64,000 nucleotides of DNA, from positions 124,001-188,000 of the forward strand of contig NZ_JAQYUS010000001.1 of assembly GCF_030686865.1 (NCBI RefSeq). Direction: 5' to 3'. Numbering within the stretch: position 1 is the first letter of the stretch; every line of letters starts with the position of its first letter. A program made the position numbers and the translations under genes. This DNA comes from Kaistella sp. SH40-3. Its GTDB lineage: Bacteria; Bacteroidota; Bacteroidia; Flavobacteriales; Weeksellaceae. Shown here in pieces: positions 1 through 64,000 of the stretch. The notes below the pieces were generated by a model that was not told the DNA's origin, did no database searches, and saw only the letters and a program-made list of their open reading frames with translations.

Positions 1-331
1 CAGAAAATGGAATTTGTTTTTCAGCGTAAAATTTTAAAGATTGAATATTTTCCAGAGGAGAAACTGTTACTTCACCAAGTTTTAATAAAAAGAGAAAGAA
101 ACTTCGCAAAGAGGAAATTTTTCGGTTGATGCTTCGTTTAGAAATTTTCAACGTACTTAATTCGGTCATAAAATTTCTAATAATTTTTTTATCAACTTTG
201 GTAAAGTCCTGATGTGATTCTGTTTTCAAAAGAAACGCAGCAAAATCAGACAAATCCTTGTGATAACTTGTTACTGTATGTGGCGAATAGCGCCGTTCTA
301 CTTCAATATATTCTAAAAATCTTTCTATCAT
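1..331 (-). CDS. xerC: Tyrosine recombinase XerC-like, N-terminal part (cut by window edge)
   Basis: Reading minus from the ATG at 329-331, about 110 residues are visible before the edge: MIERFLEYIEVERRYSPHTV, then a helical region with SINRKISSLRSFFLFL and SPLENIQSLK. This is the SAM-like core-binding domain of XerC/XerD recombinases, which resolve chromosome dimers at dif. The catalytic domain (R, K, HxxR, H, Y) lies outside the window, so XerC is preferred over another integrase only from the N-terminal pattern and the neighbouring bS21 gene. A terminator hairpin separates it from the upstream rpsU, so the two are probably separate units. Confidence 0.8.
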   Translation of the reverse strand, partial: MIERFLEYIEVERRYSPHTVTSYHKDLSDFAAFLLKTESHQDFTKVDKKIIRNFMTELSTLKISKRSINRKISSLRSFFLFLLKLGEVTVSPLENIQSLKFYAEKQIPFS

Positions 332-341
332 TATTAAAAAC

Positions 342-382
342 AAAAAATCACTTTTCAAATATAAGTATTTGAAAAGTGATTT
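342..382 (-). terminator. Rho-independent terminator after rpsU
   Basis: Long inverted repeat with arms at 345-361 and 366-382 and a short loop. On the minus strand it is followed by a T-rich run. It sits between the rpsU stop (410) and the xerC start (331). Confidence 0.75.
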
Positions 383-409
383 AAGTATAATCTCAAAGAA
401 AAGTTTTCT

Positions 410-607
410 TTAAGCTTGTTCTTCGATGCTTAAGTTTCTTTGTTTGTAAGCGGCTTTGGTATTCGCTGCTCTCTTCACAACAGAAGGCTTATTGAATTGT
501 TGACGACTTCTAAGAGCTCTGATAGTTCCTGTTTTGTCAAACTTTCTTTTGTATTTCTTTAATGCTCTGTCGATGGATTCACCATCTTTTACTGGGATTA
601 TTAACAT
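410..607 (-). CDS. rpsU: 30S ribosomal protein bS21
   Basis: A 65-residue basic protein with the bS21 pattern: MLIIPVKDGESIDRALKKYK followed by an Arg/Lys-rich helix (RALRSRQQFNKPS). bS21 is a small-subunit protein located near the 3' end of 16S rRNA. The length fits the Bacteroidota form. The ATG at 605-607 is preceded by a near-perfect flavobacterial promoter (631-660) and the gene is followed by a strong terminator, so it is probably monocistronic. Translation start is AT-rich with no Shine-Dalgarno sequence. Confidence 0.97.
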   Translation of the reverse strand: MLIIPVKDGESIDRALKKYKRKFDKTGTIRALRSRQQFNKPSVVKRAANTKAAYKQRNLSIEEQA

Positions 608-630
608 AATTTACATCTCATTTTGGATTG

Positions 631-660
631 CAAAAGTAAGATTTTTTTCTGAGTTGACAA
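631..660 (-). promoter_or_regulatory. Flavobacterial consensus promoter of rpsU
   Basis: On the minus strand: TTG (658-660), exactly 19 bp, then TACTTTTG (631-638). This matches the Bacteroidota sigma-A consensus TTG-N19-TAnnTTTG. The predicted transcript start is near 624, about 17 nt upstream of the rpsU ATG. Confidence 0.75.
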
Positions 661-697
661 ATTTTTTTCTTACTTTTAAACTTAATAAAGTAAAATA

Positions 698-3600
698 ATG
701 CAACCTGACTATAAAGTAATCAACGCTTCTGCCGGCTCCGGAAAGACTTACGCTCTGGTTCAGAATCTGTTAGCAATTTGTTTAAAGTATCCTGCGCAGT
801 CTGATAAAATTAGAAATATTCTCGCGCTGACTTTCACCAACAAAGCAGCCAATGAAATGAAACACCGAATCATCGATTGGTTAAAGAAATTTTCTTTGGA
901 AACTTATGAAACTAATACTGATCTCATCAATATTCAAATAAAATTAGAAGAAGAAGAAGGTTTCAATATTTCCTTAAGAGAATTGCACGAACGTTCTAAA
1001 CGAATGCTGGATTATGTTTTGCACCACTACTCTACTTTAAATATTGGTACGATTGATAAATTCAACTCTAAACTGGTGAGGAGTTTTGCACAGGAATTGG
1101 GTTTAGCGCAAAACTTTAATTTAGAAATTAATCCAGAACCTTTTCTGATTGAAGCCGTTGATAAAATGCTGGAAGATATTGGGGAAGAAAATAAAATCTC
1201 TGATGCCTTCATGGATTTTGTGAATTATACTTTGGATAATAATGACCGGATCGACCTCAATAAAACACTTTATAATTCAGCGAAAGAATATGTTCAGGAC
1301 AAACATTACTTCCGGTTAAATGAAAACAAAGAGTTTGATTGGGAAGTTTACGAAAACACCAAAAAGAATCTTCGAACAAACATTAAAGAATTAAGAGAAG
1401 AAGCGGTTAAGATTGCCGAAGAAGTAATGACTTTACTTCAGGAAAAGAGTTTAGAAGTCGGCGATTTTGCCGATGGGAAAAATGGAATTGCTGGATTTTT
1501 TGAAAAGTTTTTAGATAAAAAAATTCCGCTTCTTTATGAAACAATTGATCAGGAAGAAGGCAGAGAAGAGAAAATCAGAAAAGGCGCATCTTCAAAATCT
1601 AAACATCGGGAAGATGAAATTTTCGAAATCCTGGAATTTCTTTTGGAGAGACGTAAAAAACTGATTCACAATCATGTAGAAGCACAGAAAAAAGAAAAAA
1701 TTCTTCAGGCACTTTTACCTTTAAAAGTAAATAAAGATATTCAGGATAAACTGGCAGAAATCGAACAGGAAAATGATTTGGTTTTGCTGTCAAAATTCAA
1801 CATTATGATTCATGAGAATCTGCGCGAAGAGCCAACTGCTTTCATTTATGAAAAAATAGGCACGAAATTCACGCACTATTTTTTCGATGAATTTCAGGAT
1901 ACTTCTTTGCTGCAATGGCAAAATTTTCTTCCGTTAAGAGATCATGCAGTTTCTCAGGAAAACATGAGTTTTACTTTGGTCGGTGATCCTAAACAAAGCA
2001 TTTATCGTTTTCGTGGTGGAGATTCTCAGTTAATGCTGGATATCATTAATCACAATGAAATTACACCCGTTTTTGCGAAAGTAGAAAACTTAGAAAACAA
2101 TTATCGGAGCGCGAAAAATATTGTTGATTTCAATAATCAGTTGTATCAATTCATGTCGCAGTTTACAGAAAATGAACATCAGAAAATTTTTGGCGATGGT
2201 TCTCATCAGGCTGCAAAATCAAAAAAGGAAGGTCGAGTGCGAATCAACCTCATCGAAAATTCGACCAGAAAATCGCTTTATTACGACAGTGTTTCTGAGA
2301 AAATGCGAGATGATATTGAAAGTTGTCTGGCGAATGGTTATCGGTTTTCAGACATTACGATTCTGTGCCGGGGAAATTTCGATATTTTTAATTTCTCTCA
2401 ATTATTAGGAAACTTAAAAGTCAACTATAACGGCGAAGAAGTTTATATTAAAACCATTTCTGAATCAGGTTTAACTTTGAATCTATCATTAACTTTACTA
2501 GCATTAACGGAGTTTTTGAAGTGGGAAGAAAACCCTAAAAACTTTCAGTTTGTAGTCAAGATGCTTTATTATTTAAAGGTTTTAGGTCGAATTGAAATAC
2601 AAGATTTCAGCAAAGAGATTCTTGGAATTTTGGCTTTGAAAAACAAATCCGAAATGGAAGTTTTAATTGAAGAAAAATATGGACTTCAACTGCAGTCAAA
2701 AGATTTATTGCAACTGAATCTTTATAACTTCATCGAACATTTTCTGCATGAATTTTCGGTAAAAGATAAGGAGACCGATTTCCTCTTTAATTATCTGGAA
2801 ATGCTTTATGCGTATTCTCAAAATGCGAGTTCAACGCTAAAAGAATTTATTAAATATTGGGAGGAGGAAGCGAATAGTACAACGATTCAAGCCTCTGAAA
2901 ATGTAGATGCCGTACAAATAATGACGATTCACAAATCAAAAGGTCTGGAATTTCCGGTTGTTCTTTTGCCGATGCAAAATAAGGGTTCTTCTAAAAAAGG
3001 CAGTTATTGGTTTGGAACGAGCGACGAGGAAAAACTGAATTCTGTGAACGTGAAATTCTTTGACAGTGAACTTCAGATTTATGATGATGAAATTGCGGAT
3101 TTTAATAATGAACATTCCTACCAAGAAAAAATTGATAATTTCTGTATTCAATATGTGGCGACGACGCGTGCAGCAGAAGAACTTTTCTTCTATATTGAAC
3201 AACCAAATAAATCGGCCAATCACTTAGAAATCTATGACTTTATAGCATCTAAAATCCCAAGAGATGAAGCAGGAGAAACCATTACATCATTTGATTTATA
3301 TCAAGTTTCTGCAGAGAATTTAAAAAAGGAAAGCGAGGAAAAAAGCACAGCATTTACTTCGAAAGCAATCCATCTTCACACCGAAAAAGAAAAATACAAG
3401 GACGCGATTAAAATCGCAACACCGACTAAAAGTTATCAAAATAGGGTCGAAAAAGTACGAATAGGAATTTTCACGCACGAGATTTTAGCGCGAATTAACA
3501 CCGCAAAAGATGTAGAAAAAGTGTTGGAAAGTTATCTTTTGGAAGGAACCATTACGGAAGAAGAAAAACTTGAAATCAGTGATCGGATTTTCAAGATCAT

Positions 3601-3856
3601 TCATAATGAAAGTTATTCGAAGTATTTTAAAGAAAACCAAACCGTGATCAATGAAAAAGATATTATGATTTCGGAAAACGGAACCTCATCAATTTATCGT
3701 CCGGATCGTTTGATAGAAACTGAAAATGGAATTATCATTATTGATTTTAAAACAGGTGATGTACAGGAAAAACATCAATTGCAGTTAGATGAATACCAAA
3801 CGGTTTTAGAAAAACTGGGCAAAAAAGTGATTGAGTCTCAAATTGTTTATGTCTAA
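698..3856 (+). CDS. UvrD/RecB-type helicase with C-terminal PD-(D/E)XK nuclease (AddA-like)
   Basis: A 1052-residue superfamily 1A helicase. Motifs in order: Walker A ASAGSGKT (residues 10-17), motif Ia LALTFTNKAANEM, Walker B FFDEFQDTS, motif III VGDPKQSIYRFRGGD, motif IV NNYRS, motif V MTIHKSKGLEFPVVLL and motif VI YVATTRAAEELF. The last ~150 residues form a RecB-family nuclease: RPDRL, IDFKTG and HQLQLDEY supply the acidic/Lys/Gln residues of the PD-(D/E)XK site. This architecture is that of AddA, which with AddB processes double-strand ends for RecA loading. No addB-like gene is adjacent. It is followed by a bidirectional terminator. Confidence 0.9.
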   Translation: MQPDYKVINASAGSGKTYALVQNLLAICLKYPAQSDKIRNILALTFTNKAANEMKHRIIDWLKKFSLETYETNTDLINIQIKLEEEEGFNISLRELHERSKRMLDYVLHHYSTLNIGTIDKFNSKLVRSFAQELGLAQNFNLEINPEPFLIEAVDKMLEDIGEENKISDAFMDFVNYTLDNNDRIDLNKTLYNSAKEYVQDKHYFRLNENKEFDWEVYENTKKNLRTNIKELREEAVKIAEEVMTLLQEKSLEVGDFADGKNGIAGFFEKFLDKKIPLLYETIDQEEGREEKIRKGASSKSKHREDEIFEILEFLLERRKKLIHNHVEAQKKEKILQALLPLKVNKDIQDKLAEIEQENDLVLLSKFNIMIHENLREEPTAFIYEKIGTKFTHYFFDEFQDTSLLQWQNFLPLRDHAVSQENMSFTLVGDPKQSIYRFRGGDSQLMLDIINHNEITPVFAKVENLENNYRSAKNIVDFNNQLYQFMSQFTENEHQKIFGDGSHQAAKSKKEGRVRINLIENSTRKSLYYDSVSEKMRDDIESCLANGYRFSDITILCRGNFDIFNFSQLLGNLKVNYNGEEVYIKTISESGLTLNLSLTLLALTEFLKWEENPKNFQFVVKMLYYLKVLGRIEIQDFSKEILGILALKNKSEMEVLIEEKYGLQLQSKDLLQLNLYNFIEHFLHEFSVKDKETDFLFNYLEMLYAYSQNASSTLKEFIKYWEEEANSTTIQASENVDAVQIMTIHKSKGLEFPVVLLPMQNKGSSKKGSYWFGTSDEEKLNSVNVKFFDSELQIYDDEIADFNNEHSYQEKIDNFCIQYVATTRAAEELFFYIEQPNKSANHLEIYDFIASKIPRDEAGETITSFDLYQVSAENLKKESEEKSTAFTSKAIHLHTEKEKYKDAIKIATPTKSYQNRVEKVRIGIFTHEILARINTAKDVEKVLESYLLEGTITEEEKLEISDRIFKIIHNESYSKYFKENQTVINEKDIMISENGTSSIYRPDRLIETENGIIIIDFKTGDVQEKHQLQLDEYQTVLEKLGKKVIESQIVYV

Positions 3857-3858
3857 AA

Positions 3859-3888
3859 AAAACCTGTCTCCAACGAGACAGGCTTTTT
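3859..3888. terminator. Bidirectional terminator between addA-like gene and the transglutaminase-like gene
   Basis: Perfect 8-bp stem CCTGTCTC (3863-3870) / GAGACAGG (3875-3882), loop CAAC, with a T-run on the right and an A-run on the left. It can serve both convergent genes. Confidence 0.85.
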
Positions 3889-3909
3889 AATTTCAAAATA
3901 TAAATTATA

Positions 3910-5844
3910 TTATTTCTTCTTAACGGCGGTTACAACTTGTGCTTCCATTTTGGTAACATTATCGAAAATCTGCTTAAATGCAGGGAAATATTCTTTCGGG
4001 AAATTGGAGTCATCAATTGAAACAGTAGTTTCTACCGTTAATGCATTTCCATTTTGAGTGACGACATAAGTGTATGCAATTGAATTATCTTCGGTCCGGA
4101 ATTTTTTAGATTTCGGCAAATTTTCAAACTGATAATTATCTGGAAGAGTAATGGTTACTTTCTTCACACGTTCATGAGGAGAGTAGAATTCAATCGGCGC
4201 TCTTCTTTCTTCTTTCTGATCGAAATTGTGATTTTTAGAATATAAAAACAGCAAAGGATTGAAAACTAATTTGTTCGCAATATTATCGACAAAAGTATCT
4301 GAAGTAAAGTCAAAACTCGTTTCAAAATCGTTATTTTCTTGCAAACCGTGTTTCATGTTCGAGTACGGAAATCTATACTCATCCTGATAACCTTTTGCAA
4401 ATTTTTTCTCATCATCCGAATAACTTTCGTTGGCAGCCATTGCAAATAGTTTTGTATCCCGATCCGCAAAACGACCTTCAAAAGTTCCTTCGGGAGTTAG
4501 TTTTGCATCAATAGAAAGCATTACTTTACTCACCTCTGGAAAAACAACATTCAGTTGTTTTGCTTCATCTTTCGTCATCATAATTCCGTACTGATTCAAG
4601 GCTCGTGGAGAAATCATATTGATTTCGGTTAATTTTGAAGTTCCATCCAAAAGATAAAGTTTGTCATTATCTACAAAAGAGGCCAGTACAAAATTAAGTT
4701 GTGCAATGGAAGGATTATACGCGAGCAAAATACCCCTTTTCACTGTTGACAGAACAACTGGATCGGCATTTAAATCAGCGCTTCTTAAAAGCATGGTTAA
4801 GAGTAAATTAATTTCTGCTGTATTACCGATTTTGGTCGTCAACAGATTTTTGATTCCTTTGTCGGTAAATGCTTCGTCTTCTTTATTCCAAGTGTAATTT
4901 TTCTGAACGAATTTTAGAATCGCATTGGCTTTTTCCATTTTCGTTGGCAAATTGTAAATTTCTGCAGGAAGTAGGTTTTTAACCAAATGATCTTTTTTCA
5001 ATTGTAGACCAAAATCATCATGGTCGTATAATCTTTTTCGAATATCGTTCCAGGAAAGGGTGTAAGATTTAAAAACATTATTGAACATTGTTGAATTCAA
5101 TTCTGCTTTAATTCCTGTTTTATAATTGTTATTATTTAAAACATGTTTTTCATCTTTGAAGGCAGGAATGTTTTCATAACCAAATCGGTAAGTATTGTAT
5201 TCGCCGCCGTATAATTGCTTTTCGCCAGTGTCACGACGAATGGGTGATAAACTTCCTTTGTAATTAATGGAATACCCAAGTGGCTTAGGAGCATCAAAAA
5301 TATATTCTACATATTTTACAGGGATTTCTTCTTCAATCAAAATTCGTGGTGTAGAAGACAAAAACGGACTGAACAATTTATACGAATACTCTACCACAGA
5401 ACCATCTTTCACATTCGCAAAAGCAAATTTATTAATGGTAAAGTTCGTATCTTCTTTTGATTTAAACTTTTCGTCTCCTTTAATTTTAGTCGCGACTTTT
5501 TTACCATCTTCCCAATTATAAGTGACGGCTTTCAGATTACTCAGTGTTTCACGATCGCCTTGATTGTTATCGTAAATAGAAATTTCGTGATCCAGATAAT
5601 CTCCTGCATTATCTTTATTGTAAATCTTTACACGCTTGGTGATTTCCTGGGTTAGGTAACCGTTGTAATCAATCATAAAATGCACAGAACGGTATAAAAC
5701 TTCTGCAGGTGCATCGGCTTCTATTTTTGATTGTGTACTTTTCAAATCCTCATCAGAAAGTTTTGGATCATTCAAGAACTTATGCTGGGAATAAAGGAAA
5801 CTTACTAAAAAGCATCCGATAAAAAGAGTAAATTTTTTCATCAT
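3910..5844 (-). CDS. Exported DUF3857/transglutaminase-like protein lacking catalytic Cys and His
   Basis: A 644-residue protein with a signal peptide (MMKKFTLFIGCFLVSFLYSQ), an N-terminal beta-rich DUF3857 region (about 50-230) and a transglutaminase-like region (about 290-410). Where family members have the nucleophile motif GDC, this protein has G340-N-T342. The expected NH before the second strand is N384-F385, and only the Asp of LLDGTSK (D400) remains. It is therefore predicted to be a non-catalytic fold. Its ATG overlaps the stop of the upstream paralogue by 4 bp (ATGA), so the two are translationally coupled. A structural or regulatory partner role is possible, but no substrate can be inferred. 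Confidence 0.85.
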   Translation of the reverse strand: MMKKFTLFIGCFLVSFLYSQHKFLNDPKLSDEDLKSTQSKIEADAPAEVLYRSVHFMIDYNGYLTQEITKRVKIYNKDNAGDYLDHEISIYDNNQGDRETLSNLKAVTYNWEDGKKVATKIKGDEKFKSKEDTNFTINKFAFANVKDGSVVEYSYKLFSPFLSSTPRILIEEEIPVKYVEYIFDAPKPLGYSINYKGSLSPIRRDTGEKQLYGGEYNTYRFGYENIPAFKDEKHVLNNNNYKTGIKAELNSTMFNNVFKSYTLSWNDIRKRLYDHDDFGLQLKKDHLVKNLLPAEIYNLPTKMEKANAILKFVQKNYTWNKEDEAFTDKGIKNLLTTKIGNTAEINLLLTMLLRSADLNADPVVLSTVKRGILLAYNPSIAQLNFVLASFVDNDKLYLLDGTSKLTEINMISPRALNQYGIMMTKDEAKQLNVVFPEVSKVMLSIDAKLTPEGTFEGRFADRDTKLFAMAANESYSDDEKKFAKGYQDEYRFPYSNMKHGLQENNDFETSFDFTSDTFVDNIANKLVFNPLLFLYSKNHNFDQKEERRAPIEFYSPHERVKKVTITLPDNYQFENLPKSKKFRTEDNSIAYTYVVTQNGNALTVETTVSIDDSNFPKEYFPAFKQIFDNVTKMEAQVVTAVKKK

Positions 5845-7727
5845 ATTTTCGTGATTAATATTTTTGTGTTGTCTTTGGTTGCTGTTTTTTTTCTAAAATC
5901 CACATAATCCTTAAATTTCTCTTTCGGATAAAGGCCTTTTTTAATGGTTAAAACTCTATTGACTACTAATTTTTCACCTTTCATTTTATATAGAATAGAG
6001 TAAGACCCAAATTCTGTAGAGAATTCTGCAGCATCAGGCAAATCAGAAAATCGATATCCAATCGGTGCGTTGAATTCTATTTCATAATCATCCTGAAAAG
6101 GGAAAGCCGTTTCGAAAGGAAGTTTTCTTTCTGCATTTGAAGAAAAAGTAGTTGTCTGATAAAAAGGCATCACAGGGAAAAACAAATCGTTACCCAGTTT
6201 TTTAGAAAAATTTTTCACCTTTAAATTAAGATCATAACTAATTTTCACGTCATCTCGATTGTTCAAAAGATTATCAACGGTAATCTTATCGATTTGTAAA
6301 TTATAATGTCTGTTTTTAAGTGCTTCTTGAATTTCATCATTTTTCAAAGTAAACAGACTAAGGTTCGTATCGTATTGTCCGCCTGTGAAAATAAAATTGG
6401 CGTTTGAAGTAATACCGCCATCTTCTTCCAGTTGAACTTTGGCAACCAATAATTCTTTGCTCTGCTCTGGTTTGTACGTTGGAGTGTCGATGATTTTAAT
6501 TCCGTTTTCATTCACCGCTAAAACATTTCTGTTGTGCGAAGAATAAGAAAGATGATTAAAAGCGATTCGCTGGGAAGTGTTTTCTAACCAGATCGGATCT
6601 TTTTCTGTAGGAACCATTAAAATAGCATGATTCCCCGATAATTTAGGAAAATTCTTATCAAAAGTAATGACAGAATCATCACTATAAATTACTGCAAAAT
6701 AAGACGGAATCCCTGCCGCTTGCAATAATGTCCGCATATAATTGGTGAGGGCTTTACAATCTCCGTATCCTTTTTTACTCACTTCAGAAGCTGGCATTGG
6801 TTGCCAACCGCCGATTCCCATTGCAATTAAAACATACCGCGTTTTATTCTGCATGTATTGGTAAAGCGTTTTTACTTTATCAGAAGTAGTTCCCGTTAAA
6901 TTTAAAGCAGCAACTTCTGCGGAAATTTCTGGACTAATTTTCGAAACAGGATCAATGAGGTCATTATAATACCATTTCCCAAAACTATTCCAGTCGGTAA
7001 GATCGCCCTGTCTGCCAGCAAGCGTAAATTTCTCTGGAGAAAACTCTACATCTGGAATTAAATAATCTAAACTGGGCGATAAATCTTCATGGGTGATTGC
7101 AGGAATATTTTGATAAGAATATTTCCACACATTTCCATCTTTCGATTCCGAAACTTTAGCCAAAGGTTTATCATTGATTTTGGTTCGGATATTAATTCCG
7201 GAATTATTGGTTATTGTGAAATTACTTTTCTCTAATGCAATATTATACGCATTAAAAGGCGAAAACCGACTTAGATAAATGGTGTTCGATGTACTAGTTT
7301 CGTAGGACGTCTTCAGTGTAAAAGGATATTTTGTCGAAATCGTTCTTAGGACTAAAATCCGATCATCAACATATAAAGCCGCACTTGGTGTATTGGTATA
7401 ATCCGAAAAATCTTTCTTTGCAAAGGTTTTAATTACTTTCCCCGCACCATCTAGCATTTCAACTTTAATGTTACTTACTTTGGTTGTAGGATTATAGGGA
7501 ATCAACACGGTTGAGTACCGATCTCCCGCAGCACTCATAATCGTAACGACATGGGTTTCTTTCACCGTCATATCATTCACTGATTTCAAAATATAATCTT
7601 CAGAATGTTCTCTAATAATTGCATTCGCATTCAGAAGAAGGTTTTCTGGTATTGAGTCGACAGCATAATCCTGCGCAAAACTCCACAATGATAAAACGGT
7701 GAAACACAACTGGTAGATTTCCGTCAT
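5841..7727 (-). CDS. Exported DUF3857/transglutaminase-like protein with intact Cys-His
   Basis: A 628-residue paralogue of the downstream gene. The N-terminus (MTEIYQLCFTVLSLWSFAQ) looks like a signal peptide although it lacks the usual Lys. A DUF3857 region is followed by a transglutaminase core: YGDCKALTNYMRTLLQ with C324 and SGNHAIL with H367. The third position is Glu (E382 in WLENTS) rather than the usual Asp. The C-terminal beta-rich domain (about 410-628) is typical of the family. The ATG at 7725-7727 is the first in-frame start after a TAG. It lies 21 bp after the ferritin stop and overlaps the next gene by 4 bp, indicating a three-gene operon. Confidence 0.88.
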   Translation of the reverse strand: MTEIYQLCFTVLSLWSFAQDYAVDSIPENLLLNANAIIREHSEDYILKSVNDMTVKETHVVTIMSAAGDRYSTVLIPYNPTTKVSNIKVEMLDGAGKVIKTFAKKDFSDYTNTPSAALYVDDRILVLRTISTKYPFTLKTSYETSTSNTIYLSRFSPFNAYNIALEKSNFTITNNSGINIRTKINDKPLAKVSESKDGNVWKYSYQNIPAITHEDLSPSLDYLIPDVEFSPEKFTLAGRQGDLTDWNSFGKWYYNDLIDPVSKISPEISAEVAALNLTGTTSDKVKTLYQYMQNKTRYVLIAMGIGGWQPMPASEVSKKGYGDCKALTNYMRTLLQAAGIPSYFAVIYSDDSVITFDKNFPKLSGNHAILMVPTEKDPIWLENTSQRIAFNHLSYSSHNRNVLAVNENGIKIIDTPTYKPEQSKELLVAKVQLEEDGGITSNANFIFTGGQYDTNLSLFTLKNDEIQEALKNRHYNLQIDKITVDNLLNNRDDVKISYDLNLKVKNFSKKLGNDLFFPVMPFYQTTTFSSNAERKLPFETAFPFQDDYEIEFNAPIGYRFSDLPDAAEFSTEFGSYSILYKMKGEKLVVNRVLTIKKGLYPKEKFKDYVDFRKKTATKDNTKILITKI

Positions 7728-7748
7728 CCGTATATTTTTACAAAATGA

Positions 7749-8258
7749 CTAATTCGCCGCTAGCGGAACTAAAACCCGCTGTGCCAATTCCTGATCAAAA
7801 AGATATAATGCAGAAGGATTTTCGCAAACCATTTTGATCTTGGTTACCAATTGAGAAGCGTTGGCTTCTTCTTCTACCTGTTCTGTTACAAACCACTGAA
7901 GGAAAGATACGGTAGCAAAATCACCTTCGTCATTTGCATTTTTTAAAATATTAAAAATACTTCGTGTCACTAATTTTTCGTGTGCTAAAGCTTTGACAAA
8001 AATATCGGTTGCGTTTTCAAATTCATGAGGTGGCTGCTCGATGGCGCCCATTCTGATTTCTGCACCAACATCGTTCATGTAATCAAACATCTTGTCGGCG
8101 TGCATTAATTCTTCTTTACTTTGAATGCGGAAATAATTAGCAATTCCGTCTAAATCTCTGGCAGAAAACCAGGCAGACATTGATAAATAATATTGAGCTG
8201 CGAATTGCTCGTTGGTAATTTGTTCATTAAGCAAATCTGCTATTTTTGTACTGATCAT
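7749..8258 (-). CDS. ftnA: Non-haem bacterial ferritin
   Basis: A 169-residue ferritin that oxidises Fe(II) and stores iron inside a 24-subunit shell. All ferroxidase ligands occur at the positions numbered as in E. coli FtnA: E17, E50, H53, E94, Q127 and E130. The length is normal. It is the first gene of a probable operon with the two transglutaminase-like genes downstream (21-bp gap). A TATATTTG element lies 19 bp upstream of the start codon. The operon link between an iron-storage protein and exported transglutaminase-like proteins has no obvious functional explanation. Confidence 0.95.
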   Translation of the reverse strand: MISTKIADLLNEQITNEQFAAQYYLSMSAWFSARDLDGIANYFRIQSKEELMHADKMFDYMNDVGAEIRMGAIEQPPHEFENATDIFVKALAHEKLVTRSIFNILKNANDEGDFATVSFLQWFVTEQVEEEANASQLVTKIKMVCENPSALYLFDQELAQRVLVPLAAN

Positions 8259-8276
8259 TTTTTATAACTATTTACA

Positions 8277-8284
8277 CAAATATA
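8277..8284 (-). promoter_or_regulatory. Putative -7 promoter element of the ferritin operon
   Basis: TATATTTG on the minus strand matches TAnnTTTG and is close to the ferritin ATG. The -33 region is only T-rich and has no clean TTG, so confidence is moderate. Confidence 0.4.
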
Positions 8285-8300
8285 GCTAAAAAGTAAGCAT

Positions 8301-8326
8301 AAAAAAAAGCGGAACATTTGTTCCGC
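8301..8326 (-). terminator. Terminator after the Spy-like gene
   Basis: Perfect stem GCGGAAC (8309-8315) / GTTCCGC (8320-8326) with a 4-nt loop, followed on the minus strand by eight T. Confidence 0.85.
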
Positions 8327-8357
8327 CTAACATTAAAAAAATAAAATTATGAACTGC

Positions 8358-8768
8358 TTATTTTGCATTTTGCATTCGGTCCATTTTTTTGCTTTTCATC
8401 ATTTGTCCTCTTTTTTGCATTTTGCCTTTTTTTGAAGTTTCCCACTTCTGGTATTGTTCTGGAGTTAAGATTTGCTTCATTTCCGCATTGTTTTGATCAC
8501 GTTTCGCTTTCATTTGCTCCATTTTGGCTTTTCTTTCTGCCTGCATTTGGGGTGCATTTTTCTTTCTTTCTGCCATTCTGCGATCTTGCAATGCTTTTAT
8601 TTTTGTAACTTGAGCATCAGAAAGATTTAATTCTGCTTGCATCTGTTTCATATGATCTGCTCTTTTCTGCTCCATTTGTGCTGGATCCATTTTTTGCATT
8701 TTCTGATTTTGAGCCATTGCAAATGTTCCGACTGCTAGTAAAGCTACACTTAAAACTAATTTTCTCAT
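8358..8768 (-). CDS. Small periplasmic Spy/CpxP-like protein (LTxxQ type)
   Basis: A 136-residue protein with a signal peptide ending near FAMAQ, then an almost entirely helical Met/Lys/Gln-rich body. It has one LTPEQYQKW motif (the LTxxQ motif of the CpxP/Spy family), and LNLSDAQVTKIKAL resembles the paired motif. Proteins of this type in Bacteroidota are annotated DUF4890-like and may act as periplasmic chaperones. Met-rich stretches (MQKMDPAQMEQ, QMMKSKKMDRMQ) could also bind copper(I), but no classical metal site is visible. It is a single gene with its own terminator. Confidence 0.7.
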   Translation of the reverse strand: MRKLVLSVALLAVGTFAMAQNQKMQKMDPAQMEQKRADHMKQMQAELNLSDAQVTKIKALQDRRMAERKKNAPQMQAERKAKMEQMKAKRDQNNAEMKQILTPEQYQKWETSKKGKMQKRGQMMKSKKMDRMQNAK

Positions 8769-9010
8769 TGTATAAATTTTTGTATTATTATTTATTTTAT
8801 ATTGGTTTGATACTTCTATTAACTAATAGTTAAACAGGATAATCATAAACATTTGTTAAAATAAAAACCTTAATAAATTCCCTGTATCAAATGTTTTCTG
8901 ATGGTTTGATGTACAAAATCACATTTGGTTAAAACCCCAAAATATAAAGTTTTGTTAAAAGGAATTTTAATGTCAGAAAATAATTCAAAAACAAACTCCT
9001 TGTTGGGATA
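8769..9010. other. Intergenic region, no gene seen
   Basis: AT-rich spacer between two minus-strand genes, presumably holding the promoter of the Spy-like gene. I find no clear TTG-N19-TAnnTTTG match, no RNA gene and no repeats here. The terminator of the next gene begins at 9011. Confidence 0.5.
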
Positions 9011-9043
9011 AAAAAAGAGCAGCCTTTAAAAAAGACTGCTCTC
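9011..9043 (-). terminator. Terminator after the Tyr/Asn-rich protein gene
   Basis: Stem AGAGCAG (9017-9023) / CTGCTCT (9037-9043), extended inside by CTTT/AAAG pairing, then seven T on the minus strand. Confidence 0.85.
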
Positions 9044-9068
9044 GCATTATTAACATTAAAATCTAAAA

Positions 9069-10034
9069 CTATCGGGCGGTAAATCTTTGACCCGAATTTC
9101 TTGAACTAGAACTTGGCGTTCTGGACTCAGTTCCCTGTTTGCTGCGAGGAATAGAATTGCTTTCTACTTTTCTTGTTGGCGCAACATTACGAATACTTTC
9201 CTGTTTATTTCCAAATTCATTTCTGAATCCATTATTATTTTGAGTTTTTATTTGCGACTGGCTTCTCCCGCTATTATTTCTAGCATTTGAATTATCATTT
9301 CTAATCTCATTATTTCGTAAATCTTGATTTTCATTTCTAATGGAGTTGTCTCTAGTATTTGAGTTCGCAGTTACTCCATCATTTCTAAATCCATTATCTC
9401 TTGTCCCATTTGTACTGGCAGTTGTCCCGTTTCTTGTTGGCTGAAAACCAATATTCTGTCTTGGATTACTTTGATGATACTGAACTTTATTTACCCGATA
9501 AATATTGACATTGACATTTCGATATCTTGGCACTACATAAATATTTCTGGCATAATGTCTTCTGTTATAATTTTGATAATAGATTACAGGATTGTATCCG
9601 TTATAATAATTATTTTGGAAAACGATAAAAATGTTTGGACCTAAAATCCTTTGCATCGCATAAAATCTGTCGTAATACCATCGGTCAGGATTATATCTAT
9701 AATAAGAATTAAAAGCTGAGTAAGATGGGAAACTATCATTCAAGATTATAATCTGTTGTACTTGCCATGGAGACAAACGGTGTGCAGCAAAGAAACGATT
9801 CCAATTTACATCATAAATACTTTTTCGGTAATCATTATAATAACTTTGGTACAAATCATTGCTATAATAATCAGAAGGATATTCGTAGTAGTAATCATCT
9901 GGGAAATAAAATTCATCATCAACATCTCCGTAATTGCCATTTCCATAATTGTTATTTGGATAATAATCTGGGTAATTCTGAGCGGAAACCAATGTCATTA
10001 AAAACACTGATAGACCAAGTAGTATTTTTTTCAT
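9069..10034 (-). CDS. Exported Tyr/Asn/Arg-rich low-complexity protein
   Basis: A 321-residue protein with signal peptide MKKILLGLSVFLMTLVSAQ. Residues 20-80 are dominated by Tyr, Asp and Asn. Residues 80-150 contain a more ordered segment (VNWNRFFAAHRLSPWQVQQI and a WYYDRFYAMQRILG stretch). From about 195 to the end it is an Asn/Arg/Ser/Thr-rich disordered tail with recurring RN(D/E)N and RDN units. I recognise the type as a conserved flavobacterial hypothetical without known function. A cell-surface or matrix role is only a guess from composition and export. Confidence 0.75.
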   Translation of the reverse strand: MKKILLGLSVFLMTLVSAQNYPDYYPNNNYGNGNYGDVDDEFYFPDDYYYEYPSDYYSNDLYQSYYNDYRKSIYDVNWNRFFAAHRLSPWQVQQIIILNDSFPSYSAFNSYYRYNPDRWYYDRFYAMQRILGPNIFIVFQNNYYNGYNPVIYYQNYNRRHYARNIYVVPRYRNVNVNIYRVNKVQYHQSNPRQNIGFQPTRNGTTASTNGTRDNGFRNDGVTANSNTRDNSIRNENQDLRNNEIRNDNSNARNNSGRSQSQIKTQNNNGFRNEFGNKQESIRNVAPTRKVESNSIPRSKQGTESRTPSSSSRNSGQRFTAR

Positions 10035-10164
10035 TATCGTTATCTTTTATAAATTAATTCTTTAATCATTATCAAAATAGCGTGCCAAATATTTAACTAA
10101 ATTTTTTATTTAGTGATAAAATATCATTATTTCAACTAAAGAACTATTCATTTGATTACAAAAC

Positions 10165-10198
10165 GAAAAAGAAGTTAAAACCTAGACATTAACTTCTT
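10165..10198 (-). terminator. Terminator after malQ
   Basis: Inverted repeat AAGAAGTTA (10169-10177) / TAACTTCTT (10190-10198) followed on the minus strand by a short T-run. It lies about 80 bp past the malQ stop. Confidence 0.6.
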
Positions 10199-10276
10199 AT
10201 GTAAACTACTAACTATCAATGATTAAATTTTAATAATTGATAATCAAATAAACTACAAATAAATTTAGAAAATAGC

Positions 10277-12928
10277 CTACATTCTATTTGAATCCTTAAT
10301 CCATTGTGCGATTTTCTGATTGAAATTCTCATGATTCAAAAGTTCCTCCACATTGATATGCATTCGGTATCTCCAATAATGAGGAAAAACTGCGGGATCA
10401 TTAATTCTCTCTTCATCCATATTTGGATTGGTCAACTCTTTATCAGTCGCCAGAAACTCTTGGATGGGGAAAATCGCTAACATTGCTTCATTATAAAGAT
10501 GCTGCTTGATAATCATTTCCGCCAATTGCGTTTCTAAATTCAACGGAGCCGTTCCAAACTGACCTAACTGTTCATGAAAGTACCGACAACTCAATTCCCG
10601 ATCCTCGTGCCACCACTGACGAAGGGTAGAAGTATCATGTGAACTCGCGGTCACCACATTCATATAGCCCGCATTTTTTGGATTATACCACGCAATATTT
10701 TCTGAAGGCATTCTCTGAACTTTCAAAGCGGTAATTCCTAAACGATCCATTACTTGCGGAACAGATTCGGGAACCAAACCTAAATCTTCGCCACAAATCA
10801 ACATATCGGTTGCATTCAAAATTACCGGAAGTTTTTCCATGGCTTTTTCATACCACAATCCATCTTGTCTTTTGAAGAAATAATCGACATATAAATCAGA
10901 GAGTTTTCTTTTTTGGTCTTCGGTTAAATATTTATACGAATCGGTTTTTTCAATATTGAATCTTGGGTGATAAACTGCTTCATCTTCACTAATCTCTTCT
11001 TTCAAAAAAAGCACATTTGCTGCCAAAGTTATTAACCGATCTTCAACCCAACCGAAAGAGTTCGTTTTAAAATAATCTGTCAATTTTCTTTGCGTATCAA
11101 ACTCTTCTTTAAAAGTATAAGTTCCATCAAAATGATTATTCATAAAATGGTTATGAATACGTTCTCTTTCCTCACCGAAATAGTCCCAAAGAATCTGATC
11201 GTTGATAAATTGCTTGCAATATCGATCTTCATTAAAGTATATTCCTCTTGCTGAAAACTCTTCCAATCTTACTGGAACCGCCGGATAAAAATAACCCAAA
11301 ATTCCTTGAGTTGCACTCATCGGCATTCTCCAAATTCTGAAGAAACCTAAAATATGATCAATCCGCATGGCATCAAAATACTGCTCCAATGCTTTGAAAC
11401 GGTTTTTCCACCAGCGGTAACCATCTTCTTTCATCGCTTCCCAGTTATAGGTTGGGAATTCCCAGTTTTGTCCTAGATCGGTGAACTCATCTGGCGGTGC
11501 ACCGGCCTGAAAATCCATTCCAAATAATTCTGGTTCTGTCCACGCCTCTACCGAATATCTATAAATTCCTATTGGCAAATCTCCTTTCACAGAAATCCCT
11601 AAATCGTGGGTGTAATCAACCGCATCTTTTAATTGTAAATGCAATTGATATTGAACCCAGGCATGAAGCATTGAAGTTTCATAATCCTTATTTTTCGTCG
11701 TAAAGAAAGGCGAAATTTTTCCGGCGATGTATTTCTTGTGCGTTTTCCAATTATTGAAGTTCGGCGTTTTGTACTTGTCTCTTAAAAGACAAAAAGCCGC
11801 ATATGGAACCAACCAATTTTCATTTTCTTTAATGAACTTTTTAAAGTTTCTGTCTTTTAAAATTTGAACTTTATTGGTTTCGAAAATGGCTTTGATGTAT
11901 TTCCATTTTGCAGCAATCATTTGTTCGTAATCGATTAAATTATTCAAAATCTCCTTTTCCTTTTTGAATTCTTTAACTAATTCCTTCGGCAAAGAATAAT
12001 CCAGATTTTCTATTGATAAATACTGTGGATGAAGAGCATACACCGAAATCGCAGCATATGGATAAGAATCAGTCCATGTGTAATTTGCAGTTGTATCATT
12101 AATGGGTAAAATTTGCAAAACGGAAAGATTGGTTCTATGTGCCCAATCCGCTACCTTTTTAAGGTCAGGAAATTCACCTACCCCAAAACCGTTTTCCGTC
12201 CTTAAAGAAAAAACAGGAACCGCAACTCCTGCTGCGTGATACATTTGATATGACTTAAATCTGAAAAAATGGTCGGCTTTTATTTGAAGGATGTTTTTTT
12301 CTGCATTAGGTAAAGCCCAACGGTTATCGCCATATTCAATATCGAAAACCTCGTTAGAATCAGTATTCATCAATCCGTATTTGTATTGAATCAATTGATC
12401 GGTCGGAAGTTCTAATGCCGTTTCCCAGCTTCCAAAATCAGTTTGCGACATTGGAACCGTTTTTAAATATTGCCAGTTTCCAAGTGCTTCACAATTTCCA
12501 AGAATTACGACTTTCCAGTTCGGGTTATAAATTGGTGCTTCTAAACGGAAAAGATGCGAATGCTTTTTTAAGACTGAGACTTTTTCTGCTTTAAAGTGGC
12601 GGAGTTTATTTTTTAAAACTTTATTGTTAAGATAATTTTCCGGGAAATTTTTGGCGTTCCAGAAATCATAAATAATAAACTCATCGTAGTTATGCGGAAA
12701 ATTTAAGTGGTGTAAAGAAAACTCTTCATCTAAAATTAATCCCTCTTCATTCACCAACTGATATTTATAAGAAATTGATTTCGAAAAATAATCTACTTCT
12801 GCAGACCAGTTTCCGTTATCGGTGTATTTTAAGGCGTGAACTTTTTCTTCTGCTCCTACTTCAAAGACGCAAACTTGCAGATTCTCACCGACTTTCGTCC
12901 TGAAATTGATATTAAGATATAGTTTCAT
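10277..12928 (-). CDS. malQ: 4-alpha-glucanotransferase with two N-terminal CBM20 domains (DPE2-like)
   Basis: An 883-residue GH77 amylomaltase that transfers glucan chains between maltodextrins in the cytoplasm (no signal peptide). Two starch-binding CBM20 modules occupy about 1-100 and 125-225; the second carries VILGNCEALGNW. The GH77 core shows the nucleophile D524 (MRIDHILGFFRIW), acid/base E714 (ICGEDLGLVPE) and transition-state Asp D765 (ASSHDTSTLRQWW), plus DLPIGIYRYSVEAW and GAPPDEFTDLGQNW. The tandem-CBM20 arrangement is that of plant DPE2 and Bacteroidota MalQ rather than the shorter E. coli enzyme. It stands alone, with no adjacent glycogen genes. Confidence 0.93.
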   Translation of the reverse strand: MKLYLNINFRTKVGENLQVCVFEVGAEEKVHALKYTDNGNWSAEVDYFSKSISYKYQLVNEEGLILDEEFSLHHLNFPHNYDEFIIYDFWNAKNFPENYLNNKVLKNKLRHFKAEKVSVLKKHSHLFRLEAPIYNPNWKVVILGNCEALGNWQYLKTVPMSQTDFGSWETALELPTDQLIQYKYGLMNTDSNEVFDIEYGDNRWALPNAEKNILQIKADHFFRFKSYQMYHAAGVAVPVFSLRTENGFGVGEFPDLKKVADWAHRTNLSVLQILPINDTTANYTWTDSYPYAAISVYALHPQYLSIENLDYSLPKELVKEFKKEKEILNNLIDYEQMIAAKWKYIKAIFETNKVQILKDRNFKKFIKENENWLVPYAAFCLLRDKYKTPNFNNWKTHKKYIAGKISPFFTTKNKDYETSMLHAWVQYQLHLQLKDAVDYTHDLGISVKGDLPIGIYRYSVEAWTEPELFGMDFQAGAPPDEFTDLGQNWEFPTYNWEAMKEDGYRWWKNRFKALEQYFDAMRIDHILGFFRIWRMPMSATQGILGYFYPAVPVRLEEFSARGIYFNEDRYCKQFINDQILWDYFGEERERIHNHFMNNHFDGTYTFKEEFDTQRKLTDYFKTNSFGWVEDRLITLAANVLFLKEEISEDEAVYHPRFNIEKTDSYKYLTEDQKRKLSDLYVDYFFKRQDGLWYEKAMEKLPVILNATDMLICGEDLGLVPESVPQVMDRLGITALKVQRMPSENIAWYNPKNAGYMNVVTASSHDTSTLRQWWHEDRELSCRYFHEQLGQFGTAPLNLETQLAEMIIKQHLYNEAMLAIFPIQEFLATDKELTNPNMDEERINDPAVFPHYWRYRMHINVEELLNHENFNQKIAQWIKDSNRM

Positions 12929-13192
12929 TTGTTCCTATTTAATGTTTTTTAATAGTCATATGTTATCGCTAATCTTTACACAAGTTTATTTTGAAGAACT
13001 GTTAAAGGCGATTTCATAAAAAGTTTTCTCTATTCAATGCAATTTATGAAATTTTTGGTGAACTAATGAGTTCAAAGCGTTTCTTTACAATTCATTAAAA
13101 GCAGTTTATTTATTGAAAATCAAATGGTTATAACAACAATTTATAAACATATGATAAATCATTAAAAATGAAGAAAATGGAATTTTAGAAAT
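12929..13192. other. Intergenic spacer upstream of malQ
   Basis: AT-rich region between malQ and the cysS terminator. It should contain the malQ promoter, but no convincing TTG-N19-TAnnTTTG was found. No ORF, RNA gene or repeat is apparent. Confidence 0.5.
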
Positions 13193-13219
13193 AAAAAAAC
13201 CTCCCGAAAATTCAGAAGG
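13193..13219 (-). terminator. Terminator after cysS
   Basis: Eight-pair stem (13200-13207 with 13212-13219, including G-T pairs) and a 4-nt loop, then seven T on the minus strand. Confidence 0.7.
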
Positions 13220-13254
13220 CTTAAAATATAAATATCGCTTTTAAAAAGTAAAAC

Positions 13255-14721
13255 CTAAGAAATCGAATAACTTGTTCCATCTCTTCCATCTTTCAACTCA
13301 ATCCCTTCAGCGAGTAAACGGTCGCGAATCTGATCAGAAAGGTCGAAGTTCTTGGATTTACGGGCTTGATTTCTTAAGTCTATTAAAACCTGTAAAGTCT
13401 GGTCTAATTTCTCATTATTGTTTTCTTCAATATTTTGTAAACCCAAAACGTCAAAAACGAAATCAGTCATCAGTGTTTTCAATTCCTGTAAATCATTTTC
13501 GCTGATGGTTTCTTTTCCGTCCTTTAATTTAAAGATGAAATTTACCGCTTCGAAAAGATGTGCAATCAGAATCGGTGAATTAAAATCATCGGTCAAAGCA
13601 GCATAGCATTTTTCTTTCCACGCTTTTACATCAAAACTAGAAACCTCCGCAATTGGGAAATTGTTATTTGAAAGTACTTTCATGGCTTCCATCAAACGCT
13701 GAAATCCTTTTTCACTGGCAACCATCGCTTCATTAGAAATATCTAAAACACTTCTGTAATGAGCCTGCATAAAATTAAAACGTACAATGGTCGGGTGAAA
13801 TGGCTTTTCAAAAAAATCATTATTTCCAGATACGAGTTCCATCGGCAAAATATAATTTCCGGTGGATTTACTCATTCTTTGGCCGTTCATGGTTAACATG
13901 TTGGCGTGTATCCAGTAATTTACCGGAGAAACACCGTTGCATGCTTTTCCTTGGGCAACTTCACATTCGTGGTGTGGGAATTTCAAATCCATTCCACCGC
14001 CGTGAATATCAAATTTATCACCGAGATATTTCGTTGACATCGCGGTACATTCTAAATGCCATCCCGGAAAGCCTTCGCCCCAAGGAGAATTCCAACGCAT
14101 AATATGAGCAGGAGAAGCGGCTTTCCAAAGAGCGAAATCCTGTGGATTTCTCTTTTCATTTTGACCATCTAAATCTCTAGTGTTGGCAAAAAGTTCTTCG
14201 ATATTTCTGCGGGAAAGTTCACCATAATTTAAACCACGTTTGTTGTATTCTAAAACATCGAAATAAACAGAACCATTACTTTCGTAAGCAAATCCTTTAT
14301 CGATTAGTTTTTGAGTTAATTCAATCTGTTCTAAAATATGTCCCGTTGCGGTTGGTTCAATCGTCGGTGGAAGTAAATTAAATACTTCTAAAACCTTATG
14401 AAAATCAACGGTATATTTTTGTACAATTTCCATTGGCTCCAGTTTTTCCAAACGGGATTGTTTTACGAAACGGTCATTATCAACATCGCCATCATCGGTT
14501 AAATGTCCGGCATCGGTAATATTTCTAACGTATCGAACTTTATATCCCAAATGAACCAAAGAGCGATAAATAAAATCGAAAGACATGAAGGTCCGCACAT
14601 TCCCCAAATGGACATTGCTGTAAACCGTCGGCCCACAAACATACATCCCGACATTATTATCGTGAATTGGAGTAAAGGTTTCTTTTTCGCCCGAAAGGGA
14701 ATTGTATATTTTTAAAGTCAT
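13255..14721 (-). CDS. cysS: Cysteinyl-tRNA synthetase
   Basis: A 488-residue class I aminoacyl-tRNA synthetase charging tRNA-Cys. The HIGH motif is HLGN (38-41) and the KMSKS motif is RMSKS (282-286). The zinc ligands that bind the cysteine substrate are visible as C29, C225, H250 and E254, spaced as in E. coli Cys[21 protein letters not shown] and the C-terminal anticodon-binding helical region ([13 protein letters not shown] type) are present. Length is normal and the ATG is followed by [13 protein letters not shown], typical for the family. It has its own terminator and is separated from folE by 136 bp. Confidence 0.97.
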
Positions 14722-14857
14722 TTTTCTTTAGTTGATGGTTGATGGTTGACCAGAAATGAATTCTGTTTTTTAGCACTTTATCATGATGCAAATTTTAGAC
14801 ACAATGATGCAAACAATACCTTTTCAATTTTAATACTGATCACTGTTTATTTCTCTA

Positions 14858-15523
14858 TTAATCCAAATTTGAACGGCTTCCTACATAATGCAAGAACTCT
14901 TGTCGGGTAATTGAATTGGTTCTAAAAAGCCCACTGAGTTCAGCCGTAGTCGTGGAACTTGCGGTATCTTTTATTCCACGACAATTCACGCATAAATGTT
15001 TTGCTTCAATGATACAGGCAACATCATTCGTTCCGAGTGCTACTTTAAGCGCTTCTACAATTTGCATGGTTAATCTTTCCTGAACTTGCGGACGTTTGGC
15101 GTAATAATCTACGACTCTATTAATTTTAGAAAGTCCAATCACTTCACCATTTGAAATGTAAGCGACATGCGCTCTTCCAATAATTGGCAAAAAATGATGT
15201 TCGCAGAATGAATAAACGGTAATATCTTTTTCCACCAACATTTGGCGGTATTTGTATTTATTTGAAAAAGTAGAAATGCGCGGATTATTTTCTGGAAGAA
15301 GTCCACCGAAAATTTCATTCACATACATTTTAGCCACTCTTTTTGGCGAATCTTTCAGGGAATCGTCGGTCATATCCATTCCTAAAGTTTCCATGATTTC
15401 GTGGAAATGTTTCTGGATAATTTCAATTTTTTCTGCTGGAGATTTTTCAAAAGCGTCAGGTCGTAAAGGAGTATGTTCGCTTCCGGAGAATACATCGTCG
15501 TCGTTATCTAAATGATCATTCAT
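14858..15523 (-). CDS. folE: GTP cyclohydrolase I
   Basis: A 221-residue type IA enzyme that converts GTP to 7,8-dihydroneopterin triphosphate, the first step of folate (and tetrahydrobiopterin) synthesis. Zinc ligands are C107 and H110 in SFCEHHFLP and C178 in KHLCVNCRG. The GLSKINRVVDYYAKRPQVQERLT signature is complete. The first ~30 residues are acidic and variable, as often seen in this family. It is flanked by non-folate genes (cysS downstream, the sprA block upstream), so no operon is evident. Confidence 0.97.
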   Translation of the reverse strand: MNDHLDNDDDVFSGSEHTPLRPDAFEKSPAEKIEIIQKHFHEIMETLGMDMTDDSLKDSPKRVAKMYVNEIFGGLLPENNPRISTFSNKYKYRQMLVEKDITVYSFCEHHFLPIIGRAHVAYISNGEVIGLSKINRVVDYYAKRPQVQERLTMQIVEALKVALGTNDVACIIEAKHLCVNCRGIKDTASSTTTAELSGLFRTNSITRQEFLHYVGSRSNLD

Positions 15524-15732
15524 AAGTTTGATAATATAAAAACAAAATTAAGGATTTAATTTTTGTTTTCGGGAGGTTGTGAAATCTTAATATGAGATAT
15601 CCAAAAATTGTCTGTTTTTTCTAAAGTAAGACGCAAAGTAAACTCATATGAAGTTGCTGAAGAATTACGAACGCAAAGGCGTTTCGCTTAGCAAATTTTT
15701 TTTATCATGCACTGAACGACTTTAATTAAAAA

Positions 15733-15762
15733 TAAAAAAACTCAGAATCGAAATCCTGAGTT
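15733..15762 (-). terminator. Terminator of the ruvA-sprA unit
   Basis: Stem AACTCAG (15739-15745) / CTGAGTT (15756-15762), 10-nt loop, then T-run on the minus strand; 22 bp beyond the sprA stop. Confidence 0.85.
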
Positions 15763-15784
15763 TAAATTTGAGTTTAAAAGATCT

Positions 15785-18700
15785 TTAGAAACCTCCTGTT
15801 CCGCCGAAGGTAAATGTTGCGGTCAAACCTGCTCTAACGGTTGAAAGTGGGAATGCTGTAGAAATTTTATATTTCGTCATCAACTGATCGTAGAAGAATC
15901 GAACATTAAAGTTCTGAGACATATTGTAATCTGCAGAGAGTTTAAAACTCATCATTCTTTGTCCACCCGTTACTTGAGAATCGTCCTGTAAAATATTGGT
16001 GATTCTGGTTTGACTGTCTCTTAAGGAGAAATCTCCACGGATATTTAAATCACTTTTAATGGTTCTTTCTTTTCCTTTGAAATTCATTTTCATTTTCAAA
16101 TCTTTCAGAATATAACCGAAACCTAAGATGTATTCTTTGCCCGAATCTTCTGTTAAAGTATGATTTACCAATCCAAGCATAAACAATCTATCGACATTAT
16201 ATTGAGCGCGGAACTGCATATTATTTCTCATGGTAACATCGGCACCAATAAGTGGTGAAAATGATTCTACATAACCAACCTGAGAATAAGTGTAAGGATT
16301 ATAAATATCGCCAAAAGCGTCTCGGTCTGAAATCGCATTATTCTGAACATTATAATAATCAATACTCGACTGAATTCCAGATGCAGTATAGGTTGAAGTA
16401 TAACCGTGAAGAACATCAAACTTAGAAAACTGACTGTTAATAAATGGAATGTTTTTCAATCCAGAATATGTTACTCTCCAGTTTGGAAGTGGGAAACCCG
16501 CTTTCTTTGGATCGTTCATCGCTCCATCTGGTGTTTTTCCTTCGACTGCTGCCTGGAAAGCCGGAACCAAAACGTAAGCGTTTGCTAAGGAATGTCCGTC
16601 TGTAAATCCGTTGGCATCAAGTGGTCCACCCATTCTTTGGGAGATTATTCTGGCATTAGAAATAATATTATCGTAAATCGTTTTGCCATCAACAAATGAA
16701 GTTCCGAAAGTCCACGCTGTTCTGGAATAAGTAATCATATCGGTTCCGAATGAAAACTGGAATCCATTTGACGGATCAGAATCTGCATCTACATTATAAC
16801 CACCTTGGGTAAAGTTGCTTGTATAATTTTTCATGAAGTTCACATCAATTCTGAAATCATTCACCGGCATGATCTGAACATTGGCAAGGAAGTTTTGATT
16901 CTTCATCTGCATATACGGATCATTCATATAATTGGAGTTTGAAATCCAACCACTTTCAATTACCGTTCGTCGGATATCTGCCTGTGAACCTAATAGGAAT
17001 CCATACGTTGGACCGCCTAAAGTTTGTCCGTAACCATACCAGTTTGGCGCAGAAAGTAAGCCCGGAAGAACCGTACCATTATTTTCGTTATAAGTCACAT
17101 CCAATTGTTTAATTGAAGTTAATGCATAAGCAATACTTTGCATCGGATTCAATTTGTTTTTGAATTTATATGATTTAAATGTTTTCTTCTTATTCGTTTT
17201 TTGCCATGCTAAATTGTAAACATTATTCAGGGAATCGATTTCCTGTTTACGCTTTTGCATCTTCGTATTAATATTTTGGAAATACTTGAATTTGCCAAAG
17301 AATTTCGGCACATCAACCGTAGAAGTTGCTACGATATTATTGGTATTTTGACCAATACTTCCCAAACTTTCTGCAACTCTCGTTTCAGGATTAATGAAAC
17401 TTGTTAACACGGTACTTCTCGCATTCCAGTTATAGGTTAAACCATAACCCAATTCAGCATTAATAAAGTCTAAATACGGTAAATACTCAAACGGGAATCT
17501 GTAATTTAACTGAACACGGTGATTGTATAAAACTGGTCGACCTGCGCGGAAAGGATCAGCGAAAATCGATTTATTGTTCATATCATAAACGCTCAGATTA
17601 TCATTTAAAGTTCGCATGGCGGAGTTTATTTCTAACTTCAATGATTTGGTGAAGTTAAATCCTAAACCATATTGCCAACCGAAATAGAAGTTTCTGTTTC
17701 TGATCACATCAAAATCCTGACCTGTATTTCCACCCAGAATTGCATCGATATTTCTGAACTCTAATTCATTGTAATTTCTGTCGATTTCTGTTCTAAAGGA
17801 CAATCGCGTAGGTACTGGATTAAAGTTTACTTCTTTCAACCATCTTAAATATTGATAAGATTTTGCCGTATCACTTACCATTTTATTAAATGGTCGGATG
17901 ACATACGGTTTGAAAGAATAATTATAATCTACATATCCTTTCAGATATTGTCGGTAATCTTTTTTGGTATAAACATCGCGATAGTAATCATCATTATAAA
18001 TCGCGGTTACGGAAAGATTTTCAACATCATAGAACCTGGCTTTTTTATTCGGGTTCATTCGGTCTTTACGCATATTCACTACGCCCAAACTTCTTTGTTG
18101 GGTATAGGTTCTCGCTACTTTTTTCAGTTCTTCGCGGTTTGGTGCTTCGGCAAATGTCACATCGTTATCTAAAGGATTGTACTTCGGATCTTCGATGGTT
18201 TGTGTGTAAGAATAATTTACAGGAATTTTTAAACCTACTTTTTCCGGTAAGAATTTATCAACATTTACCGTAGTATTTATACTATACGCAGAATGGTCAG
18301 CTTGTGATCTTTCTGAAGGTTTTTCAGCAATTCCTCCAAAACCAATGGTCGAGTAAGACGCGTTGGCATTCACCAAAGCAAAATCTCCAAGGTTAAAATT
18401 CACACTTGCGTTTCCGGCGTAACCTCCTTTATTTTCAATTTCAGAAAGTCGAATTTCATTCACCCATAAAACCACGTCTTTACTGATGAGGGAATTTTTA
18501 TTTCGAACTCCCAACATAATCGTCGTTACATTCCCCAAAGACGGACGACCTTTAATATAGATTTTCTTGTGAACGTCCAAAGAACCATATTCCACATCTT
18601 CACGACGAACATCGATTGCACCTGGGAAATCTTGATCGCGTCGCATTTTCGCATCTACAAAATTCTGAATGGCCAGATTCACGGTATTTTCAGTCGGCCA

Positions 18701-21700
18701 GATTTCCAGTGGAGATCTTGCATTTTGAGGCGTATATTTTAAAGAAGCTTCGTATTCATAATAGTTATCAGTCGCATCACTCCCGAAACGAATAAAGAAT
18801 TTTGCATCTTCATCGTAAATAGAAGAAGTAGCATCTTTCAAATCTTCAGCGTGAACAAAAAGTTCTAAGTTTTTGTAACGACGCATATCCAAAGCCACAT
18901 TTTTGTAAACTCCACGAGAAGAATTTCTCTCCAACGGCGCGGCTTTCATATATAATGATGCTTCGTTTTGTCTTTGTGCTCCAGCATTTCCGCTAAGCAC
19001 TTGTCTGTCGATTCCTGGAGGAAGAACGTAAGGTGGTTGGTTTAATCCATTCTCTTCTAAGTTCACACTTCCAACATCTAAATTCTGATCGGTCACGAAA
19101 TCGATTCCTTCCGGATCAGTCGTATTGGTTGCAATATTTTTGGTGTATTTTCTCCAATCGCTTCTCACTAAATCTAAAGTTCCGAAACGGATTGTTGCCG
19201 CTTGGTCAAAACCTGTCAATAGCATTCTTGCATACCGAACATTATTTAAAATAGAGGCATTTGCTTCACCAACTCCGGCATCATATTGTGCAACAGGAAC
19301 TCGGAAAAGGAACCATTTATTCGTGCTGGTTTGTCCGTTCTGGAATTTTGCTTCTACTTCTTTAACATCAACAATATTATTTTGTCCCAAGACCATTTTA
19401 TTCTTATCAAGGTCAATGGTATATTGATTATAATCTTCATTTTGATCTAGGTTATAATCACGGTTAATATCTTCCGCATCAGGAGTTTGAGTGGCAACTT
19501 CCAAAGTGTTACTCTGTGAATTTCCTTCTGGACCACGGAAATATTTATAGCGTTCTGTTAAAGAAGACGCTTGATTTCCCTTGAATTTATCTGATAAATA
19601 AAAGACGAAATCATCTGATGCCGGATCCGAATTATTAGTCACCGGATTCACAAAACTGGTTCCGAATTTTTCTGCTTCCCCTTGAGCATCCAAACCGTCA
19701 TATCCTAAATCTTGTGCTGCACGATCTTCATTTTCTGAAGAGAATGCATAAAGAACAGGGAATTGATTTGGCTGAACTCCCCAATTGGTATTTGTCGTAT
19801 TTGCAGGAGTACTTGGTGTCGGCAATCCGTTTTCATACATCAATTTGCCATCTTTCAAAACATCTTCAGAAACGTTTCCTAAATGCAAAAGTAATTTCGG
19901 ATTTGCTCCTAATGTATTTCCATCCGCATACGGATCCATCATCCAGAATTCTACATATTCTATATTAGAACTCACAAAGTTAGATACGGAAATCGGTCTC
20001 ATTAAACCAGCCCATCTTTGCTGGGTTGTTTCTGGATTTGGATTTACGTTGTACGGTCCTCTTTCGTTCGGAAAATAAGTAATATCAAAAGTATTAGTAT
20101 ACAACTGCTCACCCGCTACGAAATCTCTACTGTTGTATAATTCCGAAGTTTGCACTCTTCTAGAAGCGTGGTTAGAAACCGCTGCAGCATTAATTCCGCT
20201 TGGCGCTTTGCCACCAATTCCGTAGAATCTTGGATCGATATTATACCAGGTTAATAAACCTCTTCCGTTTCCGTAAGCCAAATTATTATTAAGGTCTCCA
20301 TTTAAGAAAAATGGTTCTGGATTTTTCTCTGGTTTCGAAGCCAAACTCCACATTGCAGGTTCTTTCAAAGAAATTTTAGAAGTACTTTGTTCGAAATCAT
20401 CGATATAAGATTGATCGCCAATTCCTTTATTTTGACCTGGAATTAAATAAGCACCTTCTGCAAGGAAATTTAAATTCGATGGCGCTTCTGTATTGATAAA
20501 CGGAATCTTATCTGTTAATCTGGTTAGGAAAGGCAATTCATTATTGTATAAAATGTTGAATCCCGCCATGGTATTATTCACGGCTTCCTGACCAAAGTTC
20601 ACTTTCTGGGTTAATGGTGTTTCGGCATAATTAACTACGGTTGCACCAACTGTCAAATGTTCATTGAACTTTCTTTCTAAGTTTAAACCTAAAAATCTTT
20701 TTCTCTGCGTATTGAAAGTCAACTGATTTTCCAGGGAAATATTAATGGCTTGACCAGATTGTTTCACGGTTTCATTAATAATGTTCACCGTTCCCAACAT
20801 ATAATCTACGGTATAATCAATTCCCTCCTGAAGTTGAACTCCATTGGCTGAAACTTTTACCGAACCTTGCGGAACGTTGATAGCACCAAGAGAAATACCT
20901 GAGCCTTGCGTTCCTTTGAAACGTCCTTCCATGGTATAACGACGGGCTAAATTACTTTGGGTCGCAACCTCCTTTTGCTGATCGTACAAATCATTAAATA
21001 CAAATTTCGGATCACTTGTTCCTAAAGCATTTTGTAGAAAAGCACCGAAAGGTTTTGCTTTGGTGAAAATTACCCTTCCATTTTCGGCATCAACGGTGAT
21101 TCCTGGAACAAAGTCAAAAATTCCATCTCCGGTTTTTCCGCCGCCTTCCTGTAAATCGTTATTCATATTCAGTCGATCCCAATTGAATAATTTCAACAGA
21201 TTTGGATTAACCTCAGAAACTGGATTATTAACAGTAGTTGGCAGGTAATTTACTTTACCACCACTTTGTGGATCAAGATAAAAAACGTTCAGTAAGAAAC
21301 CATCAGGATTAATTTGATTGGTATTTAAAGAATAAATATTCTTCATCATCAAATCCCACATTGGGCTGGTGGTAATTGTTTTTGAATTCGATTTTAATAA
21401 TTTGGTAATCAGAACTGGGCTTTCTTCAGAAAACTCCCCGACTTTATAAACCTTGTTGTCTCCATTCAAAGTAAAACTATAAGAAACCGCTAGTAATTGA
21501 TCGTCTGTCAATTTTTGATTCAGAGAGACATAACCCAATTGTGGGTTGAAGGTGAATTCGTTTTGATTTAATTTTCGCGCTTTCTTGTTAAAAATGAACT
21601 GTTCCCCAAGAACATAATTTTCTGGAGAGCCATTTGCATTCGGGAATGATTGTCCTTTTAACGCATTGGCATAATCGCCACTTGCATCTCTGGGAGTTCC

Positions 21701-22864
21701 GATTGCGGTAGAAATACTTTGATAAAGTCCATTCTGCGAATTATCTGGATATCCAGAAATTCCTTCTCCCAAATCACGAATCCCCACAATCCCTTTTTGA
21801 TCCTGAAGATTTCCCGAACCTTTATCTAAAACCCAAGCCTCAATTCTGGTAATACTAACTCTGGAATTAATCTGTGGATAATTTAAAAGTGCATCATCAT
21901 ATTTATTTAAAAAATAATGATCTAAGAAATAATGCTGATTATCTTCATAATCAACTGCATTAAATTTAAAGGTATTCATAACTCCACCGCCTTGCGCGAT
22001 GATATTTCTGGCTTCACCCTGTTGTTGCGAAAACACCAAAGTTCCATAAGTTTTACCCAACTGAAACTCTGTCTTTAAACCAAAAAGAGATTCTGAACCT
22101 CGAATTAAATTGGTAGAAAGCGGCATGTTTACATTTCCGAATTCTACTCTTTTAATAATTTTATCTTCTCCACCAGTAGTTTTATCGGTTAACCCTTTGG
22201 ACTGCAAATCTTTCCAGGTTCCTTTTGCCTGCCAAACAAGATTCATTCGGTTCTCAAAAGCAAAACCACTTTGAGTATCGTAATTGGCTTTTAGTTGAAG
22301 ATTTTCACCCACTTTACCCAACAATCCCATTTGAATTCTCTGTTGAATATCAATGGCAAAATTGGTTCTGTTTTGTGGTAGAATTAAAGGATTATCGATT
22401 TTTTGGTACAATCCGCCAATATCGAAAGAGGCAAAACCTTGGGGAATAATTTCAATTTTATTACCACCAAAAATAGATTCGAATATTTTATTTTTAATAT
22501 TTACGCTTGGGAGTAAACCTTTTTTAATAGCGTCGGTTTGATCTTTTCTATATCCTAGCGCATTGGTAGCAGATTTCTCCTTGTAATAGGTACTCAACTG
22601 ATTGGTTAGCATATATTGATTGTATTCCGCCGAGGTCATCGATATTGGATTTCCAACTACCGTATTCCCTATTTTCGGATAAAGAACATACATTCCGCTC
22701 GACACATCGTAAAAAGCATCATAACGCATCGGGTTAGGCAAAGAGAAATCTTTCCGTACGGAGGAACTATCTGCTGGTTTTTCTTGCGCAAAACTCAGTG
22801 CGAACGAGAAACACGTTAGAATAAAAACTAAAAATCTATGCTGAAAAAAACTATTCTTCTCCAA
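15785..22864 (-). CDS. sprA: SprA, outer-membrane translocon protein of the type IX secretion system
   Basis: A 2359-residue exported protein with signal peptide ending near FALSFAQ. It has a SprA start (NPMRYDAFYDVSSGMYVLYP) and repeated beta-barrel strands throughout, ending in an aromatic/Gly strand (TATFTFGGTGGF). Known biology: SprA forms the very large outer-membrane barrel through which T9SS cargo leaves the periplasm, and it is needed for gliding in Flavobacterium johnsoniae. Size (about 2,300-2,400 residues) and gene order maeB-ruvA-sprA agree with flavobacterial loci. The start is 3 bp from the ruvA stop, so the genes are probably co-transcribed. No other T9SS genes are in the window. 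Confidence 0.95.
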   Translation of the reverse strand: MEKNSFFQHRFLVFILTCFSFALSFAQEKPADSSSVRKDFSLPNPMRYDAFYDVSSGMYVLYPKIGNTVVGNPISMTSAEYNQYMLTNQLSTYYKEKSATNALGYRKDQTDAIKKGLLPSVNIKNKIFESIFGGNKIEIIPQGFASFDIGGLYQKIDNPLILPQNRTNFAIDIQQRIQMGLLGKVGENLQLKANYDTQSGFAFENRMNLVWQAKGTWKDLQSKGLTDKTTGGEDKIIKRVEFGNVNMPLSTNLIRGSESLFGLKTEFQLGKTYGTLVFSQQQGEARNIIAQGGGVMNTFKFNAVDYEDNQHYFLDHYFLNKYDDALLNYPQINSRVSITRIEAWVLDKGSGNLQDQKGIVGIRDLGEGISGYPDNSQNGLYQSISTAIGTPRDASGDYANALKGQSFPNANGSPENYVLGEQFIFNKKARKLNQNEFTFNPQLGYVSLNQKLTDDQLLAVSYSFTLNGDNKVYKVGEFSEESPVLITKLLKSNSKTITTSPMWDLMMKNIYSLNTNQINPDGFLLNVFYLDPQSGGKVNYLPTTVNNPVSEVNPNLLKLFNWDRLNMNNDLQEGGGKTGDGIFDFVPGITVDAENGRVIFTKAKPFGAFLQNALGTSDPKFVFNDLYDQQKEVATQSNLARRYTMEGRFKGTQGSGISLGAINVPQGSVKVSANGVQLQEGIDYTVDYMLGTVNIINETVKQSGQAINISLENQLTFNTQRKRFLGLNLERKFNEHLTVGATVVNYAETPLTQKVNFGQEAVNNTMAGFNILYNNELPFLTRLTDKIPFINTEAPSNLNFLAEGAYLIPGQNKGIGDQSYIDDFEQSTSKISLKEPAMWSLASKPEKNPEPFFLNGDLNNNLAYGNGRGLLTWYNIDPRFYGIGGKAPSGINAAAVSNHASRRVQTSELYNSRDFVAGEQLYTNTFDITYFPNERGPYNVNPNPETTQQRWAGLMRPISVSNFVSSNIEYVEFWMMDPYADGNTLGANPKLLLHLGNVSEDVLKDGKLMYENGLPTPSTPANTTNTNWGVQPNQFPVLYAFSSENEDRAAQDLGYDGLDAQGEAEKFGTSFVNPVTNNSDPASDDFVFYLSDKFKGNQASSLTERYKYFRGPEGNSQSNTLEVATQTPDAEDINRDYNLDQNEDYNQYTIDLDKNKMVLGQNNIVDVKEVEAKFQNGQTSTNKWFLFRVPVAQYDAGVGEANASILNNVRYARMLLTGFDQAATIRFGTLDLVRSDWRKYTKNIATNTTDPEGIDFVTDQNLDVGSVNLEENGLNQPPYVLPPGIDRQVLSGNAGAQRQNEASLYMKAAPLERNSSRGVYKNVALDMRRYKNLELFVHAEDLKDATSSIYDEDAKFFIRFGSDATDNYYEYEASLKYTPQNARSPLEIWPTENTVNLAIQNFVDAKMRRDQDFPGAIDVRREDVEYGSLDVHKKIYIKGRPSLGNVTTIMLGVRNKNSLISKDVVLWVNEIRLSEIENKGGYAGNASVNFNLGDFALVNANASYSTIGFGGIAEKPSERSQADHSAYSINTTVNVDKFLPEKVGLKIPVNYSYTQTIEDPKYNPLDNDVTFAEAPNREELKKVARTYTQQRSLGVVNMRKDRMNPNKKARFYDVENLSVTAIYNDDYYRDVYTKKDYRQYLKGYVDYNYSFKPYVIRPFNKMVSDTAKSYQYLRWLKEVNFNPVPTRLSFRTEIDRNYNELEFRNIDAILGGNTGQDFDVIRNRNFYFGWQYGLGFNFTKSLKLEINSAMRTLNDNLSVYDMNNKSIFADPFRAGRPVLYNHRVQLNYRFPFEYLPYLDFINAELGYGLTYNWNARSTVLTSFINPETRVAESLGSIGQNTNNIVATSTVDVPKFFGKFKYFQNINTKMQKRKQEIDSLNNVYNLAWQKTNKKKTFKSYKFKNKLNPMQSIAYALTSIKQLDVTYNENNGTVLPGLLSAPNWYGYGQTLGGPTYGFLLGSQADIRRTVIESGWISNSNYMNDPYMQMKNQNFLANVQIMPVNDFRIDVNFMKNYTSNFTQGGYNVDADSDPSNGFQFSFGTDMITYSRTAWTFGTSFVDGKTIYDNIISNARIISQRMGGPLDANGFTDGHSLANAYVLVPAFQAAVEGKTPDGAMNDPKKAGFPLPNWRVTYSGLKNIPFINSQFSKFDVLHGYTSTYTASGIQSSIDYYNVQNNAISDRDAFGDIYNPYTYSQVGYVESFSPLIGADVTMRNNMQFRAQYNVDRLFMLGLVNHTLTEDSGKEYILGFGYILKDLKMKMNFKGKERTIKSDLNIRGDFSLRDSQTRITNILQDDSQVTGGQRMMSFKLSADYNMSQNFNVRFFYDQLMTKYKISTAFPLSTVRAGLTATFTFGGTGGF

Positions 22865-22867
22865 ATG

Positions 22868-23452
22868 TTAAATATTTTTTAAAATTTGCTTCACCAAATC
22901 TTCTACCGAAAGATCCGGATTCTGCTTTAGAATTCGGTCTGCAATCTTCTCACTCATCTTCTTGGAAATTCCTAAAACCTCTAATGCAGATAACGATTCT
23001 TCTTTCACTTTATTATTCACAAATATAGAAATATTTTCTTCAGAAACACTGAATCTTTGGACTTTATCCCTCAAATCAATAATGATTCTCTCTGCAGTTT
23101 TTGCCCCAATTCCCTTTACCTTTTGCAACATCGCGCTGTTATTAGAAAGAATTCCGGCAGCGATCTCATTTAGGGATAAAGAAGAAAGCATAATTATGGC
23201 AGAAACTGGCCCTACCCCATTAACACTTATTAACAGATTAAACATTTCTTTTTCTAAAATTGTGTTAAAGCCAAAAAGCAAGTTGGCATCTTCACGAAGA
23301 ATTTGTTGAATGTTTAAAAAGGTTTCTTTTCCTAAACCCAATTTCTCAGATGTTTGTAAACTGACGCCTACAAAATAGCCAACTCCCTGCACATCAATAA
23401 CGACAGAAGTTGGATTGAGTTGTTGTACAATTCCTTTTAAAGAATAAATCAT
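22868..23452 (-). CDS. ruvA: Holliday junction DNA helicase subunit RuvA
   Basis: A 194-residue protein with the three RuvA domains: an N-terminal OB fold (MIYSLKGIVQQLNPTSVVIDVQGVGYFV), tandem helix-hairpin-helix motifs (NGVGPVSAIIML and KVKGIGAKTAERIIIDLRDK) and a C-terminal RuvB-binding helix bundle (SALEVLGISKKMSEKIADRI). RuvA binds four-way junctions and directs the RuvB motor. It is followed 3 bp later by sprA and preceded by maeB across a 110-bp gap containing a long hairpin. Confidence 0.96.
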   Translation of the reverse strand: MIYSLKGIVQQLNPTSVVIDVQGVGYFVGVSLQTSEKLGLGKETFLNIQQILREDANLLFGFNTILEKEMFNLLISVNGVGPVSAIIMLSSLSLNEIAAGILSNNSAMLQKVKGIGAKTAERIIIDLRDKVQRFSVSEENISIFVNNKVKEESLSALEVLGISKKMSEKIADRILKQNPDLSVEDLVKQILKNI

Positions 23453-23489
23453 TTTTGTGTTTTTATAAGTCGTTTGTAAATTTTAGTCC

Positions 23490-23552
23490 TAAATAAAATT
23501 TTCACCAAAATTATTTCCTCCAGCCATGGAGTTCCTAATCTTGGTGAAATTT
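23490..23552 (-). terminator. Long imperfect hairpin between maeB and ruvA, probably a terminator
   Basis: Outer arms at 23497-23508 and 23541-23552 (TTCACCAA/TTGGTGAA), inner CTCCA/TGGAG pairs and an apical GCCA loop make a roughly 55-nt imperfect stem. On the minus strand it is followed by ATTTTATTT. It is unusually long for a terminator in this window. Confidence 0.55.
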
Positions 23553-23562
23553 GTAAAATAGA

Positions 23563-25848
23563 TTATGCTTCCTCTCTTCGCTGTGCATCAAGCACCGCAA
23601 TCGTTGCTAAGTTCACGATTTCATCAACACTTGCGCGCATTTGTAAAACGTGAACAGGTTTTTTCAAGCCCATTAAAATTGGACCTACAACCTGCGCCAC
23701 TTTTAATCCACGGATAATTTTATAAGAAATATTTGCACTTTCAAGATTTGGGAAAACAAAAACATTTGCCGGCGTTGTTCCTAATTTCGAGAACGGATAA
23801 TCTGAAAGATGATCACTATTCAAAGCGAAATCTGGCTGAATCTCCCCATCAACAATCATTTTCGGATATTTCTCATGAAGAATAGAAACTGCTTTTGCCA
23901 CTTTTTTAGAAGTCTCGGAGATACCAGCAAAGTTCTCAAAAGACAACATTGCAATTCTCGGTTCGATTGCAAAAGTTTTTACAGTAATTTCAGCCATTCT
24001 TGCAATATTTACCAAATCTTCCGAAGTTGGATTTTGATTGATCGAAGTGTCTGTAAAGAAGATGGGTTTTTTCTCCGTCATAATCATCATCATAGATGAG
24101 ATTTTATCTACTCCCTTTTCTTTTTCAATAACTTTTAAAATTGGTTTTAAAGTTGAAGAATAATTTTTAGAGAAACCGACGATTAGAGCATCAGTATCAC
24201 CGTGATGCAACATCAGCGGGCCAAAGAAATCTCTTTGTCGAACATATCGCTTTGCTTTATATTCGTTCATTCCTTTTCTTTCACGCATTTTCCAAAGCGT
24301 CTCGCGATATTTAATTCTGTTCTCTTCCTGATCATCATCCATTGGATCTATGATTGGAACATTCAGTTCAATACCGAATTTCTTCATTTGCTCCAGGACA
24401 AATTTTTTCTCACCCATTAAAATTGGTTGTGCAATTCCTTCTTCATAAAGAATCTGTGCTGCTTTCAAAACATTATATTCCTCAGCATTACCCAACGTAA
24501 CTCTTTTCGGATTTGAGCGAGCACGGTTTTGCATCATACGGATGAGTTTTTCATCGTGACCCATTCTGTCGAGCAGGGTATTTTCATATTCTTCAAAATC
24601 CTCAATCGGTTTACCCGCAATACCACTTTCCATAGCCGCTTTTGCAACAGCAACAGAAACTTTGGTCAGCAAACGGTTATCAAACGGTTTCGGAATAAAG
24701 TATTCCCGTCCGAAATTAAGACCTTTTAAGTTGTATGCTAAAATTACGGCTTCAGGAACTGGCTCCTTTGCCAAATTAGCAATTGCGTAAACTGCGGCCA
24801 ATTTCATGGCTTCATTAATTCCAGTCGCCTGCACATCCAGCGCACCACGGAAAATGTAAGGAAATCCCAAAACATTATTCACCTGATTAGGATAATCACT
24901 TCTTCCGGTTGCCATTATGGTGTCTTTTCTGGTTTTCATCGCCAGTTCATATTCGATTTCCGGATCTGGATTAGCCAAACCAAAAACAACAGGATTATCT
25001 GCCATAGAGAGTAACATCTCTGGTGTCATTACATTTCCTTTAGATAGACCAACAAATACGTCAGCACCTTTTAAAGCATCTTCCAAAGTTTTCAGTTCTG
25101 TATTGACTACGAAATCTATTTTTTCTGGCGTCAGGTTTTCACGATGGTGACTGATGACTCCTTTGGAATCGCACATCAATACGTTTTCTCTTTTTAAACC
25201 TAACTGAAGATATAGGTTGGTACAAGCGATTGCCGCGGCTCCGGCTCCATTCACAACCATTTTCACCTCCTCAATTTTCTTACCTGCAATTTCTAAAGCA
25301 TTAATCAATGCGGCTGCAGAAATAATTGCTGTTCCGTGTTGATCATCGTGCATTAAAGGAATATTGAGTTCTTCTTTTAATCGCTGTTCAATATAAAATG
25401 CTTCAGGGGCTTTGATGTCCTCCAGATTTATTCCACCAAAAGTTGGTGCAATACCTTTAACAATTTCTATAAATTTATCTGGATCTTTTTCATCAATTTC
25501 AATATCAAAAACATTGATGTCGGCAAAGATTTTGAATAACAATCCTTTTCCTTCCATCACTGGTTTTGAGGCAATTGCACCAATATCTCCCAAACCTAAA
25601 ACTGCAGTTCCGTTTGAAATTACAGCAACTAAATTTCCTTTCGCTGTATATTCGTAGGCTAATTTTGGGTCTTTTTCAATCTCCAAACATGGGATCGCAA
25701 CTCCGGGTGAATAGGCAAGTGACAAGTCTCTTTGCGAAGAGTGTGGTTTGGAAGGAATTACTTCAATTTTACCTTTAGGTTCTACACTATGATAATCAAG
25801 GGCTGCTTGGTTAAAGTTTTTTTCGTCTCTTTTATTTTTAATGGACAT
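23563..25848 (-). CDS. maeB: NADP-dependent malic enzyme with C-terminal phosphotransacetylase-like domain
   Basis: About 761 residues from the ATG at 25846-25848. Oxidative decarboxylation of malate to pyruvate with NADPH formation. The malic domain spans residues 1-420: AYSPGVAIPCLEI, GNLVAVISNGTAVLGLGDIGA, HDDQHGTAIISAAAL and NAD-binding VVNGAGAAAIACTNLYL. A phosphotransacetylase-like domain follows (about 430-761, with DALIVGFSKN and ISSMMMIM), as in MaeB, where it is regulatory. The frame extends upstream to a TTG at 25884, but that TTG overlaps a promoter-like TATCTTTA (25874-25881), so MSIKNKRDEKNF is the better start. It is upstream of ruvA-sprA. Confidence 0.94.
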   Translation of the reverse strand: MSIKNKRDEKNFNQAALDYHSVEPKGKIEVIPSKPHSSQRDLSLAYSPGVAIPCLEIEKDPKLAYEYTAKGNLVAVISNGTAVLGLGDIGAIASKPVMEGKGLLFKIFADINVFDIEIDEKDPDKFIEIVKGIAPTFGGINLEDIKAPEAFYIEQRLKEELNIPLMHDDQHGTAIISAAALINALEIAGKKIEEVKMVVNGAGAAAIACTNLYLQLGLKRENVLMCDSKGVISHHRENLTPEKIDFVVNTELKTLEDALKGADVFVGLSKGNVMTPEMLLSMADNPVVFGLANPDPEIEYELAMKTRKDTIMATGRSDYPNQVNNVLGFPYIFRGALDVQATGINEAMKLAAVYAIANLAKEPVPEAVILAYNLKGLNFGREYFIPKPFDNRLLTKVSVAVAKAAMESGIAGKPIEDFEEYENTLLDRMGHDEKLIRMMQNRARSNPKRVTLGNAEEYNVLKAAQILYEEGIAQPILMGEKKFVLEQMKKFGIELNVPIIDPMDDDQEENRIKYRETLWKMRERKGMNEYKAKRYVRQRDFFGPLMLHHGDTDALIVGFSKNYSSTLKPILKVIEKEKGVDKISSMMMIMTEKKPIFFTDTSINQNPTSEDLVNIARMAEITVKTFAIEPRIAMLSFENFAGISETSKKVAKAVSILHEKYPKMIVDGEIQPDFALNSDHLSDYPFSKLGTTPANVFVFPNLESANISYKIIRGLKVAQVVGPILMGLKKPVHVLQMRASVDEIVNLATIAVLDAQRREEA

Positions 25849-25930
25849 ATTTTGAATAGTTTTAATGAACGTGTAAAGATACAAAACCTCTAACGTTGTA
25901 TGCTGTGAATAGTTTTAATAAAATTAGAAG

Positions 25931-26791
25931 TTAATTGAAATTCAGGATATATTTCTTATGATAATCTACTAAACTTTCAATTGGTTTCTGCACTACTTTA
26001 CCGATTTTTAAATTAAGATCAGCGGCGGCAGAGCGCAAAATATCTTCATAAATATAGGCGATATATCCGATGAAATTAATCTCTACTTCGCCCGCTTCTG
26101 GGTAAGGTAAAACTTGGTATTCGAGGAAATTTTTCATTTCGTCAAAAACCATATTCTGGAAATAGGAATGGCTTTTATGTTCTGCAATAAAATGATTAAA
26201 TTCTCCCAAATATGCATTGGCTCTGGGATTATGATACATGTTTTTTATGGCATCTTCAATGGTTAAGTTGTATTTTTTAATGAAAGCCCGTTCTAAATCT
26301 GTAGGCAGTTTTTTCATGAAAAATCTTCGCAAAAGATGTTTACCCAAAGCACTTCCACTTCCTTCATCACCGATTAAAAAACCGAGTGAAGGTAAATCAA
26401 GTCTAATCTTTTCGCCATCGAAAAAACAAGAATTAGAACCTGTTCCCAAGATACAAACAATGCCTGGCTTCCCATTATAAGCGGCATACGCTGCGGCTGT
26501 CATATCTTCTTTTATTCTTACTTCTGCATGTGGGAAAGACTTTACAAATTCAGTCTCTACTTTTTTTGCATTAGATGCAGTACCGCAACCTGAACCATAA
26601 AAGAATAATTTCTCTATATGATTTTTCAAGAAAAACAACTCTTGATTTTTATCAATTTCCTGACCTATGAAATCAGGATTAATGATATTAGGATTAAATC
26701 CCAAGGTTGTGGTCTTCAAATGAGGGTTACCGGAATTATCGAGAATCACCCAGTCGCATTTGGTAGAACCGCCGTCTATTATGGCAATCAT
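25931..26791 (-). CDS. N-acetylglucosamine-kinase-like protein of the BadF/BadG ATPase fold
   Basis: A 286-residue member of the ASKHA (actin/hexokinase) fold. The phosphate-1 loop is IIDGGSTKCDW at the start, a second segment has FYGSGCGTASN, and the phosphate-2 loop is CILGTGSNSCFFDG followed by LGFLIGDEGSGSALGKHLL. This pattern fits BadF/BcrA-type sugar kinases annotated as N-acetylglucosamine kinase in Bacteroidota. They are likely to phosphorylate amino sugars recovered from cell-wall turnover. Substrate specificity cannot be read from the sequence. No sugar-catabolic neighbours are present. Confidence 0.82.
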   Translation of the reverse strand: MIAIIDGGSTKCDWVILDNSGNPHLKTTTLGFNPNIINPDFIGQEIDKNQELFFLKNHIEKLFFYGSGCGTASNAKKVETEFVKSFPHAEVRIKEDMTAAAYAAYNGKPGIVCILGTGSNSCFFDGEKIRLDLPSLGFLIGDEGSGSALGKHLLRRFFMKKLPTDLERAFIKKYNLTIEDAIKNMYHNPRANAYLGEFNHFIAEHKSHSYFQNMVFDEMKNFLEYQVLPYPEAGEVEINFIGYIAYIYEDILRSAAADLNLKIGKVVQKPIESLVDYHKKYILNFN

Positions 26792-26888
26792 ATAAAAATC
26801 GTTTAATCTGCTAAAATATTAATTTAATTTCAATCCTATTTAAATTTATAGAAATAAATAAAATTAGTTCCTATAATAGAACTTCAAT

Positions 26889-26912
26889 AAAAAAAACGGA
26901 CAAAAGGCCCGT
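26889..26912 (-). terminator. Terminator of the mrp-nifU unit
   Basis: Stem ACGGAC (26896-26901) / GCCCGT (26907-26912) with one G-T pair, then at least seven T on the minus strand, 35 bp past the nifU stop. Confidence 0.7.
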
Positions 26913-26946
26913 TTCGATATTTCATTAAATCTCTAAAAATTCAAAA

Positions 26947-27195
26947 CTAATCTACTGCTAAAACTTCCAGAATTTCTGGAGCAAATTGTTTCACAGTTGT
27001 CTCTACCCCAAGTTTCATGGTTGACAAACTCATCGGACAACCATTACAATTGCCATGAAGTTTCACCAATACGGTAGTCCCGCTTACATCGATGAGTTCG
27101 ATATCGCCACCATCTTTGTTGAGAAACGGACGAATACTTTCGAGGGCATCCATCACCTTGGTTACGGTATCTTCGTGTTTTATTTCCTTGTTCAT
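26947..27195 (-). CDS. NifU-like Fe-S cluster scaffold/carrier domain protein
   Basis: About 82 residues from the ATG at 27193-27195 (MNKEIKHEDTV). The domain is NifU C-terminal (Nfu) type: VMDALESIRPFLNKDGGDIEL, then the cluster-binding CxxC in GNCNGCPMS. Such proteins carry 4Fe-4S clusters to apo-enzymes. The frame is open to an upstream ATG at 27261 giving 22 further residues (MGVSSPRRIDGG), but this extension does not look like the family and the shorter form aligns better. It lies downstream of the Mrp-type ATPase, suggesting a joint Fe-S assembly role. Confidence 0.9.
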   Translation of the reverse strand: MNKEIKHEDTVTKVMDALESIRPFLNKDGGDIELIDVSGTTVLVKLHGNCNGCPMSLSTMKLGVETTVKQFAPEILEVLAVD

Positions 27196-27283
27196 CGTTT
27201 TAAATTCATTCTTGTTAATATAAAAACCACCATCAATTCGCCGTGGTGAACTGACACCCATCCAAAAAAGGAGTATTCGGTAA

Positions 27284-28387
27284 TTATTTTTTAGGAGAGC
27301 AACCCGCCATGGTTGTAATTTTTACCGCTTCAGTTGCTGGAAGATTTTTGTTTCTTTCCACCAAACTTTCAATCATATTCTGAGTTGTTGTGGTATAAAT
27401 TTCGGCAATTTTAGAACCTTCCTGTAAAGCGGCTGGTCTCCCAACATCGCCCGATTCACGGATGCTTTGAATCAAAGGAATTTCTCCTAAAACTGGTATT
27501 CCTAAATCCTCTGCTAAAAATTGCGCACCTTGATTTCCAAAAATATAATATTTGTTATCTGGTAATTCTTCAGGAGTAAAGTACGACATATTTTCTATTA
27601 ATCCTAACACAGGAATATTAATACTTTCCATTTGGAACATCGCGATTCCTTTTTTCACATCTGCAAGTGCAACATGTTGTGGGGTACTTACGATTACTGC
27701 GCCCGTTACCGGAACTTCCTGGATAATGGATAAATGAATATCTCCAGTTCCCGGAGGTAAATCGACTAAAAGAAAATCTAATTCTCCCCAAGCAGCATCA
27801 CGAATCATTTGGTTTAATGCTTTTGAAGCCATTGGTCCACGCCAAACTACAGCTTGGTTGGCTCCAGAGAAATACCCGATCGATAACATTTTTACACCGT
27901 AATTCTCAATCGGCTTCATTAAACTTTTACCATCAACCTCTACGGTAATTGGCTTTGCTCCTTCGGTATCAAACATGGTTGGTACAGATGGTCCATAAAT
28001 ATCGGCATCTAAAATTCCAACTTTGAAACCCATTTTTGCTAAAGTTACTGCGATGTTTGCTGCAACCGTAGATTTACCAACACCTCCTTTACCAGAAGCG
28101 ATAGCGATGATGTTTTGAATCCCTTTAATTTGTTTTCCTTTGATCTGACTTTGCTGAACTTCTGAAGGTTCTGGAGAAGCGATTTTCAATTTTAAAACAA
28201 CATCTTCACCGAATTCCGAAGCGAATGCCTGTTTCATGGCAGCTTCTAATTTTTTCTTTTCGTGCATTGCTGGTGAATGCGCGGTCATATCGATATACAC
28301 ATCATTTCCCATTACCTGGAAATTGTGAACCAAATCATCTACTTCTATTTCTTTCAGAAAGGCCTGAACTTTATCTTTTGTCAACAT
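27284..28387 (-). CDS. mrp: Mrp/ApbC-type P-loop ATPase, Fe-S cluster carrier
   Basis: A 367-residue protein: an N-terminal MIP18/DUF59 domain (about 1-75), then a ParA/MinD-type ATPase with the deviant Walker A GKGGVGKST (99-107), DADIYGPSVPTMF and VDLPPGTGD. Known relatives (ApbC/Nbp35) carry Fe-S clusters through a C-terminal CxxC. Here that region reads ENMSYFTPEELPDNKYYIFG without cysteine, and the only Cys I can find is C364 in the tail AGCSPKK. Gene pairing with NifU still supports Fe-S work, but cluster ligation must differ from the enterobacterial model. Confidence 0.9.
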   Translation of the reverse strand: MLTKDKVQAFLKEIEVDDLVHNFQVMGNDVYIDMTAHSPAMHEKKKLEAAMKQAFASEFGEDVVLKLKIASPEPSEVQQSQIKGKQIKGIQNIIAIASGKGGVGKSTVAANIAVTLAKMGFKVGILDADIYGPSVPTMFDTEGAKPITVEVDGKSLMKPIENYGVKMLSIGYFSGANQAVVWRGPMASKALNQMIRDAAWGELDFLLVDLPPGTGDIHLSIIQEVPVTGAVIVSTPQHVALADVKKGIAMFQMESINIPVLGLIENMSYFTPEELPDNKYYIFGNQGAQFLAEDLGIPVLGEIPLIQSIRESGDVGRPAALQEGSKIAEIYTTTTQNMIESLVERNKNLPATEAVKITTMAGCSPKK

Positions 28388-28494
28388 AATTTTCTACTAA
28401 AAATTGAAGTACAAATTTAGGTAATTTTTTCTTATTTAGAATGAGTAAAATCTATGATAAATGTTTGATTAAAGAAAGTGTTCTTTAAAAATGA

Positions 28495-28525
28495 AAATCC
28501 AACTTTATTTGAAAAAGTTGGATTT
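28495..28525 (-). terminator. Terminator after the dicarboxylate symporter gene
   Basis: Perfect 12-bp arms (28495-28506 and 28514-28525) with a 7-nt loop, followed on the minus strand by a T-rich run. Confidence 0.8.
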
Positions 28526-28546
28526 ATATTAAATATTTTAAATCGA

Positions 28547-29797
28547 TTACAAATCTCCGCCGTGATTCTCCAATTGTCCTTCCCATTTAGAAACTGCAGA
28601 GGTTGCCAAGGCATTCCCCAAAACATTGGTCATACTTCTTCCCATATCGCAGAAATGGTCGATTGGTAAAATTAGAGCAATCCCTTCTGGCGGAATTCCG
28701 AACATGGTACAAGTTGCGACGATGATTACCAAACTTGCTCTGGGAACTCCAGCAATACCTTTTGATGTTAACATTAAGACCAAAAGCATAATCACTTGCT
28801 GGCCGAGCGTCATATCGATTCCGTAAATCTGAGCGATGAAAATTGCGGCGAAAGTCATGTACATCATACTTCCATCAAGGTTAAAGGAATAACCGAGCGG
28901 TAAAATAAAAGATACAATTCTATTGTTACAACCGAATCTTTCCAGTTCTTCAACCAGTTTCGGGAAAACCGCTTCTGAACTTGTGGTGGAAAACGCAATG
29001 AGTAAAGGCGCTTTAATTCTTCTTAACAATTCGAACAAACGATTTCCTAAAATCATATAGCCAACGATACAAAGCACAAACCATAATACTGCCAAGGCAA
29101 AGAAGAAATCTCGCAGATAAATCGCATAGACTTTAAAAATATCAAAACCGTTGGTTGCGACTACTGCTGCAATTGCACCTAATACTCCAAGTGGCGCAAA
29201 CCACATAATATAACCAACCATTTTCAAAATAGCGTGTGCACAAATATCTAAAGCTCTAACAATTGGCTTGGTGTATTCTTCACCCATATTGGCTAAAGCG
29301 ACCCCAAACATAATAGAGAATACTACGATTTGTAAAACCTCGTTGGTGGCAAATGCTTCGAATAAACTTTTGGGAATAATATGGGTTACAAATTGTTCTA
29401 AAGAAAGACCTTGACTGTGGCTCACCATATCTCCGGCTGCATCGGCTGCCGGTTTTGGAAGTTGCATTACGCGACCTGGCTCTAACCAATTCACAAAAAC
29501 AAGTCCAATCATTAGCGATACTAAAGATGCGGTAATAAACCAAAGCATTGCTTTTGTTCCTACACGCCCGATCATTTTCATATCACTCATTTTGGCAATT
29601 CCCACGACCAAAGTCGTAAATACTAAAGGTGCAATAATCATCTGAACCAATCGGATGAAAATAGTTCCTAAGAGTTTAATGTTTTTTGAGAATCCTTCGG
29701 AACTTTCAGGATATTGAGTATGTACAACTCCACCCATTATTACCCCTACTACGAGAGCGATAATGATGAAGATGAATAGTTTGTTTTGACCTTTCAT
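28547..29797 (-). CDS. Dicarboxylate/amino acid:cation symporter (DAACS family)
   Basis: A 416-residue inner-membrane transporter with about eight hydrophobic segments and the family's re-entrant loops. Signatures are FSTTSSEAVFPKLVEELERFG (serine-rich hairpin HP1), LPLGYSFNLDGSMMYMTFAAIF (TM7 with the NxDG sodium site) and SKGIAGVPRASLVIIVATC (HP2). These match GltP/DctA-type carriers moving glutamate, aspartate or C4-dicarboxylates with H+ or Na+. The substrate is not resolved by sequence alone. It is a single gene with its own terminator and a TATATTTG element just upstream (29821-29828). Confidence 0.93.
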   Translation of the reverse strand: MKGQNKLFIFIIIALVVGVIMGGVVHTQYPESSEGFSKNIKLLGTIFIRLVQMIIAPLVFTTLVVGIAKMSDMKMIGRVGTKAMLWFITASLVSLMIGLVFVNWLEPGRVMQLPKPAADAAGDMVSHSQGLSLEQFVTHIIPKSLFEAFATNEVLQIVVFSIMFGVALANMGEEYTKPIVRALDICAHAILKMVGYIMWFAPLGVLGAIAAVVATNGFDIFKVYAIYLRDFFFALAVLWFVLCIVGYMILGNRLFELLRRIKAPLLIAFSTTSSEAVFPKLVEELERFGCNNRIVSFILPLGYSFNLDGSMMYMTFAAIFIAQIYGIDMTLGQQVIMLLVLMLTSKGIAGVPRASLVIIVATCTMFGIPPEGIALILPIDHFCDMGRSMTNVLGNALATSAVSKWEGQLENHGGDL

Positions 29798-29868
29798 GAG
29801 ATTTTTTTAATGTAAGATTACAAATATATGTTTTTTTGTGAAAAAGCCGTTAGATTTCTATTTCAGAT

Positions 29869-29914
29869 AAGCGATTGGCTCATTCTTATTTTATATTTTG
29901 AACTGAATCTTGGA
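29869..29914. repeat. Intergenic repeat family, copy A
   Basis: Segment beginning AAGCGATTGGCTCATTC then TTATTTTATAT and GAATCTTG. It shares order and spacing with copies at 32812 and 32864 on the other side of the beta-barrel gene. Confidence 0.6.
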
Positions 29915-29923
29915 TAGAATCCA

Positions 29924-29952
29924 CAAAAAAACCTCCGATAAATCAGAGGTTT
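29924..29952 (-). terminator. Terminator after the beta-barrel gene
   Basis: Stem AAACCTC (29929-29935) / GAGGTTT (29946-29952), extended inside, then seven T on the minus strand. Confidence 0.85.
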
Positions 29953-29973
29953 AAGATTTCGATCTAAAGAATA

Positions 29974-32676
29974 TTAACTTTTCTTGCCGCCGAAACTGTT
30001 TAAATTCACCACCAATGAAAGCATGAAATATCTTTTCAGAATAAGTTCTTCGCGATCTTCTATATAATTATCTCCAATTGTTCTCGTTGCATTTTGTCTT
30101 TGGTTCAGTAAATCATTAACGCTTAATTTCAGCATCATCTGATTTTTGTAAAACTGATAATTCACACTTGAATTCCAGAAATAAGAATTTCGGTTAAAAT
30201 CAGAACCGATATTGGTGTTTTTGGTCAAGTTGAAATCATTGCTGAAAAACAAAGTTTTATTGAAAAAATAATTGGTAAGTCGCAACGATAAATTCTGACG
30301 CGCCGTATTTGTTTTGTCGATTCTATAGTTGGTGTAATGGGATGACGAGTAATTAATTCCATAAGACGCACGTAAATTCATAACATCTTTCAGATTTAAA
30401 TTGACGTTAAATCTTGGAGAAAGTGTAAAAATATTGTTGGTGAATTCTGTGGCATCGATGAACCCTTTTCTGAAACTGTAATTGGTCGAGAATGACGGAC
30501 TCAGGTCTAATTTATTTCCATTCCACTTGTACGTTTTGGTTAAAGAGGTTGAGAAATTTGCTCTTTTATTTCCACTGATGTTTTCATAAGTGCTGAACTG
30601 TCTCCCAGAATCATCATAAAAAGAATAATTTACAATGTCGTTATCCGTATAATTAAAACCTAATCTGGCGTAAAAATTAATTCCTTTTGGAATATTCATC
30701 GTTGAAAAATTCAGGTTTGTCGTATTTTGCCACGTACTTTTTAAATCAGGATTTCCCTGAACGGTTAATAAAGGATCCGATGTATCGATATAAGGATTTA
30801 AATAAGTGACTTGTGGAATATTAAATTTAGCTGAATTAGTAATTCGTAAACTGGTAGTTTTATTGAATTTATAATTTAACATTAAATCATATTCCGGCAA
30901 CATAAAGTTTTTTTGAAAATTGTAATCTTCTAAATTATAAATCGAATTGATATCTAATCGTGTTGTATTCAAATTAGTTCCGGCTCTAAAATTATATTTG
31001 CTTTTATTTAAATTATAGGAAATACCCGTATTTAATAAACTGTTATTTTGGTTCAAAGTATTTGACAATAATTCATTAAAATCTGAATAAGCACCTGTTC
31101 CCGAGTCAAAATCATTAACAACCAAATCTCGATCTAATTTTTGAAGATCATAATTCACTTCCACAGAAACCGTCGCAGAATCCGAAATAGGTTCGTAATA
31201 TTTAAAGTTCGCACTGAATAAATTGGTTGAATTTTTATTTTTAGAAAGTTGATTCCGGTAATCATTCTGATCAGGAGATTGATAAAACAAAGTTTCCTGA
31301 AGGTTATAATTCGTGTTTTTATTTTCCGAAAAAGTATTACTAACTGAAGCAGATAAGGAACGGTTCGGTTTTTCGAATTTTCTAACAATACCAATCTTTG
31401 GTTTAAAAACGTTCGCAACGGTATTTCCGCTTGAGGAACTTTGGTTGCTATTCAAAAGAACATCATCTCGAAGCGTAGAAACAATGCTTTCACTAGTATT
31501 GTCGGTAGCGTTATTAGAAAAGTCGCTAGAAAAAATAATGTTTGTCAGTTTATTAATTTTGAGGGTAGCGTTGGTATTAAAATCAAATGTTTTTTTATCG
31601 CTGTTACCACTTCGTTCTGCATTATTATCCAGTTTATATTCAGGCAAATAGGTGGTCCTGGAGGTTTTCGAATACGTATCGAGATTGCTGTCTTTATATT
31701 CTAAACTAAATTTATCAAGGTCAAAATTATCACCAATTTTATCTGCGTAATTCACGCCAATCATCGAAGTTCGTAAAATCCCAGTACTTGCGGTTCGTCC
31801 ATTGGCAGAATTATTCCTGTTATTCTTTTCGAAGAAACCATCTACTGAGAAATTAGAAACATTAATATTATTTATACCTCCAATCAAAGCAATATTTCTT
31901 TGTTGTTGGAATTTTGCAAATAATCCTTTTACATCATAGCGGTTATTGGTGCCGTAACCTAAATTGAAATTCTTAATATTTCCTTTATTATTTTTCTCAT
32001 CAATGTTGAAGTTGATGGTTAGACTGTCGGAAATAGGAGTTCTACCCGTTAATTCTTCTTCTTTAGTTTTTGAGGTCGTGATCTGAATCTTTTTAATTAA
32101 ATCAGCCGGAATCGTTTCCATCGCAATTTTTCCGTCTTTATTGAAAAGAGGTTTTCCATTAATTAAAATTTTATTAATCGGTTTTCCGTTGACGGTCATT
32201 TTTCCATCTTCATCAGTTTCTACGCCCGGAATTTGCTCCAGAAGTTTATCAATTTTGTCATTTGGATCAACCTTTAAATAAGAGGCATTATATTCAACCG
32301 TATCTTTTTTGATTTTAATGGGAGAAACTGTAATTTGTACTTCTTCGATATCGCTTACGAGATCTCGTTCTAATCTTACCATACCGAGTTCAATATTTTT
32401 ATCGATGGTTTCATATTTCCTTGAAAACACCCGGGATTTATCGTTTGAAATCTGTAGAAAAGTCGGTTCATTTTGTTGTGGGACTTTAAAACTGAAACTT
32501 CCGGTCGTACTGGTTCCCGTAAAGTTGACCACCGAGGAATCTTTCTGTTTCAGTAAAGTAACGGTAGCATCTTCTATTGGATTATTTTCAGGATCCTGGA
32601 CTTTACCGCTAATGGTGTACGTTTGAGCACCTAAGTTAATAGCGAGAAAAACTAATAAAAAATAGAACTTTTTCAT
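29974..32676 (-). CDS. TonB-receptor-like outer-membrane beta-barrel protein with carboxypeptidase-regulatory-like domain
   Basis: About 900 residues from the ATG at 32674-32676 (a TTG two codons upstream is less likely). Signal peptide ends near LGAQ. Residues 20-100 form a carboxypeptidase-regulatory-like beta sandwich (TISGKVQDPENNPIEDATVTL). Residues 120-220 are plug-like (LLEQIPGVETDEDGKMTVNG, PINKILINGKPLF). The remainder is a barrel of alternating strands ending LVVNLNSFGGKKS. It fits the outer-membrane beta-barrel group related to TonB-dependent receptors; no SusD partner is adjacent, and no substrate can be proposed. It has a C-terminal KKS rather than the usual terminal aromatic residue. 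Confidence 0.87.
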   Translation of the reverse strand: MKKFYFLLVFLAINLGAQTYTISGKVQDPENNPIEDATVTLLKQKDSSVVNFTGTSTTGSFSFKVPQQNEPTFLQISNDKSRVFSRKYETIDKNIELGMVRLERDLVSDIEEVQITVSPIKIKKDTVEYNASYLKVDPNDKIDKLLEQIPGVETDEDGKMTVNGKPINKILINGKPLFNKDGKIAMETIPADLIKKIQITTSKTKEEELTGRTPISDSLTINFNIDEKNNKGNIKNFNLGYGTNNRYDVKGLFAKFQQQRNIALIGGINNINVSNFSVDGFFEKNNRNNSANGRTASTGILRTSMIGVNYADKIGDNFDLDKFSLEYKDSNLDTYSKTSRTTYLPEYKLDNNAERSGNSDKKTFDFNTNATLKINKLTNIIFSSDFSNNATDNTSESIVSTLRDDVLLNSNQSSSSGNTVANVFKPKIGIVRKFEKPNRSLSASVSNTFSENKNTNYNLQETLFYQSPDQNDYRNQLSKNKNSTNLFSANFKYYEPISDSATVSVEVNYDLQKLDRDLVVNDFDSGTGAYSDFNELLSNTLNQNNSLLNTGISYNLNKSKYNFRAGTNLNTTRLDINSIYNLEDYNFQKNFMLPEYDLMLNYKFNKTTSLRITNSAKFNIPQVTYLNPYIDTSDPLLTVQGNPDLKSTWQNTTNLNFSTMNIPKGINFYARLGFNYTDNDIVNYSFYDDSGRQFSTYENISGNKRANFSTSLTKTYKWNGNKLDLSPSFSTNYSFRKGFIDATEFTNNIFTLSPRFNVNLNLKDVMNLRASYGINYSSSHYTNYRIDKTNTARQNLSLRLTNYFFNKTLFFSNDFNLTKNTNIGSDFNRNSYFWNSSVNYQFYKNQMMLKLSVNDLLNQRQNATRTIGDNYIEDREELILKRYFMLSLVVNLNSFGGKKS

Positions 32677-32811
32677 AAACAATATTTAAAATAGATTTCA
32701 AAAAAAACAAAATAACTTGAAGACGTTTAACAAAAGATATTCCTAAGTGACATCTCTGAGAAAAGATTATTCTTTTTAATTTGATTTTAATTAAATAATC
32801 GAACGATGTGC

Positions 32812-32854
32812 AAGCGTTTGACCCACTCTTATTTTATATAATTAAATCTTGCGA
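32812..32854. repeat. Intergenic repeat family, copy B
   Basis: AAGCGTTTGACCCACTC, TTATTTTATAT, AATCTTG; same orientation as copy A about 2.9 kb away and copy C immediately after it. Confidence 0.6.
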
Positions 32855-32863
32855 TCTCTGCAC

Positions 32864-32905
32864 AAGTAATTGACTCACTCCATTTATATTTTTAATTGAA
32901 TCGTG
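32864..32905. repeat. Intergenic repeat family, copy C
   Basis: AAGTAATTGACTCACTC, then a T/A-rich core and GAATCGTG. More diverged than A and B but with the same layout and orientation. Confidence 0.55.
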
Positions 32906-33008
32906 TAAACCCATTCCTCGTTTTGAATTGAAAATTCTTTTTTAGTAGGGAAAGCATGGGCAAAAAGAGTATAGAGCAATGCTCGATCCACCGCGGCATA
33001 CAGCCCAT

Positions 33009-33036
33009 AAAAAAACCTCTGAACAATCAGAGGTTT
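33009..33036 (-). terminator. Terminator of the BON-domain gene pair
   Basis: Perfect 10-bp stem AAACCTCTGA (33013-33022) / TCAGAGGTTT (33027-33036), 4-nt loop, then seven T on the minus strand. Confidence 0.9.
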
Positions 33037-33057
33037 GGTATTTTAATAGCGTTAAAA

Positions 33058-33477
33058 CTATGCTTCTAAATATCTTGCGTAAGCATAACCTTCAACACCG
33101 TCAGAATTTTTAACTTTCCACCACTCATCAGAACTTTGTTCAACCAAAGTTACCGATGCGCCTTTTGCTGCTTTACCAACAACAGCAGCTTCTGTAGAAG
33201 GTTCTTGTCTAAGGTTAAGGTTTGAAGATTCTGTAGCCACCTTTAGAGATGCTCCAGCAGCCAATCCTGCAACCTGAACATCTACATTAATATCAGAAGC
33301 CGAGTAGGTAGAATCGATTGCTCCAAGTGCATTCCAAACTGCATCTTTCGCTGCAGATGAAGTGGTACTTCCTGAAACATATAGAATTCCGTCTTGTTCT
33401 GAAACCTGAAGATTTGAAACTCCGGCAGACTGTGCTGCAGAAATTACGCTTGCGTACTTATCTTGTAATGTGCTCAT
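33058..33477 (-). CDS. BON-like plus bacterial SH3 domain protein
   Basis: A 139-residue protein without a signal peptide. Residues 1-70 resemble a BON/LysM-associated domain (GVSNLQVSEQDGILYVSGST, then AVWNALGAIDSTYSASDINVDV). Residues 75-139 form an SH3b domain (NLNLRQEPSTEAAVVGKAAKGASVTLVEQ, WWKVKNSDGVEGYAYARYLEA). SH3b domains often bind peptidoglycan, while BON domains bind phospholipid. Lack of an export signal makes a cytoplasmic location possible. It begins 5 bp after the upstream BON lipoprotein gene, so the two form an operon. Confidence 0.8.
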   Translation of the reverse strand: MSTLQDKYASVISAAQSAGVSNLQVSEQDGILYVSGSTTSSAAKDAVWNALGAIDSTYSASDINVDVQVAGLAAGASLKVATESSNLNLRQEPSTEAAVVGKAAKGASVTLVEQSSDEWWKVKNSDGVEGYAYARYLEA

Positions 33478-33482
33478 TTTGA

Positions 33483-33959
33483 TTATTTTACAGTATAATT
33501 ATAATTAACTTTTCCTGCTTTTAAAGCATCTACAGACATTTTAATTTTTCTTGCTTGCTCAGGAGAAACGTTCCCGGTTAAAGTTAATTCACCGTTTACA
33601 ACTTCGACTTTCACAGAAGGGAAATCTTTAACAGCATCTGCAACACTTTGCTGAACTGCAGGATCTACCGCTGAAACTGTTTCTACAACTGGCGCTTCAA
33701 CAGTTGACATATCATGAACGTCTTTGATTCCTGGAATTGCTTTCAAAGAAGCGATCATTTGATCTTTGGAAGCTTGATCAGCGAATGTTCCGCTTAAATG
33801 AGCTTGACCGTCTTTTACTTCTACGGAAGCATTAGGATTAGAAGTTACTATTGTTGTAGCTTGTGTTTGCAAATCCGCATCGGAAACTTTCTTTTTACAA
33901 GAGATTGATCCGAAAGATACGGCAAGTGCTAATGCAGCCATTGCGATTGTTTTTTTCAT
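33483..33959 (-). CDS. BON-domain lipoprotein
   Basis: A 158-residue protein with a lipoprotein signal (GSISC, Cys at about 21, followed by KKK). Two BON-type repeats follow: TTIVTSNPNASVEVKDGQAHLSG with the ADQASKDQMIASLKAIPGI helix, then VADAVKDFPSVKVEVVNGEL with SPEQARKIKMSV. BON domains occur in OsmY-like envelope stress proteins and are thought to contact membranes. It is co-transcribed with the SH3 protein downstream. The gene pair resembles an envelope-maintenance unit, but the function is not established. Confidence 0.85.
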   Translation of the reverse strand: MKKTIAMAALALAVSFGSISCKKKVSDADLQTQATTIVTSNPNASVEVKDGQAHLSGTFADQASKDQMIASLKAIPGIKDVHDMSTVEAPVVETVSAVDPAVQQSVADAVKDFPSVKVEVVNGELTLTGNVSPEQARKIKMSVDALKAGKVNYNYTVK

Positions 33960-34125
33960 AATTAAATTGGTTTATTGTTAAAAATTATTTCAAAAATAAT
34001 AATAAAATGTTTGCCAAATTATTTAAAAATGATAAATTTTTCATAAAACTTTTGCAAATCATTGATAATAAAGTCGATAAATTCGATTTATTGCTAATTC
34101 AAATATAGTGATTTTTCAATAATCT

Positions 34126-34743
34126 TTAGGATACTTTTTTTACGATAGTCCTAAAAGTCAAATTAATTCTGGGCATAAGTATTTTCGTGGTAGGCGGTAA
34201 ACGATGGAGCCAAAAAGACTGCGTTTGGTCTTTCATTACCAGTAAACTTCCGTTTTCTAAAAGGAGTTCTACTTTATCTTTGGTGGTTTTATGTTTAAAA
34301 GAAAATTTTCTTTCTGCACCGAAACTTAAAGATGCAATTGCTCCATTTTTCTTCAAATCCTTTTCTCCATCACTGTGATAAGCCATTCCTTCTGAACCGT
34401 TATGGTAAAGATTGAGCAGACAAGAATTAAATTTTTCTCCTGTTTTTTCTTCGACCTTTTTTTTCAATTCTAATAATTTGTTCGTCCACGGAAGGGCTTT
34501 TTTGGTCGTTTTGGAATAGGTGTACTCAAATTCTTCTTCCCCATACCATGCAACCTTTCTTTTGGTTAAAATCTTCTTGCCAAAAATGATGGCTTCATCA
34601 TTTTTCCATTCAATAGTTTCTAAAAGTATTTTGTAAAAATGAGTCGCCTCTTCCAAACTGAAAATTTTACCATAGTAATTAACGGTTCCATCTTTTGGAA
34701 GCAAATTAAATTCTGGATCCGATAAGTTTTCAAATAATTCCAT
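34126..34743 (-). CDS. AlkB-like 2-oxoglutarate/Fe(II) dioxygenase
   Basis: About 205 residues from the ATG at 34741-34743 (MELFENLSD). An in-frame ATG 21 bp upstream gives a 212-residue form, and residue numbers here follow that form. The iron triad is H130-x-D132 (AYHSDGE) and H187 (FWLHRLP). 2-oxoglutarate is held by R199 and R205 (PRINLTFRT), and LNLYHNG supplies the Asn/Tyr substrate pocket. The family repairs alkylated bases by oxidative demethylation; the N-terminus and length are closest to the ALKBH2/AlkB2 group. It diverges from the CocE-type gene with start codons about 60 bp apart. Confidence 0.9.
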   Translation of the reverse strand: MELFENLSDPEFNLLPKDGTVNYYGKIFSLEEATHFYKILLETIEWKNDEAIIFGKKILTKRKVAWYGEEEFEYTYSKTTKKALPWTNKLLELKKKVEEKTGEKFNSCLLNLYHNGSEGMAYHSDGEKDLKKNGAIASLSFGAERKFSFKHKTTKDKVELLLENGSLLVMKDQTQSFWLHRLPPTTKILMPRINLTFRTIVKKVS

Positions 34744-34805
34744 CGTTGGGTTTTTCTGTTTCAAATTTCTATAAATTATTTCATAAATTCGTTCAAAATA
34801 ATTCT

Positions 34806-36662
34806 ATGAAAAAATACTTTCACATTTTCTTTATGTTCTGCTTTATTTTTGGACTGGCGCAAAATAGACCAGACAATACTTTTGTTAAAGAACATTACAC
34901 CAAAAAAGAAGTTTATATCCCCATGAGAGATGGAGTAAAATTATTCACTTCTATCTATACTCCGAAAGATATTTCCAAATCGAATAAATATCCATTTTTA
35001 ATGCAAAGGACCTGTTATAGTGTGGCTCCTTATGGTGAAAATGAATATAAAGCATCTTTAGGTCCAAATCAGTATTTGATGAAAGACCAATATATCTTTG
35101 TTTATCAGGATGTTCGTGGCAGGTATATGAGCGAAGGAACCTTTACCAATATGACGCCGCAAGTTGCACATAAGACAAAAAAAGATGTTGATGAAAGTAC
35201 AGATACTTACGACACTATTGACTGGCTATTGAAAAACACACCGAACAATAACGGGAAAGTTGGTCAGTACGGAACATCTTATCCTGGATTTTATACGGCT
35301 GCGGGAGCACTTTCAGAGCATCCTGCTTTGGTCGCATCGTCTCCACAAGCGCCGATTTCTGATTTTTGGAATGATGATTTTCTACATAATGGAAAATTCA
35401 TGCTCGGTTATTTCCGCACCTTTCCTGTGTTTGGAATTCAGAAAACAAAGCCAGAAGATAAAGCGTGGTACATGGATACTTTTGTAAAACAAACCTCTGA
35501 AGATGGATTAAAGTTTTACAGAGACATGGGAACTTTGAAAGATGGTTACGACAAGTATTATAAAGATAATTTCTTTATGACTGAAATTATGAATCATCCA
35601 AACTATGATGAATATTGGCAAAAAAGAAGTTTGCTTCCTCATTTAAAAAACATTAACCATGCGGTAATGACCGTTGGTGGTTGGTTTGATGCTGAAGATT
35701 TATCAGGTCCATTAAATATTTATAAAACAATTGAGAAGACCAGTCCGAAAGCAAAGAATACGATTGTGATGGGACCATTTTCTCACGGTGCCTGGTCAAG
35801 AGAACCGGGAAAACAATTCCATAATGAAATCTATTTCGGAGATAGTATTTCAACCTACTACCAAACCAAACTAGAAACACCATTTTTCAAACATTATTTA
35901 AAAGGAAATTCTAAAGTTGATGCAGGTTTACCCGAAGCTACCATGTTTGACACCGGAAAAATGAAATGGAAAGAATTCACCACTTATCCCCCAAAGAACA
36001 CTCAAAAAGTGAATTTCTATCTTGCTGATGGAACATTAAAAAACACGACTTCTTCAACTTTTTCGGAATATTATAGTGATCCAAACAATCCAGTTTTGAG
36101 TTCCGATAATTTAAAAGAGTTTAATGGTTTCACCCCTAGAAATTACATGAGTGAGGATCAAAGATTTGCTGAGGGAAGACCAGATGTACTAACTTTCACT
36201 ACCGATATCTTAACGGAAGATCTTACTTTAACTGGGGAAATTTTAGCAAAATTAAAAGTGACTTCAACTTCAAATGATGCAGATTTTGCGGTAAAATTAA
36301 TTGATGTCTATCCGCAAGATTTTGTTCCAAAAGAAAAAAAGGATGGTGTTGTTTATGGAAATTACCATCAAATGGTTCGAAGCGAAATTATGCCAGCAAG
36401 ATTTAGAAACTCCCGAGAGAAAGGAGAAGCGCTGGTTCCTAATCAAAAGACTGGAGTAGAAGTGAAATTACAAGATGTACTCCACACATTCAAAAAAGGG
36501 CATAAAATTCAGATTCAGATTTCCAGTACTTGGTTTCCACTATTTGCTGTGAATCCACAGAAGTTCTTAGAAAATCCAAACTTTGCAACGAAAGAAGACT
36601 ATACGAAAGCATTTATCAAAATATTTGGCGACAGCTTTTTGGAAGTGAATGTTCTAAAATAA
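34806..36662 (+). CDS. CocE/NonD-family alpha/beta-hydrolase (X-Pro dipeptidase/acylase type)
   Basis: About 618 residues from the ATG at 34806, where a clear signal peptide begins (MKKYFHIFF...FGLAQ); an in-frame ATG at 34746 would bury that signal. The catalytic domain has the nucleophile elbow GTSYPG, Asp in GGWFDAEDLSGP and His in MGPFSHGAW. The C-terminal jelly-roll (about 440-618) contains TDILTEDLTLTGEI and IQISSTWFPLFAVNP. Relatives include cocaine esterase, glutaryl-7-ACA acylase and X-Pro dipeptidyl-peptidases. The exact substrate is open. It is probably periplasmic. Confidence 0.9.
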   Translation: MKKYFHIFFMFCFIFGLAQNRPDNTFVKEHYTKKEVYIPMRDGVKLFTSIYTPKDISKSNKYPFLMQRTCYSVAPYGENEYKASLGPNQYLMKDQYIFVYQDVRGRYMSEGTFTNMTPQVAHKTKKDVDESTDTYDTIDWLLKNTPNNNGKVGQYGTSYPGFYTAAGALSEHPALVASSPQAPISDFWNDDFLHNGKFMLGYFRTFPVFGIQKTKPEDKAWYMDTFVKQTSEDGLKFYRDMGTLKDGYDKYYKDNFFMTEIMNHPNYDEYWQKRSLLPHLKNINHAVMTVGGWFDAEDLSGPLNIYKTIEKTSPKAKNTIVMGPFSHGAWSREPGKQFHNEIYFGDSISTYYQTKLETPFFKHYLKGNSKVDAGLPEATMFDTGKMKWKEFTTYPPKNTQKVNFYLADGTLKNTTSSTFSEYYSDPNNPVLSSDNLKEFNGFTPRNYMSEDQRFAEGRPDVLTFTTDILTEDLTLTGEILAKLKVTSTSNDADFAVKLIDVYPQDFVPKEKKDGVVYGNYHQMVRSEIMPARFRNSREKGEALVPNQKTGVEVKLQDVLHTFKKGHKIQIQISSTWFPLFAVNPQKFLENPNFATKEDYTKAFIKIFGDSFLEVNVLK

Positions 36663-36685
36663 AACTAAAAAGTTCAAAAATATAA

Positions 36686-36721
36686 AAAACCAAAACTACA
36701 TTGATTAGTTTTGGTTTTTTT
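36686..36721 (+). terminator. Terminator after the CocE-type gene
   Basis: Stem CCAAAACTA (36690-36698) / TAGTTTTGG (36706-36714) followed by a T-run. Confidence 0.85.
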
Positions 36722-36760
36722 GTGAAATAAATTTTAGACTGAAATATTTTAGTTTTCAAT

Positions 36761-36788
36761 AAAAATACCCAAAGCAATTCTTTGGGTA
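36761..36788 (-). terminator. Terminator after yebC
   Basis: Stem TACCCAAAG (36766-36774) / CTTTGGGTA (36780-36788), 5-nt loop, T-run on the minus strand. Its right arm overlaps nothing in the coding region. Confidence 0.8.
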
Positions 36789-36794
36789 AACTTA

Positions 36795-37535
36795 TTATAA
36801 TGAGTTCATTAACTCATCTGTAATTTCCATATTGTGAAAGACATTTTGAACATCGTCATCATCTTCAAAACGTTCCAGCATTTTCATATTAATTTTAAAA
36901 TGCTCTTCTGAAACCTCTTTGGTACTGTTTGGAATTCTCTGAATCTCCGCACTTTTGGGTTCTATTCCTAACTCTTCAAGTTTATGAGAAAATGCTCCAA
37001 AATCTTCAAATGCGGTGGTGATAAAAACTTCTTCATCATCGTGATCAATTTCTTCTGCACCTCCGTCTATCATTTCCATTTCGAAATCATCCCAATCCAT
37101 ATTAATTAAAGAACGATCCAATGAAAAAATTCCTTTTCTGTCAAAGATAAAAGCGAGTTCACCATTCTTTCCCAGATTGCCATCAAACTTATTAAAAATC
37201 GCACGAACGTTGGCTACAGTTCGGGTTGGATTATTTGTTGTACAATCAACGAAGAATGCTACTCCGCCTTGCCCGTAACCTTCATAGGTAATCTCTTCAT
37301 AATGTTCCGCATCTGCACCACTTGCTTTCTTAATTGCACGTTCCACATTATCTTTAGGCATGTTGGCTCCTTTCGCATTTTGTATGCATCGTCTTAATGC
37401 TGGATTTGTATCGGGATCTGGTCCACCGGCTTTTACGGCGAGAGAAATATCCTTACCAATTTTAGAAAATGTTTTGGCCATCTTATCCCAACGAGCCATT
37501 TTAGAAGCTTTTCTATATTCGAATGCGCGTCCCAT
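36795..37535 (-). CDS. yebC: YebC/PmpR family protein
   Basis: A 246-residue member of the family: MGRAFEYRKASKMARWDKMAKTFSK at the N-terminus, DTNPALRRCIQNAKGANMPKDNVERAIKKA, then ITYEGYGQGGVAFFVDCTTNNPTRTVANVRA. Described first as transcriptional regulators, YebC proteins have more recently been linked to translation of proline-rich sequences. The length is normal. A TATTTTTG element (37558-37565) lies just upstream, and the gene is separated from the ompA-like gene by that gene's terminator. Confidence 0.94.
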   Translation of the reverse strand: MGRAFEYRKASKMARWDKMAKTFSKIGKDISLAVKAGGPDPDTNPALRRCIQNAKGANMPKDNVERAIKKASGADAEHYEEITYEGYGQGGVAFFVDCTTNNPTRTVANVRAIFNKFDGNLGKNGELAFIFDRKGIFSLDRSLINMDWDDFEMEMIDGGAEEIDHDDEEVFITTAFEDFGAFSHKLEELGIEPKSAEIQRIPNSTKEVSEEHFKINMKMLERFEDDDDVQNVFHNMEITDELMNSL

Positions 37536-37557
37536 ATTATTTCATTTTTAATGAGTA

Positions 37558-37565
37558 CAAAAATA
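37558..37565 (-). promoter_or_regulatory. Putative -7 element of yebC
   Basis: TATTTTTG on the minus strand about 22 bp upstream of the ATG; no TTG at the -33 distance. Confidence 0.35.
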
Positions 37566-37578
37566 CAAATTTGTTTAC

Positions 37579-37607
37579 AAAAAAACACCCCCGAAATCGA
37601 GGGTGTT
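37579..37607 (-). terminator. Terminator after the OmpA-family gene
   Basis: Stem AACACCC (37584-37590) / GGGTGTT (37601-37607) with additional inner CG pairs, then seven T on the minus strand. Confidence 0.85.
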
Positions 37608-37631
37608 CTTATATTTAGAAAAATAATTAAA

Positions 37632-39116
37632 TTATTTTTTCTTTTTAGCTGGAGCTTTTTTCTTAGCTGGAGCTTTTTTGGCAGGTACAACAACATCTGA
37701 TTTGTTGTATTTGTTCCATTCAGAATCTTCGCCGATATATTTCACAACTACTTTTCTGTCTGCTTGTCTTTCAGCATCTGAAGCGTTTTCTGCAACTTTT
37801 GCATTTTGCTCACCAATACCGATTGATTTAAGCACCGTTGGATCTACACCTCTAGCATCTAAAGCATTAACTACAGCAGCAGCTCTCTTTTTAGATAACT
37901 CTAAGTTATAAGCGTCAGATCCTTTTTTGTCAGTTTCACCAACTAATAGGAATCTTCCTCCGTCATTTTTAATGATTGAAGCAGCAGTATCTAATGCTCC
38001 TGAAGATTTAGCATTGATTGTTGCTTTATTAAAGTCGAAATAAACAGCTTTAAGATTTTCTTCAACTTCAGCACCTGTTACTTCTTTTGGTTTAGGACAA
38101 CCGTTGTATTCTTTAAGTCCGAAAACTGTAGGACAAGCGTCATCTTTATCTAAAATTCCGTCTCCGTCAGTATCTGGCCAAGGACAACCTTGGTTTTCAG
38201 CTGGACCTGCAACATCTGGACAGTTATCATCTTTATCAACTACACCGTCTCCGTCAGTATCTGGCCAAGGACAACCGTTGTTTTCAACTGGACCTGCAAC
38301 ATCTGGACATTGGTCATCGATATCAGGAATTCCGTCTCCATCAGTATCTGGACAACCTTGGAATTCTGCTAATCCTGGAGTATCAGGACATCTATCATCT
38401 TTATCTAAGATTCCGTCTTTATCTCTATCTGTGTTACCAAATCTAAATAAGATCGAAGCAGAAGCTTGGAAGAAGTTAGCAACATCTGATTTATCTGTAG
38501 GAGTAGAAACATAATCTCCTTGAACACCTAAACCGAAGTTTTTAGTGATCCAGAAATTTGAACCTAAACCAGTTGATACTGTGAAGTGATCTTTTCTTCT
38601 TTGAGTTGAAGCCATCCCATCAGAGAAACCAACATAAGTTTGTCCATTAACATCAGTTAAAGGGAAAGTTACGCCTGAGTAGTCATGTCTCAAATAGTTA
38701 GCACCTACTCTTACGAATGGATCGAACCAAGAATCTTCATTCCAAAGTCCGTTGAACTTAAATTGAAGACCTAAACCAGTCATTAGGAAAAACTCTTTCC
38801 CCATTCCGATTCTTTTGTTGTCAACATTCCCTACGGAAGTTTGCCAATCAAGAACCAAATACTTGCTTAAGTTTCTTGCAACTGTTAATTTTGATAATGG
38901 TGGAGTGATAGTAAAATTGTTCATATGATACAATTCTCCTCTATCACCACCGCCGAATGCCGTAGAGAACACGTCTCCAGCATTTCCTCCTGCTGCGACA
39001 TGATTTACTCCGTGAGCACCAACTCCGATTAACCACGGATTACTGGTAGTCTGAGCGAAAGCAGTAGAGGCAAATGTAAGTGCCATTGCTGCAATTCCTA
39101 ATTTTAGATTTTTCAT
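37632..39116 (-). CDS. OmpA-family outer-membrane protein with thrombospondin type 3 repeats and a Lys/Ala/Pro tail
   Basis: A 494-residue protein: signal peptide (…STAFAQ), N-terminal barrel-like domain (about 22-225), calcium-binding type 3 repeats (about 226-345: DRDKDGILDKDDRCPDTPG, then DTDGDG-type units ending CP), and a C-terminal peptidoglycan-binding OmpA domain (about 350-465: AVYFDFNKATIN, LSKKRAAAVVNAL). Two type 3 units are almost identical at DNA level (87-bp period). The chain ends with an unusual cationic tail made of PAKKAPAKKKAPAKKKK after the OmpA domain. It is probably an abundant envelope anchor with its own promoter and terminator. Confidence 0.92.
   Translation of the reverse strand: MKNLKLGIAAMALTFASTAFAQTTSNPWLIGVGAHGVNHVAAGGNAGDVFSTAFGGGDRGELYHMNNFTITPPLSKLTVARNLSKYLVLDWQTSVGNVDNKRIGMGKEFFLMTGLGLQFKFNGLWNEDSWFDPFVRVGANYLRHDYSGVTFPLTDVNGQTYVGFSDGMASTQRRKDHFTVSTGLGSNFWITKNFGLGVQGDYVSTPTDKSDVANFFQASASILFRFGNTDRDKDGILDKDDRCPDTPGLAEFQGCPDTDGDGIPDIDDQCPDVAGPVENNGCPWPDTDGDGVVDKDDNCPDVAGPAENQGCPWPDTDGDGILDKDDACPTVFGLKEYNGCPKPKEVTGAEVEENLKAVYFDFNKATINAKSSGALDTAASIIKNDGGRFLLVGETDKKGSDAYNLELSKKRAAAVVNALDARGVDPTVLKSIGIGEQNAKVAENASDAERQADRKVVVKYIGEDSEWNKYNKSDVVVPAKKAPAKKKAPAKKKK
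38158..38331. repeat. 87-bp tandem repeat inside the OmpA-family gene
   Basis: The stretch starting CCGTCTCCGTCAGTATCTGG at 38158 recurs at 38245, period 87 bp (29 codons). It encodes successive calcium-binding type 3 units with almost the same sequence. Confidence 0.85.
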
Positions 39117-39145
39117 AGAATTAAATGATTAAATAATTGATAATG

Positions 39146-39176
39146 CAAAATAAATATAAATTTTCCTTATAAACAA
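39146..39176 (-). promoter_or_regulatory. Putative promoter of the OmpA-family gene
   Basis: On the minus strand TTG (39174-39176), 21 bp, then TATTTTG (39146-39152). This is one base short of the TAnnTTTG consensus and slightly wide in spacing. Confidence 0.45.
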
Positions 39177-39193
39177 AGATTTTTAGTCTTTTT

Positions 39194-39652
39194 TTAACTT
39201 TTCTTTAATATTCTGTCGAGATTTCGTTTATTTTCTCTTTCTTTAATGCTTTCGCGTTTATCAAAGAGTTTTTTACCGCGACCGAGTGCAATAAGAATCT
39301 TGGCTTTTCCCTTATCATTTATATATAACTTTAAAGGAATTATCGTGTTACCAGCATCTTTTAGTTTCTTTTCAAACTTTTGCAATTCTCTTTTGTGCAG
39401 CAGCAACTTCCGTTCCCTTTTTGTTTTATGATTATAAAAAGTTCCTAATTTATACTCATCTATCATCATATTAATGATATACAATTCACCATCAATAAAT
39501 TGGCAAAACGATTCGGTAATACTTGCTTTTGAAGAACGTAAAGATTTAATTTCAGTTCCTGTAAGTACCATTCCCGCCTCTGTTTCTTCAGAAAGTTCAT
39601 ATTCAAAGCGAGCTCTTTTATTGTAGATCGCAATTGATTTTTCAATCTTCAT
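39194..39652 (-). CDS. smpB: SsrA-binding protein SmpB
   Basis: A 152-residue basic protein that delivers tmRNA to stalled ribosomes. Family motifs are IAIYNKRARFEYELSEETEAG, GTEIKSLRSSKASITESFC, TYNHKTKRERKLLLHK-like (here FYNHKTKRERKLLLHK) and KLYINDKGKAKILIALGRGKK, then a basic tail (KRESIKERENKRNLDRILKK) that contacts the decoding centre. Length and start are normal. It is divergent from the ABC-F gene. Confidence 0.96.
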   Translation of the reverse strand: MKIEKSIAIYNKRARFEYELSEETEAGMVLTGTEIKSLRSSKASITESFCQFIDGELYIINMMIDEYKLGTFYNHKTKRERKLLLHKRELQKFEKKLKDAGNTIIPLKLYINDKGKAKILIALGRGKKLFDKRESIKERENKRNLDRILKKS

Positions 39653-39761
39653 ATTGATGATTTTTTTTTAATTTATTTAATGTGTTAAATATTATACAAT
39701 TTTAACACAAGACTATAAAAATTTGGCATCCTAAAATAAATAACCAAATTAATTACCTTAA

Positions 39762-41456
<1,695 letters not shown>

Positions 41457-41485
41457 TGAATCCATATTTCTAAAGTAAAAAATAA

Positions 41486-41518
41486 AGAACCGTTCAAGCA
41501 ATTGAGCGGTTTTTTTTA
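41486..41518 (+). terminator. Terminator after the ABC-F gene
   Basis: Stem AACCGTTC (41488-41495) / GAGCGGTT (41504-41511), followed by a T-run. Confidence 0.85.
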
Positions 41519-41522
41519 ATCC

Positions 41523-41552
41523 AAAAAGACCTTGTTCAAACAAAGCCTTTTT
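41523..41552 (-). terminator. Terminator of the ferritin-like gene pair
   Basis: Fourteen continuous pairs (including G-T) with a 2-nt loop; minus-strand side ends in five T. It is back to back with the plus-strand terminator. Confidence 0.7.
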
Positions 41553-41595
41553 TAACTAAAAAATAAAACGATAATGAGAAAATTAATTTCTTTGA

Positions 41596-42408
41596 TTAAG
41601 CGATAAATAAACCTGCAATCATAGCAGCATCGTCGCCGGAAAGAATTTCATCAAAAGATGCCGAACCAGCCGCTGCCCCAAACAATGTTGAAGTATTGAA
41701 CCCTGCCTGCGTCATATTTTCTTCGCCAGCATATACCGCATCAGTTACACTTGGCATATTTCCACCATCTTTTAATTCAATCCAACCTTTATTAGCTCGC
41801 ATTCTTCTCACTTGCGAGGCATGTCTTGCTTCCACAGAATGAATTTGCAAAGCCGCTTGCAGAACCCCTTTATTTGAGGCCACATTTCCTGCCTGACCTT
41901 TATACGCTCTCACACCTGTATCTTCAAATGCTTGAGCAAGAATCATAAATTGTTGATAATCATTAAAAGGCTGAAAATTTCCACCTGCAGTAAAATCAAA
42001 GTTGGGCTTAGTTCCGGGTGTAGTTCCCAAAGAAGTTAAGGCCGCTTTTAAAAATACAACATGCGCTGTTTCATGTTTACTGATCTGTTGAAAAACAACT
42101 TTATCAGCAGCAGGAATTAAACCCGAAGCAGCCAAACCTGTTCTGTAATATTCATCTTCTAAATATTCTAAAGTTAATGCCAACTGCAATGCATCGGTTA
42201 ACGCTGAAGCAGGTGCAAAACTTGCTTTCACACTTATATTTTCAGCCTTAGCCGAAGTAGCCATAAAAGATCCAAGTCCTAATGGAATACTTGCAAATGC
42301 TGCCTTTTTACCGAATTTTGCAAGGTTAGAAATACCTTCGGATCGGGATGTCATTTTACTAAAAAATTGATCATCTGCTAATCTGTCTAATATATTAAGT
42401 AAGTTCAT
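41596..42408 (-). CDS. Ferritin-like domain protein (exported?)
   Basis: A 270-residue four-helix ferritin-like protein. A hydrophobic segment at 37-52 (AAFASIPLGLGSFMATSAKA) after a basic stretch suggests an atypical signal, with ATSAKA as a possible cleavage site. Likely di-metal ligands are in YLEDEYY (E81/E84), KHETAH (E113, H116), AFEDTGVRAY (E162) and SVEARHAS (E193, H196). It is the second gene of a pair; the upstream paralogue has the same spacing of motifs. These proteins are widespread in Bacteroidota; function is unknown and activity (iron oxidation or other) is not established. Confidence 0.82.
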   Translation of the reverse strand: MNLLNILDRLADDQFFSKMTSRSEGISNLAKFGKKAAFASIPLGLGSFMATSAKAENISVKASFAPASALTDALQLALTLEYLEDEYYRTGLAASGLIPAADKVVFQQISKHETAHVVFLKAALTSLGTTPGTKPNFDFTAGGNFQPFNDYQQFMILAQAFEDTGVRAYKGQAGNVASNKGVLQAALQIHSVEARHASQVRRMRANKGWIELKDGGNMPSVTDAVYAGEENMTQAGFNTSTLFGAAAGSASFDEILSGDDAAMIAGLFIA

Positions 42409-42444
42409 AATGTATGTTTTAAAAAAATTAAAGAATTAAATTAT

Positions 42445-43116
42445 TTAGCCGATTCCCTGTTCTTTCCAGGTAAATGGTGTTTTAATGAAGCCACCAGCAA
42501 TCTGAATAATATCTTTAGGTTCTTTTGCTACATCCAATCCATTAGCATCAACAACATCATCGCCAGAAAATGCTCCAGATCCAGGGCTGATAATATTTCT
42601 AATAGCCGATGCATGTCTAGTTTCTACAGAAACAATTTTTCCGGCAATAACCAGATAATCTAAATTACTGATATACTTTCCCGCACCGTTATAAGCAGCA
42701 ACACCCGTATCTTCTAGCGCTTTTGCAGTTGCTAAAATAGAATTCCGGTTATTAAAATCAATTCCATCATATTTAAACTCCAGTTTTGGTAAAACATTAG
42801 ATGTTGCACCCCCTAGTGCTGCTTTGAAGAAATCACGGTGAATCACCTCATGATGATAAATATCGGTAAACACTTGTTTTTCTTCCATTGAAATACCACT
42901 ATAGAAATTATTGACCACCTTGGTATAAAAATCTGCTTCTAACTGTTCTAATGCATAAGCATAATTAAGAATTCCCACGTCGCCCTTCCCCAAATCGAAT
43001 ATATTATCCTCCAGCGGGAATTGGTAGTCTTCTTCTCTACAGCCTGCAACGGTAAGTCCGGCAACCAGAAGTCCTACTCCACCCAATTTTAAGAAATTAC
43101 GTCTGCTTGTATCCAA
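42445..43116 (-). CDS. Ferritin-like protein with Tat signal and lipobox
   Basis: A 223-residue protein. The N-terminus has a twin-arginine motif (SRRNFLK, R5-R6), a hydrophobic stretch and a lipobox ending at C26 (VAGC), so it should be exported folded and lipidated. The ferritin-like core carries ALEQLEADFY (E57/E60), HHEVIHRDFF (E90, H93), ALEDTGVAAY (E135) and SVETRHAS (E165, H168). Export by Tat fits a protein that receives its metal cofactor in the cytoplasm. The downstream paralogue follows after 36 bp, so they probably work together. Confidence 0.85.
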   Translation of the reverse strand: MDTSRRNFLKLGGVGLLVAGLTVAGCREEDYQFPLEDNIFDLGKGDVGILNYAYALEQLEADFYTKVVNNFYSGISMEEKQVFTDIYHHEVIHRDFFKAALGGATSNVLPKLEFKYDGIDFNNRNSILATAKALEDTGVAAYNGAGKYISNLDYLVIAGKIVSVETRHASAIRNIISPGSGAFSGDDVVDANGLDVAKEPKDIIQIAGGFIKTPFTWKEQGIG

Positions 43117-43445
43117 AGTTGCTCATTTGTTTGATACGTTAATTGTTTTTTCCATAATAAAAATTTTAAGAATTAATGCTTATACTTTACCTACGAATAA
43201 TTTAAATTTACAGATTGTACAAAAGACAAAAAACATCAATCAAAAACATAAACGGCTGATTATCAATTGTAAAAATTTTACACATTAATAGTACTAATTG
43301 TTATCTTATTCCTTTTTAATAAAAAAAACACACTAAAACCATTTAATAAATAAGAAATTAGAAACACCATTACCTATTATTTGAATTTATAATATTGATA
43401 AACCAAACTGCTAATATTCCAAAAAAATACCTCACATATTTTTAC
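43117..43445. other. Divergent intergenic region between the ferritin-like pair and recJ
   Basis: About 330 bp, AT-rich, without ORF or recognisable RNA gene. It must hold the promoter of the ferritin-like genes, but no clean consensus was found on the minus strand. Confidence 0.5.
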
Positions 43446-43453
43446 TATTTTTG
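43446..43453 (+). promoter_or_regulatory. Putative -7 element of recJ
   Basis: TATTTTTG lies 7 bp before the ATG at 43461. If used, the transcript would be nearly leaderless and could not encode the upstream TTG start. Confidence 0.45.
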
Positions 43454-43460
43454 TAAGATT

Positions 43461-45170
43461 ATGAGTCAAAAATGGATTTACAAACCCGAACCCGATGAAG
43501 ATATTGTGGACGGAATCAGTTCGTCTCTTGGTTTTGGTACTTTTGAATCTAAAATTCTAGTTCTTCGTGGAATTGATGATTATCAAAAAGCACGAGAATT
43601 TTTCAAACCAAACCTCAACGATATTCACAATCCTTTTTTAATGAAGGATATGCAACTGGCGGTAGATCGCATTGCAACTGCCATTGAGAACGGAGAAAAA
43701 ATTATGGTCTATGGCGATTATGATGTTGATGGAACTACTGCAGTCGCTTTAATGTATTTATATCTAAGTAAAATTGTCGAGAAAAAATACCTCGATTATT
43801 ATATTCCCGATAGAAATATTGAAGGTTATGGTATATCTAAAACAGGAATTGATTTCGCCAAAGAAAACGGCTTCTCAGTAATTATCGCATTAGATTGTGG
43901 AATTAAAGCGCTGGATAAAATAGATTACGCCAAAGAATTGGGTGTTGATTTCATTATTTGTGATCACCATTTACCAGGCGAAGAAATTCCAGATGCGGTT
44001 GCAGTTTTGGATCCTAAAAGAAAAGACTGCCGATATCCTTTCAAAGAACTTTCAGGTTGTGGGGTGGGTTTTAAATTATGTCAAGGCTTAAATACTTTAT
44101 ATAAAATACCAGAAGCCGAACTTTTTGAATTAACAGATTTACTAGCAATCTCGATTGCTGCAGACATTGTTTCCATGTCAGGAGAAAATCGAGTTCTTGC
44201 AAAACAAGGATTAAAAGTTCTAAGAAAATCAAGGAATCTGGGATTGCGAATGTTAATTCCAGAAGATAAACTGGCAACTTTCGAAATCTCAAATATCGTT
44301 TTTGAAATCGCACCAAAAATTAATGCTGCTGGCAGAATTTCCCACGGAAAAGCAGCAGTTGAATTAATGGTTTCCGATAATTTGAAACATGCCACACAAA
44401 TCGTAAACGACATCGTAAACCTAAACGATTCTCGCCGGGAAATGGACATGAGCAGTACCACGGAAGCACTAAAACAAGTTGAAACCACAGGACAACTTAA
44501 AAATTTCAGCACCGTAGTTTATGGTCCCGAATGGAACAAAGGCGTCATCGGTATTGTCGCCTCCCGTTTGACCGAAAGTTACTACAAACCCACCGTGGTA
44601 TTTACCAATGGGAATGATGGCGAGCTGGTTGCTTCTGCTAGATCGGTTGCCGATTTTGATGTGCATCGTGCCTTGGAACTCTGTTCCGATTTATTCTTAA
44701 AATTTGGGGGACATCCCGCTGCGGCTGGTCTATCGATGGCGAAAGATAAATTTGAGCAGTTTCAGGAAAAATTTGAAAAAGTAGTTTCGGAACTTATTCA
44801 GGAACACCAAATCGAGCCGAGTATCACTATTGATTCAGATGTACATATTGATGATCTCGACAAAGATTTTTTTAATTTTCACCGAAAATTAGCCCCATTT
44901 GGTCCACACAATATGAAACCCGTTTTAGTGCTCAAAAATCAGAAAGTTTCTGGCTTTGTAAAAACGATGGGAAAAGAAAACAGTCATCTGAAATTTTATA
45001 TCAAACAGGAATCTACCGGAAGAAATATCGAATGTATTGGCTTTAAATTAGGAAAATACGCAGATGATTTTAGAAAGAAAAATTTTGATATTGCCTTTAC
45101 CGCAGAAGAAAATCATTGGAAAGGAAATGTAACTTATTTCTTAAATATTAGAGACGTTAAGTTTATTTAA
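43461..45170 (+). CDS. recJ: Single-stranded-DNA-specific exonuclease RecJ
   Basis: About 569 residues from the ATG at 43461 (MSQKWIYKPEPDEDI). The frame is open to a TTG at 43395, but a promoter-like TATTTTTG lies between. RecJ degrades ssDNA 5' to 3' in recombination and mismatch repair. DHH-domain motifs are VYGDYDVDGTTAVALMY, ALDCGIKA and ICDHHLPGEEIPDAVAVLDP. The DHHA1 motif is FGGHPAAAGLSM, and a C-terminal OB-like domain ends VTYFLNIRDVKFI. Length is normal. It converges on the next gene with 7 bp between stop codons. Confidence 0.95.
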   Translation: MSQKWIYKPEPDEDIVDGISSSLGFGTFESKILVLRGIDDYQKAREFFKPNLNDIHNPFLMKDMQLAVDRIATAIENGEKIMVYGDYDVDGTTAVALMYLYLSKIVEKKYLDYYIPDRNIEGYGISKTGIDFAKENGFSVIIALDCGIKALDKIDYAKELGVDFIICDHHLPGEEIPDAVAVLDPKRKDCRYPFKELSGCGVGFKLCQGLNTLYKIPEAELFELTDLLAISIAADIVSMSGENRVLAKQGLKVLRKSRNLGLRMLIPEDKLATFEISNIVFEIAPKINAAGRISHGKAAVELMVSDNLKHATQIVNDIVNLNDSRREMDMSSTTEALKQVETTGQLKNFSTVVYGPEWNKGVIGIVASRLTESYYKPTVVFTNGNDGELVASARSVADFDVHRALELCSDLFLKFGGHPAAAGLSMAKDKFEQFQEKFEKVVSELIQEHQIEPSITIDSDVHIDDLDKDFFNFHRKLAPFGPHNMKPVLVLKNQKVSGFVKTMGKENSHLKFYIKQESTGRNIECIGFKLGKYADDFRKKNFDIAFTAEENHWKGNVTYFLNIRDVKFI

Positions 45171-45177
45171 TTTTTAA

Positions 45178-46329
45178 TTAAAGGATTTTATGCCTTTTAA
45201 ACTCTTTTGTTTCATCAAAAAGATAACGATATGTCGCCAGTTTTCTGGTGACTTTTGTTTCTAAATTATCTGCAATTTTAATCATTTTGGGATTAAAATC
45301 TCCGATCCACTGCATTTCGTAATCTTCAAAATCGGTGGCTTTCCGAAAATGTCTGGTTCCTTCCCAAATCATAAAACCATCGATTCCTTTTCTTTGCCAT
45401 TCTGGAATAATTCCAAAAACCAAACCAACCATTTTTTTATTCTTACTGAATTTTTTAATCAACAGAAAAAGAATTTTCTGTACAATTCCGAACTTGCCAT
45501 TGAGGAATTTAATCCATTGATTTAAGTCTGGAATATTCATCCACATTGCAATCGGTTTTTCATTTTCGTAGACGAACCAAGAAATATGTTCATTGATAAC
45601 AGGCTTTAGAGTATTGAACATTTTCATGGTCTGTGTTTCCGTCAATTGTTTTCCCTGACCATGACTTGCCCACGCTTGATTGTAAACTGCGGTAAAATCG
45701 CGGGCAAATTTTTCGAGTGATTTTAACTGAAGTGGTTGTGCTGTAATATTTTTATTTTGAGAAATTCGCTTATGCATTTCCAAAAAATTGTTTGCAACCG
45801 GATCATGAATCTTTCGGCCGAAACATAATTGATTAAAATAAATTTGAAAACCATAATTTTCGAACAAATTTTTATAATAAGGCGGATTATAATTCATAGC
45901 GTAAAGTGGTTCTGAAAAACCCTCAATCAAAAGTCCCCAAAATTTATCGCGTTCCCCAAAATTAATCGGACCGTCCATGGCTTCCATTCCTTTTGCCTGC
46001 AGCCAATCTTTTGCAAAATCGAAAATAAAATTCGCCGTTTGCTGATCATTGATACAGTCAAAAAAACCAATTCCTCCTGTCGGTTGATCCTGTTTGTATT
46101 TTCTATTGAAGAAAACCGCAATTTTCCCCACGGTTTCATTTTGCTCATTTTTAAAAAGGAAACGTTCACATTCCCCAGATTTATAAAATTTATTTTTTTT
46201 CGGGTCAAAGACGTTTTCGATATCTTGGTCAAGGGGACAAATATAATTGCTGTCTTTTGCAAAAAGAATTTTTGGAAAGTTCAGAAATTCTAAAATCGAC
46301 GCTTTAGAAATCACAGTAATTATCTTCAT
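45178..46329 (-). CDS. GNAT-like acyltransferase (YghO-like), substrate unknown
   Basis: A 383-residue cytoplasmic protein. N-terminal part: FLNFPKILFAKDSNYICPLDQDI, with GIGFFDCINDQQTANFIFDFAKDWLQ resembling the first half of a GNAT fold. C-terminal part: GIIPEWQRKGIDGFMIWE, similar to the acetyl-CoA-binding Q/RxxGxG/A region but imperfect, followed by MQWIGDFNPKM. The whole resembles proteins annotated as YghO or GNAT-superfamily in Bacteroidota. No operon partner. Function is unproven. Confidence 0.7.
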   Translation of the reverse strand: MKIITVISKASILEFLNFPKILFAKDSNYICPLDQDIENVFDPKKNKFYKSGECERFLFKNEQNETVGKIAVFFNRKYKQDQPTGGIGFFDCINDQQTANFIFDFAKDWLQAKGMEAMDGPINFGERDKFWGLLIEGFSEPLYAMNYNPPYYKNLFENYGFQIYFNQLCFGRKIHDPVANNFLEMHKRISQNKNITAQPLQLKSLEKFARDFTAVYNQAWASHGQGKQLTETQTMKMFNTLKPVINEHISWFVYENEKPIAMWMNIPDLNQWIKFLNGKFGIVQKILFLLIKKFSKNKKMVGLVFGIIPEWQRKGIDGFMIWEGTRHFRKATDFEDYEMQWIGDFNPKMIKIADNLETKVTRKLATYRYLFDETKEFKRHKIL

Positions 46330-46410
46330 TTTTCAAAAATAATAAAGTTTTTCTGCAATAAATAACGATTTTTTTGATTTTTTTACTAATTTTATAAAAA
46401 TCCAAAATCT

Positions 46411-46935
46411 GTGAAAAAAACGCTTGCAATCTTTGCCCATCCTTATTTTGAATATTCTACAACCAACATCGAATTGATTAAAGCCTACGAAAGTTCAGAA
46501 CAGTTGACTTTTAAAGACTTATACGAAGAGTATCCAGATTTTCATATTGCAACTTTTAAAGAAAGAAAAAGAATTAGAGAATATGAAAGGTTGGTTTTTC
46601 ACTTTCCCCTGATTTGGTTTGGCTTGCCACCGCTTTTACGTCTGTGGATTGATGAAGTTTTTGACATGAGTTGGAAAGCAGAAGATGAAAACAGTCATCC
46701 TTTGATGAACAAAGATGCGGTGATTATTGTAACCATTGGGGCGGCGGAAGAAAATTATCAGAAAAACGGATTGTATAAAACCACCATTGAAGAACTGATG
46801 AGACCATTAACTTTATGCTTAGAAGTGACTGGAGTTCAGGTTAAAGAAATCATTGCAATCTATCATGCGGATGATTTAGAAGAAATTCCATTAAAAAAAA
46901 TTACCCAGAAAATTATAAAAACTTTAGAAAATTAA
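46411..46935 (+). CDS. KefF-like flavodoxin-fold NAD(P)H oxidoreductase
   Basis: A 174-residue flavodoxin-like quinone reductase. It begins with GTG (MKKTLAIFAHPYFEYSTTN), has the FMN-contacting FHFPLIWFGLPPLLRLWIDEVF and VTIGAAEENYQKNGLY. In E. coli, KefF is the cytoplasmic ancillary subunit needed for full KefC activity, and this gene directly precedes a KefC homologue. The stop overlaps the next start (TAATG), so translation is coupled. Size is close to E. coli KefF. Confidence 0.88.
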   Translation: MKKTLAIFAHPYFEYSTTNIELIKAYESSEQLTFKDLYEEYPDFHIATFKERKRIREYERLVFHFPLIWFGLPPLLRLWIDEVFDMSWKAEDENSHPLMNKDAVIIVTIGAAEENYQKNGLYKTTIEELMRPLTLCLEVTGVQVKEIIAIYHADDLEEIPLKKITQKIIKTLEN

Positions 46936-48782
46936 TGAACGAAACTTCAACAGCACAAACTGCCTTAATATTTTTAGGTGCCGCCATTATCATGGTTCCA
47001 CTCGTCAGAAAACTGGGGTTAAGTTCTGTGATTGGATTTATTCTGGGCGGAATTATCATTGGTCCTTTTGGATTAAAATTGACCGGAAATGATACTCACG
47101 ATATTATGCAGGCCACTGAGTTTGGCGTAATCATGTTGCTTTTCTTGGTTGGTTTAGAAATAGAACCACGCAAATTCTGGAAAATTCGAAAGAAAATAAT
47201 CGGCATGGGTTTAGGACAAATGGCGATTACCGTTTCTCTATTATTTCTTATCTTTTATCTGGCAGATTGGCGAACGGATCAAGCGTTGGTTGCCGCTTTA
47301 TGCTTCGGCTTATCATCTACGGCAATTGTTTTACAAACCTTAAAAGAAAAAAATATTTTTCGTACGGAGGTTGGTGAGGCATCATTTTCTATTCTGCTTT
47401 TTCAGGATATTGCAGTGATTCCTATTCTTGCACTTTTACCCATTATTGCGAAAAAATCAGATAAAGATGAAAATCAATTATTGCTGCAATACCTCCCAGA
47501 TTGGTTGCAGCCATTTTCTATTATATTAGGTGTTCTTGCTTTGATTATTTTGGGACGTTACATTTTCGTTCCTTTTCTCCGTTACGTTTCTCGTTCTGGC
47601 ATGAACGAATTACTCACCGCTTCTTCTTTATTTTTGGTAATCGGCGTTTCTGAATTGATGCATGCAGTTGGATTAAGCCCGGCATTGGGAGCATTTATCG
47701 CCGGAGTAATGTTAGCAACAAGTGAATTCCGACATGAATTAGAAAGTCAAATTGATCCCTTCAAAGGACTTCTCTTAGCGGTATTTTTTGTGAGCGTAGG
47801 TTCTACGATTAATTTCACGGTCATTATGGGTGACCCCATGTTTATTTTCACCACGACCGTTGTGGTTTTAATTGTCAAGTTTCTGGTATTGGTTGGAGTT
47901 CTGAAATTCTTTAAATTAAAATTATATCAGAATTTCCTCGTCGCATTTGGACTTTCACAAATTGGGGAATTTGCTTTTGTCTTGATTAACTATTCTACAA
48001 AACTCTATTTGTTTGATCCTAAACTCAATGCTCAACTCATGGCAATTACAGCGATAACCATGTGTGTTACGCCTATACTTTTATTGCTGAATGAAAAATT
48101 TATTGAACCCCGAATTCATAAAATTAAAAATGAAGAACCAGAACTAGAACTGGAAGGTAACATCAAACAGCAAAGAATTATTATTGTTGGTTTTGGACAT
48201 TTCGGAAGTACCGTTGGAAGATTATTAAGAGTGAATGGAATTGGCGCCACTGTTCTAGACAACGATCCAGAGCGAATTAATTTACTTCGTTCCAAAGGAT
48301 TCAAAGTATATTATGGAGATGCTTCTAAACCGGGAATCCTTCGTTCGGCGGGTGCAGAAAATGCAGACCTGCTGATTCTATGCTTAGACAGTCCAGAGAA
48401 AAATAAGTTTATTATGGAATATGCGCGGGAACATTTTCCACAATTAAAAATATTTGTACGAGCCAAAAACCGTCTTGATGCTTATGATTTCATTAACAAT
48501 GGCGTCGAAAACATTTACCGCGAAACGTTGGGAACCGCAGTGAATATGGCCGTTGACATTTTACGAGCAACAGGAATGAGAGCGTACGCTGCAAGAAGAT
48601 TAGGACAAAGATTTATGGTCATCGATAAAGCAATGACTCGAAAATTAGCAAAAGAGCAGTTAAATGACAAAGTAACTTTTACGATGACTCAATATCTGGA
48701 TCGCGAGGCAGAACTTCTCGCAGAAGACAGCCACTCATTTGATGAATCGCAGTGGAATGAATATGAGGAATATCAGAATTAA
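46935..48782 (+). CDS. KefB/KefC-type K+/H+ antiporter (CPA2) with RCK domain
   Basis: A 615-residue membrane protein: about 12 hydrophobic segments (residues 8-385), then a RCK_N NAD-binding domain (about 400-520: IIIVGFGHFGSTVGRLLRVNG, VLDNDPERINLLRSKGF, YGDASKPGILRSAGAENADLL) and a C-terminal extension. CPA2 motifs are FLLFLVGLE-like (here LLFLVGLEIEPRKFW), FGLSSTAIVLQTL and LSPALGAFIAGVMLA. Such systems export K+ in exchange for H+, usually gated by glutathione adducts. Bacteroidota mostly lack glutathione, so gating may use another thiol or nucleotide. Coupled to the KefF-like gene. Confidence 0.9.
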   Translation: MNETSTAQTALIFLGAAIIMVPLVRKLGLSSVIGFILGGIIIGPFGLKLTGNDTHDIMQATEFGVIMLLFLVGLEIEPRKFWKIRKKIIGMGLGQMAITVSLLFLIFYLADWRTDQALVAALCFGLSSTAIVLQTLKEKNIFRTEVGEASFSILLFQDIAVIPILALLPIIAKKSDKDENQLLLQYLPDWLQPFSIILGVLALIILGRYIFVPFLRYVSRSGMNELLTASSLFLVIGVSELMHAVGLSPALGAFIAGVMLATSEFRHELESQIDPFKGLLLAVFFVSVGSTINFTVIMGDPMFIFTTTVVVLIVKFLVLVGVLKFFKLKLYQNFLVAFGLSQIGEFAFVLINYSTKLYLFDPKLNAQLMAITAITMCVTPILLLLNEKFIEPRIHKIKNEEPELELEGNIKQQRIIIVGFGHFGSTVGRLLRVNGIGATVLDNDPERINLLRSKGFKVYYGDASKPGILRSAGAENADLLILCLDSPEKNKFIMEYAREHFPQLKIFVRAKNRLDAYDFINNGVENIYRETLGTAVNMAVDILRATGMRAYAARRLGQRFMVIDKAMTRKLAKEQLNDKVTFTMTQYLDREAELLAEDSHSFDESQWNEYEEYQN

Positions 48783-48790
48783 ACAGAATA

Positions 48791-49198
48791 TTAATCTAAA
48801 CTCAGAATTGCCAACCGGTAACCATTCATTCCGAAACCGCTTAAAATCCCATCGGCATTTGCAGCAGTAACGGATTTTTGACGAAACTCTTCTCTCTTGT
48901 AAATATTACTGATGTGAATTTCGATTTTCGGTTGAGAAATATTTTTCAGACAATCTGCAATCGCATAAGAATAATGGGTAAAAGCACCAGGATTAATGAT
49001 CAATGATTCAAAATCATTTTCCTGTAAACGGTTGATAATCTCACCTTCTATATTTGACTGGAAATAAATAATTTCGTGTTGAGGGAATTCTTTTCTTAAG
49101 TCTTCGAGATATTGATCCATCGAAATGGTTCCGTAGATTTCGGGTTCTCGAGTTCCGAGTAAATTAAGGTTTGGACCGTTTAATATTAAAATTTTCAT
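48791..49198 (-). CDS. aroQ: 3-dehydroquinate dehydratase, type II
   Basis: A 135-residue enzyme of the shikimate pathway. Signatures are ILNGPNLNLLGTREPEIYG (with catalytic Tyr in EIYG), FQSNIEGEIINRL, INPGAFTHYSYAIADCL (catalytic substrate loop), EIHISNIYKREEFR (catalytic His) and GFGMNGYRLA. The dodecameric type II enzymes have this size. It is converging on the kefC gene (8 bp apart) and is isolated from other aro genes. Confidence 0.96.
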   Translation of the reverse strand: MKILILNGPNLNLLGTREPEIYGTISMDQYLEDLRKEFPQHEIIYFQSNIEGEIINRLQENDFESLIINPGAFTHYSYAIADCLKNISQPKIEIHISNIYKREEFRQKSVTAANADGILSGFGMNGYRLAILSLD

Positions 49199-49340
49199 CT
49201 AGAAATTTTTACAAAGATATCGATTTAGTTAAAATAAAAATTTTTAGGCTTAAAAATTGTTAATGAACTTGTTGAAAAACGAAAATCTTGTTATTTCTTT
49301 GAAATTAGATTGTAAATGAACTAGATCTTTAAGAAAAATG

Positions 49341-49348
49341 TATTTTTG
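49341..49348 (+). promoter_or_regulatory. Putative -7 element of the tamB-tamL operon
   Basis: TATTTTTG 28 bp upstream of the GTG start; no TTG at a fitting distance. Confidence 0.4.
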
Positions 49349-49376
49349 TGATAACCTCAATTTCTAATTTATCCCT

Positions 49377-52300
49377 GTGAATATTTATAAAAAGATTTTA
49401 AAATATACTGGAATCTTCATCGCATCATTATTGGTGCTGGTGATTGTTTTGGTTTTAAGTTTACAATTACCTTCCGTTCAAAATTTTGCCAAAGGAAAAC
49501 TGGTGAATTATCTGGAGAAAAAAATCAAAACCAAAGTTAGTTTAGACCGCGTTTACATTGGTTTCCCAAACAGTTTGGTGATGGAGAATTTGTATTTGCA
49601 AGGTCAAAAAGTGGACACTCTTCTCTTCGCCAGAAAATTAGATGTCGGTTTAAATATTCCAAAACTTTTAAATAATACGGCTGATATTACTTCGATTGAT
49701 TTAGAAGGCGTAAAAGCAAATGTGGTTCGCAACGAAAACGGCACTTTTAATTTCGATTATATCATCGATGCTTTTGCGACTAAAGATGAAGAAGAAACGC
49801 CTTCGAAACCTTTTATTATTTCTTTGGATAAAATTAAATTAAAAGATATTGGAATTTCATTCATCGATGATCAATCCCGAAATGACATTAATCTGTATTT
49901 TAAATCTTTTGATACCAGAGTAAAAACTTTTGATTTAGAAAAAAATAATTACGCGGTCAATGACATCAATATGGATGGACTTCGTTTAAAACTAAAACAG
50001 GATTTAGTAGAAGAAGTTGCGGGGAAAGTTGGAGAAAAAGTAGATTCTCTTCAAAAACAAAGTCCTTTAAAATTAGGTTTAAATAAAATTAATCTGACCA
50101 ATTTCAATATTGATTACGGCAATGATAATACCAAGACTTTTGCGAAAGTTATTTTTAAAGAATTAAGCACCAAAATAAATCAACTCGATCTAGAAAACAG
50201 CAATTTCGGAATTGAAAACGTTTATTTAAAAGGCGCAGATATCAATGCAAAATTATTTCTGCCAACCCAAAATGCCAATCCAAAAAATGACGAAAACACT
50301 TCGACTTCAACTCCGGAAAAATCTTTAGCGCTCTTACTGAATAAATTAGTTTTAGATGAGGTAAAAGTGGTTTACGACAACACCGCAATTGCTCCGACCA
50401 GAAGCGGAATGGATTTCAATCATCTGAATTTTTCTAAAATGAATTTGGAACTTTCCGATTTCAAAATGAAAGACGGAACTTTTGCCGGAAATGTAAAATC
50501 AGCAGAAATCAAAGAAAGTCGTGGGTTGGATATTCAGAAATTCAAAACCGATTTCGTGTTTGAAGACAAACAAGCATATTTGAAAGATTTATATTTACAA
50601 ACTTCAAAAACGATTTTGCGTGATGAAGTTGTTTTGAATTACAATTCGATCGAACAACTTTCAGCAAATCCTGGTGCGGTGAAAATTTCGGCTAATATTC
50701 AAAAATCTAAAGTTGGTTTTTCAGATATATTAATGCTCGTTCCAACTTTAAGAAACACAGTTCCATTTAATAAATATCCGAATGCAATCTTAAATGTTGA
50801 CGCAAGAGTAAAAGGAACAGTCAACGATTTATTGATTCAAAACCTGCAACTTTCAGGAATTGATCAATTAAAAGTTCAGGCTTCAGGAACGATTAAAAAT
50901 GCGATGGATCCTAATAATTTATATTATGATTTAAAAGTTGCTGAATTATCTTCTTCTGCAAAAACCATTTATAATTTAGTTCCAAAAAATACGATTCCCA
51001 ACAACATTACACTTCCTTCTCATTTCAAAATTGCCGGAACAGCCAAAGGAACAACTCAGATTGTCAACACGAATTTGGTACTGACATCCACTTTAGGAAA
51101 TGCCGGAATTCGAGCCTCGGTTGATATGAAACGCAAAGATCAGGAACGATATGATGTTCAGGCGAACTTGCAAAATCTACAAATCGGAAAGATTATTCAG
51201 AATAAAGATCTAGGTTCAATCACTGGACAGATTGCAGTGAAAGGACAGAGTTTCGATCCAAATAAAGCAAACGCTAACATTTCCGGAAACATCAAATCGG
51301 TCGCTTATAATGGTTACACTTACCAAAATATGGCGCTAACCGGAAAAGTAAATCATGGTGCTTACATGATGAATCTGGATTCGAAAGACCCCAATGCAAA
51401 TCTGAAATTACTGGCTGCAGGAAACTTCACCGATAAAAATCCATCCATTAAAGTAAATGGAACTATTCGAAAATTAGATTTACACAAACTCGGTTTCTAC
51501 GATGATCAAATGATTTTGGCCGGAGATTTAGATGGCGATTTCACGAGTTTAAATCGGGATGCTCCAAATGGTTATTTAACTTTAAAAAACTTTGCGATTT
51601 CTGATACGAAAGATATTTTCCCGTTACAGGAAGTGTTCTTAAATGCTGTTTCAACGGCGAATCAGAATCAAATTACGCTTCAATCCCAAATCGCAGATAT
51701 CGATTTAACGGGGAAATATAAGTTGACTCAAATTTTAGGTTCGCTTCAAAATACGATTAATCAATATTATCAATTTCAAAAGCCGGGAACGAAAGTTGAA
51801 AAGATTGATCCAAATCAGTTTTTCACTATAAATGCTAAAATTAAAGATGATAATTTATTAAGGAAATTTGTTCCGGAATTAATAGAATTTGAACCGATTA
51901 CTTTGGTTGGAAATTACGATGCCGATTCTAAAAAGTTAGAAGTGAACGGACAAATTCCGCAAGTAACTTATGGCGCGAATAAAATAAGCGGCGGCGTTTT
52001 AACAATCAACAATTCAAATGACGCTTTGGTTTACGATGTGAAACTGGCAGAATTTAAAAATGAAAGTATTGCTTTAATGAAAGTCAATTTGAATGGCGAT
52101 ATTAAAGATAACCTCATCACTTACAACGCTTCTACCAAAGACGAGAAAGATGTCACTAAATTTTTAGTTGCAGGAAATATTGAGAAGATGGGCGACCTCA
52201 CGAAGATCAGTTTGAATCCTGATGGTTTAACTTTGAATTACGACAACTGGCAAGTTTCCTCTGATAACTTTATACAGTTAAGCAGCAAAGGAATCTTGGC

Positions 52301-54380
52301 CAACAATTTTGCGATTTCAAATAACGGCAGCGAAATAAGTGTTCAATCAGAAACCAATGTTCCGAATAGTCCTTTGAATATTGGCATTAAAAATTTCAAG
52401 ATTGAAACCATTACCGAACTTATTAAAAAAGATTCGCTTTTGGCAAAAGGAAATATTAATGGAACGGCGCAACTTCGTGATTTGAAAAACAACATGACTT
52501 TCACATCGGATATTGATGTGACAGATTTGTATGTTTACGGAAGTCCTGCGGGGAATTTAGAAATCAAAGCAAACAATCAATCTGCGGATTTAATTCGTGC
52601 AGACATCGCTCTTTCTGGTTTTGATAATGACGTGAAATTAGCAGGAACTTTCAATACGAAATCCAGCGATTTGGATATGAACCTCAACATGAACCAACTT
52701 CAAATGAAAACGGTTCAGGGATTCTCGATGAACGCGATTGAAGATGCGGAAGGTTATCTTTCCGGGAATTTAAAAATTAGTGGAAAAACAGATGCGCCAA
52801 ATATTCTGGGTGGAGTTAAATTTAATGAAGTTGGTTTAGGTCTAACCCAATTGGGAAGCCGTTTTAAAAATATTAATGATGAAATAAAATTCACCAATCG
52901 CGGAATTGATTTCGATAATTTTAAAATTAAAGATGAAACCGGAAATGCAATTACAGTTGACGGAGCAGTCTTGACCAAAAATTACAAAGATTTTGCCTTT
53001 AACCTTGATGTGAAGGGAAGAAACTTTAAAGTAGTCGATTCTGAAAAAGACAACGACAAAATAATGTACGGCGTTCTTGCAATCAATGCCGATTTAAAAA
53101 TCCGCGGAGATCTCGATTTACCACAGGTTGACGGAAGTTTAAAAGTAACTGATAAAACAGATTTCACTTTCGTTTTACCGCAATCTTCGCCCTCTTTGCA
53201 GGATCGTGAAGGCATTGTAGAATTCATCGACCAAGATCAGATTGCTTTGCAGCAAACCATTAAAGCAGATTCCTTGACCAACCAAAGTAAAATTAAAGGA
53301 ATGGATGTGAACGTGAATATTGAAGTGGTAAAAGACGCAAAAATTTCTTTAATTATTGATCAGGCAAATGGTGATTTTGTAAAACTTCAGGGAGAAGCAC
53401 AATTGACGGGCGGAATTGACCCTTCCGGAAAAACGACGTTAGTTGGTGTTTATCAGGTGGAACAGGGAGCGTATGAAATGTCGGTGAGTTTACTGAAAAG
53501 AAAATTCGAGATCGAAAAAGGAAGTACAATAACCTGGACGGGCGAACCAACGACCGCGACTCTGGATATTACCGCAGTTTATAAAACCGATGCGGCGCCA
53601 CTCGATTTATTGCAGCAACAATTGAATACGGCCTCAGCGAGCGAACTGAATCAGTACAAACAAAGAATTCCGTTCAACACTTTACTGATTATGAAAGGTG
53701 AATTGTTGAAACCGGTCATTACGTTCGACATTACTACTTCGAAAGAAAATAATTCGGTTTCCTCGGAAGTCATCGATAATACAACGGCAAAACTGGCAGA
53801 GTTGCGACGTGAGGAATCTGAAATGAATAAACAGGTTTTCGCTTTACTCCTTTTAAACAGATTCGTGGGTGAAAATCCTTTTCAAAGTGAAACCGGTTTA
53901 TCGGCTTCAACTTTAGCGAAACAAAGTGTGAGTCGTATTTTATCAGATCAATTAAACAATCTGGCAGCAGATTTAATCGGCGGAGTTGACTTGAATTTCG
54001 ATTTAGAATCTACAGAAGATTATTCCAGTGGAAATAAAAATGAAAGAACTGATTTGAACGTTGGCTTGACCAAAAGATTATTTGATGACCGCCTGAAAGT
54101 GACCGTTGGAAACAACTTCGCGCTGGAAGGTGACGCCCGACAAAATGAACAAATGACCAATATCGCCGGCGATATTACATTGGATTACAGTCTTTCTAAA
54201 AACGGAAGATATATGTTGCGTGCTTACCGTAAAAACGATTATCAGGTGGCGTTGCAAGGACAGATTATAGAAACCGGTCTTGGATTTATCATCACTTTGG
54301 ATTATGATAAATTCCGGGAGATCTTTGAAAATTCTAAGAAAAACAGAGCATACAGAAAACAAAATACGTCTTCAAAATAA
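49377..54380 (+). CDS. tamB: TamB-like translocation and assembly module protein
   Basis: A 1667-residue AsmA/TamB-family protein. The GTG start gives an N-terminal membrane anchor (IYKKILKYTGIFIASLLVLVIVLVL). Then come AsmA-like VNYLEKKIKTKVSLDRVYIG and a long repetitive beta structure (β-taco bridge). The C-terminal TamB domain (about 1250-1667) shows GEAQLTGGIDPSGKTTLVG and ends with outer-membrane-like strands. TamB spans the periplasm as a lipid-transfer or OMP-assembly bridge. The stop overlaps the start of the partner outer-membrane gene (TAATG). Rich in Lys/Asn/Asp, as in other Bacteroidota members. Confidence 0.92.
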   Translation: MNIYKKILKYTGIFIASLLVLVIVLVLSLQLPSVQNFAKGKLVNYLEKKIKTKVSLDRVYIGFPNSLVMENLYLQGQKVDTLLFARKLDVGLNIPKLLNNTADITSIDLEGVKANVVRNENGTFNFDYIIDAFATKDEEETPSKPFIISLDKIKLKDIGISFIDDQSRNDINLYFKSFDTRVKTFDLEKNNYAVNDINMDGLRLKLKQDLVEEVAGKVGEKVDSLQKQSPLKLGLNKINLTNFNIDYGNDNTKTFAKVIFKELSTKINQLDLENSNFGIENVYLKGADINAKLFLPTQNANPKNDENTSTSTPEKSLALLLNKLVLDEVKVVYDNTAIAPTRSGMDFNHLNFSKMNLELSDFKMKDGTFAGNVKSAEIKESRGLDIQKFKTDFVFEDKQAYLKDLYLQTSKTILRDEVVLNYNSIEQLSANPGAVKISANIQKSKVGFSDILMLVPTLRNTVPFNKYPNAILNVDARVKGTVNDLLIQNLQLSGIDQLKVQASGTIKNAMDPNNLYYDLKVAELSSSAKTIYNLVPKNTIPNNITLPSHFKIAGTAKGTTQIVNTNLVLTSTLGNAGIRASVDMKRKDQERYDVQANLQNLQIGKIIQNKDLGSITGQIAVKGQSFDPNKANANISGNIKSVAYNGYTYQNMALTGKVNHGAYMMNLDSKDPNANLKLLAAGNFTDKNPSIKVNGTIRKLDLHKLGFYDDQMILAGDLDGDFTSLNRDAPNGYLTLKNFAISDTKDIFPLQEVFLNAVSTANQNQITLQSQIADIDLTGKYKLTQILGSLQNTINQYYQFQKPGTKVEKIDPNQFFTINAKIKDDNLLRKFVPELIEFEPITLVGNYDADSKKLEVNGQIPQVTYGANKISGGVLTINNSNDALVYDVKLAEFKNESIALMKVNLNGDIKDNLITYNASTKDEKDVTKFLVAGNIEKMGDLTKISLNPDGLTLNYDNWQVSSDNFIQLSSKGILANNFAISNNGSEISVQSETNVPNSPLNIGIKNFKIETITELIKKDSLLAKGNINGTAQLRDLKNNMTFTSDIDVTDLYVYGSPAGNLEIKANNQSADLIRADIALSGFDNDVKLAGTFNTKSSDLDMNLNMNQLQMKTVQGFSMNAIEDAEGYLSGNLKISGKTDAPNILGGVKFNEVGLGLTQLGSRFKNINDEIKFTNRGIDFDNFKIKDETGNAITVDGAVLTKNYKDFAFNLDVKGRNFKVVDSEKDNDKIMYGVLAINADLKIRGDLDLPQVDGSLKVTDKTDFTFVLPQSSPSLQDREGIVEFIDQDQIALQQTIKADSLTNQSKIKGMDVNVNIEVVKDAKISLIIDQANGDFVKLQGEAQLTGGIDPSGKTTLVGVYQVEQGAYEMSVSLLKRKFEIEKGSTITWTGEPTTATLDITAVYKTDAAPLDLLQQQLNTASASELNQYKQRIPFNTLLIMKGELLKPVITFDITTSKENNSVSSEVIDNTTAKLAELRREESEMNKQVFALLLLNRFVGENPFQSETGLSASTLAKQSVSRILSDQLNNLAADLIGGVDLNFDLESTEDYSSGNKNERTDLNVGLTKRLFDDRLKVTVGNNFALEGDARQNEQMTNIAGDITLDYSLSKNGRYMLRAYRKNDYQVALQGQIIETGLGFIITLDYDKFREIFENSKKNRAYRKQNTSSK

Positions 54381-56737
54381 TGATCAAATTGAAAACATCC
54401 TATTCTAAAATATTTGCAACATTATCTTTTGCATTCTTAATTTCGTCTTGTAGTAATACTAAATTTCTGCAGGAAGGCCAGATGTTATATACCGGCGCAA
54501 AAATTAACATTAAAAATGATACGCTTTCAAAAAAGGAAAAGTCTAATTTAAAAGAAGCGCTTCAAGATCAACTGCGTCCAAAACCGAATTCTTCTTTTTT
54601 AGGTTTAAGACCGAAACTGTATATTTATAACATTACAAAAGAACCAAAAAAGCAAAAAGGAATTGGATATTGGCTCAAATATAAAGTGGGTGAAAAACCG
54701 GTTTTGTTAGGAGATGTCGATCGGGAATTCAATAAAAAAATCATTGTTAATTATTCGGAGAACAAAGGTTTCTTTAATGCGAAGTCTTCTTCGGACACCA
54801 TTTCTAAAAATAAAAAAGCCCAGGTTATTTATACTTTGAAACCTGGCGCGAGATATTTAATCAGTCAGGTTAATGTCCCGGAAGATTCTACGGTGATCAA
54901 TAGAGAAATTCAAACCATCAAAGACAAGACTTTTTTGAAAGTTGGAAATCCGTTTGATTTAGATGTTATTAAAGCAGAACGCGAAAGAATCGATGAACAT
55001 TTAAAAAACCGTGGTTTCTATTATTTCAGTCCTGATAATATAATAGTTCAGGCGGACAGTACTGTTACTAAAAAACCGGAAGTTGAACTTTTCGTGAAGT
55101 TGAAAAACAATACGCCGGCGATTTCAAAAGAGCCTTTTACGATTGATAAAACAATTGTGTTTGCTGATTACAACATCAGAGATTTGAAACTGGGGAAATA
55201 CGGAATTCCTTACAATACAGATTCGGTAGAAATTTACAACAACATTCACATCATCGATCCTGAAAATAAGTTTAAACCGAAAATTTTCGATCGTACGCTT
55301 TACTTTGATAAAGGAGATTTATATAATCGAAAAGACCACAATCTTTCATTGAACCGATTAATCAGTTTAGGCGTTTTTAAATTTGTAAAAAATGAATTTA
55401 TTATTTCAGATTCACTTAATCATAAATTTGATGCGTATTATCTTTTAACGCCGAGACCTTTTCAATCCTTGCGTTTAGAAACTTTAGGAAAAACCAATTC
55501 TGCGAATTATACTGGTGGAGAAGTTAACTTGAACTGGACTCACCGTAATTTCTTCCGTGGCGCAGAACAGTTAAAAGGCGCAATTTATGGTGCCGCAGAT
55601 GTTCAGGTCGGTGGTCCAAAAGATGCGAATAATATCATCAGAGTCGGGGCAAATGCGCAACTTTCGATTCCAAGAATTGTGGCGCCCTTTAGATTTCATT
55701 CTTCAAGTGCGTATGTGCCGAGAACCAACATTAATCTCGGTTATGAGTATTTGAGCAGAACTCAATTGTACACACTTCATAATTTCAATACTTCTTTTGG
55801 ATATGTCTGGAAAGAGAACGAAAGGAAAGAGCACGATTTAAAAGTAATTGAGGTCACTTTGGTTAAACCGAAAAATGTTACTGATAAATATTTAGAACAA
55901 ATCAATGGACATTATGATCCTGATCCTGAGAAGAACATTAAGGCGAACCCATCTCTGCAGAGAGTTATTGATAAACAGTTAATTTTCGGTCCGACCTATA
56001 ATTATACTTATACCAATACGATGCTTCCGAAAAAGAATACGTTCTATTATAAAGGAAGTTTAGATTTAGCAGGAACAATTACCGGTTTAGTAAGTGGCGC
56101 AGATGCAAAAGCAGGAAAACAAAAAGAATTATTCAATATTCCATTCAGTCAATACGCGAAGATGGAACATGATTTCCGCTACTACAGAAAAGTCAATGAG
56201 AAAAGCACCATCGCGACAAGATTCATTGCAGGAATTGGATATCCATATGGAAATTCAACGACGATGCCGTATGTGAAGCAATTCTTCGTCGGAGGAAGCA
56301 ATAGTATCCGTGCTTTTCGGGCGAGAACTTTAGGACCGGGAAGTTATGATCCACGAACTGAGGAAGCCTCTTTCTTTTTTGATCAGTCGGGAGATATTAA
56401 ATTAGAAATGAATGCCGAATACCGCGCGAATATTTATAAATTTTTAAATGTGGCCGTTTTTGCAGATGCAGGAAATGTGTGGCTCATTAATGAAGATGAC
56501 AATAAACCAGGCGGAAAGTTTTCAAAAGACTTTGCAAAAGAAATCGCAGTGGGAGCCGGAGTTGGTCTAAGACTTGATTTTTCAATTCTGATTCTTCGTT
56601 TAGATCTAGCCATGCCGCTCAGAGTTCCTTACTACGAAGAAGGCAATCGCTGGACTTTTGATAAAATTGATTTCGGAAGTGGCGCGTGGAGAAAAGATAA
56701 TTTGATTTTGAATATTGCGATTGGTTATCCTTTCTAA
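54380..56737 (+). CDS. tamL: TamL, BamA/TamA-family outer-membrane lipoprotein
   Basis: A 785-residue Omp85-superfamily protein. It begins with a lipoprotein signal (FAFLISSCSNTKFLQEG, Cys about 24), unlike proteobacterial TamA. POTRA-like segments occupy about 40-330. The C-terminal 16-stranded barrel has the Omp85 signature FVGGSNSIRAFRARTLGPGSY and ends with a strand ending in YPF (terminal Phe). Lipidated TamA relatives named TamL are known in Bacteroidota. The gene is translationally coupled to tamB, supporting a TamB-TamL complex. Confidence 0.93.
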   Translation: MIKLKTSYSKIFATLSFAFLISSCSNTKFLQEGQMLYTGAKINIKNDTLSKKEKSNLKEALQDQLRPKPNSSFLGLRPKLYIYNITKEPKKQKGIGYWLKYKVGEKPVLLGDVDREFNKKIIVNYSENKGFFNAKSSSDTISKNKKAQVIYTLKPGARYLISQVNVPEDSTVINREIQTIKDKTFLKVGNPFDLDVIKAERERIDEHLKNRGFYYFSPDNIIVQADSTVTKKPEVELFVKLKNNTPAISKEPFTIDKTIVFADYNIRDLKLGKYGIPYNTDSVEIYNNIHIIDPENKFKPKIFDRTLYFDKGDLYNRKDHNLSLNRLISLGVFKFVKNEFIISDSLNHKFDAYYLLTPRPFQSLRLETLGKTNSANYTGGEVNLNWTHRNFFRGAEQLKGAIYGAADVQVGGPKDANNIIRVGANAQLSIPRIVAPFRFHSSSAYVPRTNINLGYEYLSRTQLYTLHNFNTSFGYVWKENERKEHDLKVIEVTLVKPKNVTDKYLEQINGHYDPDPEKNIKANPSLQRVIDKQLIFGPTYNYTYTNTMLPKKNTFYYKGSLDLAGTITGLVSGADAKAGKQKELFNIPFSQYAKMEHDFRYYRKVNEKSTIATRFIAGIGYPYGNSTTMPYVKQFFVGGSNSIRAFRARTLGPGSYDPRTEEASFFFDQSGDIKLEMNAEYRANIYKFLNVAVFADAGNVWLINEDDNKPGGKFSKDFAKEIAVGAGVGLRLDFSILILRLDLAMPLRVPYYEEGNRWTFDKIDFGSGAWRKDNLILNIAIGYPF

Positions 56738-56765
56738 TGATTTAAACTGAAAAATTTTGAACCAA

Positions 56766-56895
56766 AAAAGTCACAAAAGTTCGATTGTTACAAAGTTTAA
56801 AATCATATTTTATAAAGAAAAAAAACTTTATAGATCAGTACATTTTCAGTTTTATAAACTGCTATAATTAATTAAACTGATCTTTTGTGACTTTT
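56766..56895. repeat. Small inverted-repeat element between tamL and yihY-like gene
   Basis: Perfect 14-bp inverted repeats (AAAAGTCACAAAAG at 56766-56779, its complement at 56882-56895) enclose 102 bp of AT-rich DNA that has smaller palindromes. It is MITE-like in layout. No ORF inside, no target duplication identified. Confidence 0.5.
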
Positions 56896-56991
56896 GCTTC
56901 TGCTTTTTATTCCTTTTGAGGAATCAGCGAATCTTTGATTTGTGGTTAAAAGAATTAGTGTTTATTTAATTGATTTCTTAATATTTACGGA

Positions 56992-57930
56992 ATGAAAAAA
57001 TTATCTTTTTTTTGGAAAACTTTAAAGGAAACATTTACGGAATGGAATAATTCACCGGCAAGTAGAGATTCTGCGAGTCTGGCGTATTATGCTATTTTTT
57101 CAATTCCGGGCTTATTAATTATCATTATCTGGATCGCCGGAAATTTCTTCGGTGAAGAAGCCATTCGTGGTGAAATCACTAATCAAATCAATGGCATGAT
57201 GGGTGAAGAAGCCGCCAAAAGCATTCAGGATATGATTGCAGGAGCATTGATTGACAAACAAAATATCTTCATGAAAACATTGGGAGTCGCTTCCCTGGTT
57301 TATGGTGGCACCACCGTTTTCTTTCAACTCCAGAAATCATTAAATAAACTATGGGATGTAGAAGCCGCACCTAAAAAAGCAATCGTAAAATTTCTACTCG
57401 ACCGCGCCAATTCATTAGGAATGATCGTCGTGATTGGTTTTTTATTAATGATCACCATGGTTCTCTCTTCCGCAATTAGTTTACTAAATAACTTCATCAT
57501 GTATCAACTAGGAGTGGAAACCTATGTTTTAATGGAAACGGTGAACTACCTATTTGGTTTTTTTTTGGTGGTATTGGTATTCGCTTTTATGTTTAAAGTT
57601 CTGCCGGATGCAGAAATTTCCTGGAAAGCAGTTTGGCCGGGCGCAGTTCTTACCGCGATTCTTTTTACGATTGGTAAGTTTCTGCTTAGTCTTTACTTTT
57701 CTGAACTGAAACCGACGTCAGCATTTGGTGCCGCGGGAACCATTGTTTTAATTATGATGTGGATCAATTACTCTTGCATGCTGATCTTTTTCGGTGCAGA
57801 ATTTACCAAAGTGTACTCTCGGAACAAAGGATTTAAAATAACGCCGTCGAGACATGCGAAATGGAGTGCAGAGAAACTGTATCAGGATTCATTGGAAGAG
57901 AAGAATATAACGGTTGATGATATTAAATAG
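56992..57930 (+). CDS. YihY/BrkB-family inner-membrane protein
   Basis: A 312-residue protein with six hydrophobic segments (about 30-50, 95-110, 138-160, 185-208, 215-240, 250-275). Family features are ASRDSASLAYYAIFSIPGLLIII near the start, GGTTVFFQLQKSLNKLWDVE and LPDAEISWKAVWPGAVLTAILFTIGKFLLSLY, then SAFGAAGTIVLIMMWINYSCMLIFFGAEFTKVY. Members were long misnamed ribonuclease BN; their function is still uncertain. It is the last chromosomal gene before the integrated element and has its own terminator. Confidence 0.93.
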   Translation: MKKLSFFWKTLKETFTEWNNSPASRDSASLAYYAIFSIPGLLIIIIWIAGNFFGEEAIRGEITNQINGMMGEEAAKSIQDMIAGALIDKQNIFMKTLGVASLVYGGTTVFFQLQKSLNKLWDVEAAPKKAIVKFLLDRANSLGMIVVIGFLLMITMVLSSAISLLNNFIMYQLGVETYVLMETVNYLFGFFLVVLVFAFMFKVLPDAEISWKAVWPGAVLTAILFTIGKFLLSLYFSELKPTSAFGAAGTIVLIMMWINYSCMLIFFGAEFTKVYSRNKGFKITPSRHAKWSAEKLYQDSLEEKNITVDDIK

Positions 57931-57964
57931 ACTCTTAAAATAATCTTTCGTTCATCAAATAAAC

Positions 57965-57995
57965 AAAACTTCTGCATTAGTGTAGAAGTTTTTTT
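57965..57995 (+). terminator. Terminator after the yihY-like gene
   Basis: Stem AAACTTCT (57965-57972) / AGAAGTTT (57983-57990) followed by a T-run. Confidence 0.85.
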
Positions 57996-58216
57996 GTCGA
58001 ATGATTTAGAAGTAATTTCAGATTAAGGGAATATACTTTATCAACAATACCATTTAAATCTAAAATCTTTTCAACATTAAGATAATGATTTAGGAGTTAA
58101 GAAAATTAAGATTTACTTCGGAAATAATAACATCAAATTAGTTTGATAATCTCTTGTCTCTCATCTATCCGTCTATTCTCTATCCGTCTATAAACCCTCA
58201 CAATAGGACATAAAAA
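57996..58216. other. Intergenic region left of the element boundary
   Basis: About 220 bp with no ORF. Contains a short direct repeat, TCTATCCGTCTAT at 58164-58176 and 58179-58191. Otherwise nothing recognisable. Confidence 0.5.
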
Positions 58217-58246
58217 AAACTTCCGAAAAATTAATTTCGGAAGTTT
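58217..58246 (-). terminator. Terminator of the displaced tRNA gene
   Basis: Perfect 12-bp stem (58217-58228 with 58235-58246), followed on the minus strand by a run of T. It directly follows the tRNA 3'-end fragment in minus orientation, so it probably terminated the original tRNA transcript. Confidence 0.75.
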
Positions 58247-58264
58247 GGTAGCCCGTAGGGGACT
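58246..58264 (-). other. Attachment site: 19-nt tRNA 3'-end fragment (attL candidate)
   Basis: The minus strand reads as the last 19 nt of a tRNA: A58 to A76, with T-stem CCCCT, acceptor ACGGGCT, discriminator A and encoded CCA. The rest of the tRNA is missing: beyond 58264 sequence no longer fits a T-loop. This is the usual remnant of integration into a tRNA gene by a tyrosine integrase, whose gene starts 170 bp away. The tRNA identity cannot be deduced from the fragment. Confidence 0.75.
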
Positions 58265-58402
58265 AATTTTATAGAAATACTTAGAAAAGACTTGCACTGT
58301 AAAGACAGCGTTTATAGGTACTTAAAGTAAATTCTAATTTCTTATAATTTCAGTTTATTTAAAATATGTATTATTTAATACTATAATAATACAAATTATC
58401 AT
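58265..58402. other. Element DNA between the att site and the integrase promoter
   Basis: About 140 bp of AT-rich DNA without ORF or hairpin of note; by position it may hold arm-type integrase or excisionase sites, but no repeat supports this directly. Confidence 0.35.
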
Positions 58403-58410
58403 TATCTTTG
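58403..58410 (+). promoter_or_regulatory. Putative -7 promoter element of the integrase
   Basis: TATCTTTG matches TAnnTTTG, 20 bp upstream of the ATG. No TTG at the usual -33 position. Confidence 0.5.
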
Positions 58411-58430
58411 TTTTGTAAAAAGATAGTATT

Positions 58431-59795
58431 ATGGCAACAGTTAATTTCTTATTAAGATCCACAGTAAAGAAAAACGATCCGTTCACTGCTAGACTTCAAT
58501 TCTCTAATCCTTCAAAAGTAACTGAAGGAAATAAATTTGGTCTTGACTTCGTAGAATATAAAACTAAAATATTTGTATTCGATCCTGAAGAGGTAAAGGA
58601 TAAACCAATGGTTGATGGGAAATGGTATTGGCAGAATCATAAAAAACACAAGGGTAAAGATGAAAGGATTGATAAGGTTTATAAACTTCAAGAAGATATT
58701 AGAAATTTTATCCTAGAAAAATATGATCTTTCATTTCCTGAAGGAACAATATATTTTCCTACAAAAGAATGGTTACAAAAAACTATTGATGAGTATTACA
58801 ATATTCAGAATAGAACTGAAGCAAGAAAAAAGCAACAAGACAAACCACAAGATTTAATATTCCACTTCAATAATTATATCAAGTTAAAAAGCCTAGAACT
58901 AAAACCTAGAACGATTCTAAAACTTGAAGATATTAAGAATATAATTCTAGCATTTGAAACCTTCCAATCTTCAATAAAAGGATATGATTATAAAGTATTG
59001 ATTCCTGAAGTAGATGAAGAAATGAAATTTGATCTAGTTACCTATCTTCAGAATAATAAAAAGTACTCGCAGAATACTATTGCAAAAGTCATTAAAGTAA
59101 TTAGAACGGTATGTAATCACTCTACTAGATACAAAATAGAGTTAAGTCCCACCTATGTAGATTTTAGAATGGCGTACGATGAGACAGATGTTGTTTATCT
59201 ATCATTTAAGGAACTTCAAACCATTATCAATACTGAAGTACCAAAAGAACTAGAAGACGCTAAAACATGGCTCTATCTGTCTTCGTTCCTTGGGCAACGT
59301 GTATCCGATTTTATGAGATTTAATTCTAGTATGATTAGAAAAGATGGTAAAGATTATTTTATTGATTTTATTCAGGTTAAGACTGAAAAGAAAATGAGTT
59401 TATTATTACATCCTGAAGTTGTTAAGATCCTTCAAAATAATAATATGAATTTTCCTTCACCAATAAGCGAACAATTATATAATGATCAGATTAAAAAAGT
59501 TTGTGCAATTGCTGGTATAAATGAAATTATAGAAGGATCTATTTTAACTGAAGTATCTAAAGGAGTTTGGAGAAAAGTTTCAGGACATTATCCAAAATAT
59601 AAATTAGTAGGAAGTCATATTGGGAGAAAAAACTACTGTACTAATTTCTACGGTAAAATTCCCACTAGTTTAATTCTTGAAGTTTCGGGCCATACAGAAG
59701 AGAGAACCCTCCTTAGTTACATAGGAAAAAAAGATGCTACCAACTCAAAAATGTTAGGTAATTTCTATGATAAAATTAATATAACTGAAGACTAA
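58431..59795 (+). CDS. Tyrosine-type site-specific integrase
   Basis: A 454-residue integrase of the Bacteroidota type with an N-terminal arm-binding domain (1-60), a SAM-like core-binding domain (about 140-250) and a catalytic domain. Catalytic residues are R290 (LGQRVSDF), K317 (QVKTEKK), H396-x-x-R399 (SHIGRK), H421 (SGHTEERT) and nucleophile Y430 (LSYIGK). The full set indicates an active enzyme. It is the first gene inside the element, next to the tRNA fragment, and shares a 20-bp leader (58414-58433) with the 59974 gene. Confidence 0.93.
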   Translation: MATVNFLLRSTVKKNDPFTARLQFSNPSKVTEGNKFGLDFVEYKTKIFVFDPEEVKDKPMVDGKWYWQNHKKHKGKDERIDKVYKLQEDIRNFILEKYDLSFPEGTIYFPTKEWLQKTIDEYYNIQNRTEARKKQQDKPQDLIFHFNNYIKLKSLELKPRTILKLEDIKNIILAFETFQSSIKGYDYKVLIPEVDEEMKFDLVTYLQNNKKYSQNTIAKVIKVIRTVCNHSTRYKIELSPTYVDFRMAYDETDVVYLSFKELQTIINTEVPKELEDAKTWLYLSSFLGQRVSDFMRFNSSMIRKDGKDYFIDFIQVKTEKKMSLLLHPEVVKILQNNNMNFPSPISEQLYNDQIKKVCAIAGINEIIEGSILTEVSKGVWRKVSGHYPKYKLVGSHIGRKNYCTNFYGKIPTSLILEVSGHTEERTLLSYIGKKDATNSKMLGNFYDKINITED

Positions 59796-59810
59796 ATACA
59801 CCTTACTAGG

Positions 59811-59946
59811 GCGTATAATGCGTATAATGCGTATAATCGAGTATAAGTTGTTATAAATCAATACGTTACAAGAAAAAAATCAGGCGTATAATGGGTGTAT
59901 AATGGGTGTATTTGGGCGTATTTAGAGTGAATAATGAGTGTAATTT
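59811..59946 (+). repeat. Iteron-like direct repeat array
   Basis: GCGTATAAT occurs back to back at 59811, 59820 and 59829, then a variant CGAGTATAAG at 59838. After a gap a second block has GCGTATAAT at 59884, GTGTATAAT at 59895, GTGTATTT at 59906, GCGTATTT at 59916, GTGAATAAT at 59927 and GTGTAATTT at 59938. Units are spaced 9-11 bp, close to one helical turn and in the same orientation. Such arrays bind replication initiators or regulators. The array is immediately upstream of the 59974 gene. Confidence 0.85.
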
Positions 59947-59973
59947 AAAAAAAACGTGTAAAAAGATAGTGTT

Positions 59974-60705
59974 ATGAACAACGAAAATGATAAGTATAAA
60001 GGAATCCGTCAACGCATGGATTTAAATAATTTTTTCACAGTCAAATATGAGAATAAAGTAGCTGGATATGGTTGGCGTGATGGTGAAGGAAATATAACGG
60101 ATGATCCAAAGAAGGTTAAAACCAAAGTAGAAATATTTGTTGACTTTCCGATATTAGCGAAGGACGAAGATGATTTTGAAATATTGCTACAACGTGAAAT
60201 CGATTTGAGAGGCATAGGAGAAGCGGAATGCAGATCAATTATAAAAGATGACCTTCAGGATTACTTTTCTGAAATTAAGCAATATTACAAAGGTGATCAA
60301 CTAAGAACACCATCTGAAATTTCTGAACTTGAAATATTATTAAAATCATTTATTTCCTTCCTAGATCAAAGACCTAAAGAGAAAAAAGAGAAAAAAGAAG
60401 AGCAGATAAAATATAAAAACTTTGAAGATTATTTTACAACAAATATCAGAGATATTGATGGATTAAAAAAGATGATGCAGAAAGCAAAAGGAAAAGAACT
60501 ATCTGCAATAATCACAATTCTAGAACCTCTACTTCCTGAAAATATGACTAAAAAGTATTTTTACAAATCATTCAATCCAAATCTAAATGAAAGCGGTGTT
60601 AATAAATACCTTGCAAAAAATGATGATGGACATCGTCTTATTGAAACTGATGACTATGCCCAGTACATTCAAACCATCCAAAATCAACTAAATGAGTTTC
60701 TTTAA
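59974..60705 (+). CDS. Unrecognised element-encoded protein
   Basis: A 243-residue protein, not recognised. Residues 1-135 have alternating strands and helices (NNFFTVKYENKVAGYGWRDG, VEIFVDFPILAKDEDDF, AECRSIIKDDLQDYFSEIK). A highly charged linker of KEKKEKKEEQ follows at about 139-148. The C-terminal 95 residues are helical (NFEDYFTTNIRDIDGLKKMM, ELSAIITILEPLLPENMTKK, NKYLAKNDDGHRL). There is no signal or membrane segment. Its position right after the iterons suggests it could bind them, for example as initiator or repressor, but no DNA-binding motif is certain. Its leader matches the integrase leader. Confidence 0.75.
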   Translation: MNNENDKYKGIRQRMDLNNFFTVKYENKVAGYGWRDGEGNITDDPKKVKTKVEIFVDFPILAKDEDDFEILLQREIDLRGIGEAECRSIIKDDLQDYFSEIKQYYKGDQLRTPSEISELEILLKSFISFLDQRPKEKKEKKEEQIKYKNFEDYFTTNIRDIDGLKKMMQKAKGKELSAIITILEPLLPENMTKKYFYKSFNPNLNESGVNKYLAKNDDGHRLIETDDYAQYIQTIQNQLNEFL

Positions 60706-60790
60706 AAGTATTCTAGTATTCCAAAATACTTGTTAAACTTCAAAATATTTTAAGTCTTTTTATATTTACAGAGTTCAAAGAGAGCGAAAT

Positions 60791-60817
60791 AAAAAAACCG
60801 CCAACGAACGCTAGCGG
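60791..60817 (-). terminator. Terminator of the candidate small RNA
   Basis: Six-pair stem (60798-60803 with 60812-60817) followed by seven T on the minus strand; no minus-strand protein gene lies upstream that it could serve. Confidence 0.7.
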
Positions 60818-60860
60818 AAAGAGTATCAAACTAAGATTAAAGTTGGGGAACTGCTAATCT
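60791..60860 (-). ncRNA. Candidate small RNA, antisense to the leader of the HTH gene
   Basis: Minus strand: a promoter (TTG 60890-60892, 17 bp, TATCTTTG 60865-60872), then about 70 nt without ORF. It contains a stem-loop GATTA-GC-AGTT-CCCC-AACT-T-TAATC with a C4 loop. It ends in a terminator CCGCTA (minus) / TGGCGG followed by seven T (60791-60817). Promoter, compact structured body and terminator together suggest a discrete short RNA. It lies upstream of, and opposite to, the HTH/DUF3987 genes, like countertranscribed RNAs in plasmid replication control. No expression evidence is available. Confidence 0.55.
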
Positions 60861-60864
60861 TTTC

Positions 60865-60892
60865 CAAAGATACAAATTTCCAAAAGTTCCAA
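60865..60892 (-). promoter_or_regulatory. Promoter of the candidate small RNA
   Basis: TTG (60890-60892), 17-bp spacer, TATCTTTG (60865-60872) on the minus strand; spacer within the accepted 17-23 bp range. Confidence 0.55.
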
Positions 60893-60923
60893 GGCGGTTG
60901 AATAACATTAAAAAATTTAACCA

Positions 60924-61154
60924 ATGGAAAACCCATTTAGTGCCATGTATAATATGATGGCAAGTATCGATTCTAAACTAGATCAAATTCTAGGTGAAAA
61001 TTCTCAAACTTCAGATAATTCTGAACTACTTACTAAAAAGGAATACTTAAAAATCCGTAAAATTTCCGATACTACACTTTGGAGGGAAGAGAAGCGTGGA
61101 CAAATATCAGCGGTTGTTATTGGTAGCAAAAAATATTATAAACTACCAAAGTAA
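60924..61154 (+). CDS. Small helix-turn-helix (MerR/excisionase-like) protein
   Basis: A 76-residue protein. Residues 1-30 are a predicted helix (AMYNMMASIDSKLDQIL, possible dimerisation). Residues 35-76 form a winged-helix-like segment, LLTKKEYLKIRKISDTTLWR followed by REEKRGQISAVVIGSKKYYK, as in helix-turn-helix_17/excisionase proteins. It starts 32 bp right of the small RNA promoter and ends 9 bp before the DUF3987 gene, in the same operon. It may act as excisionase or as a replication regulator. Confidence 0.8.
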   Translation: MENPFSAMYNMMASIDSKLDQILGENSQTSDNSELLTKKEYLKIRKISDTTLWREEKRGQISAVVIGSKKYYKLPK

Positions 61155-61163
61155 TTAGAGGTT

Positions 61164-62525
61164 ATGAGTGCGGTAAAAAGTTTAAAAGATTCCATTAAGG
61201 AGACTTTAAACGATAAAAAAAGCGATGTACCATTGCAGGTATTCCCTGAAGTAGTGCAAAATATGATTACTGAAAAAGCGACCAAACAAAGTATTCCAAC
61301 TGAATTTCTTTTCGCTTCAGTGCTAGGTGTAATTTCAACATCAATAGGTAATACCTTCAAAGTTGAATTACTTTTTGATATGCCCACAAATGCAAGTCTA
61401 TGGATAGCAGTAGTGGGAGAAAGCGGAGAAGGCAAAACAGAAGGTATAAATAGTTTTTACAAGCCATTATTAAAAGTAGAAGCCGAGAATTATAAGAAAT
61501 ACATAGAGGAAGTTGATGCTTATAAGTTAGCATTGAAAATATTTAAAAACCTTCCAAATTCCGAACGATCAGCAGAAGATGAACCGGAACCACCAATAAG
61601 AAAACAAAGAATCCTTCAGGATGTAACGGTAGAGGCGTATGCAGATAGAATGCAAAAAAACCCGAATGGTCTAGGTAGTATTAATGACGAATTAAAAGGA
61701 TTTGTTGAAGGTGATGGACAGTATAAAGGCGGTAAAGGTAGCGATAGACAAACTAAACTAAGTATATGGAATGGTAAAACATCTATAAAAGATAGGGTGC
61801 AAGATTCTATATTTATTGAAGATGCCTTCCTTTCTGTTATTGGTGGTATTCAGATAGAAGAAGCTTCCGAAATGTTTGCGAAAATGGTATCTGATGGGTA
61901 CGCACCTAGATTTTTAATGGTAGTTGCAGAAAATACACCACAAGGTAAATGGACACTTGAAAAAGTGGATAGGAGTATAGATGAAAAATGGGAGAAAATA
62001 ATCCGTAGCATTTTAGAACTTGAAAACGCAAACTTTGAAAATAATCTAGTGACATTCAAAAGAGATGCTGGAGAGGTTTTAGTTAACTGGAGAAATTCCC
62101 AAGAAAAAGCAAGCAACTTTACAACACGTCTATTTGATGCCAAATTAAGAATATACGCCATAAGGTTATCTTTAATATTACACGTCTTAAAACGAGCCAA
62201 TGAAGGGCAATTCTATGAAGGTGATCAGATTGATAAGGAAACCGCAGAAAACGCCCTTATTTTAGTTGATTACTTCCGTAACAATGCTTTAAAAATGATT
62301 ACCAAAATGAAATTGGATGATCCTTTAGAAGTGTTGGATAAAAATAAACTGAAATTATACGATCTACTACCTGAAGAGTTCACCACTTCAGAAGGTGCGG
62401 AAATCGCTAAAACTAATGAATTACTAGGACATACCGCCTTCAGTACTTTCTTAAAAAATAAGAGACTATTTGCTAAGGTGACTAAAGGAGTTTATCAAAA
62501 ATTGATCACCGATGACAACGATTAA
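61164..62525 (+). CDS. DUF3987-type P-loop ATPase
   Basis: A 453-residue protein with Walker A GESGEGKT (85-92), SINDELKGFVE (a possible Walker B/sensor region), and VIGGIQIEEASEMF followed by APRFLMVVAE. The C-terminal part (about 385-453) is a winged-helix-like region (TSEGAEIAKTNELLGHTAFSTFLKNKRLF). DUF3987 proteins of plasmids, phages and islands are primase-helicase-like or replication-associated. It overlaps the next gene by 14 bp, so the two are co-translated. Confidence 0.88.
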   Translation: MSAVKSLKDSIKETLNDKKSDVPLQVFPEVVQNMITEKATKQSIPTEFLFASVLGVISTSIGNTFKVELLFDMPTNASLWIAVVGESGEGKTEGINSFYKPLLKVEAENYKKYIEEVDAYKLALKIFKNLPNSERSAEDEPEPPIRKQRILQDVTVEAYADRMQKNPNGLGSINDELKGFVEGDGQYKGGKGSDRQTKLSIWNGKTSIKDRVQDSIFIEDAFLSVIGGIQIEEASEMFAKMVSDGYAPRFLMVVAENTPQGKWTLEKVDRSIDEKWEKIIRSILELENANFENNLVTFKRDAGEVLVNWRNSQEKASNFTTRLFDAKLRIYAIRLSLILHVLKRANEGQFYEGDQIDKETAENALILVDYFRNNALKMITKMKLDDPLEVLDKNKLKLYDLLPEEFTTSEGAEIAKTNELLGHTAFSTFLKNKRLFAKVTKGVYQKLITDDND

Positions 62526-63738
62526 TTACAAATATAGTTTGGATAAATCTTCCAAGAAGTACCGATGCCAACAGTGCGGAAAAAAGAGTTTAGTACGTTA
62601 TGTTGATGGTGATGGTAATTTGCAGAGTGAAGAGTACGGCCGTTGTGATCGTGAGGTAAATTGTGGGTATATTCTTTATCCTGAATCTGAAGGAGAGCAG
62701 AAACCATTTATACCAAAACCACCGAAACCACAAGTTTACTTTCCTGAAGATGTATTTATTAAAACTTTGCAGAATATAAACCAAAGTAACTTATATAAAA
62801 ATCTAGTAGAATTAAAGATTCCTTCAGAAGATATTAATAAAACTCTTGAAGATTATAAAATTGGAGCCTTAACAAATGGCAAATATTCGGGAGCGGTTAC
62901 ATTTCCATTTATCGACCACCTTCAGAGAATTAATTCCGTTCAGGTGAAAATGTTTGATGAGAATAATAAGACCCAAGACCAAACATGGTTACACTCTATT
63001 CTCTACCATTATTATAAAAATAAAACTAAGATTCCTGAATGGATAACAAAGTATTATGATAATGAAAAGAAGACTAATTGCTTATTTGGCGAACATCTAC
63101 TAGATAAGTATTCTACAAAGGATATTATCATTGCAGAAAGTCCAAAGAACACCATTCTAGGAACTTTCTTTATGCCCGAATATCTTTGGATGGCTTCAGG
63201 ATCATTAAGGACATTATCGGTATCAAAACTGAAGAAATTAAGAGGGCGAAATATTCTATTGATTCCTGATACTTCGGTAGATAATGTTGCATTTGATGAG
63301 TGGAATATTATAAAAGAAAATGCAGTCGATGCCGGGCTAAACGTTAAGATGCTAACTTTTCTAGAAGACATTGCAACAATAGAGCAAAAAACCGCAGGAT
63401 ATGACATTGCAGATTATATTACTGAAGAATTGAAAAGAGAGCCTGAAACGCTTCCAATTGAGCCACCACCGCCACCGATTACGGCCCAAGTTTACACACA
63501 AGCCGAAAGGGTAAAGGTAGGACTTGAGTTCTCAACTGAAGGACTTGCAGAACTCGCAAAGAAAATCATTCCTGAAAATGATTCGGTAACCGCTAAGGAG
63601 TTAATCCAAAAACTCTATGATATTGAAGGATTAGATAAAAAAGACGCAACCGATTTGATGCTAGTAATGCGATTGAAGGAAATAATAGACAAGACCAATG
63701 ATGGCAGATACTTCCTTTTTAACTCAACACCGTATTGA
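62512..63738 (+). CDS. Zinc-finger and Toprim-like protein (primase-like, DUF6371 type)
   Basis: A 408-residue protein. An N-terminal CHC2-like zinc ribbon has C19-x2-C22 and C45-x5-C51. A Toprim-like region follows at about 195-290: IIIAESPKNTILG, LWMASGS and NILLIPDTSVDN, then DIADYI. The acidic residues of a Toprim fold are only partly conserved. The rest carries a proline-rich hinge (EPPPPPI) and a C-terminal helical domain (TAKELIQKLYDIEGLDKKDATDLM). With the overlapping DUF3987 gene it resembles a primase/helicase pair of mobile elements. Confidence 0.85.
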   Translation: MTTINYKYSLDKSSKKYRCQQCGKKSLVRYVDGDGNLQSEEYGRCDREVNCGYILYPESEGEQKPFIPKPPKPQVYFPEDVFIKTLQNINQSNLYKNLVELKIPSEDINKTLEDYKIGALTNGKYSGAVTFPFIDHLQRINSVQVKMFDENNKTQDQTWLHSILYHYYKNKTKIPEWITKYYDNEKKTNCLFGEHLLDKYSTKDIIIAESPKNTILGTFFMPEYLWMASGSLRTLSVSKLKKLRGRNILLIPDTSVDNVAFDEWNIIKENAVDAGLNVKMLTFLEDIATIEQKTAGYDIADYITEELKREPETLPIEPPPPPITAQVYTQAERVKVGLEFSTEGLAELAKKIIPENDSVTAKELIQKLYDIEGLDKKDATDLMLVMRLKEIIDKTNDGRYFLFNSTPY

Positions 63739-63739
63739 T

Positions 63740-63904
63740 ATGAGAAGTAATACACCAATATGCATTGTTTATAAGAGTGCTGGGAAGACAGTAAAAACGG
63801 AATATTATCTGAGAGGCAAAGAAGTCCCATTTCACAAATTCAAACAGAAAATAAAGCGAATGGATCCGCCACGAATCACTATTAAAAATATAGATGATGA
63901 ATAA
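63740..63904 (+). CDS. Small unknown protein of the element
   Basis: 54 residues (MRSNTPICIVYKSAGKTVKTEYYL…) from the ATG at 63740, one base after the preceding TGA. A longer start at 63698 would overlap the upstream gene by 41 bp. The chain is basic and beta-rich. Not recognised; position supports membership in the operon. Confidence 0.6.
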   Translation: MRSNTPICIVYKSAGKTVKTEYYLRGKEVPFHKFKQKIKRMDPPRITIKNIDDE

Positions 63905-63923
63905 TGAATCTAACAAATACAAT

Positions 63924-64000
63924 ATGAGCAGAGCAAAAATTTTAAAAGAAGTGATGCGACCCACGGAACAGTTTCCGGTTCATTTCACTCAGTACAGCAC
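63924..64000 (+). CDS. Start of an ORF running off the window
   Basis: ATG at 63924 opens a frame without stop to the window end (MSRAKILKEVMRPTEQFPVH and 5 more residues). It begins 19 bp after the previous stop, in the same orientation. Too short to identify. Confidence 0.55.
   Translation, partial: MSRAKILKEVMRPTEQFPVHFTQYS

Follow-up and report, generated by a model that had tools for sequence, protein, structure and literature searches.

The question raised by this locus is how a small minus-strand unit at positions 60791-60892 of the window (the whole analysed stretch of 64,000 nucleotides) might act on the HTH-DUF3987-primase operon whose leader it faces. The DNA signals support a complete antisense small-RNA unit at this place, the RNA itself being predicted. 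Our analysis favors, with a probability of roughly 0.7, a cis-antisense switch similar to those of pT181 and pSK41, in which an RNA of about 69 nt would repress this operon of a tyrosine-integrase element.

The predicted antisense unit and its host element

The minus-strand promoter (60865-60892), as read from the sequence, consists of a TTG at 60892-60890, a spacer of 17 nt, and TATCTTTG at 60872-60865. It agrees with the Bacteroidota promoter consensus, TAnnTTTG for the -7 box and TTTG at about -33, as given in the accessed portion of PMC7366714. The promoter thus follows a consensus other than that of sigma-70, and it is absent from the list returned by a sigma-70 promoter scan of 1.6 kb. 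With the 5' end placed by assumption 5 nt past the -7 box, the predicted antisense RNA spans 60859-60791 on the minus strand and is 69 nt long, the sequence and the computed fold dividing it into a 5' stem-loop, a linker, and a terminator. The stem-loop (60835-60859, minus strand) presents CCCC at 60845-60848, and GGGG occupies these positions on the opposite, plus strand. The intrinsic terminator (60791-60817, minus strand), identified by a terminator scan, is composed of an 8-bp stem with a GTTC loop, CCGCTAGC-GTTC-GTTGGCGG at 60817-60798, followed by seven T at 60797-60791. A promoter, a CCCC stem-loop, and a seven-T terminator on the minus strand had been proposed by a sequence-only reading of this DNA, and direct inspection bears the proposal out. 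The operon itself may be transcribed from a plus-strand promoter whose candidate -7 box, TATATTTA, is at 60761-60768 and differs from TANNTTTG by one mismatch.

Considered alone, the terminator is at chance level, one being found in 1.6 kb against 0.9 expected; it is the conservation of the box together with the terminator, described below, that raises the unit above chance. As RNA, 121 nt of the minus strand fold more stably than 199 of 200 shuffles (z -3.3) and 126 nt of the plus strand more stably than all 200 (z -4.0). The plus-strand fold extends past the unit, to 60899, and an alternative fold spans the ATG at 60924. No family reached its gathering score in Rfam 15 over 60600-61000 of the window (18.2 bits at best, the cutoff being 50), and the nine other loci gave tRNAs only.

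The likely target is the first gene of the operon (60924-61154, plus strand), an ORF of 76 aa. Neither Pfam nor NCBIfam gave a match to the protein itself; a relative in group B (see below) matches HTH_17, and the group-B profile recovers the window gene at E 4.9e-9. It is followed on the same strand by a helicase-like DUF3987 gene (61164-62525; PF13148, E 1.2e-46; PHROG DNA helicase, 6.7e-42) and by a gene with a Zn-ribbon and DUF6371 (62512-63738; PF21957 and PF19898), whose product the layout suggests to be primase-like. The tyrosine integrase of the element (58431-59795, plus strand; Phage_int_SAM_5, E 4.9e-5) has relatives in the genomes G267 and G302 that are 60-66% identical. The left end is marked by a 15-bp repeat, GTAGCCCGTAGGGGA at 58248-58262, a probable attL, identical to the end of the tRNA-Glu gene that lies 16.6 kb further downstream. 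This tRNA gene (L059:17357-17429) adjoins the gene of ribosomal protein S20, and the attachment repeats are probable. The same tRNA-Glu site is occupied by related elements of about 8.1 kb in G302 and 13.6 kb in G267, the latter with a 13-bp repeat.

The gene order of the element is tyrosine integrase, a 243-aa ORF, HTH, DUF3987, Zn-ribbon/DUF6371, and then, past the window end, a tape-measure gene. The 243-aa ORF (59974-60705), between the integrase and the antisense unit, has no family match above cutoff, and its single weak relative (24-25%) occupies the same position in G267. The phage tail tape-measure protein (1326 aa, L059:8161-12141 on the same contig) matches PF20155 at E 2.4e-32 and PHROG 9959 at E 1.4e-198. 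Among the scanned element proteins, which represent a subset of the ORFs, it is the only phage structural protein recognized, and no second tape-measure copy was found in the genome at E <= 1e-10. The tape-measure gene hints at a phage satellite. Neither Rep_trans nor RepA_N, as would mark a plasmid replicon, was found 3' of the leader; the genes there are HTH, DUF3987, and DUF6371 in an integrated element.

Conservation of the layout among related leaders

The relatives fall into two groups. For group A, the 76-aa HTH protein was searched against 320 genomes of the family (E <= 1e-4) and gave matches in 18 genomes, comprising, beyond the window, four close loci (50-63% identical) and 14 distant ones. 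The unit lies directly 5' of the HTH gene in three of the four close loci (G302, G267a, and G167b) and is lost in G167a. In G167 C29 (L062:10783-10920), where the antisense segment is gone, a short inverted repeat (ACCAC...GTGGT) still precedes the HTH gene, as does a plus-strand -7 box that matches exactly; this natural loss is usable as a comparison. From the 14 distant loci, L045 (no start) and L046 (no tblastn hit) were left out, while two, G121 and G221, showed a layout matching that of the window. Chosen for this visible layout, the two served as seeds of group B, whose profile was run on 316 genomes and found a match at E <= 1e-7 in 104 of them. The best six group-B loci are the seeds and the new loci G031, G083, G274, and G267b, and all six carry a minus-strand terminator together with an exact minus-strand TANNTTTG box whose end lies 59-65 nt upstream of the ATG. 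An eleventh locus, G180, was reached via DUF3987; it has another HTH type and a layout that is similar but weaker.

A minus-strand TANNTTTG ending 58-67 nt 5' of the HTH ATG and a minus-strand terminator at 100-160 nt are found in all ten leaders, that is, the window and nine selected relatives, which are related to one another and do not include G167a with its lost segment; the distance limits were chosen after the first loci were known. Among shuffled leaders (300 per leader), the box appeared 42 times and the terminator 20 times, but the two never appeared together (0/3000). Neither was present at those distances in any of 40 control HTH loci, taken from 42 by omitting L096 and L131, in which the script detected no ATG start; by position, L095 and L123 are the same locus, as are L107 and L136, so that the 40 are not all distinct. 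When only loci chosen by protein similarity rather than by layout are counted (the four close group-A loci plus G031, G083, G274, and G267b from group B), the unit is present in seven of eight. In each of the 11 loci, the minus-strand RNA forms a more stable terminator stem than the plus-strand RNA does (Wilcoxon p 0.0005). Exact plus-strand TANNTTTG boxes precede the unit in eight of the ten leaders, the one of G274 only at -288, and the plus-strand -7 box is one mismatch off in the window and G167b. The earlier placement of an antisense unit opposite the operon leader is thus supported, with promoter, RNA span, and terminator recognizable as DNA signals in all ten leaders, and the covariation check proposed with it, across related elements, found the layout kept and compensating changes present.

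The sequence of the unit varies while its layout remains constant in front of three different replication modules. DUF3987 proteins are encoded 3' of it in the window, in G121, and in G302, G267a, and G167b (31-62% identity to the window protein), D5_N/DUF5906 proteins in G221, G083, and G031, and an AAA_25 ATPase in G274 and G267b. With three kinds of replication gene behind it, the unit is not tied to one replication protein and looks like a portable regulator. On its 5' side, a phage-type integrase is present in five of the six group-B loci, the ORF at that place in G221 being without a match. Two of the genomes hold more than one such locus: G267, which is of one genus with the window genome, has two integrase elements whose antisense units are unlike each other, and in G167 one element has the unit and another lacks it.

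We also considered whether the unit is universal to DUF3987 elements. This was ruled out, as 13 of 19 scanned DUF3987 loci, read by eye, are without the layout; those fitting it are the window, G302, G267a, G167b, and G121, with G180 fitting weakly. Four annotated Bacteroides/Parabacteroides loci have no minus-strand box and terminator at the corresponding places, and none of 18 HTH loci from an order-level search has the unit. Searches of the window HTH protein alone against genome contigs and viral contigs gave no useful matches, nor did those of the HTH protein against phages and plasmids or of DUF3987 against viral contigs. Other HTH genes (L107, L110, and L111) are preceded, about 41-64 nt before the ATG, by a short conserved hairpin in the minus direction, TTCCGA...TCGGAA followed by T, which differs from the antisense unit and is unexplained.

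Predicted competing folds of the leader

The ten predicted RNAs, with their start placed 5 nt past the box, are 68-91 nt long, and each has a stem-loop at or beside the 5' end and, after a linker that in some contains an extra hairpin, a terminator. The sequence-only reading had suggested pairing of the CCCC loop with a complementary GGGG loop on the operon transcript, by analogy with the countertranscribed RNAs that set plasmid copy number; the present element is chromosomal. The GGGG complement is indeed present opposite the CCCC of the window, but the pair of loops is not conserved: CCCC is found in the window and G267a, is missing in G302 and G167b (the other half of the four group-A RNAs), and is absent from the 5' loop of every one of the six RNAs of group B. 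The C4 loop is hence ruled out as a conserved contact, and a specific C4-G4 kissing would be at most a local variant. A leader with two states is a likelier mechanism than loop-loop contact alone.

In the computed fold of the plus strand, the base stem of the leader pairs 60796-60802 with 60893-60899, and the next helix joins 60806-60809 with 60886-60889. The 5' arm of the base stem (60796-60802, plus strand), the candidate pre-emptor, is the complement of the 3' arm of the antisense terminator. The alternative start-codon hairpin (60887-60929, plus strand) includes part of the ATG and is formed by pairing of 60896-60903 with 60915-60922 and of 60887-60891 with 60925-60929. Because 60887-60889 and 60896-60899 are needed by both states, the two are mutually exclusive in the window. 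In all 11 loci, the antisense terminator has its complement within the first 60 nt of the leader, and these 60 nt pair with the stretch 21-52 nt upstream of the ATG at -9 to -28 kcal/mol; partners were sought in a set interval, from -52 to -18. When the 5' part of the leader is omitted, the 3' part is calculated to form a hairpin at or over the ATG, and when the leader is modeled as a dimer with the antisense RNA, the start region of the window adopts the start hairpin. All folding energies were computed at 37 °C for RNA without proteins or ribosomes. In the G302 leader the closed state is nearly as stable as the open one, and the fold of G167b is the most divergent in group A (shuffle z -1.8 and -2.0). 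In the leaders shown, the start hairpin is not followed by a run of T, so that an intrinsic attenuator of the pT181 type is not seen.

When the antisense-covered part of the window leader is masked, the start loses 0.38 in mean unpaired probability, a change matched by 0 of 200 shuffles. Over the 11 loci, the mean change toward a closed start is 0.20, compared with -0.02 in 23 control HTH loci (Mann-Whitney p 2.6e-5), which represent 23 of the 24 loci L091-L114, L096 being omitted. The effect is weak in G302 (29/200 shuffles), in G083 (6/60), and in G180 (47/200 and 29/60).

The exchange of helix partners between loci provides a further comparison. For the start hairpin, the matched partners give -10.4 kcal/mol and mismatched ones -6.5 kcal/mol, with only 1 of 20000 permutations being as good; the corresponding counts are 856/20000 within group A, which is about the floor for four loci, 199/20000 within group B, and 195/20000 on the minus strand. 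The base stem gives 35/20000 over all loci and 11/20000 on the minus strand, and within the groups it is not significant (A 3416/20000, B 5337/20000). Being equally good on the minus strand, the base stem alone cannot tell the strand. The start hairpin is more stable on the plus than on the minus strand in 7 of 11 loci (4/4 in A, 2/6 in B; p 0.10). RNAalifold recovers the base stem and the inner start hairpin from the four group-A leaders, with 5 of 24 pairs doubly changed, and only a four-pair stem from the group-B MAFFT alignment. The covariation of the base stem consists of G-C in the window and G267a and A-U in G302 and G167b. Taken as predictions, these folds support a leader in which a pre-emptor competes against a start-codon hairpin, weakly so in G302, G083, and G180 and with some of the sub-tests failing.

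Mechanism, alternatives, and known systems

The favored switch would operate as follows. The antisense RNA, about 69 nt long, would be transcribed from its own minus-strand promoter. When it is missing, the 5' arm of the leader would pair 25-38 nt before the HTH ATG and leave the start open, while its pairing with that arm would free bases to fold with the ATG region, and the start would become hidden. The HTH gene would then stay untranslated and, by coupling or polarity, probably the replication genes too. The integrated element would thereby be kept quiet, and the repression would reach a second copy in trans. The DNA layout, its conservation, the minus-strand-specific terminator stem, and the coupled changes of the leader helices over the whole set are observed, and they suggest the transcription, the pairing in the cell, the effect on translation, and the role in quiescence and immunity.

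Repression of the operon by the antisense RNA could also take another route, with the leader hairpins as by-products, namely cleavage of the duplex by an RNase, early (e.g., Rho-dependent) termination, contact between the loops, or interference of the two converging promoters with each other. The converging promoters and the antisense unit are conserved, as such routes would have it, and the evidence for the switch is weak in three loci. We nevertheless consider them unlikely, since the start hairpin covaries over the set (1/20000) and the masking effect separates the loci with the unit from the controls; the lack of a T-run 3' of the start hairpin in the leaders shown speaks, in addition, against intrinsic attenuation as in pT181.

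Two further alternatives, both very improbable in our judgment, assign the conserved structure to something other than antisense control. The hairpin might work as DNA: while the element is single-stranded, RNA polymerase would use it as a promoter or origin to synthesize a primer, in the manner of F plasmid Frpo or the M13 minus origin. The long imperfect hairpin does contain the -33 and -7 boxes, and its base stem is equally good on both strands. However, a minus-biased terminator after about 70 nt fits a leader switch better, the start hairpin shows a plus-strand bias in the swap test, the distance to the HTH ATG is fixed, and no relaxase or HUH gene is present among the window-element proteins scanned, a subset of the ORFs. 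The leader might, alternatively, be a cis-acting regulator that senses a ligand or a protein, the minus-strand promoter being incidental. While the two-state fold would suit such a regulator, the retention of the minus-strand box and terminator in 10/10 leaders, the minus bias of the terminator stem in 11/11 loci, and the lack of an Rfam family at gathering score argue against it.

The cis-antisense switch has its closest counterparts in plasmids of Gram-positive bacteria. In the accessed portion of PMC5703833, RNAI of the pSK41-type staphylococcal RepA_N plasmids is described as an antisense RNA of about 80 nt, complementary to the rep leader, whose binding is proposed to induce a stem-loop that hides the start, without transcription attenuation. 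A small antisense RNA against a leader and a start-hiding stem-loop, here predicted, are thus common to both. Unlike pSK41, the present unit has a Bacteroidota promoter, resides in a chromosomally integrated element, and precedes an HTH protein rather than Rep as the first gene; its predicted RNA maps some 60-130 nt upstream of the ATG, and no sequence relation is apparent. The same portion of PMC5703833 describes, for pT181 and pIP501, a leader pre-emptor that competes with a second stem-loop by the start codon and is removed by the antisense RNA. The predicted competition between a pre-emptor and a start-adjacent stem-loop is similar here, but the second stem-loop of those plasmids acts, according to that text, mainly as a terminator, while here the start hairpin has no run of T behind it in the leaders shown.

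Within Bacteroidota, the accessed portion of PMC7366714 names RteR and DonS as the control RNAs of mobile elements and polysaccharide loci known as of 2020. DonS is a family of cis-antisense RNAs of 78-128 nt in Bacteroides that target susC genes of polysaccharide loci, and RteR, a trans-encoded RNA of 90 nt, acts on the tra operon of the Bacteroides mobile element CTnDOT. The present unit resembles the former as an antisense RNA of similar size and the latter as a small RNA of a mobile element; unlike it, neither is described in that portion with a leader switch. We found no description of such a unit in the open-access literature of PubMed Central, the scope of the search, and satellite antisense RNAs have one mention in PMC7567579, within the reference list.

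A comparison with satellites is suggested by the replication genes, since the D5_N/DUF5906 genes of three group-B loci are presumably of the kind found in P4-like primase-helicases. The immunity (CI) RNA of phage P4 silences the replication operon of a small integrative satellite; it is derived from the leader of that same operon and brings about premature termination. The unit described here differs in being antisense, with its own promoter and terminator.

A broader proposal, which we advance tentatively and hold at somewhat less than even odds, is that antisense RNA, leader switch, and HTH gene form a portable cassette that runs the quiescence and superinfection immunity of satellite-like Bacteroidota elements and has been coupled to three or more kinds of replication gene, and that its fast sequence change decides which elements can cohabit. 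The two unlike units of G267 and the pair with and without a unit in G167 are as an incompatibility role would predict, although these cases are anecdotal. If the switch is true, an RNA control of the type known from Gram-positive plasmids would govern chromosomally integrated elements of Bacteroidota, and the unit would predict which of these elements can coexist.
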